Source: Richelia sinica FACHB-800
Lineage (GTDB): Bacteria > Cyanobacteriota > Cyanobacteriia > Cyanobacteriales > Nostocaceae
Assembly (NCBI RefSeq): GCF_014698825.1
Contig: NZ_JACJTT010000001.1
Coordinates: 1 to 64,000 of the forward strand
Direction: 5' to 3'
Length of the DNA: 64,000 nucleotides
Shown piece by piece: positions 1-64,000 of this stretch (the stretch's first letter is position 1; the number at the start of each line of letters is the position of its first letter). A program made the translations under genes and the position numbers. The notes under the pieces were generated by a model that was not told where the DNA came from, did not search any database, and saw only the letters and a program-made list of their open reading frames with translations.

Positions 1-124
1 GTTATGTTCATTGGCTTGAGGAGATAATGTTATGTTGACTATTTTAGGCTTTTTAGAGCTACTCTATCTAAAGATGTAAAGTTTTGTATCGACATTCAAC
101 ATTTCTGATATTGTCCCTTTGAGT

Positions 125-1192
125 TTAAAATTCCATATCTAAATCTATACCTAATTGGGACAACATATCTTCTAGCATCTCTTCTACGATTCTTTCATTG
201 CTAGCCCGGAGTGATTCTGGCCCTGCTAAAAATTCTTTGATAGTGATTTTTTTATCTTTGAAATCTTGGACAAAATCGCGAATACCAGCAATAATTTTAA
301 CTTGTGATTCAACAGCTTTTAACATTAAGCCAATCCCATCTATATTTTGTTTAGCAGCTTTCCGATAGTCAGAAACCATTGCTCCTTCAGGAGTATTTTT
401 GGCTAAACGCAGTTCACGTTTGAGATTTTCGTATTGAGTTTTGAGAATTTCATTTTGCTGCTCTATAATTCGACATTTACGACTTAAATCGCTTTCGCTA
501 TTTTTATCGATTTCTTCACCTAATTCATATTTTTTTTCTATTTCTAATAACCTTGCTAGGTCTCCTTCTTGGTAAGCTTTATTAATTTCTTTCATGATTT
601 CAGTGTGGGACATTTGGGTTTCGGAGTCCGTCACTTTATCAGGATGGAATATTTCTGCTAATTTTAAGAATGTTTGTCGAATTCTGCGGGATTCATCGGT
701 TTTAGGTTTACTGACTGATGACACTTCTTCCCGTCCTACTTGTCGCTGTTGATAGCCATATGTATTTTCTGATTGAAAATTGTCATCATCAGATTTAAAA
801 TTTTCAAACATTTCATCTAATTCTGTATCATCTTCCTCAATTTGGATTTTTTTAGTGATGATACCTGATGCTTGGAGATTAAAATAAACCTTTTCTACCT
901 TTTCCTGAGTTTGCTTGCCAAATTTCCTACTGGCAAAAATCTCTTTAAATAAGGCATGAATTTCTTGGTCTATTTCTGCTATTTTGACAAAACTAGGACT
1001 AATGCGGTGGAACATTTCTGTAGCTAAAGACCGCATTTGTTCAACAAAATTATTTAATTCTGTGCGCTTTTTTTTAATTTGTTTTAATAAAGATTGATGC
1101 TCTTTTTCCAGGGAATCTAGATAAATATGTAAGTCAGAGAGAGCCAGTGTGGCTGGCTGGGGTGGAGATGCTAATGTTTTTTTGCGCGGCAT
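125..1192 (-). CDS. J-domain (DnaJ-like) coiled-coil protein
   Basis: A 355-residue soluble protein. Residues about 22-110 are rich in Lys/Glu heptads and look like coiled coil. An acidic linker follows (about 119-140). A short J-domain-like segment carries the HPDK signature at about 183-186, with helix III-like residues (IMKEINKAYQEGD) after it. A second coiled coil lies at about 240-270. The HPD tripeptide is the Hsp70-stimulating motif of DnaJ proteins, so the protein may recruit a DnaK to a specific client. There is no G/F region or zinc finger, so it is not DnaJ itself. The following gene (cobQ) starts 1.5 kb away on the same strand and is functionally unrelated. Client unknown. Confidence 0.75.
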   Translation of the reverse strand: MPRKKTLASPPQPATLALSDLHIYLDSLEKEHQSLLKQIKKKRTELNNFVEQMRSLATEMFHRISPSFVKIAEIDQEIHALFKEIFASRKFGKQTQEKVEKVYFNLQASGIITKKIQIEEDDTELDEMFENFKSDDDNFQSENTYGYQQRQVGREEVSSVSKPKTDESRRIRQTFLKLAEIFHPDKVTDSETQMSHTEIMKEINKAYQEGDLARLLEIEKKYELGEEIDKNSESDLSRKCRIIEQQNEILKTQYENLKRELRLAKNTPEGAMVSDYRKAAKQNIDGIGLMLKAVESQVKIIAGIRDFVQDFKDKKITIKEFLAGPESLRASNERIVEEMLEDMLSQLGIDLDMEF

Positions 1193-1289
1193 AACTAAAG
1201 TGGTGAAAAGTTATGTTTAAAAAATAACATAACTATCCTTGAGTTTATACATGTCACTGTAGCAGTGTGATGACAATCAAACCTCTGAC

Positions 1290-2765
1290 TTAAGACAAAA
1301 ATGGGGTGAGGTCTAAATGTTTTTCAATTTCATTACCTAAGTGGTCTAACATTTGTTCTCGCTGTTCTCGGTAGTTAGCAACCCCTGTAGGTAAGGATTT
1401 TAAACCCCGTTGTTGACGAAGGCGATTTAACCAAGCGCGTCGCCAAGGGCCATTATCAAAGATGCCGTGTAAATATGTTCCCCAAATGGATTGACAGTTA
1501 TCAACTAAGCCCAGACTAGGGTCATCAAATAGGGGTTGACAGGATGGTTTATCTATGAGTTGTTCTACACGCGATCGCCCTTGATGAATTTCAAACCCAT
1601 TTACAGGTAATCCCATTTGGGGATAATTAGATGTAACTTGCCGTTGACGGGCGATTTTCTGACCTGTAATGATGGTTTTCAAGGGAAATAAATTGAACCC
1701 TTGATATTTACCAGCTTGTCCCTCAATTCCTTCTGGATCAGCGATAGTTTGACCTAACATTTGAAAGCCACCGCAAATACCTAATACTGTTCCTCCAGAA
1801 GCAGCATAATGTTGAATGGCTTCGGCAATGCCAGTTTTTTGCATCAGTAACAGGTCAGCAATAGTGGTTTTTGTACCAGGGATAATTACTGCGTCTGGAT
1901 GACCTAAATCTTGTCGAGGATGGATGTATTTAACTGAAACTGTGGGTTCCGATTCTAGGGGGTCAAAATCAGTAAAATTGGCAATTCTTGGTAAACGGAT
2001 GACAGCTATATTTAAGTCAGCTTGGATTTTGGTAGAATTGCGTTCTAGTAAATCGAGGGAATCTTCAGCGGGGAAAATTGTTTCTAAATAAGGAATCACA
2101 CCGACAACAGGAATACCAGTCCGCTGTTCTAACCATTTAATTCCTGGTTCGAGAATTGAACGTTGTCCCCGGAACTTGTTGATAACAACTCCCTTAATTA
2201 ATTCTCTTTCTTCTGGTTCTAGTAACTCTAAAGTTCCTACTACATGGGCAAACGCACCACCCCTATCAATATCAACTACTAATAATGTGGGTGCATTCAA
2301 ATGTTTAGCCACACGCATATTAGTTAAATCTCGGTGTTTGAGATTAATTTCTGCTGGACTACCAGCACCTTCACACACCAAGACATCAAAATCTGTTGAT
2401 AAATGTTGCAAACATTCTTGAATAGTTTGCCAGCCTATTTCGAAATATTGCTGATAGTAATCTGCGGCAGTGACTTTTCCTACCGCTTTACCTCTGAGGA
2501 TGACTTGGGATGTCATATCTCCTTGGGGCTTGAGTAAAATCGGGTTCATTTCTACCCAAGGCGTTACCCCTGCGGCCCAAGCTTGCACGGCCTGTGCATA
2601 ACCCATTTCCCCACCACTGGCAGTAACGTAGGCGTTTAAAGCCATATTTTGACCTTTAAAGGGTGCTACTCGCCAGCCTCGACGTGAGAGAATACGGCAA
2701 ATAGCGGTGCTGATAAGTGATTTTCCAGCGTGGGATGTGGTTCCCACTACCATAATTGATTTCAT
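1290..2765 (-). CDS. cobQ: Cobyric acid synthase
   Basis: CobQ/CbiP amidates the b, d, e and g carboxylates of adenosylcobyrinic acid a,c-diamide with glutamine and ATP in cobalamin (in cyanobacteria often pseudocobalamin) synthesis. The N-terminal dethiobiotin-synthetase-like domain has a P-loop at residues 7-16 (VGTTSHAGKS) and the GQNMALN segment. The C-terminal class I glutamine amidotransferase domain has the nucleophile Cys331 in GICGGFQ and a catalytic-triad His in TYLHGIF near residue 435. At 491 residues it has normal family length. It stands alone here; cobA lies 50 kb away in the same window. Start is ATG at 2765. Confidence 0.97.
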   Translation of the reverse strand: MKSIMVVGTTSHAGKSLISTAICRILSRRGWRVAPFKGQNMALNAYVTASGGEMGYAQAVQAWAAGVTPWVEMNPILLKPQGDMTSQVILRGKAVGKVTAADYYQQYFEIGWQTIQECLQHLSTDFDVLVCEGAGSPAEINLKHRDLTNMRVAKHLNAPTLLVVDIDRGGAFAHVVGTLELLEPEERELIKGVVINKFRGQRSILEPGIKWLEQRTGIPVVGVIPYLETIFPAEDSLDLLERNSTKIQADLNIAVIRLPRIANFTDFDPLESEPTVSVKYIHPRQDLGHPDAVIIPGTKTTIADLLLMQKTGIAEAIQHYAASGGTVLGICGGFQMLGQTIADPEGIEGQAGKYQGFNLFPLKTIITGQKIARQRQVTSNYPQMGLPVNGFEIHQGRSRVEQLIDKPSCQPLFDDPSLGLVDNCQSIWGTYLHGIFDNGPWRRAWLNRLRQQRGLKSLPTGVANYREQREQMLDHLGNEIEKHLDLTPFLS

Positions 2766-2990
2766 CTTTGATTTAGTACCGCCGTGGGGAATTTAATATT
2801 AACTATTTATGGTTCACAGTTGAAAAAGCCTTTGAGGTCAGCTTTTCAAAATTTTTGAATGGTTGCTTGATTTCACCGTGCTGCGTGACTACAGCATGGC
2901 GTGGGAATTTTAAGTTTGAATAGTAATATGGCAATCTACTCATCAAAAGTCAAATTTTGACTTGATGTGGTGTAAACGTCAATTGTGGGT

Positions 2991-3395
2991 TTAGAAGGGT
3001 AGACGAAACCAACGGGTAATGAAATCTGCCAGGCGATCGCCTAATGTGGGTGTAGGTAACTCTTGGTTGGAAAACTTTTCCACTAATTGATAACCAAGGG
3101 GAGTGAGCCGAAAACTATCTGTAATCCCCTGTCCGTCCACCTCTCGCCGCAATATACCCACTTCAATCAGCCAGCCTAAAGCCTGGTCACAGGCTAACTC
3201 AGATAGGGGTTTTTTAGTATATCCATGCTGAATACCATTGTCCATGGCGATCGCTCCCAAGGAAATACTTTGGTTGGTCATGGTGACTACTAAAGCTAAT
3301 TTGAAGGGAGAACAAATGAGCGATCGCTCGGCTCTTGCTAAGGTTTTACTAGGATAGACTAGGGGTTTGTAATTTTGAGAATTAACGGCTGCCAT
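2991..3395 (-). CDS. Conserved cyanobacterial protein, Npun_F0494-like, winged-helix-like
   Basis: A 134-residue protein with no signal peptide or membrane segment. It resembles the cyanobacteria-restricted group annotated as Npun_F0494 family; this is from memory and was not searched. The pattern of a helix (LACDQALGWLIEVGILRRE), a short wing (VDGQGITDSFRLTPLG) and a final helix is what a winged helix-turn-helix or PadR/MarR-like fold shows, so nucleic-acid binding is possible. It is convergent with nothing and lies upstream of and divergent from the peroxiredoxin gene, with a 128-bp shared intergenic region. Function unknown. Confidence 0.7.
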   Translation of the reverse strand: MAAVNSQNYKPLVYPSKTLARAERSLICSPFKLALVVTMTNQSISLGAIAMDNGIQHGYTKKPLSELACDQALGWLIEVGILRREVDGQGITDSFRLTPLGYQLVEKFSNQELPTPTLGDRLADFITRWFRLPF

Positions 3396-3523
3396 AGGTT
3401 TAGAGTTGAGGGATGGAAGAGTAAGAGGGAGTAAAAACCTTAATTACTGTAACTTCTACTAAATATTGTAAATTATTGTAAAATTTCAAGTGCATAGAGA
3501 ATCTCATACAGGAACGGTGAATT

Positions 3524-3961
3524 ATGGCTCTAGCAGTTGGTACAGTCGCACCTGCATTTACCACCAAAGACACTAACGGTAATACAGTTTCCCTCTCTGA
3601 TTTTGCTGGTAAAACAGTAGTTCTCTACTTTTACCCCAAAGATGACACCCCTGGCTGCACCAAACAAGCTTGCAGTTTCCGCGATGCCAAAGATGAATAT
3701 GTAAGTAAAGGCATAGTAGTGCTGGGAGTTAGTGCTGATGATGAAGCTGCTCACCAAGCATTTACAGCTAAATATAGTCTGAATTTCCCCCTCTTAGCTG
3801 ACACCGATAAAAGCATCATCAAAGCTTACGATGTTGATGGTGGTGGTTATGCCAAGCGTGTCACCTATGTAATTAGCCCAGAAGGCAAAATTGCTCATGT
3901 TGATGCTAATGTCAACACTCCTACCCACGCTAGCGATGTATTGAAGGTGTTGGGTCTGTAA
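3524..3961 (+). CDS. Peroxiredoxin, PrxQ/BCP type
   Basis: Thiol peroxidase that reduces H2O2 and organic hydroperoxides with thioredoxin as the usual electron donor. The protein is 145 residues. The peroxidatic Cys45 sits in DDTPGCTKQAC, and a resolving Cys50 five residues later is the hallmark of the PrxQ/BCP subgroup. The thioredoxin-fold segments TVVLYFYPKD and VLGVSADD are intact. There is no signal peptide, so it acts in the cytosol. The ATG is preceded by GGAACGGTGAATT. The gene is followed at once by an inverted repeat (3970-3982 with 4021-4033) and a 56-bp tandem repeat that could stop transcription. Confidence 0.95.
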   Translation: MALAVGTVAPAFTTKDTNGNTVSLSDFAGKTVVLYFYPKDDTPGCTKQACSFRDAKDEYVSKGIVVLGVSADDEAAHQAFTAKYSLNFPLLADTDKSIIKAYDVDGGGYAKRVTYVISPEGKIAHVDANVNTPTHASDVLKVLGL

Positions 3962-3990
3962 TTTGGACAAGTAGGGGCGGGTTAATCAAT

Positions 3991-4260
3991 ATCTTGAATT
4001 GCTTAACCAGGATACTTGTAAACCCGCCCCTACCACTAATTTAAATATCTTGAATTGCTCAACCAGGCTACTTGTAAACCCGCCCCTACCACTAATTTAA
4101 ACATCTTGAATTGCTCAACCAGGCTACTTGTAAACCCGCCCCTACCACTAATTTAAACATCTTGAATCGCTCAACCAGTCTACTTGTAAACCTGCCCCTA
4201 CCACTAATTTAAACATCTTGAATCGCTCAACCAGTCTACTTGTAAACCCCGCCATACCAC
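3991..4260. repeat. 56-bp direct tandem repeat, about five copies
   Basis: Four full 56-bp units (4037-4092, 4093-4148, 4149-4204, 4205-4260) follow a 46-bp partial unit (3991-4036). Each contains CTTGTAAACCCGCCCCTACC and ends next to TAATTTAAA. The last two units share sequence changes with each other, as expected for stepwise duplication. Just upstream GTAGGGGCGGGTT (3970-3982) is the reverse complement of AACCCGCCCCTAC in the first unit, so a long hairpin can form. The unit edge TAATTTAAAT is repeated at the 3' end of the neighbouring ABC permease gene, whose TAG stop starts at the last base of the array. Confidence 0.95.
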
Positions 4261-5306
4261 TAATTTAAATCTTCCAGTTTAATCCGTGGGTCAGCAGCCT
4301 TCAGCATCAAGTCAGCAATTAAATTACCCACAATTAACAACACCGCACTCATCACCAAGCTAGCCATAACTAAATACTGGTCTTTGGCTAACACAGCTTG
4401 TAGGGTTAACTTGCCCAAACCCGGCCAGTTAAAGAAGTTTTCTGTAATAAATGCACCACTTAACAAACTAGCTAACTCAAACCCCAATAAAGTTATCAAG
4501 GGATTAATAGCATTCCGCAGTGCATGAACAAAAATCACCCGATTTTCTGGTAAACCTTTAGCACGGGCTGTTTGAATGTAATCTTGGCGCAGCACATCCA
4601 ATAATTCACCACGAGTTATCCGTTGCAAACCAGCAAAACTGGTGATACTCAAGGCAATAATCGGTAAAATCATGTGCCAACCGATATCTAAAATTTTCCC
4701 CAACCATGTAAGTTCACCGTGGTTGATACTGGTCATATTCCCTACGGGAAACAAGGGGGTAGTAATTTGAGCTAAGAATAATAAAAATAGGGCAGTGATA
4801 AAGCTGGGGAAGCCTTGTCCAGTGTAGCTAATGACTTGTAAAACCCTATCGACAGTGCGATTTTGTTTAACAGCTGCGAGAATGCCCAAGGGAATAGCAA
4901 TAGACCAGGTTGTAATTAAAGAAGCGATCGCTAATAATAAAGTCGCTGGCACCCGTTCCCACAATAGAGACGCAACGGAACGCTGATAAACAAAGCTAGT
5001 ACCAAAATCACCCTTGGTGACAATTTGCCTCAACCACAACCAAAACTGCTGCGGCCAAGATTTATCTAAACCAAATTGCTTCCTAATTTCTTCGATGCGT
5101 TCAGGAGAAATTTTCGGATTTTGCCGCAGGGTATCCACATAATCCCCTGGAGACAGTTTCATAATAAAAAACGATAGTGCAGATGCTAAAAAAATCGTTA
5201 ATAGTGCCTGCAATAAGCGTTTTACCACATAAATAAAAGTGTCGCTGGTGACTAGCCTAATTAGCCAATCTCGACTCATCTCCAAGGAAATTTTTGTATG
5301 TGCCAT
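4260..5306 (-). CDS. ABC transporter permease, DppB/OppB type
   Basis: Inner-membrane permease of the peptide/nickel ABC family, 348 residues with about six membrane helices. The N-terminal helix and PGDYVDTLRQNPKISPERIE loop are typical of DppB/OppB. The cytoplasmic EAA loop that contacts the ATPase is near residue 245-265 (GELLDVLRQDYIQTARAKG, then NRVIF). No second permease, ATPase or substrate-binding protein is next to it; scattered ABC genes are common in cyanobacteria. The stop codon lies at the edge of a 56-bp tandem repeat. The substrate cannot be told from sequence; oligopeptide or another small solute is likely. Confidence 0.9.
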   Translation of the reverse strand: MAHTKISLEMSRDWLIRLVTSDTFIYVVKRLLQALLTIFLASALSFFIMKLSPGDYVDTLRQNPKISPERIEEIRKQFGLDKSWPQQFWLWLRQIVTKGDFGTSFVYQRSVASLLWERVPATLLLAIASLITTWSIAIPLGILAAVKQNRTVDRVLQVISYTGQGFPSFITALFLLFLAQITTPLFPVGNMTSINHGELTWLGKILDIGWHMILPIIALSITSFAGLQRITRGELLDVLRQDYIQTARAKGLPENRVIFVHALRNAINPLITLLGFELASLLSGAFITENFFNWPGLGKLTLQAVLAKDQYLVMASLVMSAVLLIVGNLIADLMLKAADPRIKLEDLN

Positions 5307-5362
5307 AGTTTATCAGTTGTCACCTCTGGAAAACTTCATGACTAATCGCCAATCACCAATGA

Positions 5363-5881
5363 CTAATACTGGACTAAGGATATGATCGGCACATCTGGTA
5401 GATTTTTTCGCCCCTGCAAATCTTCTAGCTCGATGATAAACCCAAAGCCTACCAACTCACAGCCAATCTTTTCTAACAACTGTGCAGTGGCGCTAGCAGT
5501 GCCACCAGTAGCAATTAAATCATCGACAATCAACACTCTGCTGCCCACATGCAAAGCATCCTGGTGCATTTCCAGCATATCTGTACCATACTCTAGTTCA
5601 TATTCAACCTGATGAACTGCGGCTGGTAACTTGCCTTTCTTCCGCACAGGCACAAAACCCGCCTCTAGCTTATAAGCCAAAGGGGCACCAAAAATAAAAC
5701 CACGAGACTCCATCCCCACAACGTAATCCGGCTGGAAATCCAAATCTATGCACTTTTGTGCTAAAAAGTCAATTGTGTAGCGTAAACCATCGCGATCGCG
5801 TAATAGAGTAGTAATATCCCGAAATAAAATTCCTGGCTTAGGGAAATCTGGTATGTCACGAATTAAAGCTTTCAAATCCAT
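5363..5881 (-). CDS. apt: Adenine phosphoribosyltransferase
   Basis: Purine salvage enzyme converting adenine plus PRPP to AMP and pyrophosphate in the cytosol. It has 172 residues, the normal size for the short bacterial form. The PRPP-binding loop [14 protein letters not shown] is at residues 116-129, the flexible-loop region is [10 protein letters not shown] at about 78-87, and the base-binding N-terminal segment [13 protein letters not shown] is intact. The gene is 56 bp from the ABC permease start on the same strand, so the two may be co-transcribed, but no functional link is evident. Confidence 0.96.
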
Positions 5882-6198
5882 AGGACAAAATTTAGAAATA
5901 GGTCACAGACAATGGGTCAGAGGTCTAAGTCAAAACTCTTGCACTGGGAAATTCCACACCAGATTTTGACCAAAACAGTTGATACAGCCTAGCTTGAGGC
6001 GTTATCTGATAACTGTCTTCCGTCTTCAACTCCAGATACCTGAAAAATCGTACACTATAATGTCATACGCTGGAGGTTAAAGCCATTGTTTCGTCATCTA
6101 TTGACAATAACTCAGACTTTAACCCAACCTAAAGAATAAATTCTGAATTCTCAATTGTTTTACTGATTTTATTGGCATAGCATAGGGTATTTTATAGA
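5882..6198. other. 317-bp divergent intergenic region
   Basis: AT-rich spacer between apt (minus) and the DUF3038 gene (plus). It must hold both promoters. I see no coding potential and no convincing operator; GTTATCTGATAAC near 6003 is a small inverted repeat of unknown meaning. Confidence 0.4.
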
Positions 6199-6825
6199 AT
6201 GAATGTTTCCGCCGATGTCAAAGCTTTCAACAGTCCAGCGTCCGAGGCCATGCCAATGATTTTGGACACTTTACCAGATCCTGCGATCGCTGGACATGGA
6301 TGTCCCCGCAGAACCGCAGTACAAATTGACTTGATGTTACTAGCAATAGAAGCATTAGAACTAGGTGGTTCTGAAGCTATATTGGCATTCGCTGATGAAT
6401 TAGACCTCAAAAACATCATTAAAGACCGAGTCAATTTATGGCGAATGCGAAGTTCTAACCCCCTCCGTCGAGCGCATATTCGTCGCCCTTTAAGCATCTT
6501 AGAAGCTAAGGCTTTAGTCATCATTACCTGCTATATAGCCAGACGCTTAACAGTAGTTATCCGCCAACTACTCACCATATATCAACAACTGGATGAAAAG
6601 CAAATTCCCCTGGAGCAAAACTTACGTTTAGGTAACTATCTAGAGCGATTTAGAAGACATTTTAAAAGTCGTATGAATGCCAGACGCTCAGGGCTAATTG
6701 CTTTAAATTCCGATGACAAACTAGATGAATTAGCTATAGATTTGTTAGGTAAACTACTATTTTGCACCGGCACTACGGGAATGCAGCGCTTTTGGATTAG
6801 CCTGTTTGATGGAGAAGTAGATTAA
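6199..6825 (+). CDS. DUF3038 family cyanobacterial protein
   Basis: A 208-residue, mostly helical soluble protein. It matches the cyanobacteria-specific DUF3038 family as I remember it, including the segment RRTAVQIDLMLLAIEALELG at residues 34-53. The middle part is very basic (NPLRRAHIRRPLSILEAKAL; RFRRHFKSRMNARRSG), so contact with nucleic acid or an acidic surface is possible. No catalytic motif is visible. A DUF4335 gene follows on the same strand 264 bp downstream; the two families are neighbours in other cyanobacteria, which suggests a shared but unknown role. Confidence 0.8.
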   Translation: MNVSADVKAFNSPASEAMPMILDTLPDPAIAGHGCPRRTAVQIDLMLLAIEALELGGSEAILAFADELDLKNIIKDRVNLWRMRSSNPLRRAHIRRPLSILEAKALVIITCYIARRLTVVIRQLLTIYQQLDEKQIPLEQNLRLGNYLERFRRHFKSRMNARRSGLIALNSDDKLDELAIDLLGKLLFCTGTTGMQRFWISLFDGEVD

Positions 6826-6953
6826 ATATCCTTAAATTTATAACTCATAAATTATATAGGTGATAACTTACGCCCACAATAATCAATATGCAGGTTGGTT
6901 TTATTCATCAAAAAATCATTTTCCTGGGTTAAGTAAATTACGCTGTAAAACGA

Positions 6954-6973
6954 GATGCGTCCCCTGACGCATC
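6954..6973. repeat. Perfect 8-bp-stem hairpin
   Basis: GATGCGTC, a four-base loop, then GACGCATC. This is an intergenic palindrome of a type often scattered in Nostoc genomes. It lies between the DUF3038 and DUF4335 genes and could act as a weak terminator or mRNA processing site between them; the A-rich flank gives no clear U-run on the plus strand. Confidence 0.6.
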
Positions 6974-7089
6974 AAAAATTTATGAAATTAAGTTTGCCAT
7001 AACAAGGAATTTTACTGTGCATAAATTCTAAGATTGTTTATTTATGTGACAGTTATGATAACTAGATTCATTAAATGCTTTGAGGTGAT

Positions 7090-8589
7090 ATGAATATTCA
7101 ACGTAAATATAGTTTACCTAATTGTACCCTGCTGTTAGAAGGCTTAAGTAATGTCACAAAAACCACCCAATTTCAAGAACTGCGTCCAGAACTTTCGATA
7201 TTAGTAAATGCAGAATGCCATTTATCTTGTGCCGATCAACCAATCTCTGGAGGCAGGAAGTTTTTTGAGAGTTTAATTCGGGCAGTTAGTGCCTATGCCC
7301 AAGAATTTTTAAGTAGCGTCCCCAACCCCCAAGCTCACAATCAGGAATCAGAGTTGGTAGCCCTGCAAAAAATTGGTAGTAATCGACATAAATTAATAGT
7401 TTATTCAGAACCTAGCACCCCAGAGGTAGAATCTCATCAAAATAATCGACAATCACCAATTCAAATAGAACTAAACACATTACAACTATTTGATTTAGTA
7501 GAAGCCATAGATCAATTTTTTGCGGATACTCAAACATTGCCAGAGTTATCATTAGAGTTGCAACCGGTCACTAGGCGTTATAGTGGAACCAGCCAAGTTT
7601 TACTCAAGCAAGCAGTACCTGCAACCTTGGGGGTTTCCAGTCTAGCAGTAGCCGCAGTTGCTTTCAGCTTAATTCCTGCACCCCCAGTCCGTTCCCCAGA
7701 TACAAAACCACAGGAACAAACTACCTCTAGTCAACCTACTAGTAGTCCTGTCACCGCTACACCAACACCTATAGCTTCAGCTACACCAACAGATGCACCT
7801 TCTCCCACCCCTACACCAACAGATTCACCTTCTCCCACCCCTACACCAACAGATTCACCCTCTCCTACCCCCTCACCCATAGCCTCAGCTACCCCCGTCC
7901 TGACAGATTTGCAAGCCCTTTTAAAATCCGTCCCCGAAATTACTGACCCTTCCCAATTACGGGCTTTAAATCGCCAAGTTTATAACCAAATCAACCCAGC
8001 TTGGACTGGTCGTTCTGAATGGGAAAATGATTTAATCTTCCGGTTAGGTGTAGCAGCTGATGGTAGCATTGTCGGTTACAAAGCAGTCAATCAATCAGCT
8101 AATGATGATGTCAACAAAACCCCATTACCAAGTCTGCTTTATAACCCTGCTAATCGGCGTATTACTAACGAACCTATTGCTCAATTTCGAGTCGTTTTTA
8201 CTAAGCAAGGAGTCTTAGAAGTTAGCCCTTGGGCAGGATACGCTAAAAAACCGGAAGTAGTAGGGGAAAAAATTGCTGATAGCAATGTAGTTAAAGAGTT
8301 AAATCAAAAACTTTATAATACTATTCGTCAAGGATGGAGTATTACTCCCACATTTACAAAAGAATTGAAATATCGAGTAGCAGTAAATAAAGATGGCATC
8401 ATCGCTGACTATGAACCGCTAAACCAAGTTGCTTTTGATCATTTTCGGGAAACACCCCTTCCCCAGATGTTCCAATCAATTTATGGTTCTAACGCTGCTG
8501 CACCTAATAATAAAGACCCACTAGCCCATTTTCAAGTGACATTCCAGCCCAAAGGCACACTTGAGGTTAAACCTTGGCAAGGCTATTAA
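7090..8589 (+). CDS. DUF4335 protein with membrane anchor, Pro/Thr linker and duplicated C-terminal domain
   Basis: A 499-residue protein. Residues 1-170 are the DUF4335 region (starts NIQRKYSLPNCTLLLEGLS). A single hydrophobic stretch at about 175-198 is a likely membrane helix. A Pro/Thr/Ser-rich linker at about 200-265 contains a decapeptide repeat (PSPTPTPTDS) encoded by 30-bp DNA repeats at about 7797-7870. The C-terminal part holds two related units of about 105 residues, at about 275-380 and 385-499. Each has a LNxxxYNxI start, a KTPLPS/ETPLPQ middle and a LEVxPWxGY end. The arrangement suggests a cytosolic N-domain and two periplasmic beta-rich modules. It lies downstream of the DUF3038 gene. 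Function unknown. Confidence 0.85.
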   Translation: MNIQRKYSLPNCTLLLEGLSNVTKTTQFQELRPELSILVNAECHLSCADQPISGGRKFFESLIRAVSAYAQEFLSSVPNPQAHNQESELVALQKIGSNRHKLIVYSEPSTPEVESHQNNRQSPIQIELNTLQLFDLVEAIDQFFADTQTLPELSLELQPVTRRYSGTSQVLLKQAVPATLGVSSLAVAAVAFSLIPAPPVRSPDTKPQEQTTSSQPTSSPVTATPTPIASATPTDAPSPTPTPTDSPSPTPTPTDSPSPTPSPIASATPVLTDLQALLKSVPEITDPSQLRALNRQVYNQINPAWTGRSEWENDLIFRLGVAADGSIVGYKAVNQSANDDVNKTPLPSLLYNPANRRITNEPIAQFRVVFTKQGVLEVSPWAGYAKKPEVVGEKIADSNVVKELNQKLYNTIRQGWSITPTFTKELKYRVAVNKDGIIADYEPLNQVAFDHFRETPLPQMFQSIYGSNAAAPNNKDPLAHFQVTFQPKGTLEVKPWQGY

Positions 8590-8783
8590 TTTCTCGAATA
8601 TTCTATGATTTCTGGCGAAATATAGCAGGTGACAGGTGAAAGCGATCAAAACCTTTCATTGTGTAAGTTTTAGTATTAGTTAATATCCTAACTTCCTTCC
8701 GGCTATATTTATGCTTCAGCTAATAGGGGGAAGCAGGGGTAGAAGGTGAGAAGATTCTTACCCTACACCCTACATTCCACAAC

Positions 8784-10238
8784 TTATACCGCAGCTACTT
8801 GCTTAGACTGGGCTTGAGTGCGCCGTTCTTTCAAATAGGAGAAGAACTCTGCACCTTCTCGTAGACGACGAACTAACATCTGTCTATCTGTGATCATTTC
8901 CCGCACAATAGGAATAATCGCTTTGGGACGGAAGTAAAAACGGCGATACATCTGCTCAACAGCATCTTCAATTTCTGCACTAGAAAGGGTGGGATATTGC
9001 AAAGTAGAAGTTTGAATTCCAGAGTTAGCAACTAAAGATTCATTGGCAAACCAACCATTTTCTTGGGCCTGTGCATACAATTCTGTACCTGGATAAGGTG
9101 CAGCAATGGAAACTTGAATAGTATGGGGACTCAGTTCACAAGCAAAACGGATAGTTTCTTCTACGGTTTCTTTGGTTTCAATCGGTAAGCCAATGATGAA
9201 GGTGCCATGTACCGTAATACCTAGCTTGTGGCAGTTTTTCATAAATTCCCTTGCCACTTCCAATTTAATGCCTTTTTTGATGCGGTTGAGAGTGTCTTGA
9301 TTTCCCGATTCAAACCCAACTAACAGCAAGCGTAAGCCATTATCCCGCAAGGTTTTCAAGGTATCGTAATCTAAATTAGCACGCGCATTACAACTCCAGG
9401 TGAGGTTGAGTCGTTTCATGTGTTCGCTAATGGCGATCGCTCGATGTTTGTCGATGGTGAATGTGTCATCATCAAACATATACTCCCGTACCTTGTCCCC
9501 AAACAAGGCTTTAGCCTCTTCCATCTCCCGTCCCACTGCATCTGGGCTTTTATGGCGATAAAGATGTCCACCAATAGTTTGAGGCCACAAGCAAAAAGTA
9601 CATTTAGCAGGACAACCACGCCCAGTGTAGAAGGAAATGTAAGGGTGCTGCAAATAGCCAATGAAATATTTACGAATATCTAAATCACGGGCATAAACAG
9701 GTAATACGCTGGGCATTGCATCCCAGTCATGAATTAACGGACGTTCTTCGTTATGACGGATATTTCCTAATTTATCTCGATAGCTTAAGCCCTTGATTTC
9801 ATCCCAAGGTTTACCTTCCGCCAATTCCTTACAGGTATAATCAAATTCATTGCGGCAGACAAAATCTATAACTGGATGATCCCGCAAAGTTTCTTCCGGT
9901 AACACCGCCACATGGGCCCCCACAAACCCTATTTGCACACCGGGATTTTGTGCCTTGATAGCTTCTGCACACTTCACATCATTGGCTAAAGAAGGTGTGC
10001 TAGTGTGCATAATTACTAATTCATAATCCTTAGCAATTGCCAACACATCCTCCACAGTTTGACCATGGGGTGGTGCATCTACTAGCTTACTCCCAGGCAC
10101 TAAAGCCGCAGGTTGTGCCAACCAAGTAGGATACCAAAAAGAGGTAATCTCTCGCTTGGCTTGGTATCGAGAACCAGCACCACCATCAAACCCATCAAAG
10201 GAAGGTGGACTTAGAAATAAAGTTGTTTTCACAGACAT
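8784..10238 (-). CDS. hpnJ: B12-binding radical SAM protein, hopanoid-type HpnJ
   Basis: A 484-residue protein with an N-terminal B12-binding Rossmann-like domain (about 50-150) and a radical SAM TIM barrel. The 4Fe-4S cluster cysteines are Cys209, Cys213 and Cys216 (GCPAKCTFC). It resembles HpnJ, which in hopanoid synthesis acts with HpnI and HpnK on bacteriohopanetetrol glucosamine to make the cyclitol ether head group. The adjacent squalene-synthase-like gene fits a hopanoid role. Start choice: a strong GGGAGGAG directly abuts the ATG at 10238, while a GTG two codons later lies about 8 nt after GGAGG and may be the real start. Confidence 0.88.
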   Translation of the reverse strand: MSVKTTLFLSPPSFDGFDGGAGSRYQAKREITSFWYPTWLAQPAALVPGSKLVDAPPHGQTVEDVLAIAKDYELVIMHTSTPSLANDVKCAEAIKAQNPGVQIGFVGAHVAVLPEETLRDHPVIDFVCRNEFDYTCKELAEGKPWDEIKGLSYRDKLGNIRHNEERPLIHDWDAMPSVLPVYARDLDIRKYFIGYLQHPYISFYTGRGCPAKCTFCLWPQTIGGHLYRHKSPDAVGREMEEAKALFGDKVREYMFDDDTFTIDKHRAIAISEHMKRLNLTWSCNARANLDYDTLKTLRDNGLRLLLVGFESGNQDTLNRIKKGIKLEVAREFMKNCHKLGITVHGTFIIGLPIETKETVEETIRFACELSPHTIQVSIAAPYPGTELYAQAQENGWFANESLVANSGIQTSTLQYPTLSSAEIEDAVEQMYRRFYFRPKAIIPIVREMITDRQMLVRRLREGAEFFSYLKERRTQAQSKQVAAV

Positions 10239-10425
10239 CTCCTCCCACGTACAAAGATTTAGGCAATAGGTAATACCAATTTGAGATTTTGGATGAAAAG
10301 CCTTGATTTATAAACTATTGCACTAATTTGCAACCAGAATATTTGTCTCCAATTAAACAAAGACAGCACAACTAACACCAAAACATCTAGTTGCTTGTGG
10401 CTCTAAGATATTGATATGGGCAAAT

Positions 10426-11265
10426 CTAACTTGCTTTGATATTTATCTCCATGAGATTTTGCAGGAGAGCATACACATCACTACGGCTGAGTTTTTCCTT
10501 ACCACTAGCCAAAGCCTCAAGAGTACCATGAGCCAAAGCGAGAGGAATTTGACAAAATTGCAAAGCTGGCCCAGGAGGTAAGGAACTAGTATAGGCATCA
10601 GCTAATGCTAAATTGCGCTGTGCATATTCATGTAACTTGGCTGCACTCCATCCTGTGGGAAAGAAATCAACTCCTCGTTTTAAATCTTCATCGTGATTAC
10701 GGAGGATATTGACTGATTGTAAACCGCGACCAAATGCGATCGCTTGGGTACGGTTTGTTTGTGTCCCATCATACCAAGTCCACAAATCTGACAACAACAA
10801 GCCAACAGCACCTGCTACCCCAAATGTATAACGGTCTAAGTCTGACTCTGTATCAATTTGCCAATTCTTTTCTGCCCAAAATGCCATTCTATCTGCCATG
10901 GCTGCGGTAGCATCCCATATCCGTGGGGCGATTGTTTCCGGTGCTAAGATAGACCATTCTCTCACCCGCAAACTGACTTCTGGTAAAATATTTTCGTAGC
11001 CAGTAAATCCTGTCGAGAAGGCATCTACAGCAAAACCATCCACCCCAGCTTGCAATGTTAAGCTGATGTTACGTAAGATGGCGCTTTTAGCAGTATTATC
11101 CAATTCTGGATGGTCTTCAATTTCATCAATGGCACGCATACACAAGTATGCTGAAGTTACGGCTTCCTGCAACCCAGAGGGTAAAATGCTAATGGGGATA
11201 TAAAAAGTGCGACTAGTTTCTTTGAGGATTTGCAGGGCATCGCTACGTAAATCCATTATACTCAC
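10426..11265 (-). CDS. Squalene/phytoene synthase family protein, probably squalene synthase
   Basis: Head-to-head prenyl transferase of 279 residues. The first Asp-rich motif is DEIED at 47-51; the second is HDEDLKRG near residue 195. Both bind Mg2+ and the diphosphates of two farnesyl (squalene) or geranylgeranyl (phytoene) substrates. The spacing and the next gene, hpnJ, point to squalene supply for hopanoids rather than to carotenoid CrtB. Unlike eukaryotic squalene synthase it lacks a C-terminal membrane anchor. The gap to hpnJ is 187 bp, so co-transcription is possible but not certain. CrtB cannot be fully excluded from sequence alone. Confidence 0.85.
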   Translation of the reverse strand: MSIMDLRSDALQILKETSRTFYIPISILPSGLQEAVTSAYLCMRAIDEIEDHPELDNTAKSAILRNISLTLQAGVDGFAVDAFSTGFTGYENILPEVSLRVREWSILAPETIAPRIWDATAAMADRMAFWAEKNWQIDTESDLDRYTFGVAGAVGLLLSDLWTWYDGTQTNRTQAIAFGRGLQSVNILRNHDEDLKRGVDFFPTGWSAAKLHEYAQRNLALADAYTSSLPPGPALQFCQIPLALAHGTLEALASGKEKLSRSDVYALLQNLMEINIKAS

Positions 11266-12022
11266 TCCTCTCCTACGCTTTACACCACATAAATCTTTGA
11301 CTTTTTGATGATACTGGATAAAGTTTTTACTAAACTGGAAAAACTATAGTTACCCTAGTGTTTCATCTAAAAATTAACAATTTATAGTATCGCAATTAAC
11401 CAAAATCTCAAATCTATTAAAGTTTAGTCTAATATATTGGCTCTTGGTAGCAATCGTTGTGCGGCCAGTTGCCATCCCAATCCGATCAAATTTTTTGTAT
11501 AAAAATCAACTAATCTACTCAAATTAGCAAAAAAATTAACTGTATTTGGTATATTCCGTCAATCTCCAGTCAAGTTTCGTCCGAAAATTTCAGTATGACT
11601 GCACTCAAGTGGACATAGGAGATGCAGTCACAATCACCCCAATCAAGCCTTTTAGCACAGTTACCTGTGATGTACTGAATTTCGACTACGAGGTAGTTGA
11701 GCGTAGTCGAAACTCGAAAACCATGCAGTCGTATTCCTCAAGCCTTAGACAGCGTGGCTTTCACCATAATTTCCCCTGCTATAGGACTCCTATTTGATTT
11801 TCTTTCTATCTATATCCTCATTTGCCATAGCTGTTGAATTTTTGGCAAATAGATCATGAACAAAATTTTAATTAACTCTTGACAAGTGGCAGATGCAATC
11901 AACTTTTATTTTCATGTATTCTGGTGTACACAGTTGATGAAAGCTACTGAATTCCCAACTACTCAACTAAAGTAAAGTGTTGCGATACTATTTTTATAAT
12001 GTAAATCAGATAACATAAACTT
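11266..12022. other. 757-bp AT-rich intergenic region
   Basis: Divergent spacer between the squalene-synthase-like gene and the DUF6464-like gene. A short reading frame at 11546-11797 has no recognisable family and runs through a palindromic stretch (TTTCGACTACGAGGTAGTTG and GAGCGTAGTCGAAA, 11678-11712), which looks like a dispersed cyanobacterial repeat rather than coding DNA. No RNA gene was recognised. Confidence 0.4.
11680..11712. repeat. Imperfect palindrome, probable dispersed repeat
   Basis: TCGACTACG and CGTAGTCGA pair around a short centre (GAGGTAGTTGAG). Palindromes of this TTCGACTACG type recur in filamentous cyanobacteria, as I recall. Only one copy lies in this window, so the family assignment is inference. 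Confidence 0.45.
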
Positions 12023-12394
12023 ATGGAGCCAGACTCTCTACCAACTGAAGTAATTTTAACCAACCCTCGCCAGTCACTGGGGAAATTACAACTGGATTGG
12101 ACACCCCAACCGGGAAACTATCTGGATTTCCAAGGCAAAACCTATGCTGTATTAGAGCGTCGTCACCGCTATCAATTTAAAGCTGGACGTTATCGGTTGC
12201 ATAACATTGCTATTTACGTACAGTCTGCTAAACGTCCTTCTGAAAAAACTTTAGTCGCAGGACGCTGGGTAATTGGAGATGCGACTTGTGACTATAATGC
12301 TCTGTCAGAAATCATTCGCTGTGCAGTTAACCCTAATGGCCCTTGTGAATCTTGTCGGTATTACGAAAACTCCCAGCAAAACAGTCCGCAATAA
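12023..12394 (+). CDS. Small cysteine-containing cyanobacterial protein, DUF6464-like
   Basis: A 123-residue soluble protein. The N-terminal half is beta-rich (GNYLDFQGKTYAVLERRHRY). The C-terminal part carries four cysteines, in ATCDYN, IRCAVN and GPCESCRYYE; the final CxxC and the spacing suggest a metal site or a disulfide. From memory it fits the cyanobacterial DUF6464 group. It is convergent with fmt, the two stops being 40 bp apart. There is no catalytic signature. Function unknown. Confidence 0.7.
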   Translation: MEPDSLPTEVILTNPRQSLGKLQLDWTPQPGNYLDFQGKTYAVLERRHRYQFKAGRYRLHNIAIYVQSAKRPSEKTLVAGRWVIGDATCDYNALSEIIRCAVNPNGPCESCRYYENSQQNSPQ

Positions 12395-12434
12395 TTTAGG
12401 GATGGGGAATTGGTGATTAGTTTTTGTCCTCATC

Positions 12435-13439
12435 TCAACCATTCCCTAAAACTTCCCCCACTGCTAACCGAGTACCATTGACAAAATCCCATCCAGATTG
12501 AGGACGCTTCCCTGCTAATTGTACTTCCTGCAACAGTAATAGACCTGCTCCTGTTTGAACGATCGCACCTATACCTTTAACAACACTCACCACTTCACCA
12601 GGTTGACCAGATAAACTAGACAGATTAGGGACTTTATTCACGACAGTTTGTAACGATTCTGGCAACTTCTGGATAGATTCAGCATCTAAGGGCAATGTCG
12701 CAGTTATCTTCAAGGACTGATGACGAAAACTACTCAGGCAGTTAGGGTAAAAGCCACGAATTTGATTATGTAATTGCATGGCGCTTTTTGACCAATCGAT
12801 ATTGTAGTCTGGTTTTTGAATTAACGGTGCATAGGTAGCAACCGCAGAGTCTTGGGGAATAGGCTGAATTTCCTGTCGTTCTAATTGCCACAATGTTTCC
12901 ACCAATAAATCAGCACCGATGGTGGACAGTCTTTGCGCTAAGGTCAGGCTATTATCCACCAATTCAATTGGTGTCACAGCTTTTAGTAGCATATCGCCTG
13001 TATCCATCCCCACATCCATTAACATGGTGGTGATGCCAGTTTCCTTTTCTCCGTTATATAGACACCATTGAATAGGGGCTGCACCTCGGTACTGGGGTAA
13101 AATCGAGCCATGTACATTAATACAGCCTAATTTGGGCATAGCGAGAATTTTCTTGGAGAGAATTTGTCCATAGGCCACGACGACAAACACATCAGCTTGC
13201 AACTGTTCCAGAGCAGTTAAAGTTTCTGTATCCTTCTTAATCCGTTCTGGTTGCCAAACTGGGAGATGGTGGGTGATCGCTAAATTTTTGACTGGAGAAG
13301 GTGTTAATTTATTCCCCCTTTCTCGGCGTTTATCTGGTTGGGTAACAACTGCTAATACTTCAAAATTAGGGTTTTCTAGCAATTTTTCTAGAGTGGGTAC
13401 AGCAAATTGGGGCGTACCAAAAAATACTACTTTCATCAC
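12435..13439 (-). CDS. fmt: Methionyl-tRNA formyltransferase
   Basis: Transfers the formyl group of 10-formyl-THF to Met-tRNAi for bacterial translation initiation. The protein is 334 residues. The N-terminal formyltransferase Rossmann fold starts [18 protein letters not shown]. The substrate and catalytic region has the family motif [16 protein letters not shown] near residue 110-125 and a DTGDML segment. The C-terminal OB-like domain ends with [19 protein letters not shown]. Length and all key segments are normal. The def gene, often adjacent in other bacteria, is not here. Confidence 0.97.
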
Positions 13440-14327
13440 TATCCAAATTTAATTTTGTGAATTTAATTGACTGCGGTGACACCGACTGCTTTAATCCAAT
13501 AGTCAATAAATCATGAAATACCAACCGTTAAGAGTCTGACTCTTTTAGCTGATTTAGTGGTAAAATTGGCATTGTCAGTTAGTCAAAAAGTTCCATTAGA
13601 AACTATAATGATCTAGCAATTAGATTAGCTAGTATCAACTGCATCTGCTGCTGGAGTAACTTAGCATTTGCCTATGTCTCCTGGCAAGTGAAGCAGGTAT
13701 CTATGACTCTCAAAGTTCTGTGATAACAACCCAAAAGTCAGTATCTTAATTGCATAAGCGAATTCTATGCTAGCTGATTTGCAATTTTATGATTTTGGGT
13801 AGATGAGAGCAAGATTTTTGATTATGATGTATTCTGCACCCGCAGCGCCAGAGTTTTCAAGAACAATGGTTTTTTATAATGATCAGGGCCTGCACCGTTA
13901 GGTCAGAGAATTGACAAGGCGAAACTCGTGGGATTTAGCTGGTGTTAAATTCTGGACTTAAAGCCTCGGTAGATAAATTTTTGGGTAAAACTTTTTAGTC
14001 ACCCAAAGATAAAATTGGCGTTTTTGGCACGATTGTTAATCTATCTGTGCAAATTGTTCATAGGAGCAAAAAAATGCTCTGTATTTTCTGATTACTGATA
14101 GAAAAATATCGGTAATATTTCCGTATACGTTCATGAAAAATCACACAATTTTGAAAATTATAAAGGTGTAGATAATGATACTAAAACTTTTGTAAAGCGA
14201 TGCAAAATTTGCAGAAATTATCTCGATCTAGCATGTAGTTTGTTGTTATACATATAGTCATAACTTTTTCCATTCCTGCATCAACCTTGCCCCTCACACA
14301 GCAACCGCCCCCCTAGAGAGTCCACAC
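13440..14327. other. 888-bp intergenic region, no gene recognised
   Basis: Large divergent spacer between fmt and an exported protein. A small hairpin AAGAGTCTGACTCTTTT lies at 13530-13545. No reading frame above background, no tRNA-like fold and no known riboswitch core was recognised. Its size leaves room for a small RNA or a long 5' leader of the plus-strand gene. Confidence 0.4.
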
Positions 14328-15614
14328 ATGTTTAAACCCCTTTTGCTGTCAGGATGGTTCCGCGTACAACCATATTTCAAGTACGTTGTCTTTTTTATAC
14401 TAATTACACCCTTACTAGGTTTATCCGTTCACTCCACCTTGGCAAAACAAGCACAGGTAGGAAAAACCAATTCTGAGTCAGGACAATCTGAAGCTAAGTC
14501 TCAGGTAGCAGATACAGCTAAAACCGGGGAAATTGATGCAACTAAAATAAATGCCTTAGCTGCTAGATTAGATTCTTTGCTAATCAACAAAGATAGATTT
14601 GGGGGGTTACAAGTATTACCAACAGATAAAATTAATTCTGGGGTAATCAAAGAAAATAACCAGTCTAGCAATGATGGGGCTGAAGCTGATGTTGTGGCAG
14701 TAGTTAAACTCTCACCTACTGGTCAACTATCGGCAGATCAAGTTAGTTTAATTCAAAGAATAAAAGAAGCAAAAATTAAATCTTTGCTGGGAGATGTCAG
14801 TTTAGCAGATGGGGCATTAGCAACTGTTAAAACCAATCCTAGTATTACCAACCCACAGCCATCACCATCGGAGATCCAAGTAGAAGGACAACCCAAAGAC
14901 ACAGAGATGGTGCAAAACGATCCTCTTGGTAGTCCTCATCCCATTCCTTGGAAATGGATTATGGCAACTCAAGAAGTCATTAGTAACAAACAGGGTTCTG
15001 GGGTTCGTTACTATCGCAGTATACCGGTGATTTCTCCTGACGGAAAATATGCTGTGTATAGCCGAGTACAGTTGGATGTGAAGCCAGAAATGTATAACAG
15101 CCGTGTTACCAGCATTTTGTTTGTACAAGATGTACAATCTAAACGGTTGCGGGTAATGGCTGCTACATCTTCCGGGAAAGACCCATTGTTAAACAGAGCA
15201 GGGAATTCAGAAGTTGTCACAGAAACGGATGGCAAGATAGGGGTGTTGGTTCCCGTTAGTTGGTCTGAAAAAGGCGATCGCTTCCTCGCACGTAAATTTG
15301 AGGGCATATTCAACACGGCTGATTCTACAGATTCAGCAGTCATCTGGGATCGGCAAAATCATCGCACTGTTACCGTCGCACCCACTGAAGAACAGCATGA
15401 ACATGAAAAAATTGCGATTTTGTTGGGCTGGAGTCAAAAACAACCTGATAGCGTATTGTTTAAAGCGGGTGAACTAGGGGAAGAAGATTGGCCTCTAGTC
15501 CAAGTATCCAGCAATGGCAAAATCGTCACTTTATCTAGCGATGAAGATAAGCCAGTAACATTTGGAGAAAAGATTACCCAAGTGTGGGCAGAACCACAAG
15601 TAGCGTCTAGATAA
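14328..15614 (+). CDS. Exported protein with beta-propeller-like C-terminal region
   Basis: A 428-residue protein. A signal peptide or anchor spans about residues 17-40 (YVVFFILITPLLGLSVHSTLA, ending near AKQAQ). A low-complexity, charged region covers about 40-200. The C-terminal half has repeated beta-strand patterns such as VISPDGKYAVYSRVQLD, ILFVQDVQSKRLRVM, VPVSWSEKGDRFLARKF and AVIWDRQNHRTVTV. These resemble blades of TolB/WD-like propellers, although too few blades are seen for a whole propeller. A good rho-independent terminator follows. No family name recognised; a periplasmic or thylakoid-lumen protein is likely. Confidence 0.7.
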   Translation: MFKPLLLSGWFRVQPYFKYVVFFILITPLLGLSVHSTLAKQAQVGKTNSESGQSEAKSQVADTAKTGEIDATKINALAARLDSLLINKDRFGGLQVLPTDKINSGVIKENNQSSNDGAEADVVAVVKLSPTGQLSADQVSLIQRIKEAKIKSLLGDVSLADGALATVKTNPSITNPQPSPSEIQVEGQPKDTEMVQNDPLGSPHPIPWKWIMATQEVISNKQGSGVRYYRSIPVISPDGKYAVYSRVQLDVKPEMYNSRVTSILFVQDVQSKRLRVMAATSSGKDPLLNRAGNSEVVTETDGKIGVLVPVSWSEKGDRFLARKFEGIFNTADSTDSAVIWDRQNHRTVTVAPTEEQHEHEKIAILLGWSQKQPDSVLFKAGELGEEDWPLVQVSSNGKIVTLSSDEDKPVTFGEKITQVWAEPQVASR

Positions 15615-15635
15615 TTAATTAATGAATAATGATTG

Positions 15636-15677
15636 AAATTCCCGTTGTTACTGATAGTGACATCGGGAATTTTTTTG
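15636..15677 (+). terminator. Rho-independent terminator
   Basis: Stem AAATTCCCG with CGGGAATTT around a 19-base loop, followed directly by seven T. It ends the exported-protein gene 22 bp upstream. Confidence 0.8.
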
Positions 15678-15689
15678 TATTTATAGCAG

Positions 15690-15764
15690 GAGGCAGGGGG
15701 GAAACGGAGGACAAGGGGGACAAGGACGAAATCTTCTTTTACCTCCCCCTCTCCCCCTCTCTTT
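15690..15764. repeat. Purine-rich/pyrimidine-rich dispersed repeat, copy 1
   Basis: A purine-rich half (GGAGGACAAGGGGGACAAGG), a short ATCTTC centre and a pyrimidine-rich half (CCTCCCCCTCTCCCCCTCTC) form an imperfect inverted repeat. A second copy with the same order (GGAAAACGGAGGACAAGG ... CCCCTCTCTCCCCCTCTC) lies at about 54878-54956. Confidence 0.8.
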
Positions 15765-15767
15765 GAT

Positions 15768-16724
15768 CTAACTAACCAAGTGCAACTGAGTCAGCACTGT
15801 ACTAACGAGATGTTGAGTAATCGGTAAACTATCAATTACCATCCCCAAACACAACAGCATCATGTAGGAGATGGAATACAGGAATAATTCCCTTGCAATG
15901 GTTTTATCCTCTGGATTTTGTAATAAGCGCCAAGACTTGTGAACAAACACTCCACCCAAGGTCATAGCAATTACTACATATACAATGCCACTAGCATGTA
16001 AGGGATAGAACAGCATCACAGTTGCTGTGACTGTAATCACTGTATAAAACCAAATTTGCCTAACGGTGGCTTTATCACCTGCAATCACAGGTAACATTGG
16101 TACACCCACCTTTGCGTAGTCATCCCGAATCATTAAAGCCAATGCCCAAAAGTGTGGTGGTGTCCATAAAAAGACAATGGCAAAAATTAGCCAAGCTGCC
16201 CAGCTTAAAGTATCTGTCACCGCAGCCCAACCCACTAAAGCGGGAATTGCTCCCGCAGCACCACCAATCACAATATTTTGAGTGCTGTGACGTTTCAACC
16301 AATGGGTATAGACTAAAACGTAAAAAACTATGCCAGAAAATGCTAAAAGTGCGGAGAGAAGATTGGCAAATACTGTTAATAGGGTAAAAGAAGCAACTGC
16401 TAGAGCGATCGCGAAAATAAATGCGTCCCGTGCTTGTATCCGACCAGAAGGCATAGGCCGATGCCGTGTGCGTTCCATTTCATAATCTATATCTCGGTCG
16501 TAGATACAGTTAATAGTCTGGGCGCTAGCGGCTGCTAAAGTGCCACCAATCATTGTTACTATCAACAGCCAAGGATCTACTTGTCCCTTAGCTGCTATCC
16601 ACATACTACCCGCAGTAGTAATTAGCAGCAAAGGAATAATACGCGGCTTAGTTAGCTGGTAATAACTTTGAACAACTTGGAAAAATGTTTCGTGGTGACG
16701 ACGAGAGACGTTAGTCTCAATCAT
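15768..16724 (-). CDS. ctaB: Protohaem IX farnesyltransferase (haem O synthase)
   Basis: UbiA-type membrane prenyltransferase that adds a farnesyl group to protohaem, giving haem O, the precursor of haem A for cytochrome oxidase. It has 318 residues and about eight or nine membrane helices. The first Asp-rich motif is [11 protein letters not shown] (Asn72, Asp76, Asp80). The second loop has [13 protein letters not shown]. The gene lies downstream of ctaA on the same strand (267 bp apart, with a dispersed repeat between) and divergent from ctaCDE, the usual cyanobacterial arrangement. Confidence 0.96.
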
Positions 16725-16869
16725 GTTGTATGTCTTTCCTTATGTTTCAAGAACTTATCAGCAACCCCGACTCAGTTTAATGGGAGAATTTCTCCACACA
16801 GCTATCTGAGAAGAGGTTGTCAACCACATCCCGTCAAGATTAGTCATAAAGCTTTGTCTAGCTGTATAC

Positions 16870-16942
16870 AAGGCAGTTAGGACATTAACTACAGCTAAAA
16901 ACTGAGATACCCAAAGGCTTTTAGCACTGTCACCTGCTATAT
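16870..16942. repeat. Dispersed intergenic repeat, copy 1
   Basis: Contains CAGTTAGGACATTAACTACA, then AGCTAAAAACTGAGATA, GGCTTTTAGCACTGT and CACCTGCTATA. Near-identical copies lie at 22461-22537, and a copy split by an insertion lies at 54801-54981. It sits between ctaA and ctaB. Confidence 0.85.
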
Positions 16943-16991
16943 GTAGAGTCAAAGCTATTTGTATTGTTTATGGAAGCAGGGAGGAATACTT

Positions 16992-17930
16992 TCACCTATC
17001 ACCTGTTGCCAACATCATTTCCCGATGAGCAAGCTGGTCACGCCATGCTAATACTGTGAACACTACTAAAGTTCCCAACAAAGTAGCACCAATAGCCTGG
17101 TGAGACACGGTGAGAGGTTCAACTTGTAAATGTAAGCGGAAAGTAGCAACTCCCAATCCCAGTTGTAAAAGCAACAAACTACCAGCTAGATTTGCTATTT
17201 TTCGTAAAGCTGGATGCAGTGCTGGTGTGCGCCAGGAGATGAATACTAATGCTAGGGTGGCGACAGTAGGTGGAACTAATCCAAAAATATGGCTGTACAT
17301 CATGGTACAGAGTTGATACCCAGCAAAGCATTGATGTAAAGCCCAACGAGAACCAACTAAAGCACCTAAGAGACTTTGTAGGTAGACCAAAACAGCAGCC
17401 GTTAAACCCACCCAAGGCAATTTTCCAACTGTTCCCGTTCCCTGGTAGGGAATGAGTGTAGTGCCAATAATTAAAAGGGTAGTGAAAAATAAAAGTGCTG
17501 TTCCTAAATGGGCAGTAACAATATCAAAGCGGAGTAATTCTGTAACAGTGAGACCCCCTAGAATACCTTGGAACACGATTAAAAATAGGGCAAATGAAGA
17601 AGCCCAAGGTAGCCAATTGGGTAAGGACCGACGATGCCACCAAGATAAACCACAAAGTGCGATCGCACTCATACCAATTAAAGCTGCATCCAGTCTGTGA
17701 AACCATTCCAAGAATACTTGGAGATTCATTTGCTTGGCTGGTACTAATTCGCCATAGCATAAAGGCCAATCTGGACAAGCAAGTCCAGCATTCATCACAC
17801 GGGTGGCGCTGCCTATAGCCATCAAAATCAACGTAGCTATACACATCTTCCACACCAAGCGACGAATCATATCTTTTGGCTGTTGCTGGGTGGCTGTTTC
17901 ATTTTCTGGTTGTAGGACAAATTCGTTCAT
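16992..17930 (-). CDS. ctaA: Haem A synthase (COX15/CtaA)
   Basis: Membrane mono-oxygenase that oxidises the C8 methyl group of haem O to a formyl group, giving haem A. It has 312 residues and eight predicted helices in two four-helix halves. The conserved haem-ligand histidines are visible: His78 in EWFHRLDAAL, then TAHLG, ALHQCFAGYQL/YSHIFG and SHQAIGA. The loop cysteines Cys52 and Cys58 (CPDWPLC) match the disulfide-forming pair of this family. The gene is divergent from ctaC with a shared 408-bp regulatory region, and ctaB follows downstream. Confidence 0.95.
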   Translation of the reverse strand: MNEFVLQPENETATQQQPKDMIRRLVWKMCIATLILMAIGSATRVMNAGLACPDWPLCYGELVPAKQMNLQVFLEWFHRLDAALIGMSAIALCGLSWWHRRSLPNWLPWASSFALFLIVFQGILGGLTVTELLRFDIVTAHLGTALLFFTTLLIIGTTLIPYQGTGTVGKLPWVGLTAAVLVYLQSLLGALVGSRWALHQCFAGYQLCTMMYSHIFGLVPPTVATLALVFISWRTPALHPALRKIANLAGSLLLLQLGLGVATFRLHLQVEPLTVSHQAIGATLLGTLVVFTVLAWRDQLAHREMMLATGDR

Positions 17931-18338
17931 TAACGATACCTTCTGCCCGCCTTTGTGAGCGCTGCTGAAAATTTTCGATCTTGATTCAGTACCAAACTTA
18001 TCTCTAACCTAACTGATTCAGTTGAGGTGAAGAGATGAGCTTTCCCTTATACTTTGGCTCACTTGAGTTACTTCGCGCTGTAAGATTTAGGCATTTTTTA
18101 AGATGTAAATAATCAATAAAAAACAATTAACGAAAATTATGGAAAATTTACCTAATTTTTGTTTTTAATTGTCTTAAGCTCAGGGCAATCCTGCCTAACT
18201 CACTTTTACTCAAAATTAGGATATTACCTGAAAAAATTAATAAAAATTTCATGCGATCGCCCATCATCTCCCCAATGCTGCACTACCTTAGTAAGTGAGC
18301 AACGTTAAGATAACGTAGTAAATTCTTTTTCTTGAGCC
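17931..18338. other. 408-bp divergent regulatory region of the oxidase locus
   Basis: AT-rich spacer between the 5' ends of ctaA and ctaC, so it must contain both promoters. It contains one HIP1 site (about 18254) and the palindrome at 18302-18316. No coding potential. Confidence 0.5.
18302..18316. promoter_or_regulatory. Possible operator upstream of ctaC
   Basis: ACGTTA, a three-base spacer, then TAACGT: a perfect six-base inverted repeat 22 bp before the ctaC GTG start. Its position would suit a repressor site or a feature of the 5' UTR. No known consensus was matched, so this is a structural observation only. Confidence 0.35.
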
Positions 18339-19418
18339 GTGAAAATTCCAAGTTCAATCTGGACATTACTCATAGGCATCGTCTTAACGTTAGTCAGCCT
18401 CTGGTACGGTCAAAATCATGGACTGTTACCAACTGCTGCCACAGATGAAGCCACCTTAGTAGATGGTCTGTTCAACACAATGATGACAGTCTCTACAGGT
18501 ATATTTTTGATAGTAGAAGGGTTTTTAATTTATTGTGTTTTTAAATACCGTCGTCGCCCAGGAGACAATCAAGACGGGCCACCCATAGAAGGTAATGTAC
18601 CTTTAGAAATACTTTGGACAGCCATACCCGCAATTATCGTCCTGGGAATTTCTGTATACAGCTTTGATGTCTACAACGAAATCGGTGGATTTGATCCCCA
18701 CGCCATGCATGAACCACCCATCATGCAAGAATCAATGGCCATGCCGGGAACTGCTATTGCTGCCACCTTAACGGATACTCCTCCCAGTACCCAACCAAAC
18801 CTCAATCAAGAAAAGTCCGATGCAGCGATGCAAGACCCAGCAACCGCAGCAGTTCGCAACGCTGACCAAATTCCCCAATTGCGAGATGCGCCTGGTGCAG
18901 GTAGTGTAGCGCCTACTTTAGGGGCAAGTTCTGACAAACAAGGAAAACCACCAGAATTACTTGTGAATGTCACCGGACTGCAATATGCTTGGCTATTTAC
19001 CTATCCAGAAACTGGTATAAGTACAGGTGAACTACACCTCCCCATCGGTCGGGAAGTGAAAATTAATATGACAGCCAATGATGTGATTCATGCCTTTTGG
19101 GTGCCAGAGTTTCGCCTCAAACAAGATGCGATCCCCGGTAGACAAACAGAATTGCGTTTCACACCGAAAACAGCTGGTGACTATGCCCTAATTTGTGCTG
19201 AACTGTGTGGCCCTTACCATGGTGCAATGAGAACTCAGGTAGTGGTAGAGTCTCCAGAAGCTTTTAACAAATGGATGCAAGAGCAAGTTGTCGCTAGTCA
19301 AGAGACAATGAATCAAGCGGTGGCAGTTAACCCAGCAGATATGTCACCAGAAGAATTCCTCGCGCCCTATACCAAGGAGATGGGCATTCACCCAGAAATG
19401 TTGCAGCACATTCATTAA
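18339..19418 (+). CDS. ctaC: Cytochrome c oxidase subunit II
   Basis: Carries the CuA centre that accepts electrons from cytochrome c6 or plastocyanin. The protein is 359 residues and starts with GTG. An N-terminal signal-like helix (about 7-23) and two membrane helices (about 44-68 and 88-108) precede the cupredoxin domain (about 205-315). CuA ligands are His251, Cys286, Cys290, His294 and Met297 (CAELCGPYHGAM). An Ala/Pro/Gln-rich insert of about 80 residues (120-200) separates the second helix from the cupredoxin domain and makes the protein longer than typical bacterial CtaC. First gene of the ctaC-ctaD-ctaE operon. Confidence 0.97.
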   Translation: MKIPSSIWTLLIGIVLTLVSLWYGQNHGLLPTAATDEATLVDGLFNTMMTVSTGIFLIVEGFLIYCVFKYRRRPGDNQDGPPIEGNVPLEILWTAIPAIIVLGISVYSFDVYNEIGGFDPHAMHEPPIMQESMAMPGTAIAATLTDTPPSTQPNLNQEKSDAAMQDPATAAVRNADQIPQLRDAPGAGSVAPTLGASSDKQGKPPELLVNVTGLQYAWLFTYPETGISTGELHLPIGREVKINMTANDVIHAFWVPEFRLKQDAIPGRQTELRFTPKTAGDYALICAELCGPYHGAMRTQVVVESPEAFNKWMQEQVVASQETMNQAVAVNPADMSPEEFLAPYTKEMGIHPEMLQHIH

Positions 19419-19542
19419 TGATGGGAAATGACTGCACCTTTGATGCAGCTTGAAGACTTGAACAACCTCAACGCCAAAATTTTCTGGCACAGTCAATGGT
19501 GAAGACAAACACCTGATGACAAATGACAAATAAAAAACTTTT

Positions 19543-21237
19543 ATGACTCAAGCACAATTACAAGAAACTGCCAACATTCCCAGTTCTGGGTCAGAATCAG
19601 GGGTGCGAAAGTGGTGGGAATTCTTTACTTTCAACACCGACCATAAGGTAATTGGCATTCAATACCTGGTAACATCCTTTATCTTTTACTGTATTGGTGG
19701 TGTGTTAGCTGATTTGGTACGGACAGAATTACGCACACCAGACGTAGATTTTGTCACACCTGAAGTGTATAACAGCTTGTTCACACTCCACGCCACAATC
19801 ATGATTTTCCTGTGGATTGTGCCAGCCGGGGCAGGATTTGCTAACTATTTGATCCCCTTGATGATTGGGGCCAAGGATATGGCATTTCCACGGTTGAATG
19901 CTGTGGCATTTTGGATGATACCTCCAGCAGGTGTGTTGCTCATCGCCAGTTTAGCTGTAGGTGATGCCCCAGATGCAGGTTGGACTTCCTACCCTCCCTT
20001 GAGTTTGGTTACAGGTCAAGTGGGTGAGGGCATTTGGATTATGAGTGTCCTCTTGTTGGGGACTTCATCCATTTTGGGGGCGATTAACTTTATTGTTACC
20101 CTCCTGAAAATGCGAATTCCAGGGATGGGCTTTCATCAAATGCCTTTATTTTGTTGGGCAATGTTGGCCACTTCTGCCCTGGTTTTACTTTCTACACCTG
20201 TGTTAGCCGCAGGTTTGATTTTGTTGGCCTTTGATTTAATTGCGGGGACAACATTTTTTAATCCCAGTGGTGGTGGTGACCCGGTGGTTTATCAGCATAT
20301 GTTCTGGTTCTATTCCCACCCGGCAGTGTACATCATGATTTTGCCGTTTTTCGGGGCAATTTCTGAGGTGATCCCAGTCCACTCCCGTAAGCCTATTTTC
20401 GGTTATAAGGCGATCGCTTATTCTTCTCTAGCCATCAGTTTTTTGGGACTCATCGTCTGGGCCCACCACATGTTCACCAGTGGTATTCCTGGCTGGTTGC
20501 GGATGTTTTTCATGATCACTACCATGATCATCGCTGTACCCACAGGGATCAAAATTTTTAGCTGGTTAGCAACCTTGTGGGGAGGCAAAATTCAATTCAA
20601 CAGCGCCATGCTATTTGCACTGGGTTTTGTTGGTACTTTCGTGATTGGTGGGATTAGTGGCGTGATGTTAGCCTCTGTCCCCTTTGATATCCATGTTCAC
20701 GATACCTACTTCGTCGTTGCTCATCTCCACTACGTTCTTTTTGGTGGTAGCGTTTTAGGCATTTTTGCCGCTATCTATCATTGGTTCCCGAAAATGACCG
20801 GTAGGATGCTCAATGAGTTTTGGGGTAAGGTTCACTTTGTTCTCACTATTGTGGGTCTGAATATGTGCTTCTTACCCATGCACAAATTGGGAATGATGGG
20901 GATGAATCGCCGTGTTGCTCAATATGACCCCAAATTTACCTTTTTGAATGAAATTTGCACCTACGGCGCTTATATTCTCGCAGTTTCTACCTTGCCATTT
21001 ATCATTAACGCCATTTGGAGTTGGTTATATGGTCAAAAAGCTAGTAATAACCCTTGGCAAGCATTGACCTTAGAGTGGATGACAACCTCACCACCAGCCA
21101 TTGAGAATTTTGATACAGACCCTGTGTTGACTACAGGCCCCTATGATTATGGCTCACATAGTCAAAATGTTGATATCAATGCTGTATTAAGTGTGAAGCC
21201 TGACGAACCCTATCCCACAATTGAGTCTGGTGTTTAA
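19543..21237 (+). CDS. ctaD: Cytochrome c oxidase subunit I
   Basis: Catalytic haem-copper subunit (haem a, haem a3-CuB) that reduces O2 and pumps protons in thylakoid or cytoplasmic membranes. It has 564 residues and twelve expected helices. The low-spin haem ligand is His83 in LHATIMIFLW. The CuB region is YSHPAVY (257-263), where His259 and Tyr263 form the cross-linked pair. This YSHPxVY form, lacking the Glu of HPEVY, marks the A2 subtype. WAHHMFTSG and VHDTYFVVAHLHYVLFGG carry the remaining CuB and haem ligands. It lies between ctaC (124 bp) and ctaE (84 bp). Confidence 0.98.
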   Translation: MTQAQLQETANIPSSGSESGVRKWWEFFTFNTDHKVIGIQYLVTSFIFYCIGGVLADLVRTELRTPDVDFVTPEVYNSLFTLHATIMIFLWIVPAGAGFANYLIPLMIGAKDMAFPRLNAVAFWMIPPAGVLLIASLAVGDAPDAGWTSYPPLSLVTGQVGEGIWIMSVLLLGTSSILGAINFIVTLLKMRIPGMGFHQMPLFCWAMLATSALVLLSTPVLAAGLILLAFDLIAGTTFFNPSGGGDPVVYQHMFWFYSHPAVYIMILPFFGAISEVIPVHSRKPIFGYKAIAYSSLAISFLGLIVWAHHMFTSGIPGWLRMFFMITTMIIAVPTGIKIFSWLATLWGGKIQFNSAMLFALGFVGTFVIGGISGVMLASVPFDIHVHDTYFVVAHLHYVLFGGSVLGIFAAIYHWFPKMTGRMLNEFWGKVHFVLTIVGLNMCFLPMHKLGMMGMNRRVAQYDPKFTFLNEICTYGAYILAVSTLPFIINAIWSWLYGQKASNNPWQALTLEWMTTSPPAIENFDTDPVLTTGPYDYGSHSQNVDINAVLSVKPDEPYPTIESGV

Positions 21238-21321
21238 ATGCGTCCATAGGTAACAGGTGGGCTATTTGATGAAAGTTTTTCCCTGTTCCCTATTTCCTGT
21301 TCTCTTACCATTCATAAATTC

Positions 21322-21942
21322 ATGCAAAGTCAGACAATTGACCCCGCAAAAACTGCGCTCAATCATCACCATACAGCCACTGTTGCTCACCATGCAGATC
21401 ATCCAGACCATCGCTTATTTGGGCTAATTTTCTTTCTGGTGGCAGAAGGGATGATTTTTATGGGTTTGTTTGGTGCTTACCTAACATTTCGTTCCACTAT
21501 TCCTGTGTGGCCACCAGCCGGCACACCAGATTTAGAACTGTTGTTACCAGGAGTGAATACAGCCAATTTGATTGCTAGTAGCTTTGTTATGCACAATGCT
21601 GACTCCGCAATTAAAAAGAATGATGTGAAAGGGATGCGGGTTTGGTTAACCCTGACCGCGATAATGGGTACAGTGTTCTTGGTGGGTCAGGTTTATGAAT
21701 ATACCCATTTGGAATTTGGTTTAACAACAAATTTGTTTGCCAGTGCCTTTTATGTGTTGACTGGTTTTCACGGTTTGCACGTGACCATAGGGGTTTTAGC
21801 AATTTTAGCAGTGTTGTGGCGATCGCTTAAACCTGGCCACTACACCAGTGAAAAACGTTTCGGCATTGAAGCCGCAGAAATTTATTGGCACTTTGTTGAT
21901 GTAATTTGGATCATTTTGTTCGGATTACTCTATTTACTCTAA
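21322..21942 (+). CDS. ctaE: Cytochrome c oxidase subunit III
   Basis: Structural membrane subunit of the oxidase, 206 residues, five predicted helices. This is the short bacterial form, lacking the first two helices of mitochondrial COX3. Family segments LFGLIFFLVAEGMIFMGLFGAYLTFR and the C-terminal FHGLHVTIGVLAIL and EAAEIYWHFVDVIWIILF are intact. It is the last gene of the operon and is followed by a strong terminator at 21984-22004. A damaged copy of its final 26 codons lies 368 bp downstream. Confidence 0.96.
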   Translation: MQSQTIDPAKTALNHHHTATVAHHADHPDHRLFGLIFFLVAEGMIFMGLFGAYLTFRSTIPVWPPAGTPDLELLLPGVNTANLIASSFVMHNADSAIKKNDVKGMRVWLTLTAIMGTVFLVGQVYEYTHLEFGLTTNLFASAFYVLTGFHGLHVTIGVLAILAVLWRSLKPGHYTSEKRFGIEAAEIYWHFVDVIWIILFGLLYLL

Positions 21943-21983
21943 GAATGAATTAATAGTTGTTCATTCCACTAAATAAATGACAG

Positions 21984-22004
21984 ACCCCCTCCAGGGGTTT
22001 TTTA
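21984..22004 (+). terminator. Rho-independent terminator of ctaCDE
   Basis: ACCCCC, a short centre, then GGGGT followed by TTTTTT, 42 bp after the ctaE stop. Confidence 0.85.
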
Positions 22005-22232
22005 TTATCAGTACATTTGCTACTTCATGACTAGCAAGTATGAATATCAAGCAGAAAAATTAAGATTATTAAATAAAAGCCTCAGCAAATAGATAAATTT
22101 GATTTAATTACGCATTTTTACTGAAAATTATAATTTTCCCGGTTTTTATCAAGGAGACAAATTTTTCAAGCCACCATAAATAAACCTACAAATGTATTTG
22201 TTGAAAATTTAATCTGCAACTAGTCCATGTTA

Positions 22233-22310
22233 ATTGAAACTACTGAAATTTCTCAGCACTTCGTGAATGTGATTGGGATCATTTTATGCGGATAACTATG
22301 TTGACTCTGA
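22233..22310 (+). pseudogene. Decayed duplicate of the ctaE 3' end
   Basis: This stretch aligns without gaps to the last 26 codons of ctaE (offset 368 bp). The similarity continues through the 3' UTR into a second terminator. About 104 of 126 bases match by eye. The matching frame has three stops in its last eight codons (GGATAA, TGTTGA, CTCTGA), so it is not coding. It is either the end of a lost second subunit III gene or a local duplication. Confidence 0.8.
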
Positions 22311-22348
22311 GTATGAATTAGTAGTTGTTCACTCCACTAAATAAATGA

Positions 22349-22376
22349 CAGACCCCCCCCGCTAGGGGGTTTTTAT
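22349..22376 (+). terminator. Duplicate terminator
   Basis: ACCCCCCCCC, GCTA, then GGGGGT and a T-rich run. It is the counterpart of the ctaE terminator at the same 368-bp offset and can still form a hairpin. Confidence 0.7.
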
Positions 22377-22460
22377 TTTAGCTTCTATTCAAATGTACTA
22401 TATATTAGTATCGCTAAAACATTTTTAATCCAATATTATCCTAGACTATAGCCGTAGAAA

Positions 22461-22537
22461 AAGCAGTTAGGACATTAACTACAGCTAAAACTGAGATATC
22501 CAAAAGCTTCTAGCACTGTCACCTGTCACCTGCTATA
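22461..22537. repeat. Dispersed intergenic repeat, copy 2
   Basis: AGCAGTTAGGACATTAACTA, then CAGCTAAAACTGAGATA, CTTCTAGCACTGTCACC and TGTCACCTGCTATA. Over the first 50 bases it is almost identical to 16870-16942; it differs by an extra TGTCACC unit near the end. Confidence 0.85.
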
Positions 22538-22972
22538 AATCTCTCAAAGGTTTACCCAATCGGCTTTTTGGCATTTCATTCAACTCTACCAAACAGTATG
22601 TCAGTAAAATATAACTTTGTGTACTAATAAAAATAGAACATGTCAGAATATCATGACATTTTGATCCCGCAAGAGCCGGTAAATACGTCAAATCGTTGAT
22701 AAAGCATCTTTGCACCCCTTGATCCCGATAAAGACTTAGTGGTTAATATTTACTTAACAAAATAAAAAAATGCTCCTGTAAACCTCGGTCATTGCTCAAC
22801 CAAGCATGAACAGGAATGTCAAGGGAGTAATAAAAACGAACTAAACAACCTTAAAAACTGGGCAATACCAGGAGTCAGGAATAACAAATTCATCTGTGGT
22901 GTCTTAAATGCAATAAAACATTTTATAACCCAGAGAAGATATTGACCGTTAAAACGACTGGAGGCCAAATTA

Positions 22973-24214
22973 ATGGCAAAAGAACGCCCGCCGCTAGAGG
23001 AGATGACACTACGACAACTACGTAAAGTTGCCAGTGAATATGGGATATCTCGCTATAGCCGAATGCGTAAATCACAATTGCTGGCATCAATTCAAGAAGT
23101 CCAGCGAACTAAATTTTCTCTCAGTACATCTCGTTCACTGGAGGCACAGGAAAGCGTGGAAGCAGCAAAGTTTGAGCTAGGTCAAGAAGACCGTACTGGT
23201 GGTTCTCTTGCGGATGTTGATGAAGGACTGGCAGATTTACCAGGTGGTTACGGTGAAAGCCGGGTTGTACTGCTACCGCGTGACCCTCAGTGGGCTTATG
23301 CTTATTGGGACATTCCTAACGACCATAAAGAACAACTCCGTCGTGAAGGTGGACAACAATTAGCACTACGGATTTATGATGTCACTGACATTGACTTAGA
23401 CTATCAAAGTCCCCATAGCATCCAAGAGTATCCTGCGGATGAACTAGCCAGAGAATGGTACTTGCCAATTCCCGTGAGCGATCGCGATTATGTTATAGAT
23501 ATCGGATATCGTACAGTTGATGGGCGTTGGTTAGTATTAGCTCGTTCTGCCAGAGTACACATTCCACCAGTGTATCCTTCCGATTGGATTGAAGATGTCT
23601 TCATCACAGTAGACTTTGAAGAAGACCTACGTGGCAAAACCTTATACGAACTCGTACCTCCTGCCAAGAAAATCGCCACAGGTGCTACTGCTAGCAACCC
23701 CATCTATGACCAAATCTTTGGTTTAGCTGAATCTGCGGAAGCTCAACGAGTTGCTGGTTCTATCTTTGGTTCCATGCAGCATGTACCTGGTTCCGTCCGT
23801 CCAGAACAAGCAATCAGTTCCTACATTTTCCCCTCTGGAGTCGGAATGTGGGCAGTTCCTACCGCATCTGGAATCAACATGTCCGGTGTAGGTATGTCTG
23901 GAGTTGGTTTCTCAGCTTCTGCTGTACCAGTACGTCCCCGCAAATTCTGGTTAGTTGCTGATGCAGAATTAATTGTTTACGGTGCAACCGAACCAGACGC
24001 AACTGTTACCATTGGTGGTCGTCCCATCAAACTGAATTCAGATGGTACATTCCGCTTCCAAATGTCCTTCCAAGATGGTTTAATCGACTATCCCATTTTG
24101 GCAGTTGCAGCTGATGGTGAACAAACCCGTTCTATCCATATGAAATTTGAACGTGAAACACCATCTCGCAATACCAACACCAAAGAAGAAGCCGTTTTAG
24201 AATGGTTTGCTTAA
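22973..24214 (+). CDS. DUF4912 protein with Rho-N/SAP-like N-terminus
   Basis: A 413-residue protein. Residues about 8-42 (EMTLRQLRKVASEYGISRYS, then RMRKSQLLASI) form a Rho N-terminal or SAP-like helix-extended-loop-helix domain, normally a nucleic-acid binder. The next part (about 90-215) is the DUF4912 region (VVLLPRDPQWAYAYWDIPND ... IDIGYRTVDGRWLVLARS). A Gly/Met-rich stretch at about 290-325 precedes a C-terminal beta-rich module (FWLVADAELIVYGATEPDA). No signal peptide. GGAGG lies 10 bases before the ATG, a good ribosome site. Cyanobacterial family; function unknown, with RNA or DNA binding inferred. Confidence 0.85.
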   Translation: MAKERPPLEEMTLRQLRKVASEYGISRYSRMRKSQLLASIQEVQRTKFSLSTSRSLEAQESVEAAKFELGQEDRTGGSLADVDEGLADLPGGYGESRVVLLPRDPQWAYAYWDIPNDHKEQLRREGGQQLALRIYDVTDIDLDYQSPHSIQEYPADELAREWYLPIPVSDRDYVIDIGYRTVDGRWLVLARSARVHIPPVYPSDWIEDVFITVDFEEDLRGKTLYELVPPAKKIATGATASNPIYDQIFGLAESAEAQRVAGSIFGSMQHVPGSVRPEQAISSYIFPSGVGMWAVPTASGINMSGVGMSGVGFSASAVPVRPRKFWLVADAELIVYGATEPDATVTIGGRPIKLNSDGTFRFQMSFQDGLIDYPILAVAADGEQTRSIHMKFERETPSRNTNTKEEAVLEWFA

Positions 24215-24260
24215 AAATTTAACTTTCACATTACGCCATAACTGCAATTTACATTTTTCC

Positions 24261-24290
24261 CCGCTATAGTTATCTGTAGCGGTTTTTTTT
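24261..24290 (+). terminator. Rho-independent terminator of the DUF4912 gene
   Basis: CCGCTA, a ten-base loop, TAGCGG, then eight T. It ends only nine bases before the next ATG at 24300. Confidence 0.85.
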
Positions 24291-24299
24291 ATTGATTCT

Positions 24300-25226
24300 A
24301 TGTCTGACCACAAATTATTTTTATTATCTATTTTGCTCATCTCTACAGGCTTAATCTCTGGGTGTAAAGATATGGTTGCTAAATCAGCACCCAAACCTGT
24401 TACCAATTGTCCTGGTCAAGACCCCAATTTTAGTATTGAATTTTTTAAAACTAATAATCGTGGTGAAAGATTTGCTAAAGGCATTAATCATGTGATTATT
24501 TTTAACCCTAAGTCACCACAATTAGACTTTAAAGTTAATGTGGGTTTAGGTCATAAAATATATACTAAAGATACTAAAAGTAAATTTCGTCGTGATTATA
24601 TACCTAAACAATTTCGAGACCTGATTACTGATCAAAATTCAACATTATCAGGTAAAAAACCCATTGCTGCCATTAACGCTGACTATATAGGTACTGATAA
24701 TAAACCCCAAGGGTTAAATATCTCGCGAGGTATTGAGTATTCTGGTGCATTTAAAAATAAACGCTCCTCCTTTGGTATTTCTGGAGGAAGTCCAAGACAA
24801 AGAATAGCAACCATTGATAAAGGAAGAAGAGGTAACGATAACCTCAATTACAATTTAGTCGGTGGCAATGGGAGATTTTATACTGATGGACAATTTAAAG
24901 ATATCTGTAAAGCTTTGGGAGAATTTGCCTGCAAAGGAGCAACTAATCGCTCAATGGCAGCAATTACCAGTCGAGGATTTGTGATTCTTTTAGTTAATGA
25001 TATGAAAGCTAATTCTAGCTTAGAAATATCTAGTAACAACAAAGAATTACTACCCAGTCAATTTGATGATGTTTTAGAAGGAATAGCCAGAAAAAATTGT
25101 TTAGGTCGTATTGAAGAGGGACTTTTATTTGATGGCGGTATGTCTCCTGGATTGTATTACAATAATAAAGTTTACGTCGATAATTTTGGGCCAATTGGCT
25201 CTGTGTTTTTAATTTATAAAAAATAA
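24300..25226 (+). CDS. Lipoprotein with phosphodiester glycosidase (NAGPA/DUF2233) domain
   Basis: A 308-residue protein. Residues 1-22 form a lipoprotein signal (lipobox LISGC, modified Cys22), so it should be anchored in the outer or cytoplasmic membrane. The rest matches the NAGPA-like phosphodiester glycosidase family (DUF2233): AAINADYI near 118, NLNYNLVGGNGRFYTDGQ near 180-197, RSMAAITSRGFVILLVNDM near 218-236, and the C-terminal LLFDGGMSPGLYYN. In characterised relatives this fold cleaves sugar phosphodiesters such as uncapped GlcNAc-1-phosphodiesters; the substrate here is unknown. The start codon follows a terminator by nine bases, which leaves no room for its own promoter downstream of that hairpin. 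Confidence 0.85.
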   Translation: MSDHKLFLLSILLISTGLISGCKDMVAKSAPKPVTNCPGQDPNFSIEFFKTNNRGERFAKGINHVIIFNPKSPQLDFKVNVGLGHKIYTKDTKSKFRRDYIPKQFRDLITDQNSTLSGKKPIAAINADYIGTDNKPQGLNISRGIEYSGAFKNKRSSFGISGGSPRQRIATIDKGRRGNDNLNYNLVGGNGRFYTDGQFKDICKALGEFACKGATNRSMAAITSRGFVILLVNDMKANSSLEISSNNKELLPSQFDDVLEGIARKNCLGRIEEGLLFDGGMSPGLYYNNKVYVDNFGPIGSVFLIYKK

Positions 25227-25326
25227 TTAATTATCCTGTACTTTATTCATTTTTTCGTTTACCAATAAACATCAGATTTATTGCAAAATCCCTAATTTCT
25301 GGTCTTGCTTGGTTGCTTGATTGCAT

Positions 25327-25743
25327 TTATTTTCTCTCAGCACAACCTTCCAACACTCGGTTACCCAAAATCAAAGTAGTAGCGTAAGGATATTTTTGAT
25401 CAGACATTCCATCACTACACTCTTTCACTTTTGTAATAATTAAAGTATTATTTCTACCTCTCAACTTATACACTCGAACCAAATCAGCAGAACGACCCTC
25501 AGCCTTCAATGGTGTTACATAGGGGAAATTTAGCTTTTTCCCATTAATATCAGTATAAAAAATACCTCGTCTACTTACGTTGATATTCCAAAAAGGTTCT
25601 GTTCCTCGTGCAATAAAAACTTCATTTTGTGAATTTTGCGACACAATCATATCTTGAGTATTAAGTGTTTTTTCCACAGCATCAGCCTGCAAACCAATTA
25701 CCGTACTAGCCAAGCAAACAGATAAAACAATTATATTTTTCAT
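25327..25743 (-). CDS. Exported small protein, COG3650-like
   Basis: I prefer the internal ATG at 25743 (138 residues), because it places a clean signal peptide first (MKNIIVLSVCLASTVIGLQA, cleavage near ADA) and has a GAAGATAA element upstream. An upstream ATG at 25785 would add 14 charged residues. The mature part has the GTEPFWNINVSRRGI segment, a central beta region (FPYVTPLKAEGR) and a C-terminal KECSDGMSDQKYPYATTLIL with Cys residues that may pair with GCAERK. This resembles the COG3650 lipoprotein-like periplasmic group. Function unknown. It is eight bases from the stop-side neighbour on the same strand, the ABC permease start region lying upstream. Confidence 0.7.
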   Translation of the reverse strand: MKNIIVLSVCLASTVIGLQADAVEKTLNTQDMIVSQNSQNEVFIARGTEPFWNINVSRRGIFYTDINGKKLNFPYVTPLKAEGRSADLVRVYKLRGRNNTLIITKVKECSDGMSDQKYPYATTLILGNRVLEGCAERK

Positions 25744-25793
25744 AATTTTATCTTCAGGTAAATAATCTTCGATGACTCTATACATTTAGCATT

Positions 25794-26723
25794 TTAAATG
25801 CCTACATTCTTACCCTGTTGTTGATCAACTAAAAAACGTAAAACTGATAAACCCACAATTATCAAAAATAAAACTAAGCCAATAGAGCAAGCATAACTAG
25901 TTTCCAAGTTAGCAAATGCTTGTTCATACAAATAATAAACGATGGTCTTAGAACTGTTAAGGGGGCCTCCTTGAGTCATAATATAAACCTCTTCAAATAC
26001 CTTAGTCGCTGAAATAGAAGAAATAACAGCCACCAAGGCCAAGTAAGGTTGCATTAAAGGTAAGGTAATATCTAAATGTTTATAAATGCCATCAGAACCA
26101 TCAATTGCAGCAGCTTCGTAAATATCATTAGGAATAGATTGCAATCCTGCTAAATAAATGACCATGTAGTAACCTAACCCTTTCCAAATAGTCACGGCCA
26201 TGACACTAGCTAGAGAAATGGGTACTATACCTAATAATTTACTTGAGCTAGTCAACCATGGTATACCTTCAGGAGAAATACCGATAGTTTTTAGCACTTG
26301 ATTTAATAAACCATTCTCTGCATACAACCATTTCCAAGCTATTCCTGCCACAACCATAGAAATTACTACTGGTGCATAGTATGCAGTTCTAAACCAAGTC
26401 ATCCCTCGTAATTTTTGATTGACTAATATTGCTAACCCTAAAGGTGCAATTACCAAAATGGGGACAACGCAAACTAAATAAAGGAATGTGTTAGTTAAGG
26501 TTTTCCAAAACACTTCATCCTTTGCCAAACGCCAAAAGTTTTTAAAACCTACCCATTGAGCAGATTCACCAATAATTTGATAACTGGTAAAACTTAAATA
26601 GAATGCCTGTATAGCAGGCCAAAATACAGTTAAAGTTAAAATTAATAAAGCAGGAGCGATAAATATATAAGGGATGAGTTGTTGTTGCAGTATAATCCAA
26701 TCTTGAGATTTTAATTTATACAT
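25794..26723 (-). CDS. Carbohydrate ABC transporter permease, MalF/UgpA type
   Basis: Inner-membrane permease of 309 residues with six predicted helices. The EAA loop is near residues 205-230 (NDIYEAAAIDGSDGIYKHLD, then ITLPLMQP), typical of the CUT1 sugar family. No partner permease (MalG type), binding protein or ATPase is adjacent; they must be encoded elsewhere. The 371-bp upstream region is AT-rich and gene-free. The small exported-protein gene follows closely on the same strand and may be co-transcribed. Substrate unknown (sugar or glycerol phosphate likely). Confidence 0.92.
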   Translation of the reverse strand: MYKLKSQDWIILQQQLIPYIFIAPALLILTLTVFWPAIQAFYLSFTSYQIIGESAQWVGFKNFWRLAKDEVFWKTLTNTFLYLVCVVPILVIAPLGLAILVNQKLRGMTWFRTAYYAPVVISMVVAGIAWKWLYAENGLLNQVLKTIGISPEGIPWLTSSSKLLGIVPISLASVMAVTIWKGLGYYMVIYLAGLQSIPNDIYEAAAIDGSDGIYKHLDITLPLMQPYLALVAVISSISATKVFEEVYIMTQGGPLNSSKTIVYYLYEQAFANLETSYACSIGLVLFLIIVGLSVLRFLVDQQQGKNVGI

Positions 26724-27093
26724 AAAATATAATTTTTTTAGCTGAGTTTAAGCACAACGGGTGAGAATTATTATTTACTTTGAGACCTTAGATATAGGCA
26801 ATGTGAAGAATACAATTATTTTTTCACAAACACATCTACAACAATAACTATAAACGCAAAAATCAAATTTTCCCCAAATTTATTGATTGTTACACTCATT
26901 TGTCAAGTTATAGTTTATCATTCTTATCATCTAAAGATAGTCGTAGCCAGCATTAAACTAACACCTCACCTACTGAGATGCTTCAGTCAAGCACCAGAAA
27001 AGAGGGTGAGTTAAGCTTTGTATGATACACCCTCCAATTGAAGATTTACTTTATCAAGTATCTCTTAGCTCAAGTTTATTTCTATGCCTTTGA
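26724..27093. other. 370-bp intergenic region
   Basis: Lies between the TonB-receptor stop and the permease start (both minus). It has a seven-base inverted repeat (GAGGGTG at 27002 with CACCCTC near 27028) that could be a weak terminator for the receptor gene. The rest is AT-rich and should hold the permease promoter. Confidence 0.4.
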
Positions 27094-29196
27094 TTAGATA
27101 TTGGCTGTTAACCCTAAGCGAAAAGTAAAACCTGGACTATAGATACGATTGACTCGCTCATATTGCTCACCTAGCAAATTTTCTAAGTGAAGCATCAATC
27201 CCACATTTTTACTGACTGGAATACGTCCACTAAAATCCAGATTTACAAAACTGGGTGAAAAATCTGTATTTTTGTCACCAGGTTTATTGTAGAGAGAGCG
27301 ACGAGAACCACTATTATAAGTCAAATACAAATTAGCTTGCCATCCGGCATTTTCATAAGCGATACCAGTTTGTAGTAAAGAATAAGGTATTAATCCTAAT
27401 TGCAAACCCGTTTCTGTGCCTGTTTTGATTTCTGCATCTGTGTAGGTGTAATTGACAAAAGTAGACCATGTTCGGTTAATTTCCAACTGTAGCGCTGCTT
27501 CTAAACCATTGGTATCAACTAAACCAATATTTTCCCATCTACCATTAATAATGCCTAGTCGGTTATCTAAACTACTACCAAAATAAGTAAACTGCCCTTG
27601 CAAATTGCTAGATAAATTTATATCTACTCCCGCAGTCCAAGCTGAACCAGTTTCTGGTTTTAAGTCTGGGTTTGGTTCCCAACCATGAACTGTATCATAC
27701 ACATACAATTGGTCTAAACCTGGATTACGCTGTGCTCCTATCCAACTACCTCGAATAGCTATAGTTGGTGAAATTTCATAGCGTATCCCTACACTAGGAT
27801 TGAGATAGTTGCCAAATTGTCCATCAAAGGTTTGTCTTACACCTAAATCGACTAAAAATTTATCGCTAATGTTCCAAGTATTGACTGCAAATAATGCAGT
27901 ATTGACTACACTTCTATCCTCTCGCTCATTATTATTAGCTCTATTAGGACTGGTACTAAATACGTCACCATTTAAATCTGTATTTTTTAAATCTATTCCC
28001 CAGCGTAAGCGATTATCTTGATTAAATTTCCACTCATGGTCTACTCTAGCAGAAAACTGTTTTGTATCTAAAATAGCTGTGCGGTAATATTCTGTCCCCT
28101 GAAAAACAGTTGGGCCGTAGGTGCTAAAGTAGTCTTGATTATAACCAATTGTCGTTGTCAAAATAGAATTTCTTTTATCATCAAGTTGTGTTTTCCAAGC
28201 CAAACCAATATTCAAACCATCATGGTCTAATCTATCTTTTTGCAATGGAAAACCAAAATAAATTAATCCTCGACGACTACTCAAGGTTTTGATATCTAAA
28301 TTTAATGAATTTTTGGGATTAATATCAACAGCAATACTGCCAAAATATGTACTTGTTGCTGTATCCGCGTTAAATAAAAAACCTTGGGAGTCGCGATTTG
28401 CAGCACCTACAGGTACAGGATAACGATTATCGACAAAATATCTTTCAAAGCTAAAGTTATATTTAACAGCATCGGTACTACCACCATAGCTAACTTGTTG
28501 ATTATTTAAGCTGAGTGATCCAAATTCAACAGTACCTGTGAATCTGGGTTTACCATCACCTTGCTTAGTAATGATGTTGACAATTCCACCAAAGGCTGAT
28601 GAACCATATAAAGAAGAAGCTGCACCACTATATAATTCTACTCTTTCGATAGATTCAACAGGAATACTATTTAAATCTGTATTACCGTGATAAGTGCTAA
28701 TGTTGTTGTTAATAGGTCTGCCATTAATCAAAAATACAGATTGATTAATAGACGCTCCTCGGTAGTATGTACCCGTATGAATATCTGCACCATAGCCTAC
28801 ATCATTAATGGCAAAACCAGGTAGTCTTTTGAGAATTTCAGCAACGCTACTAGCTCCCTGCTTTTGAATCTCTTCCTTCTCAATGACATAAGTTGGTGTA
28901 GATTCAGGAAGAGAATCTTTCTCTCCAATAGCTTCAAGAAAAATATCTGCATCATCAGTAATGGTAGTATTTCCTTCTGCCTCGGTTTCTTTTTCATTAT
29001 CATTTGTTTTTGGCTGTTGAGTTAATAACTCAGCCCTAGTTACAGGTATGAAATTTTCACTCAAATTGGGAATATCTAACGTGTTTTTTTGTGATTGATT
29101 ACTATTTTTTGGCGAATTTTCTTCAACGGCAAACACAGGAGAAAATGCCAGTAAATTTAGCAAAGACACTGGCAATAGAAAAATATACTTATTCAT
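27094..29196 (-). CDS. TonB-dependent outer-membrane receptor
   Basis: Active importer for a siderophore, vitamin B12 or a similar ligand, driven by TonB-ExbBD. It is 700 residues with a signal peptide at 1-23 (ends VFAVEE). A short linker is followed by the plug domain at about 100-220 (YVIEKEEIQKQGASSVAEIL; VFLINGRPINN; YGSSAFGGIVNIITK) and a 22-strand barrel ending with an aromatic-rich strand (SPGFTFRLGLTANI). It lacks the N-terminal AMIN domain found in many cyanobacterial siderophore receptors. A Fur-like sequence lies in its promoter region, which favours an iron-related ligand. No transport genes are adjacent. Confidence 0.92.
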   Translation of the reverse strand: MNKYIFLLPVSLLNLLAFSPVFAVEENSPKNSNQSQKNTLDIPNLSENFIPVTRAELLTQQPKTNDNEKETEAEGNTTITDDADIFLEAIGEKDSLPESTPTYVIEKEEIQKQGASSVAEILKRLPGFAINDVGYGADIHTGTYYRGASINQSVFLINGRPINNNISTYHGNTDLNSIPVESIERVELYSGAASSLYGSSAFGGIVNIITKQGDGKPRFTGTVEFGSLSLNNQQVSYGGSTDAVKYNFSFERYFVDNRYPVPVGAANRDSQGFLFNADTATSTYFGSIAVDINPKNSLNLDIKTLSSRRGLIYFGFPLQKDRLDHDGLNIGLAWKTQLDDKRNSILTTTIGYNQDYFSTYGPTVFQGTEYYRTAILDTKQFSARVDHEWKFNQDNRLRWGIDLKNTDLNGDVFSTSPNRANNNEREDRSVVNTALFAVNTWNISDKFLVDLGVRQTFDGQFGNYLNPSVGIRYEISPTIAIRGSWIGAQRNPGLDQLYVYDTVHGWEPNPDLKPETGSAWTAGVDINLSSNLQGQFTYFGSSLDNRLGIINGRWENIGLVDTNGLEAALQLEINRTWSTFVNYTYTDAEIKTGTETGLQLGLIPYSLLQTGIAYENAGWQANLYLTYNSGSRRSLYNKPGDKNTDFSPSFVNLDFSGRIPVSKNVGLMLHLENLLGEQYERVNRIYSPGFTFRLGLTANI

Positions 29197-29239
29197 TTTT
29201 GCTCACACACACATGTAAAAACAGTCACACCATTCTTTA

Positions 29240-29258
29240 TCTGATAATGAAAATGTGT
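29240..29258 (-). promoter_or_regulatory. Possible Fur box and promoter of the TonB-receptor gene
   Basis: On the plus strand TCTGATAATGAAAATGTGT resembles part of the Fur consensus (GATAATGATAATCATTATC). On the minus strand it overlaps TTGACA, a possible -35 element, about 60 bp before the start codon. The match is partial. Confidence 0.35.
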
Positions 29259-29405
29259 CAACAGACAAGTCGTCATACTTATTAGTGAAGATGACCATTG
29301 CTATTTGATGGCTGATGGCAGAGATTTTCTGCGCTAAACTAAAAATAATGGGATAATCTCTGGCGTTAAGTTCTACGCAAAATTTATCCTTATCACTCCA
29401 GTGAC

Positions 29406-29744
29406 ATGTCTCAAGAGCCTAAAAAATCACTACAGATTCAGGAGATTATTGGACTTAAACCACAACATTTTGCTGATCTAATCAGAGCATCTCAATTAAT
29501 TTTTGATCCTAGCGGGGGTATTTCTGGAAGAAGATTAAAAGTTGATTGGGAAAGTTTTGGTATTCCGCAAAATGTAGCGAATAATCTCAAGTGTCTTGGA
29601 GAAGAGTTTCAATATACTTCTCCTTATATTTCTGCCGAAGTTATCTGGAATAAGTTAATTCCAGAAACGAGAATTTGGTTTATCGAAAATAAAGATAAGT
29701 TGTGGCAGTTTGAAGAAATATTCCCTGCACTTGACGAAGACTAA
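29406..29744 (+). CDS. Hypothetical protein, 112 residues
   Basis: A small soluble acidic protein with no signal peptide, membrane helix or catalytic signature that I recognise. It has a repeated helical pattern (LKPQHFADLIRASQLIFDPS; ISAEVIWNKLIPETRIWFIE) and an acidic C-terminus (PALDED). It is transcribed divergently from the TonB receptor, with a 209-bp shared upstream region that includes the possible Fur box. The codon use looks like its neighbours, so I regard it as a real gene. Function unknown. Confidence 0.6.
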   Translation: MSQEPKKSLQIQEIIGLKPQHFADLIRASQLIFDPSGGISGRRLKVDWESFGIPQNVANNLKCLGEEFQYTSPYISAEVIWNKLIPETRIWFIENKDKLWQFEEIFPALDED

Positions 29745-29827
29745 AATTCAAACTTGCCTATGACTTTTGTTAGCAATTAGGATGTAGCGATGCCGTAAAT
29801 AATTACCTGTCAGCAGGTGTACAATGT

Positions 29828-29975
29828 AGGGTGTGTAATAATTGACTTTTTTATACCAATTCTCTGTGAAGTGATGTTATATTAGCCTACAGCATATCAT
29901 CTAGGTTAATACACAATCCTAAAGTCTGCTGCTAATGCAGCGCAGATTAATACAGAATTGGTATAAACACACCCT
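29828..29975. mobile_element. MITE-like element with nested inverted repeats
   Basis: An inner element (29852-29965, 114 bp) has terminal inverted repeats TATACCAATTCT and AGAATTGGTATA (left TATACCAATTCTCTGT against right ACAGAATTGGTATA, one 2-base gap). It is flanked by a second inverted pair, AGGGTGTGT (29828-29836) and ACACACCCT (29967-29975). No coding capacity. The inner repeats match the outer end of the IS630-type remnant at 36628-36641, so that family could have mobilised it. Confidence 0.75.
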
Positions 29976-30078
29976 ATATTAATAATATGAATGCAAATTT
30001 ACTAGATAATTAAATTGACTTGTTAACCCGGAATGAGGGTATAAATCACGAAATTAAATACTAATATCTAATAGAGAA

Positions 30079-30615
30079 ATGATGTTTATGAAAATGTTGG
30101 TTGCTAGAGTAGCATTGGCTACGGTGTGTTTAATTGGCGGAGTTACTACTACCGATTCCCATCATAGTAGCATTGTTTTGGCAGATAATCCTCCTGAAAC
30201 TTCTGAAGCAGAAAATGATCAAGAGGTGATTGTTAATAATGCTGAATTTGGAATTAAAAGAATTAATCGGGGCAAAGCAAATTTTATTCCCACGACTCAA
30301 GTACCGCTACAAGAAGGATATGTTTATGGCTGGCGAATTCAATTAGATAAATATCAAGGAGAGGTGAAATGGCGGGAGGTACTGCGGTTACCAAAGGCCC
30401 CAGAGACTTGGAGTACAGAGTTTAGTGAAGATTTTTCGATCTCAAAAGATGGGAAAACAGCTACTTCTAAACGGAGTCAAACGCCTGTAAATGGTGTAAT
30501 TGAGAACTTTTGGACGATCGCACCAGGAGATCCCGTTGGCAAGCATCAAATAGAAGTATATATCGATGAGCGGTTGATAGCAACCTTTGATTTTGAAGTG
30601 GTAGAAGAAAAATAG
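30079..30615 (+). CDS. Exported protein of unknown function
   Basis: A 178-residue protein. A hydrophobic signal (MLVARVALATVCLIGGVTTT) lies at about residues 6-25, so it should be periplasmic. The clustered ATGs at 30079, 30082, 30088 and 30094 leave the exact start open. The mature part is predicted beta-rich and Ig-like (VYGWRIQLDKYQGEVKWREV; FWTIAPGDPVGKHQIEVYID; LIATFDFEV), similar in pattern to domains that bind a partner in the envelope. No family recognised. It is convergent with recA, with a shared hairpin between the stops. Confidence 0.65.
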   Translation: MMFMKMLVARVALATVCLIGGVTTTDSHHSSIVLADNPPETSEAENDQEVIVNNAEFGIKRINRGKANFIPTTQVPLQEGYVYGWRIQLDKYQGEVKWREVLRLPKAPETWSTEFSEDFSISKDGKTATSKRSQTPVNGVIENFWTIAPGDPVGKHQIEVYIDERLIATFDFEVVEEK

Positions 30616-30638
30616 GTTGACACTAAAATCAACTTCAT

Positions 30639-30673
30639 AAAAAAGTCTGAACTACACATCAGGTTCAGACTTT
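30639..30673 (-). terminator. Terminator of recA (possibly bidirectional)
   Basis: AAAGTCTGAAC and GTTCAGACTTT form an 11-bp stem around a ten-base loop. Read on the minus strand it is followed by a run of T. It lies 30 bp after the recA stop and 24 bp after the convergent gene. Confidence 0.8.
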
Positions 30674-30702
30674 CATGAGATTTCCCTAATTCAATTTGCT
30701 GA

Positions 30703-31779
30703 TTATTCTTCCTCTAAATCCACTTCTTCTTCTTCCTCATCGTCCTGATTCTTCGCTACGGAATTAGCAGAAACGACTGCACCTTTATCTAATTTTTCCC
30801 TCACTAAGTCTTTAATTTTGTCAGCAAATTCGGTCTTTTCTTCTAAATACTTAATGGCGTTATCTCTTCCTTGGGAAATGTTTTCACCGTTATAGCTGTA
30901 CCAAGCACCTTTACGAATCAACACTCCGGTTTCTTCTGCGAGGTCTACTAAACAACCTAAAGTAGAAACGCCTTTACCGAAGATAATATCAAACTCAGCA
31001 ACTCTAAAGGGTGGTGCAACTTTGTTTTTAGCTACCTTCACTTTCACACGGTTGCCAAATTCATCAGAACCTTTTTTCAAGGTTTGAATACGACGGATAT
31101 CTAAACGCACAGATGCGTAAAATTTCAAAGCGTTACCACCAGTGGTGGTTTCTGGACTACCATAGGTGACTCCAATCTTTTGCCGCAATTGGTTGATAAA
31201 GATGACGGTGCAACCAGATTTACCAATGTTACCTGTAATTTTACGTAAGGCTTGGCTCATTAACCTGGCTTGCAAACCAACGTGAGCATCACCCATATCA
31301 CCTTCGATTTCTGCACGGGGTACAAGGGCGGCTACTGAGTCTATGACTACAATATCAACTGCGGCGGAACGGACTAATTGATCAACAATTTCTAAGGCTG
31401 ATTCACCTGTGTCTGGCTGAGAAACCAGGAGGTTTTCAATATCTACACCCAAGGCGGCTGCATAGGTAGGGTCTAGGGCGTGTTCTGCGTCTACAAAGGC
31501 GGCAATACCACCATTTCTTTGAACTTCAGCGATCGCATGGAGTGCTACTGTAGTTTTACCAGAACTTTCCGGGCCATAAATCTCGATGACTCGCCCTTTT
31601 GGTAAACCACCACCCAAAGCTAAATCTAAGGTTAGCGCCCCAGTGGAAATGGTTTCTACCCGCATCCGAGTAGCATCTCCCAGGCGCATAATCGCTCCCT
31701 TACCAAAGCTACGCTCAATTTGGTTGAGTACCATATTTAGCGCTTTTTGCTTGCCCGCAGTGTCTGTGTTGATAGCCAT
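30703..31779 (-). CDS. recA: Recombinase RecA
   Basis: DNA strand-exchange ATPase and LexA co-protease. It has 358 residues. Walker A is [11 protein letters not shown] near residues 69-79 and Walker B is [17 protein letters not shown] near 140-156. DNA-binding loop L1 ([17 protein letters not shown]) and loop L2 ([20 protein letters not shown]) are intact. The C-terminus is very acidic ([13 protein letters not shown]). GAGG lies eight bases before the ATG. A LexA-type box lies 52 bp upstream. Confidence 0.99.
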
Positions 31780-31830
31780 TAGAGCCTCTAAATATATTGA
31801 TTTAAGAAGAATTGGGTTTGGGGGTTTATT

Positions 31831-31844
31831 AGAACAGATATACT
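31831..31844 (-). promoter_or_regulatory. LexA box of recA
   Basis: On the minus strand the site reads AGTATATCTGTTCT, which fits the Anabaena LexA consensus RGTACNNNDGTWCB with one mismatch (T for C at position 5). It overlaps possible -10 hexamers (TAAAAT, TAGTAT) 52 bp upstream of the ATG, where repressor binding would block RNA polymerase. Confidence 0.75.
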
Positions 31845-32662
31845 ATTTTAACTGGAAAATGTGACAATAGTACAACTCATAACAATTTTAGATTTTGAAT
31901 TTTCGATTTTGGATGAGTAATACCCCTTAAATGCGATGATGACGGTGCTTTGGAGTAGATCCTAACTCACCACATCCCTAATTTTGGGTTTTGGGGTAAA
32001 AGATTTTCGTCGATGTAGGGGGAAAGTAGATAGATGGAATTCTTGCCTATGCCAATCTGTAGCTAGATAGCATCCTGTTAGGGCACTCCAAAAAATAAAT
32101 TATGCCAAATTGGAGGGGTGGGGTTATCCTGCCCCTATGAGTTGCGGGTTTCGTAAGTTACTGGTCAATTTGCAAACCCTCGACCTCAGCAATAATCAAC
32201 TCAGTAGTCTGCCTGAGGGGATCAGGAACTTAGGGAATTCCAGAGAATAAGTTATTCCAAAAAAAACAAAAGACAGCATCTGCATGAGAATGATTATTAT
32301 TATTGATGATGACATAGTTTATTTTCTGGAAGTCTCTTATGCTCTAATTATCTGCTATCCATAACCTGGATACATGCAAAAAGTGAGAAAATATATACGG
32401 TAAATTAGACAATTATTTAAAATGTCTGGAAATTGAACAAAATCAAAAATCTAGAGTTTAAATAGTGAGCTTTTAACTAGATGACTAACGATAATCTTTG
32501 AGTAAGTCAATATCGCTGCCACATTTCTATCTTTACGTCTTATACCTAAAGGTAGAAAATAAGGTCTACTCCTAATTGGTTACACTTGAGATACTTCCTC
32601 CTCAAGATGTATCTACTCAGGAATGAGCGACCTATCTTTTTGAATAGAGCAACTGAGGGCAG
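31845..32662. other. Gene-free region with a leucine-rich-repeat fragment
   Basis: Divergent spacer between recA and a TPR gene. Apart from the LRR fragment at 32137-32250 I see no coding potential, RNA gene or repeat copy. The last 200 bp should hold the TPR-gene promoter. Confidence 0.5.
32137..32250 (+). pseudogene. Leucine-rich-repeat gene fragment
   Basis: A 37-codon frame reads ATG SCGFRK, then LLVNLQTLDLSNNQLSSLPE and GIRNLGNSRE before TAA. LxxLxxLDLSNNQLSSLPxxIxNL is the canonical bacterial LRR unit. Only one and a half units remain, so this is debris from a larger LRR gene such as the LRR/Roco-type proteins of filamentous cyanobacteria. Real LRR proteins need several units to fold, so a functional product is unlikely. 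Confidence 0.75.
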
Positions 32663-33685
32663 ATGACAAAACCTTTAAATCAACTCAAAGATTGGGAACA
32701 GAGTTTTCAAGCCGCCAATTATTGCTATAAACAAGGTAAATTCCAGGAATATCTGCAAATTGCTAGGGAAAATTTGCACTTAGCTAGGGCAATTCCTGAC
32801 CGAGCAAAAGAAGGCTATGCTTTAAATAATCTTGGGTTAGCCTACCTCAGTTGCTGTCAACCTCAAAAAGCATTAGATTATTTTCATCAAGCAGTTAATA
32901 TCGCTGTAGAACTTGGCTATCAGCAAGGAGAAGCGATTGCTTTAAGTAATTTAGGTTCAACCTACAGCAGATTGTCAAAATATGACATTGCTTTACAATA
33001 TTTGGAAAAATCACTGCAAATTTTGAGAAAACTAGAAGACATACCAGGTGAAATTTCTAGTTTGAATGAAGTGGCTCTGATATATACTAAATTGGGAGAA
33101 CCGAAAAGAGCCTTATTACTGCATCACCAAATTTTGAATATGCGTCAATTTATTGGTGATTTTTCTGGTGAAGCTGTGACATTAAATGGGATTGGCTTTG
33201 CTTATAGTGTGCAAGGTAAATTTAAAACAGCACTGAAATATTTTCAACAAGCGTTACCAATTCAAAAAGCTGTCAAAAATTTGTCAGGAGAGGCGATTAC
33301 ATTAAATAATGTGGCTTCTACTTATTGCGATTTAGGTAAACCAAAGCAAGCACTACTACTTTATCATCTGGTTTTGTTGGCACGTCAAACATTAAACGAT
33401 AGAGCCGGTGAAGCAGCAACGCTGAATAATATTGGCTATACCTACAGTTTGATTCCTAATAACTATAAAGCGATCAAGTTTTATAAACAAGCGATCGCTA
33501 TTTATCAAGAATTGGGTGATGGGCTAGGAGAAATATCAGCTTGGTTAAATCTGGGTAATCTTTATGCCACAACCAAGCGCAAAAAATTAGCACGTTCTTG
33601 CTATGACAATGCTCAAGACTTAGCCAAGCAAATGGAAAATCAGCCCCTACTCAAAAAAGTACAGCAATTTATCGACAATATTTAG
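32663..33685 (+). CDS. TPR repeat protein
   Basis: A 340-residue soluble protein made almost entirely of tetratricopeptide repeats of the 40-residue type (about seven), with recurring GEAxxLNNxGxxYxxxG and ALxYFQQAL patterns, for example at about 57-70, 97-110, 177-190, 217-230 and 257-270. This 40-residue spacing is typical of Rapsyn/FlaH/kinesin-light-chain-like TPRs (as in PknD/PATS-associated proteins). No signal peptide and no enzymatic domain. It probably acts as a protein-binding scaffold. It lies upstream of the photolyase-like pair with a 51-bp gap, so co-transcription is possible. Confidence 0.9.
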   Translation: MTKPLNQLKDWEQSFQAANYCYKQGKFQEYLQIARENLHLARAIPDRAKEGYALNNLGLAYLSCCQPQKALDYFHQAVNIAVELGYQQGEAIALSNLGSTYSRLSKYDIALQYLEKSLQILRKLEDIPGEISSLNEVALIYTKLGEPKRALLLHHQILNMRQFIGDFSGEAVTLNGIGFAYSVQGKFKTALKYFQQALPIQKAVKNLSGEAITLNNVASTYCDLGKPKQALLLYHLVLLARQTLNDRAGEAATLNNIGYTYSLIPNNYKAIKFYKQAIAIYQELGDGLGEISAWLNLGNLYATTKRKKLARSCYDNAQDLAKQMENQPLLKKVQQFIDNI

Positions 33686-33736
33686 GCTGGATGGGACAAA
33701 TTCCCGCACTACTTCCCATAGAATTGGTAGAAGGTA

Positions 33737-34603
33737 TTGCCAATGTGGGAATGTAGAAAAACTATGTTACGTGATTTTCAAAGTCGCGATGAGTTAGTAA
33801 CTTATCTTCGCAGCCAATTTCCCCAAGTAGTGGAACGAGGGGAAGAAATCAGCACCATAGTGGGAGGAAGAAAGGCAGCACAAAAAGCACTACAAAAAGT
33901 AGACCCAGTTACCTATGGTAAAACTCGTAACTTTTTAACAGGTGCAGTGACTAAACTTTCACCTTATATTCGCTATGGTGTCTTAAGTTTGCGGGAAATT
34001 CGTGATTATATCCTTGAGCAGGTTGAAAATAAAGACGATGCTGCTAAATTAATTAATGAATTAGCTTGGCGTGACTATTGGCAGAGATTGTATGTCAAGC
34101 TAGGAAATAATATTTGGCAAGACCAAGAAGAATATAAAACAGGTTATCAAGCGAAAGATTATGCACCAGAGTTAGCCTCAGATATTCAAGCTGGGACAAC
34201 TGGTAGAGTGTGTATTGATAGCTTTAGCCATGAGTTAAAAGCAACAGGCTATTTACATAATCACATGCGAATGTGGTTAGCAGCTTATATTATTCATTGG
34301 CGCAAAATTCAATGGCAAGCTGGGGCGAAATGGTTTCTACAACATTTGCTAGATGGAGACCCCGCTAGTAATAATATGTCTTGGCAGTGGGTAGCTAGTA
34401 CGTTTAGTCATAAACCCTATTTTTTTAATAGAGAAAATTTAGAAAAATACACTAAAGGTGTTTATTGTCGTCAATGTTCTCTTTACGGTAATTGTGATTT
34501 TGAAGGCAGTTATACAGAATTAGAAAAGCGTCTATTTCCCCAGGGAGAATTTACAAAACAGCCCAATAGTCAAACTTGGCAGAAAGGGAAAAGACGAAAA
34601 TAA
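33737..34603 (+). CDS. Photolyase/cryptochrome-type FAD-binding domain protein (C-terminal half only)
   Basis: The 288 residues correspond to the helical FAD-binding half of the DNA photolyase/cryptochrome family. Diagnostic segments are TKLSPYIRYGVLSLREI near 75-91, ELAWRDYWQRLY near 113-124, HNHMRMWLAAYIIHWRKI near 174-191 and LLDGDPASNNMSWQWVAS near 206-223. Whole photolyases have about 470-500 residues; the N-terminal alpha/beta domain is missing here. The next gene encodes a protein that looks like that missing domain. FAD binding is well supported; DNA repair or light-sensing activity is inference. An alternative ATG at 33764 (MLRDFQSRDE) may be the start. Confidence 0.85.
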   Translation: MPMWECRKTMLRDFQSRDELVTYLRSQFPQVVERGEEISTIVGGRKAAQKALQKVDPVTYGKTRNFLTGAVTKLSPYIRYGVLSLREIRDYILEQVENKDDAAKLINELAWRDYWQRLYVKLGNNIWQDQEEYKTGYQAKDYAPELASDIQAGTTGRVCIDSFSHELKATGYLHNHMRMWLAAYIIHWRKIQWQAGAKWFLQHLLDGDPASNNMSWQWVASTFSHKPYFFNRENLEKYTKGVYCRQCSLYGNCDFEGSYTELEKRLFPQGEFTKQPNSQTWQKGKRRK

Positions 34604-34693
34604 TCAAATGAGAAGTGATGGGCATATGAAATCCATTGCTCATGATTATCTGTGTTCATCTGCGTTTATCCGCGTTCAATTATTAATTCTAGA

Positions 34694-35110
34694 ATGAATA
34701 AACCGATTATTTGGATACATGGAGACTGTCTTAGTCCCTACAACCCTGCACTGCAAGAATATCCTAATACCCCGGCTATTTGGGTGTGGGATGAGGCGTT
34801 AATTGAAGCATGGCAACTGAGTTTTAAACGTCTCACTTTTATTTACGAATGCCTGTTAGAGTTACCTGTGGAAATTCGCCGTGGTGATGTGGCTAAGGAA
34901 ATTTTGACTTTTGCTCAAGAACATGATGCCAGTTTAGTAGTTACTACTGATAGCCCCAGTCCCCGATTTGATGATATTTGCACGGAAGTTGAGAGGTCTT
35001 TAGAATTAGAAGTTTTAGAAGTGGAGCCTTTTTTTGATTATGATGGTTACATTGACTTGAAAAGATTTTCCCGCTATTGGAAAGTAGCTGACAAGTACGT
35101 CTGGGATTGA
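34694..35110 (+). CDS. Photolyase N-terminal alpha/beta-domain-like protein
   Basis: A 138-residue protein from the ATG at 34694. An upstream in-frame ATG at 34652 runs through the intergenic phrase TCTGTGTTCATCTGCGTTTA, so I reject it. The pattern PIIWIHGDCLSPYNPALQEY, IWVWDEALI, FIYECLLELP, VEIRRGDVAKEILTFAQEHD and SLVVTT follows the Rossmann-like antenna domain of photolyases (strand 1, NPAL, Fl..L..L, G-D-..-L, then the A..v.. strand). The gene lies 90 bp after the FAD-domain gene, so together they would form a split photolyase with the halves in swapped order. The assignment rests on pattern, not a search. Confidence 0.65.
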   Translation: MNKPIIWIHGDCLSPYNPALQEYPNTPAIWVWDEALIEAWQLSFKRLTFIYECLLELPVEIRRGDVAKEILTFAQEHDASLVVTTDSPSPRFDDICTEVERSLELEVLEVEPFFDYDGYIDLKRFSRYWKVADKYVWD

Positions 35111-35141
35111 CATTATCCTCAATTTAGGTTCTCACCGAGAA

Positions 35142-36536
35142 ATGCCAAATATACTTGCTGACGCTCAAAATTTACTGACTGACCTCATTGCCCGTTATGC
35201 TTCCCGTGTTGATTATTTGATGATTCGGTTGGAGGAAGCAGAAGACACGGATATTGTGTTGCGTGGCAATAAGGTGGAGACTCTCAGCGAAGGTATATCG
35301 ATTGGTGGGCATATTCGCGCTTGTTATAAGGGTGGCTGGGGTTTGAGCAGTTTTAACCAGCTAGCCACAATTAGTGAGAGGATAGAAGAAGCGATCGCAG
35401 CAGCACGATTAGTGGGTGATGAAGAAACCATCCTCGCACCCATCGACCCCGTACAAGCCATTTGCCAATTACCCCTCACAGGCACTGACCCAAGGCAAAT
35501 ATCTTTGCAACAAAAAAAAGAATTGTGCGATCGCTATACTAACCTACTCAAAAGTTTCGATCCCCGCATCACCACAACCTCAGTCCGTTATGGTGACAGC
35601 ACCCAACGAGTTATCATTGCTTCCTCCGAAGGAACCTTGATAGAACAATCTTGGGTAGACATGGAAATGCGCTTCGCTGCCACAGCCAGAAATGGTGACA
35701 CAGTGCAAACAGGCAGAGAAACCACAGGTTCCCGCAAAGCCTACGAAGACTTAACCAATTTAGATGAGCAAATTACCAGTGCAGCCCAAAGGGCAGTAGC
35801 AGCCCTATCTTTACCACCAGTTAAAGGCAACACCTACACCGTAGTTATTGACCCCATTCTCACCGGCTTATTTGTCCATGAAGCATTTGGCCATCTTTCC
35901 GAAGCTGATATGGCCTATGAAAACCCCGATTTATTAGAAGTCATGACCATCGGCCGACGTTTCGGCCCAGAAGAATTGCAAATTTGGGATGGGGCAGCAC
36001 CAGAAGGTCATCGTGGCAGCTATTTTTATGACGATGAAGGTACTCCTGCCACCACTACCCAATTAATCAAAGATGGAGTGCTAGTAGGCAGACTACATTC
36101 CCGTGAAACCGCTGGCAAATTAGACGAAACACCCACAGGTAACGCACGTTGCCTCAATTATCATTTTTCCCCCATCGTTCGCATGACGAACACCTGGATT
36201 GAAAGAGGTAAAACACCAGTTGCAGATTTATTTACAGATATTAAAGAAGGAGTTTACGCCCGTAATTGGTTAGGAGGCATGACCAACGGCGAAATGTTTA
36301 CCTTCAGTGCTGGGGAAGCCTGGATGATTAGAAACGGCAAAATCGCTGAACCAGTTCGAGACGTGACACTTTCAGGTAACGTTTTTCAAACCTTAGCAGA
36401 TATCGAAGCCATTGGTGATGACTTTTACTGGGATGAATCAGGTGGTTGTGGCAAAGGTGGACAAAATGGCTTACCTGTAGGTTGTGGTGGGCCAAGTTTA
36501 CGCATTCAAGAAGTGGTAGTTGGCGGTGAAACCTGA
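35142..36536 (+). CDS. tldD: TldD family zinc metalloprotease
   Basis: TldD pairs with TldE/PmbA to degrade unfolded peptides and to mature some RiPPs. It is 464 residues. The zinc site is HEAFGH (His246, Glu247, His251), the HExxxH form specific to TldD; TldE partners lack it. The C-terminal region contains the family segments YDDEGTPATTTQLIKDGVLV, NARCLNYHFSPIVRMTN and GCGKGGQNGLPVGCGGPS. No TldE gene is in the window. It starts 31 bp after the photolyase-domain gene, so the three plus-strand genes may share a transcript. Confidence 0.95.
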   Translation: MPNILADAQNLLTDLIARYASRVDYLMIRLEEAEDTDIVLRGNKVETLSEGISIGGHIRACYKGGWGLSSFNQLATISERIEEAIAAARLVGDEETILAPIDPVQAICQLPLTGTDPRQISLQQKKELCDRYTNLLKSFDPRITTTSVRYGDSTQRVIIASSEGTLIEQSWVDMEMRFAATARNGDTVQTGRETTGSRKAYEDLTNLDEQITSAAQRAVAALSLPPVKGNTYTVVIDPILTGLFVHEAFGHLSEADMAYENPDLLEVMTIGRRFGPEELQIWDGAAPEGHRGSYFYDDEGTPATTTQLIKDGVLVGRLHSRETAGKLDETPTGNARCLNYHFSPIVRMTNTWIERGKTPVADLFTDIKEGVYARNWLGGMTNGEMFTFSAGEAWMIRNGKIAEPVRDVTLSGNVFQTLADIEAIGDDFYWDESGGCGKGGQNGLPVGCGGPSLRIQEVVVGGET

Positions 36537-36554
36537 TATAACATGTGAAACCAA

Positions 36555-36627
36555 TAGACCTCTCCAGAAAAGATTGTAGAGACGTTCCATGGAACGTCTC
36601 TACAAGGGTTTCAAATCACGCACATTT
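36555..36627. repeat. Palindromic dispersed repeat, copy 1
   Basis: Core 36574-36605 is a perfect 32-bp palindrome (TTGTAGAGACGTTCCA with its reverse complement). Flanks CTCTCCAGAAAAGA on the left and GGGTTTCAAATCACGCAC on the right recur at the other two copies (50908-50960 and 59660-59731). A strong hairpin downstream of tldD. Confidence 0.9.
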
Positions 36628-36959
36628 AATACCAATTCTCTAAAAGCCAGCTACAGATAAAGCCATCAAAATATATTGCCTTCGGGCAATAGATGCAATA
36701 ATGTGTTTGGTTAATTTCCCAATTTCAGCGTAGAGAGCAGTACGTAAATCATCAAGTTTTTTGGGTAGTAACCAACGCAGTCGGCGCTTAAGATATTGCC
36801 AAACCTGTTCAATTGGGTTTAATTCGGGAGAATGTGCAGGCTGAAATAATAAAATGATGTTATCTGGTACTTGAAGACGTTTGGCTTGATGAAAGGCACC
36901 ATTATCCAGTTGAATAATTAGTACCGAATCAGTAAAATGTTGAGAAATATAAAGAGCTA
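36628..36959 (-). mobile_element. IS630-family remnant (3' end with terminal repeat)
   Basis: The element end is TAATACCAATTCTCT (36628-36641), lying directly after the transposase stop. It matches the terminal repeat of the MITE at 29852-29965. Only the last third of the transposase is left. The inner breakpoint is at about 36959, exactly at the stop codon of the FGE-domain gene, so the other end of the insertion sequence is missing. Confidence 0.8.
36640..36959 (-). pseudogene. IS630 transposase, C-terminal fragment
   Basis: About 105 codons remain of a DDE-type transposase normally near 330-350 residues. Present are the second catalytic Asp in IIQLDNGAFHQAKRLQ, the linker FQPAHSPELNPIEQVW with the catalytic Glu, and the basic C-terminal helix. 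The N-terminal helix-turn-helix and the first Asp are lost. The open frame runs upstream into the FGE gene in another frame, but that part is not transposase. It cannot be active. Confidence 0.88.
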
Positions 36960-37814
36960 CTAATACGTTATTCCGACCCCACACACAACACGAAAACCAA
37001 AATAGTTGTCGTAACGGGAATCGCGACCGTAGTAGTTGCGATACGCGGAACGGCAGATCTCAGGATTGCCGAACCAAGAACCGCCCCGCAGCATGGCTTG
37101 TCCTGTTTTGTCAATAAGGTTTTTATCACTATTAAACCAAGCACTGCCATCTGTAGGCGCTCCTTCATAATTACTGTGCCAATCGTCAAGACACCATTCC
37201 CAGACGTTTCCGTGCATATCGTATAAGCCAAAGTTATTGGCTACTCCAAAACTCCCTACTTCTGTTGTTTCTTGTCTATAAACTCCTTTTGGGCCTTGTC
37301 CATAAGAACCTGACCATTGATTATTTTCACCGTCTGTACCATCATAGTTAGCCAAATCCGTTGTAATTGTCTCGCCAAAGTGAAATGGCGTGGTTGTTCC
37401 GGCTCGACAGGCATATTCCCATTCAGCTTCACTGGGGAGACGATAATTTCTACCTGTATGTTGAGAAAGGCGTGAGCAAAACTCGACTGCATCGTACCAA
37501 GACACTTGCTCAACTGGGCGATTTGCACCTTTAAAATTAGAAGGATTGGGGTTAAGTTCTCGGTTAACTTGCGGCATGGCGGCTACTGCTTGCCATTGTG
37601 CTTGAGTGACTGGAAATTTACCCATACAACATAGCTGAATGTTAACTAAATGCTGAGGGCTTTCTGAGTCACGACGTTCTAGCTCATCTTCTGGTGAACC
37701 CATCATAAAGCTGCCTCTTGGAATCAAGACCATTTCTAGTTCAATTCCATTACCCAAGTCTTCTACATAGCATTTTGCTGTCTTCTGTATCCGGTTGATA
37801 ACTATTTTTGGCAT
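36960..37814 (-). CDS. FGE-sulfatase (C-type-lectin-fold) domain protein, last gene of the conflict operon
   Basis: 284 residues, nearly all one formylglycine-generating-enzyme-like domain (GIELEMVLIPRGSFMMGSPE at 24-43; [46 protein letters not shown]). Where true FGEs have a Cys pair (SYMCHRSYC in human SUMF1), this protein keeps only the second Cys (SWFGNPEIC), so it is probably not a formylglycine synthase. It is closely similar to the C-terminal domain of the upstream neighbour. Residues from LRGGSW to GFRVV use many NNC codons and look like a DGR variable region. The last six residues (GVGITY) and the stop lie at the junction with an IS630 fragment and may be altered. Confidence 0.85.
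   Translation of the reverse strand: MPKIVINRIQKTAKCYVEDLGNGIELEMVLIPRGSFMMGSPEDELERRDSESPQHLVNIQLCCMGKFPVTQAQWQAVAAMPQVNRELNPNPSNFKGANRPVEQVSWYDAVEFCSRLSQHTGRNYRLPSEAEWEYACRAGTTTPFHFGETITTDLANYDGTDGENNQWSGSYGQGPKGVYRQETTEVGSFGVANNFGLYDMHGNVWEWCLDDWHSNYEGAPTDGSAWFNSDKNLIDKTGQAMLRGGSWFGNPEICRSAYRNYYGRDSRYDNYFGFRVVCGVGITY
36975..37092 (-). other. Candidate DGR variable region in the last FGE gene
   Basis: Between the constant LRGGSW and GFRVV, the codons at positions that differ from the neighbouring paralogue are TTC, GGC, ATC, AAC, TAC, TAC, TAC, GAC and AAC. Third-position C with varied first and second bases is the product of adenine mutagenesis of AAC codons. No template repeat or reverse transcriptase was found in the window. 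Confidence 0.55.
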
Positions 37815-37925
37815 TTATTATCACTGGCTTTTGTAATTTTGCAAAAAAAATTTTAAACGCTCCGCTTTGCTCCGCTAAAAAGAGTAGAAAAGAAAAAGTG
37901 CAAAGAGTAAAAAGAGCTATTAAGC
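37815..37925. other. Spacer between the two FGE genes
   Basis: 111 bp, AT-rich, containing the short direct repeat GCTCCGCTTTGCTCCGC (37860-37876). No template-repeat-like copy of the variable regions is present. Confidence 0.4.
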
Positions 37926-39980
37926 TTACGCAGGAGAACATGCAACACGAAACCCGAAGCAGTATGCCGTTGAGCCGAGATCCTTGTTGCTGCGATAAGC
38001 CGAACGGCAATTTCTAGGATTGGTGTACCAAGAACCACCACGCAGTATACGATTATTATCATCTAGCCATACGCTTCCGTCTGTTGGCGCACTTTTATAA
38101 TTCTCATGCCAATGGTCTTGACACCATTCCCATACGTTTCCGTGCATATCATACAATCCAAAGTTATTAGCTACTTTAAGAATCCCTACTTCTGTTGTTT
38201 CTTGTCTGTAAATTCCTTTGGGTCCTTGACCATAAGAACCTGACCATTGATTTTTTTCATCATCTGTACCACGATAATTAGCTAAATCAGTTGTAATTGT
38301 CTCGCCAAAGTGAAATGGTGTCTTTGTTCCGGCTCGACAGGCATATTCCCATTCAGCTTCACTCGGAAGGCGGTAGGGTCTACCTGTATATTGAGAGAGG
38401 CGATGGCAAAACTCAACAGCATCATCCCAAGAAACTTGCTCTACAGGGCGATTTTCTCCTTTAAAATTAGATGGGTCGGGATTTAAATCCCGATTCACTT
38501 GGGGCAACTGAGCTACAAATTGCCACTGTGCTTGGGTGACTGGATATTTACCCATAAAAAATGGCTGCACTGTTACTGTATGTTGTGGACTTTCACTACT
38601 TCGGCGTTCTAATTCCTTTGATGGAGAACCCATGACAAATTCACCACCGGGAATTGCTACCATTTCTAGCCCTATAATTCTTTGTTGTGTTTGTTGTAGT
38701 GGTACTGGTAGCGTTAGTGGTAGTTCTTCTAAAGCCTTTTCGATTTGAGAAATTTCTTCGTCAACCTTTGATATCTCTAATGATATATCTTCCTGTATCC
38801 TAAACCTTTCAACATGAGAATTTTCATATATAAAATTGCTTACAAAATTATGCTCCAATGTCTTTTTTTCTTTGGATAAGTAAAATAACTGCCGTTGAAG
38901 TTTTGCTCTTTGTTGCTGTTTTATTTGTTGTGTTTGTTGTGGTGATAGCCTTTTTAAAGTCTCATCTATTTCAGAAATTCGCTCATTAATTTTTATTAAA
39001 TTGAAATAAGTCTTTTTTTCATCAATAGTAGTTTGTTGATATGTTAAATTTTGTGATAATTCTTGTGTAACTTTTATTAGTCTATCTTTCTCTTCTAATA
39101 AAATTAATTTTTCTTTGAGTTTTTCTGACTCCTCAAAGTCTACTTGGTTGTCATCACCTAACAACTCTACAAAATAAAACCCTCGTTGTTTTTCTCTGTT
39201 AACAACTTGTCCACGAGCATCAACAGTCACTGTTACAAAGTCAAAGGGTTGTAACTCTTCTGTAGGCTCATCTTCTTGAGTAATGATTGCTACTTGAAAC
39301 TTGACAGGTTGTAGGGTAATTCCCATCTGTGTGGCTATTTTGGTAGCCTCATCCTGAATGGGTTGATTATCGAGTGTTTGTTGCGCCCATTCTAATAACA
39401 ATGGCTGAAAACCTTTTTCTGATAATAGGTCAGCATAACTTTCTACTAATGCTGCCCATTTGATACGCTCTTTACCATCTGCCGAGCTTGTCAACCGTTG
39501 CAATTCTTGTTTAATAGCGTTAATTGCTTCTTGTCCATCAGGACTCAGGTACGCCAATGCTGTCCAGTCGGGGCGTTCTCCCAAAACTAAAACCCGGTTA
39601 TCGTTGTTGGCCTGCAAACGACTGGCAATATACTCAGACATAAAATTAGCCAGTTCTTTGAGTCGCTGTTCCCCAAACTCATCGCATAACTGGCGAAGTA
39701 AGGCATCTCTTGTTTTACCTTCCATTTCATACAGGTCATAGCCTGCGGTTTGGCATAATCCTGAGAGCAATACATCTGCCACTGCATACCAGGGAACATC
39801 ACGAACAAAATTCTCACGTAAACAATAGAGTAAATCTGAAGTGAGGGTCAGGGGAAAAGCAGCATGGTAGGCCAAATACAGCGCATTCGTTCCGTAGCGT
39901 CTTTCAAAAACCCGAATGCGGCGAGTTGCTAAATCGTCTCTATTTTTAGGCGACATTAGATTTGGGGATACATCTGCCAT
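37926..39980 (-). CDS. Conflict-system protein: helical N-domain, coiled coil and FGE-sulfatase domain
   Basis: 684 residues. The N-terminal part (about 15-260, [20 protein letters not shown] ... [19 protein letters not shown]) is a helical/alpha-beta region found in cyanobacterial proteins encoded with MoxR and vWA genes, comparable to vWA-MoxR-associated proteins. A long coiled coil spans about 285-430. The FGE-like, C-type-lectin-fold domain spans about 445-684. As in the next gene, only one of the two catalytic FGE cysteines remains (SWYTNPRNC), so a ligand-binding role is more likely than sulfatase activation. The first ATG overlaps the vWA gene by 25 bases; an ATG at 39956 in a TAATG overlap is the alternative. 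The C-terminus shows a DGR-like variable pattern. Confidence 0.82.
37935..38045 (-). other. Candidate DGR variable region in the longer FGE gene
   Basis: From LRGGSW to GFRVACSPA. Codons at variable positions are TAC, ACC, AAT, AGC, AAC, CTC, GGC, TAC, TGC and TTC, against a constant framework (AATCCT, TGCCGTTC, TATCGC) shared with the downstream paralogue. Confidence 0.55.
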
Positions 39981-41125
39981 GTCTTAATTTTACTCTCCTG
40001 GGAATTTTCTCGTGTTGCCCTTTGCAATCTGGCAGGTTCGTAGGGTAACATTTTGCCATTAAGTACAGCATCAATTGTCCAGGCTGAGGTTTGCTCCCAG
40101 CGTATAGGTGGTAGAGGATTCAGCCAGATAATTTGGCGAATACATGGGGTTAATGCTGTCAAAAACTGCGATATTCCCTTAATTCGCTCTTGGCTATAGG
40201 TGGCTGTTGCGGCTCCAGCATCACTGAAAATTAAGGCAACGGTGCGGTTACGATGTAGTTTTGGTAAAAGGTTAGTCAGAGATTCGGCTTTGGTTGGATG
40301 ATTCCAGTGATAAAGATATTCGTCGGGATAATTAGTAAACCGATAGATTTTAGCAGGTGTAATTCTAGCTTCTGTTATTGCTTGAATGAAGGGTTGAAGA
40401 ACAGGAAAAAAAGGTATCATTGCGGAACTATCATCTATCAGTAGTAAAAGTTCTGTCCGTCTAGTTTGTAACGGACGCATAACTACATCACTAAAAATTC
40501 CTTCCTGTTCAATTTTATTAATAGTCGCTTCTATATCTAATTCTTTTTCCAATCCACTTTGATTTACTTGTCGTAGCAACCGCCAAGTTACTTGGATATC
40601 ATGTAATTTAATGGGCAAATCTGTAGGTCGAAAATGAAATTTTTTTCCCTTTTTGGCCTCCTCAAACGGTGTAGAGACTGGGGTAGGCTTTGGTGTAGTT
40701 CCAGTTTGAACAGCAGTTGGAACTTTGACTTCGCTTTGTTTCTGCGTTGATGGAATCCTCCTTCTGGGGGGAATTTGAGGCAGATTTGATGGTGGCTTTA
40801 TCTGAGGCGGAGGCTCATCTTTTGGTAGTTGTGTTTTTGGTGGAACTGATTCATAGGACTGCACAGGCATCTTATCATGATGCTGCTTTATGTAACGTTC
40901 AAAGGTACGGTCAAAAATATTGGCATCATAATCAGCAGATGGTTTTACCCACAATAACCGACACACCCTTTTAATATCTTGCCATCCACCTAATCCATAC
41001 CCCTGAGTAACTGCTTGTCGCAATAACTCATATTGTTCTAGTGTTAGAGCCATTCCCGCTTTTCGCAACTCTTGGAATAAATCTAACAATAGTGAATCGA
41101 GGACAACAGATGAAGAATTGTTCAT
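39956..41125 (-). CDS. vWA-like protein of a MoxR-vWA ternary system (SAV_2336-like)
   Basis: 389 residues. The N-terminal helical domain (about 10-85, [20 protein letters not shown], ending [11 protein letters not shown]) is typical of vWA proteins paired with MoxR ATPases. A Pro-rich linker follows (about 90-155). A von Willebrand A-like domain starts near 220 with [11 protein letters not shown], where Asp231 and Ser233 keep part of the MIDAS metal site (the third Ser is Ala). The later segments [10 protein letters not shown] and IIWLNPLPP fit the fold. It ends in a 25-base overlap with the FGE-fusion gene and begins 13 bp after moxR, so translation is coupled. Expected role: partner that links the MoxR ATPase to the effector or sensor. 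Confidence 0.85.
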
Positions 41126-41138
41126 AAAATTTATATTT

Positions 41139-42170
41139 CTAGCTTTTGCTTTTCTGATACAACTCCAAATCCTGTTTTGTCTTGATAAGTGTTCCCAGTA
41201 ACGGTAATTGTTTAGATAAATTCTCTAAATCCTTCGATGCTTTATTAACATCTTCTTTATTTAAAAGAGCAGTAAGAAACTCTAGGAATTCACTTGTTCC
41301 TGGTGGTCTACTTCCCGGAACCTTTTCTAAGAGTTTGCGGATTTCATAGAATCTTTCTATGGCTTGATCTACCAGTGATTTTTTATCTTTTACTTCTTCG
41401 CCAAACCGTTTATTGATAATCTCCCGTAACTGATCCTCTTGGGGAAATTCTACAAAGAAATACAAACATCGGCGGAGAAAAGGTTCTGGTAAAGGTTTCT
41501 CTCGATTACTGGTAATAAAAATAATTGGTTTATGCTCAGGAGTAGGAATTTTCTCTCCAGTTTCTGGAATTTCTAATCGCAATTCTTCTAACTCAAGCAA
41601 TAAATCATTGGCGAAATCACTATCTGCTTTGTCAATTTCATCAATTAATAAAATAGGACGATGAGAGTGTGGCTTTAATGCTTGACCTAATTTTCCAAAC
41701 TTCCGATAATTTTCCTTTTTCTGTAATCGTGTCTTTAATTCTTCAGTTTCTTTCTCTCCCAAAAAATCTTTTAATTCCCGTGGGTTATTTCCCATTAATT
41801 GGGCATCCCGTAATCTAGCAACAGCATCATAGGTGTACAACCCATCACGAGCGCGAGTTGTAGATTTAATATTCCAAATATAATAATCCCACCATTCTTG
41901 TTGACCCTGTTCATTTTTCCGGTCTTGTAGATACTTTTGGGTAAACTCATAAGCAACTGCTCCAGCCAAGCGAGTTTTACCACAACCGGGTTCTCCTTCC
42001 AATAATAATGGTCGCTCTAGTGCGATCGCTAAATTAACTGCTTCTATTAAATCAGGGCTAGGTAGATAAGGATAATATATTCGCTTTTCTGGGTCTTTAG
42101 TTACACTTTGAGGAGGTTGGAATTTTTCTGCTCCTGTGTATTGATACCTTGGTTTTTGTTGTTTGTTCAT
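41139..42170 (-). CDS. MoxR-family AAA+ ATPase
   Basis: 343 residues from the ATG at 42170, which follows the cyclase stop by one base and has GGAG nine bases upstream (TGGAGATATTAAAATG). An upstream ATG at 42233 inside the cyclase gene is less likely. Walker A is GEPGCGKTRLAG at 59-70; Walker B is ILLIDEIDKAD near 175-185; sensor 1 is IIFITSNREKPLP; the arginine finger is PFLRRC. MoxR ATPases work as chaperone-like remodelers of vWA-domain partners, and here the vWA gene is next. The position between the cyclase and vWA genes, with one-base spacing, shows that the modules are expressed together. Confidence 0.92.
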   Translation of the reverse strand: MNKQQKPRYQYTGAEKFQPPQSVTKDPEKRIYYPYLPSPDLIEAVNLAIALERPLLLEGEPGCGKTRLAGAVAYEFTQKYLQDRKNEQGQQEWWDYYIWNIKSTTRARDGLYTYDAVARLRDAQLMGNNPRELKDFLGEKETEELKTRLQKKENYRKFGKLGQALKPHSHRPILLIDEIDKADSDFANDLLLELEELRLEIPETGEKIPTPEHKPIIFITSNREKPLPEPFLRRCLYFFVEFPQEDQLREIINKRFGEEVKDKKSLVDQAIERFYEIRKLLEKVPGSRPPGTSEFLEFLTALLNKEDVNKASKDLENLSKQLPLLGTLIKTKQDLELYQKSKS

Positions 42171-42171
42171 T

Positions 42172-43566
42172 TTAATATCTCCATTTGGCTTCAATTTCAG
42201 CAAGACCGTTAGTAAAAGTAAATATAGACTCACAAATATTAGTTAATACATTTTCAGGAATGTCACTCCAACAGGGAATAATATTATTTAACAGCTTATC
42301 TATATAACTATCATTCAAATTTAGGCATGATAACACTTCATTTTTTTCCAACCAAGTCTGTATATCATCTGATGAAATTTTCTCAACAGAGGAAAGTAAA
42401 AAAACATCTTGTGGTTGTGGATTTTTTTGTTGAATTATTCTCCTAACTTTGTTTTCACTTAGTTTAATAAAATTAAATTTGTTTTCTGGAGTGCAGAATT
42501 TATTTTTAAAATCTTTCGGTTCTACTACCATCAATAATACCAGCCGTGATTGAATTTTACGATTTTCCAGTGAACGTACTTGCTGAACTAAGTTTTCCCA
42601 AAAATCTAAAATTATATTGATTGTTGGTTGGTCTAAAAAGTTTAATTGACGCATGATAATAATTATAGGTTTATTCTGACACAAGTTAGCTAAATCTTCA
42701 ATTATTGACTCTTGAGTAGGATTTTCAACCGTGGAAATAGTTGTAAATTCCTGCCAAAAATCTTCTAGATTACCTCTTATAGCATAAGATTGAAAATTAA
42801 TAAAATATGGATTAGTATGAAGAGAATTAGGTATATTATAAATTAATCTTTCGATTAACCAATCTTGAATTTTGACATTTGAAGCCTGGACTAAAAATGC
42901 TGATTCTTTTAAATCAATTATTTTTTTGAAGTATTCTTCATTGGGTCTATAGTCTAAATAACGCAATACTTTTAAACCTGTATCTGGAGATATTTTAGTA
43001 TTATGTTGATTAGGAAATCTTAAATTATCCTTGGCAATCATTTGACAATGCCAAGCTTGAATATTTTCATTATCCGATTTCTTGCCTTGAACAGTTTTTT
43101 GGCTATACTTATTTTGCAAATCTGGGGAGAGGGCATTATAGGTTGCTGTATCAATACAAAAACAACCAGTTTCTGCTCCATAAGCTTCTAATCTCTGAGC
43201 AATAGCAATAGGGTTTCCGACTAACTCTCCACCTATATCTTGAGTAATTTCTCCAGTTGCAGCACCAATGCGGAATGGCCAAAATTTTTCATTACAAAGT
43301 AAATATTGGGCAAATTGATGAGCCTCATCAACTTTATCAAAAATCAGGTAAGCACCATCTCCTTCTTCTCTAAGAATTATTTTTTGTAGTTTATCTGCTT
43401 GATATTCCTCATTTACTGTTTGTAATGCTTTATTCCTTAATTCTTTAATTTGACCAGTAAAACCCTTGATTCCATCTATATTAGCATAATTGTATACTGT
43501 ATCAGTAACTCCTTTAGAACCAACAAAATCAAATCTAACTATTGTTCCAGTTCGCGTCATTTTCAA
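42172..43566 (-). CDS. Class III nucleotide cyclase fused to a degenerate STAND-like domain (Pycsar-cyclase-like)
   Basis: 464 residues. Residues 1-175 form a class III cyclase domain: first metal Asp13 in RFDFVGSKG, second metal site EEGDGAYLIF (Asp70), RIGAATGEI at 99-107, and GNPIAIAQRLEAYG at 117-130. Arg125 corresponds to the transition-state Arg, but the usual Asn four residues before it is Ala121. Residues about 190-464 look like a P-loop NTPase-derived, inactive STAND region (LRYLDYRPNEEYFKKI, QDWLIERLIYN, PIIIIMRQLNFLDQP, RLVLLMVV). In Pycsar systems such cyclases make cCMP or cUMP after phage sensing and activate a membrane effector; the gene immediately upstream encodes one. The base specificity cannot be read from sequence. 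Confidence 0.8.
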   Translation of the reverse strand: MKMTRTGTIVRFDFVGSKGVTDTVYNYANIDGIKGFTGQIKELRNKALQTVNEEYQADKLQKIILREEGDGAYLIFDKVDEAHQFAQYLLCNEKFWPFRIGAATGEITQDIGGELVGNPIAIAQRLEAYGAETGCFCIDTATYNALSPDLQNKYSQKTVQGKKSDNENIQAWHCQMIAKDNLRFPNQHNTKISPDTGLKVLRYLDYRPNEEYFKKIIDLKESAFLVQASNVKIQDWLIERLIYNIPNSLHTNPYFINFQSYAIRGNLEDFWQEFTTISTVENPTQESIIEDLANLCQNKPIIIIMRQLNFLDQPTINIILDFWENLVQQVRSLENRKIQSRLVLLMVVEPKDFKNKFCTPENKFNFIKLSENKVRRIIQQKNPQPQDVFLLSSVEKISSDDIQTWLEKNEVLSCLNLNDSYIDKLLNNIIPCWSDIPENVLTNICESIFTFTNGLAEIEAKWRY

Positions 43567-43594
43567 TAATATAAATAAACAATTTACTGATTAC

Positions 43595-44167
43595 TTATAA
43601 ATTTCGATAAATAATCAAACTAACCAAAATTGATAATGGAATTACTAATATAGAAGCAATTAAAGTATATATTGCATAAGTAAAAATCTGAAATTTCAAA
43701 AAAGCAATTTCCGAGTTAACAGTAATTTGCCCAGAAATATCTTCATATTCTTTTTTATAAGGTGTATTTAATTGACTATCAAAATAGTGTTTATTCAAAG
43801 CATCGAGTAGTTCGATGGAATTATATTTCTGTAAATGTCCAAAGAACCAAAAATTATCTGAATCCTTCTTTATATAAGCTGGGTTCTTAGGGGGGCGATT
43901 TCGCAGCCACACAACACGCTCTAGATTTGTTTTAGGCAGAAAAGAAAGCGCACAGATTAAAGAACAAATACAAAGGAGAATAGTTGTTAATAACAAACCA
44001 ATTTTTAATGAATTAGGTATATTCTGCGCTGTGGCTAAAATAGTTATGGTCGCAGTAATAGCAGCACCAGAAAAAGCCAGCAGGATACCATTTTTAGCTT
44101 CTGCAAACTTCAGCCACTCATTGACATTCTGGAAAATTGCTACGAGCTTAGAAGAAATTTCATCCAT
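43595..44167 (-). CDS. Pycsar-effector-like transmembrane protein (PycTM type)
   Basis: 190 residues. The N-terminal signature NEWLKFAEAKNGILLAFSGA (residues 16-35) matches the N-W-I/L-x-x-A-D/E-x-K-x-G motif of the Pycsar effector membrane family. Predicted helices are at about 27-47, 54-77 and 158-187, with a soluble loop of about 80 residues between the second and third (binding site candidate). In studied Pycsar systems this class is activated by cyclic pyrimidine nucleotides and damages the membrane of infected cells. It is the first gene of the run, 28 bp before the cyclase gene. The family call is by motif, not by search. Confidence 0.75.
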   Translation of the reverse strand: MDEISSKLVAIFQNVNEWLKFAEAKNGILLAFSGAAITATITILATAQNIPNSLKIGLLLTTILLCICSLICALSFLPKTNLERVVWLRNRPPKNPAYIKKDSDNFWFFGHLQKYNSIELLDALNKHYFDSQLNTPYKKEYEDISGQITVNSEIAFLKFQIFTYAIYTLIASILVIPLSILVSLIIYRNL

Positions 44168-44788
44168 AGAAACATAGATTACATAACTCTACGAGATACT
44201 ACCAACTGTATGATTAAGTGTTGCTACTTTTAAACAATTCTTAACGAAGTATTGTTATATACAAAAACTATTTATTGCACTACTACACAGTGCTATAGCT
44301 AATTCCCTGTGTCCAGCGCTACAGAGAAGTAATAGCAGCCCTCACCGTAGGTATTAGATATCTTCGATCAATGTGGGTAGTGAAACCCTGGTAGGGACAT
44401 TTCAAAGGTAGGAATTCTCCGCTGTAAAATCTTTGTCGGAAATGTCGATAGAATTGGTTAAAAACAGTATTGAAAGGTGCAGGATTAATGCAAAGCCTTT
44501 AGATGGTATTCCATCCCCACCTTTTAAAAATAGTGCAATTGAATATATCTGATGCTCGTAATTCCCTGGTATTACTTGGATACTTTGCGATTGGAGCAAG
44601 GGGGGAAATTTTTCTTAAGAGAAAAAGGAAAGGATACAATATTACTTATGATAATGCTGATTATGTCATGTTCGGCAAATCACCCATAATATGTAATTGT
44701 AAGCCAAATAAACCTATGTTTCACTATTTAGTTGCTGATAAATTTATTTATGCACAGCTTTTAATAATAACAACACCCTCAAAAAATA
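44168..44788. other. 621-bp divergent region upstream of the conflict operon and kinase operon
   Basis: Must hold both promoters. Two overlapping short frames (44402-44599 minus; 44503-44796 plus) have no recognisable product and opposite codon constraints, so I treat the region as non-coding. No operator palindrome stands out. Confidence 0.45.
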
Positions 44789-47623
44789 ATGATTAGCCAT
44801 CCTACCAAAAAGACCCAAAAATATCGACGAATAAACTTGAGATTAGTCTTAATCTTTCCCTTCGTTCTGCAAATTGTTGGTGCAGTGGGATTGGTGGGTT
44901 ATCTTTCTTACCGCAGTGGTCAGAAAGCAGTAGAGAATATGGCTAATTCTTTGATGGTAGAAGTAGGCGATCGCATCAATCAAAATCTTGTTAATTATTT
45001 GCATAATCCAACGGAAGTTGTTAAAACTAATGCGGCAATTCTGAAACTGGGAATTATCAACTGGCGTGATTTACCAACCTTAGAAAAATATTTTTGGCAA
45101 CAGTCAAAAATTGTGCATGAAATTAACTCAGTAGCAATAGCCAATGAACAAAAAGAGATTTTAATTATTCAAACCCAGGATGATGGTTCTCGTGTAGTGC
45201 GTTTGAGAGATAAATCTACTAACTATAATTGGGATAATTATTTAGCTGATAGTCAAGGTAAACGCATCAAATTAATTAGGCGTTTAACCACTTATGACCC
45301 CCATAAAGACCCTCCTAACAACCCTTGGTATGAAGCAACAAAAAAGTCTGGTGGCCCACTCTGGCGACTGAGTGTGGCAATAGTCAAAGAAAATAACCCT
45401 GTTCTAGTTGCTGTTTATTTTGAGCCTTTCTACGCTCCTAATCAGACATTTCAAGGAGTGCTTGGTTCTTCTGTTTCTCTATCTAAACTCGGAAGTTATC
45501 TGAAAAATTTGAAAATCGGCAAAACTGGACAAGCATTTGTCATTGAAAAAAACGGATTACTGATTGGCACTTCTACCGGCGAAATACCTTTTCGTCAAGG
45601 TGTAATTGATCCAGCAAATCCTCACAATTGGGCAAAAAATGTAGACCCGAATCAGCGCCGACTCAATGCTCTTGATAGTAGTAATTTTATCACTAAAGAA
45701 ACTACCAAGTATTTAAAAAATAAATTTGCTGATTTTCATATTTTTCAGCAACGAAAACAAATGAAGTTGACCTTAAATAATCAATCTTACTTTGTTAAGG
45801 TTTTACCATTACATAATCAAGATAAGTTAGATTGGCTGACAATTATCGTTATTCCTGAATCTGACTTTATGGCAGAAATTCAGGCAAATATGAACTTGAC
45901 AATTTTATTGTGCGGAATCACCCTCGTAGTCGCTACATTAATTGGGATTCTGACAGCAAAATGGATTACTGAGCCAATTCAAAGATTAAATATAGCTAGT
46001 CAAGCATTAGCGCAAGGTAATTGGCAAAAATATCTACAAGAAGATAGGGAAAAACTCAGTCAACTCTTACCCGTAAAAGTGATTTCTGAATTAGCTACCT
46101 TTGTTGATTCATTTCAAGGTATGGCTGGGCAATTACAATCCTCTTTTGCTACTTTAGAAAACCGAGTTAAGGAAAGAACAGCAGAATTAATAGTTGCCAA
46201 AGAAAAAGCAGAGGTTGCAAATCAAGCTAAAAGTACATTTATTGCTAATATGAGCCATGAGTTACGCTCTCCACTGAATGCCATTCTTGGCTTTTCTCAA
46301 TTGATGTTACGCTCAAAAAACCTGTATTTTGACCATTACGAAAATGTCAGCGTTATTTATCGTAGTGGTGAATATTTACTCACCCTCATTAATAATATTC
46401 TTGATTTATCCAAAATTGAAGCCGGAAGAATTACTATTAATTTGAAAAATTGTGATTTATATAGGTTGTTGGATGAGTTGGAAGATATGTTGCATCTGCG
46501 GGCAACAAATGCGGGCTTAAAGCTAATCTTTCAATATCATGAAAATATTCCGCGCTATATCTATACAGATGAAGTAAAACTACGGCAGGTATTAATCAAT
46601 TTACTCAGCAACGCTATCAAGTTTACATCGGTTGGTGAAATTAATCTAAATGTGTTTTTGCAAAACCAAGAAACAACAGATGTTTTTTACCTTTATTTTC
46701 AAGTTTGTGATACTGGAGTAGGTATTTCGGCTGTAGAAATACCAAAAATATTTGATGTTTTTACTCAAGCACAAGCGGGTAAAGATTGCCAGGAAGGGAC
46801 AGGTTTGGGTTTAGCGATTAGCCGCAAATTTGTGCAATTGATGGGTGGAGACATTATGGTGGAAAGTGAGTTAGGAAAAGGTACTACTGTTACATTTTCT
46901 ATTCAAGCTAAATTAGGAGAACAATCTAAAAATCAAGTTGCACAAGAATATCAATCTGTTTTAGGACTAGTACCAGGACAACCAACCTATAAAATTTTAG
47001 TAGTAGATGATAAATCGATTAATTGTCAATTACTAATTAAGCTTTTAGTTCCTTTGGGTTTTGAAGTCCAAGCAGCTAGTAATGGTCAGGAAGCTATAGC
47101 TATTTGGGAAGTATGGGAACCGCACCTGATTTTTATGGATATGAGAATGCCTGTGATGGATGGTTATGAAGCTACTAAATATATTAAAGCCCAAATCAAA
47201 GGCAGCACTACAGCAGTGATAGCTTTAACTGCAAGTGTTTTAGAAGAGGAAAAAGCCCTTATCTGTTCATCTGGTTGTGATGATTTTCTCCGTAAACCAT
47301 TTACAATGTATATGATATTTGAAACCCTGTCTAAGCATTTAGGTGTTAAATATATTTATGAAGAAATTAAAGTTAATGTCAATGACCATGATTTAGAGAA
47401 ATCACTAAAATCAGAAGATTTAAAAATAATGAATCATGAATGGATTGTCAAATTATATGAAATTTCCTTAGAAGCTAATGTGAAGCTAATTAGAGAATTA
47501 TTAAAAGAAATACCAGATACAGAAACCCATTTAATTCAATCTTTAAATAAACTTGTCCATCAGTCTCAATTTGAAAAAATTGCTGATTTTGTAGAACCGC
47601 TTGTATTAAAAAAAAATAAGTGA
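44789..47623 (+). CDS. Hybrid sensor histidine kinase with extracytoplasmic sensor (dCache-like), HAMP and receiver
   Basis: 944 residues. A first membrane helix at about 17-42 and a second at about 370-392 bracket a periplasmic sensor domain of dCache type. A HAMP domain (about 392-450, KWITEPIQRLNIASQALAQG), then HisKA with phospho-His in FIANMSHELRSPLNAILGFS (about 485), an HATPase domain (N box LRQVLINLLSNAIKFT, G1 DTGVGIS, G2 GTGLGLAIS) and a receiver domain (phospho-Asp in LIFMDMRMPVMDGYEA near 780) follow. A short helical tail ends the protein. It overlaps the next kinase by four bases (GTGA), so they form an operon. Confidence 0.95.
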   Translation: MISHPTKKTQKYRRINLRLVLIFPFVLQIVGAVGLVGYLSYRSGQKAVENMANSLMVEVGDRINQNLVNYLHNPTEVVKTNAAILKLGIINWRDLPTLEKYFWQQSKIVHEINSVAIANEQKEILIIQTQDDGSRVVRLRDKSTNYNWDNYLADSQGKRIKLIRRLTTYDPHKDPPNNPWYEATKKSGGPLWRLSVAIVKENNPVLVAVYFEPFYAPNQTFQGVLGSSVSLSKLGSYLKNLKIGKTGQAFVIEKNGLLIGTSTGEIPFRQGVIDPANPHNWAKNVDPNQRRLNALDSSNFITKETTKYLKNKFADFHIFQQRKQMKLTLNNQSYFVKVLPLHNQDKLDWLTIIVIPESDFMAEIQANMNLTILLCGITLVVATLIGILTAKWITEPIQRLNIASQALAQGNWQKYLQEDREKLSQLLPVKVISELATFVDSFQGMAGQLQSSFATLENRVKERTAELIVAKEKAEVANQAKSTFIANMSHELRSPLNAILGFSQLMLRSKNLYFDHYENVSVIYRSGEYLLTLINNILDLSKIEAGRITINLKNCDLYRLLDELEDMLHLRATNAGLKLIFQYHENIPRYIYTDEVKLRQVLINLLSNAIKFTSVGEINLNVFLQNQETTDVFYLYFQVCDTGVGISAVEIPKIFDVFTQAQAGKDCQEGTGLGLAISRKFVQLMGGDIMVESELGKGTTVTFSIQAKLGEQSKNQVAQEYQSVLGLVPGQPTYKILVVDDKSINCQLLIKLLVPLGFEVQAASNGQEAIAIWEVWEPHLIFMDMRMPVMDGYEATKYIKAQIKGSTTAVIALTASVLEEEKALICSSGCDDFLRKPFTMYMIFETLSKHLGVKYIYEEIKVNVNDHDLEKSLKSEDLKIMNHEWIVKLYEISLEANVKLIRELLKEIPDTETHLIQSLNKLVHQSQFEKIADFVEPLVLKKNK

Positions 47624-50055
47624 CCATGAATTATCATATCCATCCTAATAGTAAAGGCACTATTTTATTAGTAGATGACCTACCAGAAAACTTAGAGCTA
47701 CTCAGTAATTTATTACTAGACCTTGGTTATGAAGTGCGTCGAGTAACTAGTGGCAAAATGGCACTAAAAACCGTAAAAATTAAACCACCAGATGTAATTC
47801 TTTTAGATATTAAGATGCCAGAAATGGATGGTTATCAAGTTTGTCAAGCATTCAAAGCAGATTTAGAGTTGCGAGATATTCCTGTCATATTTGTTAGTGC
47901 TTTAGATGAAGCTTTTGACAAGGTGAAAGCTTTTCAAGTGGGGGGAGTAGATTATATTACCAAACCTTTCCAAATAGAAGAAGTAGTGGCTAGGTTAGAA
48001 AACCAATTAACAATTCAGAAGCATAAACTTTTTTTATTAAATGAAATTGCTAAACGCCGAGAAACTGAAGAGATGCTCTATCAGTCCAGGTCAATCCTTT
48101 CTAGTATTTTAAATAGTTCTCTAGATGGGATTGCTGCGATGCAAACTATTCGCAATCTCATCACTGGTAAAATTGAAGATTTTCGCTGTTTAGTAGTCAA
48201 TCCTATGCTTTCTAAGGCTTTAGGAAAAAGCCGTGAAGAATTACTCAAAAAATCATCAGTTAAAGAATTATTGAATTATTTAGATCCCACCCTATTTAAT
48301 AAGTTTGTGGAAGTGGTAGAAACAGGAAATTGTCTCACCGATGATTTGTACTATCCTCTCGAAGAGTCTTCTTGGTTTCATTATGTGGCAGTAAAAGTAG
48401 GAGATGGATTGGCAGTTACAGTCCGTGATATTACAACTCGCAAACAGGCAGAAATTAAGCTGCAAGAATCAGAAACTAAATTTTTAACTATTTTTAATAA
48501 TAATCCTGATCCAGTTTGGATTGCTACTTTGATAGAAGGCAGATGTTTAAATGTGAATGAAAGTTTCTGTCAATTTTTAGGAGTGACATCGGATGAAGTC
48601 GTCAATAAAACCTGCGTAGAATTGGAACTTTGGGATAATATTGAAGATTTATACTACTTTAGAAAAACCTTAACTCAAGTAGGAATAATCCAAAATTTTG
48701 AAGTTGTCATCCGCACAAAATCAAGGGTAGCTAAGAATGTTTTGCTTTCTGCGAAACGAGAAAAATTGAATGAACAAGATTGTGTGATTGGTGTACTTAA
48801 AGATATCACAGAGCGAAAATTGGCAGAAATAGCTTTAGAACAAGCGAAGGAAGCCGCAGAAGCAGCAACTAAAGCAAAAAGTGAATTTTTAGCCAATATG
48901 AGCCATGAAATTCGGACTCCTATGAATGGCATGTTGGGGATGGCAGAGTTACTTGCCAATAGCAATCTCACAGATATACAACAAGATTTTGTCCAAACTA
49001 TTCGAGATAGCGGTACTGCACTTTTAACTATCATCAATGATATTCTTGATTTCTCGAAAATTGAGTCGGGTGTGGTGGAGTTAGATCAAAATGTTTTTAG
49101 TTTAGAAGATGTTTTACAATCTGTTTACAATCTGCTACATCAACAGGCATTAGATAAAAATATTCATTTGCAATATACTAGTCAACCAGATATTCCTAAA
49201 TTTTTTATTGGTGATAGCACTCGATTTCGGCAAATTATTCTTAATCTTGTGGGAAATGCCATTAAATTTACAGAACAGGGAACTGTGAATATTTCTGTAG
49301 TTAGTAATGGAAGGCAGGAGAATGATAAATTACAATTATTATTTTCAATTCAAGATACGGGGATTGGCATTAAGAGCGATCGCATTCTGAAACTGTTTCA
49401 ACCCTTCATCCAAGCTGACCCGTCTATTAGTCGTAAATATGGCGGTACTGGTCTAGGTTTAACTATCTGCAAGAGTTTAGTGGAGTTGATGGGAGGCGCT
49501 ATTTGGGTAGAGAGTGGGGGTCATGTTGGCGGTGATCCTCCCCGGAATTGGACACCTGATTTCACTCAACAGGGAACCACGTTCTATTTCCATATTGTAT
49601 TATCCTTAGTTACCGAGACAGAAAAAACTACACAGCTTTCTGCCACCCAGCTAGAAATTGAGCAAGCGATCGCTCAAACAGGCCCCTTAAAAATTCTATT
49701 AGTAGAAGATAATATAGTTAATCAAAAAGTAGCTCGTCAAATCCTCACCAAGCTGGGTTATCAAATCGACCTTGCTAACAATGGCATAGAAGCTGTAACA
49801 GCAGTCCAAAACAAATCCTATGATGTTGTTTTGATGGATGTGCAAATGCCAGAGATGGATGGTTTGACGGCAGCGCAACTGATTCGCCAAATGCCAATTA
49901 ATCAACCTCGTATCGTGGCCATGACAGCCAGTGCGTTAGCAAGCGATCGCTTTGCTTGTTTAGAGGCAGGAATGGATGACTATATTAGTAAGCCGATTAC
50001 AATTCAACAAATTGTCCAGACTCTTTTAGCATGTACTTCCACAGCCGTTTCCTAG
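47620..50055 (+). CDS. Hybrid histidine kinase: receiver, two PAS-like domains, HisKA, HATPase, receiver
   Basis: 811 residues, soluble. N-terminal receiver (about 15-130, phospho-Asp in VILLDIKMPEMDGYQV), two PAS-like domains (about 155-275 and 285-400), HisKA (NMSHEIRTPMNGMLGMAEL, phospho-His near 428), HATPase (FRQIILNLVGNAIKFT; GGTGLGLTICKSL) and a C-terminal receiver (VVLMDVQMPEMDGLTA near 740). Start is GTG at 47620 in a four-base overlap with the upstream stop, or ATG at 47626. The membrane kinase upstream may pass phosphate to its N-terminal receiver, forming a relay. Output regulator not in the window. Confidence 0.95.
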   Translation: MTMNYHIHPNSKGTILLVDDLPENLELLSNLLLDLGYEVRRVTSGKMALKTVKIKPPDVILLDIKMPEMDGYQVCQAFKADLELRDIPVIFVSALDEAFDKVKAFQVGGVDYITKPFQIEEVVARLENQLTIQKHKLFLLNEIAKRRETEEMLYQSRSILSSILNSSLDGIAAMQTIRNLITGKIEDFRCLVVNPMLSKALGKSREELLKKSSVKELLNYLDPTLFNKFVEVVETGNCLTDDLYYPLEESSWFHYVAVKVGDGLAVTVRDITTRKQAEIKLQESETKFLTIFNNNPDPVWIATLIEGRCLNVNESFCQFLGVTSDEVVNKTCVELELWDNIEDLYYFRKTLTQVGIIQNFEVVIRTKSRVAKNVLLSAKREKLNEQDCVIGVLKDITERKLAEIALEQAKEAAEAATKAKSEFLANMSHEIRTPMNGMLGMAELLANSNLTDIQQDFVQTIRDSGTALLTIINDILDFSKIESGVVELDQNVFSLEDVLQSVYNLLHQQALDKNIHLQYTSQPDIPKFFIGDSTRFRQIILNLVGNAIKFTEQGTVNISVVSNGRQENDKLQLLFSIQDTGIGIKSDRILKLFQPFIQADPSISRKYGGTGLGLTICKSLVELMGGAIWVESGGHVGGDPPRNWTPDFTQQGTTFYFHIVLSLVTETEKTTQLSATQLEIEQAIAQTGPLKILLVEDNIVNQKVARQILTKLGYQIDLANNGIEAVTAVQNKSYDVVLMDVQMPEMDGLTAAQLIRQMPINQPRIVAMTASALASDRFACLEAGMDDYISKPITIQQIVQTLLACTSTAVS

Positions 50056-50090
50056 GGTGAAAATAAACTTTTCCCACCTGGGGATGAAAA

Positions 50091-50411
50091 TTATCCTATT
50101 TGCTTGAGGAGTGCTATCCACATATCAGCAGGGTCGGAGTAGTAATCAATTTCTTCAATTTGATAGCGGTGTGATTGATTGTCTTTTTTTAAAATAATTT
50201 GGTCACCAGCTTTAATATCTTTACCCCAGGCAGTCATGCAGGCTTTTTGTTCTTGCTGTAGCCAATCAAATACGTAATCAATACCCCAAATCAAATGACT
50301 ATAGTCATGAACTTTTTGTTGTTTTTTTACTTCCTGGACTGGTGAAGAACTAGACCCAAAGAAGTTGAGAATGTTCCAGTTAAATTTTCTACCTGTTTTG
50401 ATTAAATACAT
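50091..50411 (-). CDS. Conserved hypothetical protein, 106 residues
   Basis: A small soluble protein convergent with the hybrid kinase operon (stops 35 bp apart). The central part [20 protein letters not shown] followed by [21 protein letters not shown] resembles a small beta-barrel (SH3- or OB-like) fold. There is no signal peptide and no catalytic signature. Codon use resembles neighbours. Function unknown. Confidence 0.6.
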
Positions 50412-51097
50412 AAGTCAAGTCTCCTCAAACAATCATTTTTAACTGAGATTATGGGTTTTCTGAAACTGGATAAATAAGGGGAAAGATGAATTGATGAGTT
50501 ACGACTTTTTCGGTTAATAAAGTCAGCACCCGCGAAAAATGATCAGATCAATATCAGGTAGAAACACGGAATATGCTATTTGTATTCAAGTGTTTCTCTC
50601 AGTTCCAGGCATAGCTTAATTACTAGTGGCTGAGTTGACAAAATTTGTTTACTAACTCCAGTTGATGGGGTAACTTTAATTTCTTATTTTAAATCAGTAA
50701 TTCAAGAAGGTTGTTAAATTTTGGATGAATTTCTTGTTAATTCTTTTTATCGAGATCATTTATGTGGGGACTAAGTAAGTAAGCAAATATTCTCAGGGAA
50801 AAATGAATTTTGCCAGTATTGGTACTTAGGCGAAAGTCATTATTACTGTAATATTTTCTGTGGATAAATACTGACGATGCAGGTAAGGGGAGGGATAAAC
50901 CAAGGCATCTCCGAACAAGATTTTAGAGGCGTTAAATGTAACGTCTCTACAAGGGTTATACCGTTTCTTTGTGTGGCTGCATATATTGACCCTCAGTTTC
51001 GCTTGGCAAGGGAGGGGGTGTTATTCTGTGCATCTTCAGAAAAAATTGGTATGACAGGAAACGCATATTTAATTCACCAGATGTCTATTAACTACTA
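50412..51097. other. 686-bp gene-free region
   Basis: AT-rich, contains palindromic repeat copy 2 (50908-50960). A frame at 50877-51101 runs across that repeat and shows no family, so it is rejected. No RNA gene recognised. Confidence 0.45.
50908..50960. repeat. Palindromic dispersed repeat, copy 2
   Basis: ATCTCCGAACAAGATTTTAG, then AGGCGTTAAATGTAACGTCT and CTACAAGGGTT. The palindrome is imperfect compared with 36574-36605 (central bases and one G/C pair differ). Confidence 0.8.
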
Positions 51098-51694
51098 CTA
51101 GCGATGAAATGCTATATCTATCTGCTGAAGCAGAAACTCCAGAGAAGAGGAGTTGTCTAACACCACGTCAGCTAGGGCGACTTTTTCTGCTAAGGGGAAC
51201 TGGCTGTTAATTCTGGCAGCGGCTTGTTCTGGGGTTAAATGATTACGCTGGATTAATCTCTGCTGTTGTTGTTGTGGAGAACAGGAGACTACCCAAATTT
51301 CTGTGGATAGGTGTTGTAACCCAGCTTCAAATAATAAAGGGATGACTAATACTAAGGTTGGGGCGGTAGATTCCATCATAGCTTGACGGAAGCGATCGCC
51401 TACATAGGGATGGATAACACTCTCTAACCATTGACGTTCATGGGTTTGGTTAAAGATAATCTCTCCCAATTTTGGACGATTGAGGTTGCCATCTGCAAGT
51501 AAAATACCTTCACCATACCTGTGGACAATCTTGGTCAAAATTGGTGAATCTAAAGCCACCGCATCTCTAGCATAGATATCTGCATCTAAAATTGGTACGT
51601 GATACTTACTGGCTAAATAGTCAGCTACTGTAGTTTTACCAGTAGCAATACCACCAGTTAAGCCAATTAAGCGTTTGTGTTTTCCCCTATTCAT
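51098..51694 (-). CDS. coaE: Dephospho-CoA kinase
   Basis: Last step of coenzyme A synthesis: phosphorylates the 3'-hydroxyl of dephospho-CoA with ATP. 198 residues, normal length. P-loop GLTGGIATGKTTVAD at residues 12-26; the DADIYARD segment near 38-45 binds substrate; the lid region has QQQQQRLIQRNHLTPEQAAAR. The start overlaps the hemD stop by eight bases, so the two are co-translated. Pairing with hemD is probably operonic only. Confidence 0.96.
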   Translation of the reverse strand: MNRGKHKRLIGLTGGIATGKTTVADYLASKYHVPILDADIYARDAVALDSPILTKIVHRYGEGILLADGNLNRPKLGEIIFNQTHERQWLESVIHPYVGDRFRQAMMESTAPTLVLVIPLLFEAGLQHLSTEIWVVSCSPQQQQQRLIQRNHLTPEQAAARINSQFPLAEKVALADVVLDNSSSLEFLLQQIDIAFHR

Positions 51695-52490
51695 ATCCAG
51701 AAGTTGCCCATTTAATTAAAGCTTGGGTTAAGCCTTCGAGGGTGTATTCTTGTGCTTCCACATCGACGCGACCGAATAGGGTTTGACAAGTTTTTGAGGT
51801 TTGGGGGCCAATGGAGGCAATACAAACGTCTTGCAGGTAAGTTGCTGGTGGTTGAGGAAGGAGATTGGTTGCTAGTTGACAGAAAAATTGCACTGTCTTG
51901 GAACTAGCGAAGGTAATTACATCTATGTTGCGGTTGAGTAGGGCAAATTCTGCTGCGGGGGGAATACTTTGGGGACAGCAGGATTCATAAGCGGGAACTT
52001 CTAAAACTTCTGCACCTTTAGCGGTTAGTTCTTTAACTAAGACTTCTCGTCCACCGCTTTCTACTCTAGGAAATAAAATCTTTTTACCTGGGAGTTGTTC
52101 AGGGAAGTTTTCTACTAGGGAGTCAGCAACGAAGTTAGGGGGGATAAAGTCGGGGTGGATATTTTGGGTTTTTAAACTTTGGGCAGTTTTTTCTCCCACT
52201 ACAGCAATTTTTACACCAGCTAAGTCATGGAAATTGTGGCCTGCGGTGCGGAGTCTGGAGAAAAAGTAGTCTACACCATTGGTAGAGGTGAGAATTAACC
52301 AGTCAAAACTACTTAAATTTGCGATCGCTTGATCTAATGGTTCCCAACTACTAGGGGGGCCAATTTCCAAAGCAGGCATTTCAATCACTTTAGCACCTGC
52401 GGCGGTGAGGCGATCGCTAAATTGATTAGACTGACCAAGGGAACGAGTGACCAAAATGGTTTTACCTGCAAGGGGAAGATGGCTGGACAT
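51687..52490 (-). CDS. hemD: Uroporphyrinogen-III synthase
   Basis: Cyclises hydroxymethylbilane to uroporphyrinogen III, the branch point to haem, chlorophyll, sirohaem and B12. 267 residues with the two-domain HemD fold: domain ends KTILVTRSLGQSNQFSDRL at 10-28, the conserved LILTSTNGVDYFFSRL near 65-80, and DVITFASSKTVQFFCQL near 190-206. HemD sequences are poorly conserved, but the context, 25 bp after cobA, fits. It overlaps coaE by eight bases. Confidence 0.93.
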   Translation of the reverse strand: MSSHLPLAGKTILVTRSLGQSNQFSDRLTAAGAKVIEMPALEIGPPSSWEPLDQAIANLSSFDWLILTSTNGVDYFFSRLRTAGHNFHDLAGVKIAVVGEKTAQSLKTQNIHPDFIPPNFVADSLVENFPEQLPGKKILFPRVESGGREVLVKELTAKGAEVLEVPAYESCCPQSIPPAAEFALLNRNIDVITFASSKTVQFFCQLATNLLPQPPATYLQDVCIASIGPQTSKTCQTLFGRVDVEAQEYTLEGLTQALIKWATSGYE

Positions 52491-52515
52491 AGATAACTGA
52501 GTGGGAATAATAGCT

Positions 52516-53265
52516 TTAGTTTAGGCTTTCAGTTTTATTCTCGCAGGTCAAGTAGGGTTGTAGGCCTACAACTTCACCAATCACAATGACGACTGGGGAA
52601 AGGGAGATGCCCGCAGTTAGTTCCAGAATGTTACCTAGTTCCCCTTGCCAAATTGCTTGACGGGGAGTTCCTGCCCACTGGATGATGGCAATAGGTGTGG
52701 AAAGCGATCGCTGATATCGTCGCAGTTGATGGATAATTTCTGGTAAATTCTGACCCCCCATCAAAATCACCAAGGTCTCTAACCGTGACAGTGCTTCCCA
52801 GTCTAAAACCTCTGGTTCATGGGCTGTCAATACGGCAAAACACCGACTGAGGACGGTATCTGTTAAAGGTATTCCTGCGAGTAATGGTGCTGCTAAGGCT
52901 GAGGAAATACCCGGAACCACCTCAAAATCACAGCCAGCGGCTTTTAAAGCCTCAATTTCTGCCACGCACCGTCCAAAAATAAATGGATCACCAGATTTTA
53001 AGCGAACGACTTGTTTTCCTCCCTGGCAATATTTCACTAATAATTGATTAATTTCTGTTTGGGGTGTACTGGGTTTACCACCACGTTTACCGACATCGAT
53101 TTTTAAACAATCTGGGGGGACACAATCTAATAATTGTTGATCCACCAGGGCATCATAAATTAGGACTTGGGATTTGGCTAAAAGACGGTAAGCTTTCACC
53201 GTCAAATATTCCACATCTCCAGGCCCTGCACCTACCAGGTAAACTTTGCCCCTGTTTGCCATCAT
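52516..53265 (-). CDS. cobA: Uroporphyrinogen-III C-methyltransferase (SUMT)
   Basis: SAM-dependent methylation of uroporphyrinogen III at C2 and C7, giving precorrin-2 for sirohaem and cobalamin. 249 residues, the single-domain form without the CysG oxidase/chelatase part. Motifs: VYLVGAGPGDVEYLTVKA at 8-25, LKSGDPFIFGR near 93-103 and VVPGISSALAAPLLAGIPLT near 116-135. Next gene hemD supplies its substrate, and the pair forms a small tetrapyrrole operon with coaE. The upstream TPR gene stops 16 bp before its start. Confidence 0.97.
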   Translation of the reverse strand: MMANRGKVYLVGAGPGDVEYLTVKAYRLLAKSQVLIYDALVDQQLLDCVPPDCLKIDVGKRGGKPSTPQTEINQLLVKYCQGGKQVVRLKSGDPFIFGRCVAEIEALKAAGCDFEVVPGISSALAAPLLAGIPLTDTVLSRCFAVLTAHEPEVLDWEALSRLETLVILMGGQNLPEIIHQLRRYQRSLSTPIAIIQWAGTPRQAIWQGELGNILELTAGISLSPVVIVIGEVVGLQPYLTCENKTESLN

Positions 53266-53281
53266 GGTTAATTTCTAAAAT

Positions 53282-54514
53282 TTAATTGATGCGGCTGTTG
53301 ATATCTTGGTACAGCTTATTCACCTGTTCCAACATATCTTGATTTTTCTGTGATTGGAATAAATCTCTGGCTTTGTTCAGATGTTTGAGGGCTTCATCTA
53401 CTCGTTTTTGTTTGTGGAGCGTAATTGCTAAATTATAGTAAGCATAGCCATAATTGGGGTCGATACTAATGGCTTTTTGATAATTACTAATGGCTGCTTG
53501 AACTTGACCTTGGTCATCCAAAGTATTAGCTAAACCTGTATAGGCCTTGGCACTTCTAGGTTGCAGTTTAATCACAGTTGAATATTCAGTCGCAGCGGCT
53601 GTTAATTGGCCTTGTTCATATAAGGCATTACCTAAATTGTAATGAGCATCGGTGTTTTGCTGGTCGAGACTAATCGCTTTTTGGTATTGAGCGATCGCAT
53701 CATCCATTTTTCCCTGATCATATAAAGCATTGCCTAGCTTGACATAGGTCTGTGCATAATCAGGACGCAAGCGAATGGTAGTTTGATATTCAGCTATCGC
53801 TTCTGCCGTTTTCCCTTGGTCATATAAAGCACTGCCTAAATAATAATGAGGTTCAGCATTCTCAGGGTCAAGACTAATGGCTTGTTGATATTGAGTAATA
53901 GCTTCAGTAATTTTATTTTGGTCATATAAAGCATTACCCAAACTAATATAAGCCTTAATATTTTTCGGGTCTAAACGTACTGCTGCTTGATAATTCGTAA
54001 TGGCAGCTTTTAGGTTATTTTGATAATAATAAATATTCCCCAATGAATAATAAGCACGGGCATATTGGGGATTTAAGTTAATGGTTTTTTGATATTCGGC
54101 AATTGCTTCTGCATATCGATCTAATTTGGCCAAAGTTAAACCCAAATTAAAATGGGCTTCTGGAGATTGGGGATCTAATTGAATAGCTTGATTATAACTA
54201 GCGATCGCTGCTTGTGATTTGCCTTGGTCATCTAAAGCATTACCCAAACCCACATAAGCTGGGGCAAAAGCTGGGTCTAGTGCGATCGCTTCCCGAAAAG
54301 CCGCTTCTGCACCCTTAAAATCTCCTTTTATATAGAGATTTTGTCCTTTTTCAAATCTTGCTAATGCTTGAGGATTACTTTCACCAATTTTTACTTGATA
54401 AGTTCCTTGACTTTCTTGAGCATTATCACCCCTACTTTTTCCCCAGGCAACATTAGCCTGTGTCACCCACAAACTGATAATAGCTAATACTAATAACTTG
54501 TTTATTTTTTTCAT
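53282..54514 (-). CDS. Exported TPR protein
   Basis: 410 residues. Signal peptide at 1-25 (KLLVLAIISLWVTQANVAWG). The rest is about ten consecutive 34-residue tetratricopeptide repeats from about 50 to 400, each close to AxAxYxxAIxLDPxxAxAHY and LGNALYDQGK. The repeats are so alike that internal duplication is recent. It probably acts as a periplasmic or lumenal scaffold. First gene of the likely TPR-cobA-hemD-coaE transcription unit, but no functional link to tetrapyrroles is evident. Confidence 0.93.
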   Translation of the reverse strand: MKKINKLLVLAIISLWVTQANVAWGKSRGDNAQESQGTYQVKIGESNPQALARFEKGQNLYIKGDFKGAEAAFREAIALDPAFAPAYVGLGNALDDQGKSQAAIASYNQAIQLDPQSPEAHFNLGLTLAKLDRYAEAIAEYQKTINLNPQYARAYYSLGNIYYYQNNLKAAITNYQAAVRLDPKNIKAYISLGNALYDQNKITEAITQYQQAISLDPENAEPHYYLGSALYDQGKTAEAIAEYQTTIRLRPDYAQTYVKLGNALYDQGKMDDAIAQYQKAISLDQQNTDAHYNLGNALYEQGQLTAAATEYSTVIKLQPRSAKAYTGLANTLDDQGQVQAAISNYQKAISIDPNYGYAYYNLAITLHKQKRVDEALKHLNKARDLFQSQKNQDMLEQVNKLYQDINSRIN

Positions 54515-55013
54515 TATCTAATTTCCTGTATTTGGTGATAATCCCGTTTTTAATAATTGTTGATGAATGAATATTTGTTAAATGTTTATGCCAATATTTA
54601 TAATCATTTTAACCTAAATCAAATCTAGCAATAAATCTATCTTTTCAAAGATTTACATTTACCAACACCAAATAATTTTTAAAACAATATCTTTATAGTC
54701 AAATTTATCATTAGGTTGTATGAGATTGGTATAGATATCACCGATGTGGGTAAGGGTTTAGCAATGCTAAACCCAACGAGACATTTATAGTTGTGGACAA
54801 AGAAGTTAGGACATGAACTAACACTAAAACTTAGACAGCCAAAGGCTTTTAGCACTGTGGGTTGCCATTTGCTGATGGGGAAAACGGAGGACAAGGAAGA
54901 CAAAGGAGATAAGGACGAATATCTTCTCTTTCCTTCCCCTCTCTCCCCCTCTCTTTTTGTCACCTGTCACCTACTCTATATGTAACAGTATTGTCATCCA
55001 ATATTATCAGCAG
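54515..55013. other. 499-bp region dominated by repeats
   Basis: Contains the third copy of a dispersed repeat interrupted by the purine/pyrimidine-rich repeat (54801-54981), and otherwise AT-rich DNA with the promoter of the TPR gene. Short frames through the repeats are not genes. Confidence 0.6.
54801..54981. repeat. Dispersed repeat copy 3, split by purine/pyrimidine repeat copy 2
   Basis: Left part GAAGTTAGGACATGAACT ... GGCTTTTAGCACTGT (to about 54858) and right part CACCTGTCACCTACTCTATA (54961-54980) correspond to the continuous copies at 16870 and 22461. Between them sits a block of about 100 bp whose core (54878-54956) matches the repeat at 15690-15764. Confidence 0.8.
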
Positions 55014-55487
55014 TTATTTCACCTTGGCTTTAGCATCCATCTTGTCTAATAAAACTGATAACCTTTTGGCTGTTTCTGGTTGACGCTGCTTCATCAGTAA
55101 ATCCCGCGCTTGTTTTAAATTAATTTGCGCTTCCTCTGTTTGTTCCTGCTGCATGAGAATATTTGCCAGTCTTAAATACGCTTGGGGATTTTTGGGACTG
55201 CGATTGATGACTTCTCGAAATAAGGCAATTGCTTCTGTATGATTGCCTTGTTTACTTAAAGTGTCTCCTAACAACAACCGCACTACATCATTAGTAGAAT
55301 TAATCGCTATCACCTTACGAAAAGCTGCTTCTGCACCTTGATAATCCTCTGCTTGATAAAGATTCGTACCTTGCTGAAATAAATTAGCAGTAATTAAGGT
55401 TTTAACTGCAAAGTATACAAGCAAGATAACACTAGCAGATACTACCCCAATGGCAATAATATTAGTGGGCAAGAAATTTTCTAACAT
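55014..55487 (-). CDS. Membrane-anchored TPR protein
   Basis: 157 residues from the ATG at 55487 (MLENFLPTNIIAIGVVSASV); an ATG ten codons upstream lies inside the hpt gene and would put charged residues before the anchor. A membrane helix at about 9-30 is followed by three to four TPRs (TNLYQAEDYQGAEAAFRKVI; NHTEAIALFREVINRSPKNP; QEQTEEAQINLKQARDLL) and a basic C-terminus. It follows hpt closely on the same strand, so it is probably co-expressed with the tocopherol genes, but a role there is unproven. Confidence 0.85.
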   Translation of the reverse strand: MLENFLPTNIIAIGVVSASVILLVYFAVKTLITANLFQQGTNLYQAEDYQGAEAAFRKVIAINSTNDVVRLLLGDTLSKQGNHTEAIALFREVINRSPKNPQAYLRLANILMQQEQTEEAQINLKQARDLLMKQRQPETAKRLSVLLDKMDAKAKVK

Positions 55488-55497
55488 GGTGGTAATT

Positions 55498-56439
55498 TTA
55501 CCCGAAAATACAAGCAAGAGGAAAAACTAAATATTCAACGAAAAACAGTTTCCAAATAAATTGGTAGAAATTAGCGATCGCACTTTTATTTTCTAAGTCT
55601 ACTTCCCGGCTTTTTCTCCACATCACTACCAGAATAATGATATGTGTAATTACCAAAAAGATAGGATTTACTTCTGCCAGTTTGAATAAGCCGACAAAAA
55701 TCATCCCCCCATAGCAAATAGTTAACACCCAACGGGCTAGTTTAAATACCGCTTTCTGTCCCAACTGGATGGTCAAAGTTGTGATATTGTAGAAGCGATC
55801 GCCCTCCATATCGGGTATATCTTTAAAAATCGCGATCGCGAAACTAAATACCAAAATAAACACCGTTAGTGCCCAAACTGCCCTAGGTATGCCTTGGCTA
55901 CGTTGAAATAGCCAACTAAAATGTAAGAATAAACCTAAATTTACGATAGTACCCCGGACGCTAAAAATACATAAAGCCGCCCAAAAAGGATACTGTTTTA
56001 AGCGAATTGGTGGTAAAGAATAGGCTGTACCAATAGCTAAACTAATTGCCACCATCCAAAATAAAAATGGCCCACTGAACAAAGCAATAACTAAGGCAAA
56101 AATCCCAGTTAAAATGACAATTAATTGTCCTTGGGATTTTGTAAAATCTCCCGATGCTAAAGGCAAATAGGGTTTATTGATTTTATCAATTTCTACATCT
56201 TCTAATTGATTTAAACCCACAATATAAATATTGCCACATAAACAAGCTAACCAAGTGGCGAAAAATTGCCCGATGGGAATACCAGGAAATTTACTAGCAG
56301 TCACACCCAAGGTGAGCAAATATAACCCCAAAACACTTAAACTGGTGCCAATAATTGTATGGGGACGAGAAAACCGCCAAAAAGCATCAAACCATTTTCC
56401 AGGGAAAAACGGATAATTTTGTTGAAAGAATTGATTCAT
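55498..56439 (-). CDS. hpt: Homogentisate phytyltransferase
   Basis: Committed step of tocopherol (vitamin E) synthesis: condenses homogentisate with phytyl diphosphate to 2-methyl-6-phytylbenzoquinol. UbiA-type membrane protein of 313 residues with about eight or nine helices. Aspartate motif NQLEDVEIDKINKPYLPLAS near residues 75-94, preceded by the N-terminal WRFSRPHTIIGTSLS that is typical of HPT. The second motif is KDIPDMEGDRFYNITT near 195-210. The methyltransferase gene 81 bp upstream on the same strand fits the pathway. Confidence 0.92.
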   Translation of the reverse strand: MNQFFQQNYPFFPGKWFDAFWRFSRPHTIIGTSLSVLGLYLLTLGVTASKFPGIPIGQFFATWLACLCGNIYIVGLNQLEDVEIDKINKPYLPLASGDFTKSQGQLIVILTGIFALVIALFSGPFLFWMVAISLAIGTAYSLPPIRLKQYPFWAALCIFSVRGTIVNLGLFLHFSWLFQRSQGIPRAVWALTVFILVFSFAIAIFKDIPDMEGDRFYNITTLTIQLGQKAVFKLARWVLTICYGGMIFVGLFKLAEVNPIFLVITHIIILVVMWRKSREVDLENKSAIANFYQFIWKLFFVEYLVFPLACIFG

Positions 56440-56520
56440 TTTCAGAAGTGAATTTTGAATGGTAATGACATCAAAAACGTGGAGAACAGGAAAAGATTTT
56501 TAATACTGTTTCTGCGGGCC

Positions 56521-57363
56521 TTATTTATTACCGCAGATTAAACCAAAGCGAATTAACCCCCGTTCATAACCGCGACGCATCAACCCCAAAGACAAGGCCC
56601 CCTGAATTGTACTCCAACCAGAACGGAATAAGCCGATAATAGCGCTAGGAGTCAGTGCAGAACTAATCACCACCTGCCAAAAAGGTGCAACTGCCATTGA
56701 CCAATCAGCAGCACGGATATGATGTAATGGTAATTGCCCTGCGATCGCTTCATATTCTGGTAAGGAAATTACATAGGGTAAAAAATATACCCGATAAATA
56801 TCCTGTAAATGCTTCTGTTCATCCTCAGTTAGTGGTGATGTATCCGTTGGTCGATGACACCAAGTTGCCATAATTAAAGTCCCCCCAGGCTTCAACACCC
56901 GATAACACTCCTGTAAAAACTTGACTTTATCTGGCATATGTTCACCACTTTCTAGAGACCACACCAAATCAAAGGAATTATCAACAAAGGGCATTTCTAG
57001 GGCATTTGCGACCAAAAACTCACTCCTATGGCTTAAATTCGCAGCTATAGCCCTTTCTGTTGCTCTTTTTGCCTGTACCGGACTCAACGTAATTCCGGTA
57101 GCCTTAGCACCGAACTTATCTGCTAAGTATAAAGAACTGCCTCCTATCCCACAACCCACATCTAAAATATTCTCTGCTGTTGTCACCCCTGACCATTGCA
57201 GCAACTCTTCAATTAAGTCTATCTGTGCTTGACGACGGTCTTTTTCTTCACTACCGTCGGGTCCATAGTAGCCGTGGTGCATGTGTTCTCCCCAAACTTG
57301 TTCCCATAAACTGGAAGAAGCATCATAAAAGTGTCTAATTTGCTGGTAAAGTATTGTACTCAT
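56521..57363 (-). CDS. gamma-Tocopherol methyltransferase-like SAM methyltransferase
   Basis: 280 residues with a class I SAM-binding fold: motif I ENILDVGCGIGGSSLYLA near 64-81, then GAKATGITLSPVQAKRATERA near 84-105, which is the hallmark of the gamma-tocopherol methyltransferase/MPBQ group, and FDLVWSLESGEHMPDK near 133-148. The N-terminal HFYDASSSLWEQVWGEHMHHGYY is family-specific. It would methylate gamma- to alpha-tocopherol. Unlike plant enzymes there is no transit peptide. The adjacent hpt supports a tocopherol role; a quinone methyltransferase is the main alternative. Confidence 0.88.
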   Translation of the reverse strand: MSTILYQQIRHFYDASSSLWEQVWGEHMHHGYYGPDGSEEKDRRQAQIDLIEELLQWSGVTTAENILDVGCGIGGSSLYLADKFGAKATGITLSPVQAKRATERAIAANLSHRSEFLVANALEMPFVDNSFDLVWSLESGEHMPDKVKFLQECYRVLKPGGTLIMATWCHRPTDTSPLTEDEQKHLQDIYRVYFLPYVISLPEYEAIAGQLPLHHIRAADWSMAVAPFWQVVISSALTPSAIIGLFRSGWSTIQGALSLGLMRRGYERGLIRFGLICGNK

Positions 57364-57569
57364 AAACTCACTCGTGTCAAAAACTGAGCAAAATTAAAAC
57401 AACATATTGGTAGGCTACCATGTGTGCTTTTAATTCAATTAATCTTGTTTTGTAAGTGATAAAAGTACATCAAAGAGTATCCGCCCTTTGAATTCTAACT
57501 TTTGACTTTCAGGCAATGGTACTAGCCGCAGTGAGATAATTAATTTTGCGTTGGAAAACTTGAAGTCTT

Positions 57570-58904
57570 ATGACTGTTTCTCGGACAATTTGTTTGGGAT
57601 TTTTAGCAGTAATCACATTGGGAACCATTCTGTTAATGATGCCCTTTGCCACTAGCAGTGGTAACTGGAATGACCCAATTGTGGCACTGTTTACTTCAAC
57701 TTCGGCGGTATGCGTCACAGGTTTATCAGTAGTTGACCCTGGCACATATTTCTCTTTTTGGGGTCAATTTTTTATTGCCCTTTTAGCCCAAATTGGCGGT
57801 TTGGGTTATATGACCACTACCACTTTTCTGATTTTGTTAATTGGGCGAAAATTTGACCTACGCCAAAAAATAGCAATTCAACAAGCTTTGGATCGACCAG
57901 GCATGAGTGGTAGCAGCCAAATTATTCGCTCAATTATTGCGACCACCTTAATTTTTGAAATTACTGGCATCTTTCTACTCTTACCAGCATTTGTGCCTGA
58001 ACATGGCTGGAATTATGGTCTATGGCTAGCCATATTTCATAGTGTCAATGCTTGGAATAATGCCGGATTTAGCTTATTCAAAGATAATTTAATTGGCTAT
58101 CAATCCTCGCCTTTAGTGGTTTTCACGATTACTACCTTAATTATCTTTGGCGGTATTGGCTATCAAGTAATTTTAGAAATGTATATTTGGCTCAGGGAAA
58201 AAATTAATAAATCAGCCAATAATTTTAATTTATCCTTGGATTTTAAAGTTGCTACTAGCACAACAATCTTGTTATTAGTGCTAGGCACTTTTCTCTTTCT
58301 CACTATCGAACAACGGAATCATGAAATATTTGGTAACCTCAATTTAGCAGATAAATTTCTAGTTGCTTGGTTTCAATCTGTTACGCCCAGAACTGCTGGT
58401 TTTAACACCGTTGATTTTGGAAAAATGACAGATGCTGCTTTATTTATCACCATCGTTTTAATGTTTATTGGTGCTAGCCCTGGTGGCACTGGCGGGGGGA
58501 TAAAAACTACTACTTTGCGGGTGTTAACTAGTTGTACAAAATCGATTTTACAGGGCAAAGAAGATGTTTTACTCTACGAGAGAAAAATAGCTGTTTCACT
58601 TATTTTAAAGGCTGTAGGAGTCGTATTAGGTTCATTCGCTACGGTGCTTTTTGCCACACTTTTAATTAGTGTAACTGACCCAAAATTTGATTTTATTCAG
58701 ATTTTGTTTGAAGTGGTATCTGCTTTTGCTACAGTGGGATTATCCACCGGTATAACTAGTAGTCTTTCCGTCGTAGCCAAGATAATTGTTATTACCACAA
58801 TGTATATCGGTAGAGTCGGGGTTCTATTATTAATGTCAGCAATTTTAGGTGACCCTCGTCCTAGCAGAGTCCACTATCCTGAAGAAAATTTACTGGTGGG
58901 CTAA
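57570..58904 (+). CDS. ktrB: Potassium uptake channel subunit KtrB (TrkH/Ktr family)
   Basis: 444 residues with four M1-P-M2 repeats. The pore loops are recognisable: SAVCVTGLSVVD near 50-61, NAWNNAGFSLF near 158-168, TPRTAGFNTVD near 270-280 and VSAFATVGLSTG near 382-393, each with the conserved Gly of the selectivity filter. It forms a dimer gated by the KtrA ring and moves K+ (with Na+ dependence in Synechocystis). KtrA follows after 44 bp on the same strand. The start of about 57570 is preceded by GAAAACTTGAAGTCTT, with no strong ribosome site. Confidence 0.95.
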   Translation: MTVSRTICLGFLAVITLGTILLMMPFATSSGNWNDPIVALFTSTSAVCVTGLSVVDPGTYFSFWGQFFIALLAQIGGLGYMTTTTFLILLIGRKFDLRQKIAIQQALDRPGMSGSSQIIRSIIATTLIFEITGIFLLLPAFVPEHGWNYGLWLAIFHSVNAWNNAGFSLFKDNLIGYQSSPLVVFTITTLIIFGGIGYQVILEMYIWLREKINKSANNFNLSLDFKVATSTTILLLVLGTFLFLTIEQRNHEIFGNLNLADKFLVAWFQSVTPRTAGFNTVDFGKMTDAALFITIVLMFIGASPGGTGGGIKTTTLRVLTSCTKSILQGKEDVLLYERKIAVSLILKAVGVVLGSFATVLFATLLISVTDPKFDFIQILFEVVSAFATVGLSTGITSSLSVVAKIIVITTMYIGRVGVLLLMSAILGDPRPSRVHYPEENLLVG

Positions 58905-58948
58905 TCAATAAAAATTTCCTTGTAAAAACATCAATAACAACAGAAATT

Positions 58949-59644
58949 ATGAATCTGTCATCATTAAAATTCTTGCGGAGTCTCCGAAAAGATAACCACC
59001 AATTTGCCGTGATTGGTTTAGGTCGATTTGGTCGGGCTGTTTGTGCCACTCTGCATAATTTAGGTTATCAAGTTTTAGCTACAGATGTAGATGAAAAACG
59101 GGTATCAGAGGCATTAACAGAAGATATAGTTGGTCATGCTTTGCAGATAGATTCTACTGAACCTGCGGCTTTGAGAGAAGCAGGGATTTTTGAATTTGAT
59201 ACAGTCATTGTTGCCATTGGTAATTATATTCAAGAAAGTATTATCACCACTCTGAATGTGAAAGAAGGTGGTGTGCCCCATGTAGTAGCAAAAGCTTCTA
59301 GTGAAGTTCACTGCAAGTTGCTAAAAAGAGTGGGTGCAGATCATGTTGTGTTTCCTGAATATGAAGCTGGTTCTGCTTTAGCGAGAACCCTGACCAAACC
59401 CTCAATTTTAGAACGATTTGACCTTGACCCAGATAACAGTATTGTCGAGTTACTTGTTCCTGATGAATTTCACGGTAAAACCATTACAGAAATTCAATTG
59501 CGTAACCGCTATGGCTTAAATTTGTTAGCAGTGAGTCAGGATGGAAAATTTTTGATTAACCCTGAACCTACCAAACGCTTAGAAAGAGGTTCAGCTATGG
59601 TTGTGATTGGTTGTAATAAAGATATTAATCGGTTACCAATTTAG
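58949..59644 (+). CDS. ktrA: Potassium uptake regulator KtrA (RCK domain protein)
   Basis: 231 residues, cytosolic. The N-terminal RCK/TrkA-N Rossmann domain starts FAVIGLGRFGRAVCATL (GxGxxG at about 22-27) with acidic end-of-strand residue in ATDVDEKRV, and binds ATP/ADP or NAD. The C-terminal RCK-C domain spans about 145-231 (IVELLVPDEFHGKTITEIQL). An octameric ring of KtrA gates KtrB. Operon with ktrB. Confidence 0.95.
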   Translation: MNLSSLKFLRSLRKDNHQFAVIGLGRFGRAVCATLHNLGYQVLATDVDEKRVSEALTEDIVGHALQIDSTEPAALREAGIFEFDTVIVAIGNYIQESIITTLNVKEGGVPHVVAKASSEVHCKLLKRVGADHVVFPEYEAGSALARTLTKPSILERFDLDPDNSIVELLVPDEFHGKTITEIQLRNRYGLNLLAVSQDGKFLINPEPTKRLERGSAMVVIGCNKDINRLPI

Positions 59645-59659
59645 TCACAAACCATATTA

Positions 59660-59731
59660 GACATCTCCAGAAAAGTAGAGACGTTCCATGGAAAATCTCT
59701 ACAATGTTTCCAGGAAATGCACATTTAATTT
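59660..59731. repeat. Palindromic dispersed repeat, copy 3
   Basis: ACATCTCCAGAAAAGTAGAG, ACGTTCCATGGAAAATCTCT and ACAATGTTTCCAGGAAATGC, then ACATTTAAT. It shares both flanks with copy 1 (36555-36627); the palindrome is degraded by two changes. Confidence 0.85.
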
Positions 59732-59805
59732 TCACCACATGTTTATATTATCGGTGCGTTAAGCGTTGCTATAACGCACCCTACCGTTATCTAAGGTCAT
59801 CTATT

Positions 59806-60771
59806 TTATTGCTTCACTTCCGGGGTTTTAGATGTGACATTTTGCCCTAATTGCTGTAACATCTGGGTGATATTTTCAGTTTTTTCTGTGTCGCCTTGTC
59901 GGGTATATTCATTTAAAGCCCGACTGAAAGATTTCTTGGCGTTATTGATATCGCCTTGATTGTATAGCGCCACTCCTAAATTATAGAGAGCGAGGGCGTT
60001 TTTAGGATTGAGGCGAATTGCTTGTTGATAAACAGTAATTGCTTCGGCATTTTTGCCTTGCATAGACAATAAACTGCCCAAATTATTGTAAGCTACGCCG
60101 AGTTCGGGATTTAACTTTAAAACTTGACGGTAGGTGTCAATCGCCTGGTCAATTTGATTGTCCTTTTGCAAAACCAGGGCTAAATTTAAATAAGCATCCG
60201 TATTACTGTTATCTAGATTAATTGCCTGTTGATAAGCAGCGATCGCTTCTTGATACTGTCCTTGCTCATACAGTGCTAACCCTAAATTATAATGGGTGGC
60301 AGCCATGGTGGGGTTAAAGGTTAAGGCTTGACGGTAGGCACTGACGGCAGCTTGTTGTTGTCCTTGTTTGTGTAAAACCAGACCTAAATTGTAATAAGCT
60401 TCACCGAAATTCGGATTTAGCCGAATTGCTTCACTATATTCTTGTCCAGCTAACTCCAGCCGATTTTGTCGCAAGAGAATATTCCCCAGAAAATTCCTCG
60501 CTGCGGCAATATTGGGGTCACGCTGCAAAGCTTGACGGAAAGCCGCTTCGGCAGCAGGTAAGTCATTGTTTTGATAACGGATGACTCCCTGTTGATACAA
60601 GCTAGCTGTTTCCAAATCTTGTGAGACGACATTTTGTGCCACTAATTTGGTGGGTAGGGTCAAGAGGACAAACAGTGAGGAAGCTAATAATAGCTTTTGT
60701 CCTAACTTGCTGGAAAAACCTACCAGGGATAGCCCCTGCAACCATTGACGAGATGAAATTTGCTCAAACAT
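59806..60771 (-). CDS. Exported TPR protein
   Basis: 321 residues. A hydrophobic segment at about 26-44 (KLLLASSLFVLLTLPTKLVA) is a signal peptide with a long n-region or an anchor. About seven 34-residue TPRs follow (from about 55 to 300), with repeated AxxxYRQALxxxPxxAxAxYNLG and LYxQGQ patterns. It resembles the 53.3-54.5-kb TPR protein in repeat type. Its final helix has KTENITQMLQQLGQN. No enzymatic domain. Scaffold function inferred. Confidence 0.92.
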   Translation of the reverse strand: MFEQISSRQWLQGLSLVGFSSKLGQKLLLASSLFVLLTLPTKLVAQNVVSQDLETASLYQQGVIRYQNNDLPAAEAAFRQALQRDPNIAAARNFLGNILLRQNRLELAGQEYSEAIRLNPNFGEAYYNLGLVLHKQGQQQAAVSAYRQALTFNPTMAATHYNLGLALYEQGQYQEAIAAYQQAINLDNSNTDAYLNLALVLQKDNQIDQAIDTYRQVLKLNPELGVAYNNLGSLLSMQGKNAEAITVYQQAIRLNPKNALALYNLGVALYNQGDINNAKKSFSRALNEYTRQGDTEKTENITQMLQQLGQNVTSKTPEVKQ

Positions 60772-60901
60772 AGATTAGTTTTTTACTTACTATCCCGCCC
60801 CTGGTGTACATATTTGATGCTTCGGGGCTAAGTATTTACATAGTCAGGATACCCATAACTACACGAAAAATTTAAACTCTTTTACTCAAAATTTAAATTT
60901 T

Positions 60902-62026
60902 TTACTCAATCCCTTGACCTTCCGGTAAAATCAACATGGCATCACCGAAGGAGTAGAAACGATACAGTGATGCGATCGCTTCTTGGTAAATTTTCAATAG
61001 CCTGATTCTGCCTATCAGGGCGCTAACCAACATCAACAAGCTAGAACGGGGTAAGTGAAAATTGGTAATTAGCCCTTCTACCACCTGCCATTCATAGCCA
61101 GGGTAAATAAACAAATTAGTTTTACCCACAAAGGGCTGTAATTCCCCTGATTGTGCCGCCCCTTCTAAAGCCCTAACCACCGTTGTTCCCACGGCAATAA
61201 TGCGCCCTCCAGCCGCCTTAGTAGCCCGAATTTGTTCTACGGTTTCTGGTGGTACTTCTATCCATTCTTCGTGCATTTGGTGAGTGGTGACATCTTCCAC
61301 TTCCACAGGGCGAAATGTGCCTACACCCACATGGAGGGTGAGAAAAGCTTGATTAATGCCAATATTCCGCAGTTTTTCTAATAATTCCGGTGTAAAATGT
61401 AATCCAGCTGTTGGTGCAGCGATCGCACCAGGTTGGTTAGCATACACTGTTTGATACTGGTCGCCAGCCGCCGTTGAACCTGTAATATACGGTGGTAGCG
61501 GTATTTCCCCAAACTTTTCTAACACCTGCACCAGGGAAACATGCTCTGGTAAATTAAACTGTAACAATCTCCCCCCAGTGGTTGGGTCTGATGCCATCAC
61601 TGTAGCTGTTAACGGATGGTCAGATTCTTGTCCATGATGACCATCAAAAATAATTTGACTACCCAATTTAAACCGCTTTCCCGGTTTAACCAAAGCCAAC
61701 CAACAATTATGCTGCCGTTCTTCTAACAGTAATACTTCCACTTCTGCCCCTGTGGCCTTACGTCCATACAACCGGGCAGGAATGACCTTCGTATTATTCA
61801 TTACCAACAAATCACCGGGACGGAGAAGTGTAGGCAAATCACGGAAAATATGGTGTAGAGGAGGAAGAGTTTTACCAGTTTCTGGGGAATTGACCACTAG
61901 TAAGCGGGAACTGTCTCTAGGAACCACCGGGTTTTGGGCTATCAGTTCTGGTGGCAGCACATAGTCATAACCAGATAAAGATTGGTCTAAATTAATATCT
62001 TGTGTTGTTTGTTCCTGCACGTTCAC
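60902..62026 (-). CDS. queA: S-adenosylmethionine:tRNA ribosyltransferase-isomerase
   Basis: Makes epoxyqueuosine from preQ1 in the wobble position of tRNA(Asp, Asn, His, Tyr), using the ribosyl part of SAM. 374 residues. Family segments are visible: [20 protein letters not shown] near 20-40, [18 protein letters not shown] near 72-90, [20 protein letters not shown] near 200-219, [12 protein letters not shown] near 232-243 and [16 protein letters not shown] near 321-336. Length is normal. Other queuosine genes are absent from the window. Confidence 0.97.
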
Positions 62027-62188
62027 TTTTGATTAACCAAAAAACAAAAATAACGTATGAGCATTCCTTGAGTATTTGCAGTTCGTGGCAAATAACCCCA
62101 TATTATATGTTCAAAATGGACACTCAAGCGAATTTGAGATAATTTTGAGCATTATTAACCTAATAAATGCCTGGCAGAATCGATTGAT

Positions 62189-62824
62189 ATGGTGACAATG
62201 CAAATTCCCCATTTTCCCGAAGCTAATCACCCATTGGTGAAGTCGTTGTTTCACCACAGCGACCAAGAATTGCTGAGTTTATTTCAGCAATATCCAGATC
62301 ATGGCAAGTATTTTACGGTGATTTTTTGCCGTTATAGTCCTATAGTCTACACCTTGATTCGCCATTCGGCGCGATCGCCCGTCCAGGCAGATTATCTATT
62401 TGCCCTCACCTGGAGACATATTTACTATGAACTAGGTGGACTCAATCTCAACAGCCCAGAAGTAGGTCAGGATGGTCTTAGCTTGCAAAACTGGCTAATT
62501 AACATGACCGCCTTCTGCATCAACGAAATTCAACTACCACCCACCGAAGCTATCCATTATTCTCTTCAAGGGTCTTCTCCACCCCTGTGGTGTTATGTTG
62601 AACAGGCATTAGACCAAATACCACCCCTATTACGTTTAATGCTAGTGATGGCACAAACCTTCCATTGGAGCGAAACTAGAATAGCAGCATACCTGCAAGC
62701 GGAAGGAGAACAAATTTCCCCCAGTGAAGTTAGTGATCTTCTGCAAGAAGGATATCGTATGCTAGAAGACAAACTGCCGGCCGATATTCGCGTGATTTAC
62801 TTAGAAGAGAATTTGCCATCTTAA
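62189..62824 (+). CDS. Sigma-70-like helix-turn-helix protein
   Basis: 211 residues. The N-terminal part (SDQELLSLFQQYPDHGKYFT; TLIRHSARSPVQADYLFALT) resembles ECF sigma region 2. The C-terminal part (PPLLRLMLVMAQTFHWSETRIAAYLQ; SPSEVSDLLQEGYRMLEDKL) resembles region 4. The usual pattern of region 4 (LxxREREVLxLRxxxGxSxxEIA) is only partly kept, so it may be a degenerate or divergent sigma factor or an anti-sigma-like regulator. No signal or membrane helix. ATG at 62189. The next gene, 86 bp downstream on the same strand, encodes a TPR protein; co-transcription is possible. Function not certain. Confidence 0.6.
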   Translation: MVTMQIPHFPEANHPLVKSLFHHSDQELLSLFQQYPDHGKYFTVIFCRYSPIVYTLIRHSARSPVQADYLFALTWRHIYYELGGLNLNSPEVGQDGLSLQNWLINMTAFCINEIQLPPTEAIHYSLQGSSPPLWCYVEQALDQIPPLLRLMLVMAQTFHWSETRIAAYLQAEGEQISPSEVSDLLQEGYRMLEDKLPADIRVIYLEENLPS

Positions 62825-62909
62825 GCTCAAGTATCAACGTGAATATATCCGGTCTTTAATTCCCATTACAGAGATTTTACTGAGAGCCGAAATTTCACGG
62901 GTGAGCGTT

Positions 62910-64000
62910 ATGAAACCGAGGCATTTATTACCAGGGCTATCTATTTTAAATTTTCAAAATTGCGGGGAATTTCGCCATATACAAAAATGGCAATCCCGAA
63001 GTTTTTATGCTTTATTATTGGCTGTTTTGCTAATGCCAAATTCAGCCATTGCTATTGATATTACCAAACAAATGCACCGTCCTCTATCAGTATCTAGAGA
63101 TGAACGGACATATAGAGATTATGCTGATAGTTTGCTGCGGATAGGTAGAGAACAATTAGCAGCAGGATTTGCCGCTAAAACTGTAGAATCCGGGCAAGAA
63201 GCACTAGATATATATCGCATCCTTGGTGATGTGAACTCTCAAGGTTTAACCTATGATTTATTAGCAGGAGCTTATTTACAATTAGGTAATTTAAAAGATG
63301 CCGAAGATGCCTTAAGGCGGAGAGTAGGGATAGCTCGTGATAATAAAGATTTTGAAGCCCAAATCTTTGCCCTCAACAATCTTGGCACCCTGTTATTGCA
63401 AAAAGGTGAAGCCAAGGCTGCGGGTCAAACAATTCAAGATGCCTTGGCAATTGCTCGCAACTTAGAAAATATTGAAGGTCAAGGACTTTCTTTAAGCAAT
63501 TTGGGCTTGGTATATACAAGATTAGGTAACTATAATCAAGCTATAAAAGTTTGTGAAACTGCCTTAATTTTCCGTCGCCAAACCAATGATGTTATTGGTG
63601 AAGCCAATACCTTGAATAACTTAGGTGATGCCTATTTAGCCGCAGGAGATTATGACAATACTATTGGTGCTTATGGTGCGGCTATGCGGTTAGCAAAAGT
63701 TCATTTTGACCGAGGTAATCAATTACGGGCTATTGATGGTTTAGTGATTGCCCATAGTGCTGTAAAAAGATATGAAAGAGCCATAGAATTACTAGACCAA
63801 AGGTTAGCCATCGCCCAATTTTTAAATAATCCTGTAGAAGAACTCAAATATTTTGCCTCTGCTGGGCAAATGTATGAAAAAATTGGTAAATACACCCAAG
63901 CCCGGAATTTATATCAACAGGCCCTGACTCTAACTAGAAAGTTAGATGACAAAAAGCAAGAAGCCTTTGTTTTAGATCGGTTGACTAATTTACCCAACAA
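62910..64000 (+). CDS. Exported TPR protein, truncated by the window end
   Basis: At least 363 codons from the ATG at 62910 (GGTGAG lies five bases upstream; an in-frame GTG at 62901 is the alternative). A signal peptide is at about 28-50 (SFYALLLAVLLMPNSAIA). The mature protein has 40-residue TPRs of the GEAxTLNNLGDAYLAAGDYD type (from about 88 on; ALNNLGTLLLQKGEAK, LSLSNLGLVYTRLGNYN). Proteins of this type in filamentous cyanobacteria often end in a CHAT caspase-like domain, but the sequence stops before that region, so this is not claimed. No stop codon within the window. Confidence 0.85.
   Translation, partial: MKPRHLLPGLSILNFQNCGEFRHIQKWQSRSFYALLLAVLLMPNSAIAIDITKQMHRPLSVSRDERTYRDYADSLLRIGREQLAAGFAAKTVESGQEALDIYRILGDVNSQGLTYDLLAGAYLQLGNLKDAEDALRRRVGIARDNKDFEAQIFALNNLGTLLLQKGEAKAAGQTIQDALAIARNLENIEGQGLSLSNLGLVYTRLGNYNQAIKVCETALIFRRQTNDVIGEANTLNNLGDAYLAAGDYDNTIGAYGAAMRLAKVHFDRGNQLRAIDGLVIAHSAVKRYERAIELLDQRLAIAQFLNNPVEELKYFASAGQMYEKIGKYTQARNLYQQALTLTRKLDDKKQEAFVLDRLTNLPN

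Follow-up and report, generated by a model that had tools for sequence, protein, structure and literature searches.

A reverse-order split photolyase-type gene pair in the cyanobacterium Richelia sinica and the joint retention of its FAD-binding and antenna-type halves

A photolyase-type gene split in two, with its halves in reversed order, has already been described. Haney et al. (2022; PMC9426592) reported such a pair, Phr4/Phr5, with four Fe-S cysteines from marine Synechococcus, stated the same gene complement for Nostoc punctiforme, and described a fused form, Phr6, from marine Synechococcus and Cyanobium. That paper leaves open the choice between one polypeptide and two for Phr4/Phr5 and raises programmed frameshifting for Synechococcus. 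The phr4 mutant of Synechococcus RS9916 shows 20-30 times lower survival of UV-C and no UV-B phenotype, and phr4/phr5 DNA shields Escherichia coli from UV-C, the protection not differing significantly between light and dark (PMC9426592). Two further groups are close to this pair. The short photolyase-like (SPL) proteins (Xu et al. 2021) are treated as lacking the alpha/beta domain (PMC9649867, PMC9178010, PMC9498864), are stated to be of the CPD class (PMC9649867, PMC13274461) and, partly on account of the missing domain, have been put forward as a candidate root of the family (PMC9649867, PMC9498864). PMC13274461 treats NewPHL and SPL as one group and cites a class of inverted topology.

The window analysed here comprises 64,000 nucleotides of Richelia sinica FACHB-800 (contig NZ_JACJTT010000001.1, positions 1 to 64,000, forward strand), and the pair that it carries is the Phr4/Phr5 of Haney et al. 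(PMC9426592). The initial annotation had set the locus against a background in which photolyases are single chains with the antenna domain first; that background is not supported, since both the reversed order and the split pair are already in print (PMC9426592), and inverted topology appears in PMC13274461. The features of the locus are as follows.

33764..34603, + strand: phr4-type gene, FAD-binding (catalytic) half, 279 aa from ATG; Pfam FAD_binding_7
34211..34213, + strand: codon of C150, first of four presumed Fe-S cysteines (by residue number and alignment conservation)
34466..34495, + strand: codons of C235, C238 and C244 (C-x2-C-x5-C), presumed Fe-S cysteines (by residue numbers and conservation)
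34604..34693, + strand: intergenic spacer, 90 bp from stop to ATG, in frame with phr4 and phr5
34694..35110, + strand: phr5-type gene, antenna-type alpha/beta domain, 138 aa from ATG

The FAD half comes first and the alpha/beta half second, both as + strand ORFs, which bears out the arrangement originally proposed: a FAD half without an N-terminal domain, 90 bp, and then a protein of 138 residues. The 288 residues given for the FAD half count from a TTG at 33737, a possible start; the ATG at 33764 (279 aa) fits the orthologue alignments, which begin at residue 1. From an upstream GTG the phr5 ORF would span 152 aa, and from the ATG at 34694 it spans 138. The two genes share one reading frame, and the phr4 stop and two more stops precede the phr5 ATG. 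No Rfam match was found in the spacer 34604-34693, and promoter, terminator and Rfam scans of the phr4/phr5 locus returned nothing useful above expectation. The spacer contains an internally repetitive piece (ATCTGTGTTCATCTGCGTTTATC) that occurs once in the window with up to 5 mismatches allowed. A TPR-repeat gene lies upstream of phr4 and a TldD/PmbA-type gene (35142-36536) downstream of phr5; farther on, at 36640-39980, are two minus-strand ORFs with similar formylglycine-enzyme-like repeats, one of them overlapped by a short transposase-like ORF, all named by eye. Elsewhere in the genome there is one further FAD_binding_7 gene, a 481-aa canonical, full-length class I photolyase, and no match to a PF04244-type Fe-S (6-4) photolyase was found in the genome or in the Phr4 protein. 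CofH scores over its cut-off in this genome, so the precursor pathway of the 8-HDF pigment may be present.

How faithfully do the two halves accompany each other, and does their association depend on linkage? We surveyed two overlapping samples, one with 243 genomes from the order and one with 319 from the phylum, amounting to 488 distinct genomes (G000-G487), with a cut-off of E <= 1e-60 for Phr4 orthologues. Phr4 matches at about 1e-15 to 1e-30, which are canonical photolyases, Phr7-type chains or the remnant in G048, were excluded, as were the Phr5 matches in G408 and G420 (E 8e-4 and 9.7e-4). Also excluded from the counts was G261 (E 3.6e-49), a deep cyanobacterial-phylum genome whose 441-aa fused chain (L044) is devoid of the cysteines and has a Phr5-like end (SFSQFWEVARDQLVW); this genome gives no Phr5 match at E <= 0.001 because its own C-terminal domain is too diverged for the search. 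With these settings the FAD half occurs in 97 of the 488 cyanobacterial genomes (58 in the order sample and 39 further ones in the phylum sample), and the second half is present in all 97. Within the 243 genomes of the order sample the partner accompanies the FAD half in 58 of 58 cases, with a Fisher p of 1e-50 that is not a true probability, the species being related and hence not independent. The recurrence of the pair in other cyanobacteria, which the initial annotation had named as a check, is therefore seen in 97 of 97 cases among the 488 genomes, and relatives with the FAD gene alone, which it had named as a sign to the contrary, did not appear in these samples: each intact FAD gene has its partner, linked or not.

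In 74 of the 97 pairs the genes lie on one strand with the FAD half first, the aligned ends being separated by -7 to 3104 bp, and one of these linked pairs is fused (G442, 539 aa). The pairs of 23 genomes are non-adjacent, 11 of them on one contig at a distance of at least 25 kb and 12 on different draft contigs; since phr4 and phr5 are not neighbours there, these genomes encode two polypeptides. Retention without linkage is predicted by a two-subunit enzyme and not by a linked frameshift product. Phr5, or a piece of it, occurs without intact Phr4 in five genomes of the order sample: as a 23-residue fragment (G108), as a partial Phr5 (G237) and at full length in G048, where a phr4 remnant persists, G176 and G209. 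We count the three full-length cases against the two-subunit reading. The remnant in G048 (L061, about 5292-5492) is a 3' piece of phr4 with a 75-aa open frame, ahead of intact phr5. A partial second copy of both genes was observed at G456:C1:293238-293917, with an intact pair elsewhere on the same contig. Of 15 unlinked Phr5 loci examined, seven (L062, L067-L070, L079, L081) keep the TldD/PmbA-type gene next to phr5, which indicates that in these seven Nostocaceae loci phr4 is the gene located elsewhere.

Outside cyanobacteria, a scan across phyla covered 84,980 named species and confirmed 582 loci, the best 80 of which, and thus not a random sample, are considered here; the sets overlap, L116, for example, lying within G500, the same assembly as G181 by coordinates. 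The best 80 of the 582 loci belong to Cyanobacteriota, Acidobacteriota, Chloroflexota, Pseudomonadota and one Acidimicrobiia MAG. Among these best 80 of 582, the second half is a separate downstream ORF in 51 (L149 being counted so at 2566 bp), follows the FAD half in the same ORF in 19 (L120 being included on the strength of a weak match at a contig end, E 3.3e-4) and is missing from the locus in 10. Eighteen of the 19 same-ORF loci come from or group with Methylophilaceae-type bacteria, and one is from Synechococcus. For nine of the ten loci that miss it, the second half lies elsewhere in the genome, namely in all eight of the eight cyanobacteria and in one Chloroflexi MAG, where the match is partial and on another contig; in one Chloroflexi MAG no second half was found, its contig ending just after the FAD gene. 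Adjacent, fused or at another place in the genome, the second half is thus present for 79 of the best 80 of 582 loci. In the phylum of the Acidimicrobiia MAG, 45 of 247 genomes have a match at E <= 1e-25; four of the matches are short FAD genes, with the partner adjacent in one and unlinked in three of the three others (E 3e-28 to 1e-29). In these three (L175, L176, L177) the short FAD gene has the Fe-S cysteines, and its FAD pocket reads DGNPPPN, against DGDxASN in others. Plasmid matches amount to six records, four from Deinococcus and two from Persicobacter, the Deinococcus records carrying, by profile, the fused chain in three cases and a split pair in one. A check on a phage origin yielded only weak matches in the phage collection, 10 records with about 33-34% identity over 57-73% of the query. 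Two large phage-labelled records (H15, H16; Acinetobacter phage MD-2021a) hold an annotated phrB photolyase that matches the FAD half at 33%.

Phr4 matches Pfam FAD_binding_7 with E 1.3e-25 (90.4 bits, the cut-off being 27), the match spanning positions 2-127 of the 203 in the profile, and its structural matches to photolyase FAD domains reach Z 15-17. Residues were compared by alignment to the A. nidulans photolyase (1owl), with conservation taken over 114 rows of relatives. Of the 13 positions that Haney et al. list as FAD residues, eight are identical to 1owl (Y51, L65, S66, R103, N166, D197, D199 and N203), four differ (V62, T63, Y163 and S202) and one falls within an insertion in the alignment. 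All four cysteines, C150, C235, C238 and C244, are present in 87 of the 114 relatives, position 150 being C in those 87, and at least one is missing in the other 27, among them L049, whose gene is interrupted by a stop. The four cysteines of Phr4 probably hold a [4Fe-4S] cluster. A cyanobacterial split-pair lineage (L045, L046, L083, L084, L085) lacks the four cysteines and has SPPD instead. Five positions that we take to be the CPD contacts are the same in Phr4 and in the A. nidulans enzyme: E99 (kept in 102 of the 114 rows), W102 (112), N166 (113), M170 (106) and W209 (114). The FAD- and CPD-contact residues are near-invariant over several phyla. Of the three tryptophans of the canonical electron chain, Phr4 keeps two (W184, W207); the third falls in an unaligned insertion, which we count against the two-subunit photolyase reading.

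Which lesion would such an enzyme repair? (6-4) enzymes have His at the positions of N166 and M170, whereas the class I CPD set is kept here, with N166 in 113 and M170 in 106 of the 114 rows; judged from these residues, CPD is the more likely lesion. The same two-subunit assembly might instead repair (6-4) photoproducts, as has been predicted for Phr4/Phr5 from the Fe-S cysteines (PMC9426592). The four cysteines of Phr4 and the UV-C-specific phenotype in Synechococcus and E. coli (PMC9426592) agree with this, as does the lack of a PF04244-type enzyme in the genome, a gap that a (6-4) enzyme would fill; several of the structures closest to the FAD half are also Fe-S (6-4) enzymes (5kcm, for example, at Z 17.1), tied with the class I enzyme 1iqr (16.8). 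Given the residues and the CPD class stated for SPL in two papers (PMC9649867, PMC13274461), we consider (6-4) repair unlikely, while giving it some weight.

A different objection comes from the experiments on Synechococcus genes. Protection of E. coli that does not differ significantly between light and dark, together with the missing UV-B phenotype (PMC9426592), is odd for a photolyase and casts doubt either on photolyase activity or on assembly in E. coli. The pair could accordingly be read as a cryptochrome-like light sensor, or as a damage binder that aids other repair in the dark, for which the absence of a significant light effect in E. coli speaks (PMC9426592). Near-invariance of both dimer-contact and FAD residues over several phyla, and retention of the pair despite a full-length class I photolyase in the same genome, argue against a sensor or binder, and we hold it to be improbable, a little more so than (6-4) repair.

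The identity of the second half is less obvious from family models. Phr5 matches Pfam DNA_photolyase (PF00875) with E 1.1e-4 and 22.6 bits, below the curated cut-off of 26.6; its next Pfam match is Usp at E 0.01, and no NCBIfam family matched it. The weak PF00875 match is made firm by profile-profile comparison and the predicted fold. A profile of Phr5 (55 rows) aligns with one of canonical antenna domains (23 rows) at probability 98.3 and E 1.5e-14, colinearly over the full length and with the canonical YTPFWK region facing RFSRYWK, whereas seven reversed-sequence controls gave at most 0.3 each. Comparison with five other divergent fused relatives gave probability 90.6 (E 1.3e-6), and with Z-domains, the second domain of NewPHL, taken from Prochlorococcus Phr7, a probability of 0.3, no similarity being detected with 10 near-identical rows of low diversity. 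D33, R46, F49, G64, R124 and W129 are invariant in the 55 rows. AlphaFold predicts Phr5 alone with pLDDT 94.4 and pTM 0.85 as five strands alternating with helices, and a Foldseek search with this model returned 49 matches at E <= 0.001, 47 of them photolyases or cryptochromes and two universal stress proteins. In VIA-align comparisons Phr5 reaches Z 12.4 with each of 1iqr, 1dnp and 3zxs; among proteins of the universal stress type the highest score is 10.4, over about 97 residues only and 2 below the photolyases. By profile and predicted fold, then, Phr5 is clearly a full-length homologue of the photolyase antenna domain. The alpha/beta patterning noticed in the initial annotation is thereby upheld, and the structure prediction did not give the other fold that would have spoken against it. 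The remark that the protein is shorter than the usual domain is weakly true; clear truncation is not seen, as 135 of its residues can be placed on the stretch 1-166 of the E. coli enzyme (1dnp; Z 12.4, rmsd 4.8).

It is very improbable that Phr5 is an unrelated Rossmann-like protein, such as a universal stress protein, and a mere neighbour of phr4: the Usp match at E 0.01 and two of the 49 Foldseek matches point that way, against the full-length profile match, the 47 photolyase and cryptochrome matches, the fusion of the same domain to the FAD half in other bacteria and the retention of the pair without linkage, and we reject this candidate on the unlinked retention and the profile match. Least credible of all is a single gene whose two ORFs are joined through a frameshift, readthrough or an error in the sequence; natural single chains in the same order (L043, L096, 19 of the best 80 of 582 loci and three Deinococcus plasmids) and the common frame of phr4 and phr5 in the window are set against three intervening stops, linked gaps of -7 to 3104 bp and 11 pairs whose genes share a contig at a distance of 25 kb or more, and the unlinked pairs rule out frameshifting or readthrough as a general explanation.

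The reading that we prefer is that phr4 and phr5 encode two subunits of one photolyase-class flavoprotein, to which, with physical assembly inferred, we assign a probability of roughly 75%. A joint structure prediction, one of the checks suggested in the initial annotation, gave a confident model of the two halves as one joined chain. The input joined Phr4 and Phr5 of the window through a 31-residue reading of the spacer with stops read as Ser, and the accompanying alignment comprised 11 natural fusions together with 29 FAD halves and 21 second halves. Mean pLDDT is 90.7 and pTM 0.88, values for the whole joined chain with its artificial linker and not an interface score; spacer residues 279-302 fall under pLDDT 50, leaving the linker disordered. 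Over the last 28 or so residues of Phr5 the block means rise from 86/89/84 when the protein is modelled by itself to about 95/94/95 when it is modelled jointly, and such a gain in the last helix is as a real interface would give in the model. The 11 natural fusions in the alignment will have taught the docking to the model, and we count this against it.

How might such a two-subunit enzyme work? Phr4 would be the helical catalytic subunit, binding FAD and probably a [4Fe-4S] cluster, with a flipped-out pyrimidine dimer entering a pocket like that of CPD photolyases. Phr5 would supply the alpha/beta antenna-type domain in trans, its conserved C-terminal RFxRYW helix docking on Phr4 and closing the FAD side, and it may hold an antenna pigment. 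Blue or UV-A light would then excite the reduced FAD, and electron transfer would split the dimer. Phr4/Phr5 is most likely a two-subunit photolyase and, by its conserved residues, probably of the CPD type.

In a tree built from 121 FAD cores, 82 of them split, 32 fused and 7 canonical class I sequences serving as outgroup, the split and fused reversed forms lie together on one side of a branch with an SH-aLRT of 99. The tree was made by a quick method that gives no bootstrap values; some long branches are flagged in it, and class I is its sole outgroup. The arrangement changes six times on it, at least three changes being forced by well-supported branches. This topology suggests that the reversed order is native to the lineage and did not come about by rearrangement of a canonical gene; it also suggests that fused forms, among them Cyanobium Phr6 and the chains of Deinococcus, arose in separate events.

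What appears to be new here is that in the cyanobacterial genomes sampled the FAD half seems always to occur with the alpha/beta half, even unlinked; we found no statement of a general trans-encoded alpha/beta partner of short FAD halves in the open-licence literature. The short photolyases examined receive their missing alpha/beta domain in trans, as follows from the 97 of 97 co-occurrence, the 79 of the best 80 of 582 loci and the antenna homology of Phr5 with the joint model. For themselves, the unlinked genomes answer the question posed in 2022 between one frameshifted chain and two proteins. A member of SPL reportedly repairs CPDs (Xu et al. 2021), and an SPL protein assayed alone may be half an enzyme. 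The pairing rule is relevant to the proposed descent of photolyases and cryptochromes from an SPL without the domain. Whether the SPL class in general is a two-component enzyme, with its alpha/beta subunit encoded in trans, we regard as an even bet; if it is, the lack of the domain would not be primitive and that argument for SPL as ancestor would fall, and the reverse-order pair could record a passage from a two-subunit photolyase to single-chain enzymes through fusion in either order. A natural split photolyase would also offer an antenna subunit that can be removed or restored.

Compared with the described systems, the locus is closest to Phr4/Phr5 of Haney et al., with which it shares the FAD gene first, the alpha/beta gene downstream, the four cysteines and the lack of an N-terminal domain; in Synechococcus 7 bp separate the two genes, which are not in one frame, whereas those of the window are 90 bp apart and in frame. 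Class I CPD photolyases (E. coli, A. nidulans) have both domains in homologous form and the same dimer-contact residues, but in one chain with the antenna first and without this Fe-S cysteine pattern. The FeS-BCP (6-4) photolyases share the FAD-domain fold and four cysteines proposed for an Fe-S cluster, and differ in being single chains with an antenna domain of the PF04244 type in front. NewPHL (Emmerich et al. 2020) likewise has the catalytic domain first and the second domain C-terminal, as do the fused relatives found here, yet it is a single chain, whereas the window has two ORFs with stops between them. With SPL, Phr4 has in common a short FAD-domain chain with a CPD-type pocket; the difference is that the alpha/beta domain, off the chain, is nevertheless encoded next door here, and is present in 97 of 97 cyanobacterial genomes with the FAD half.
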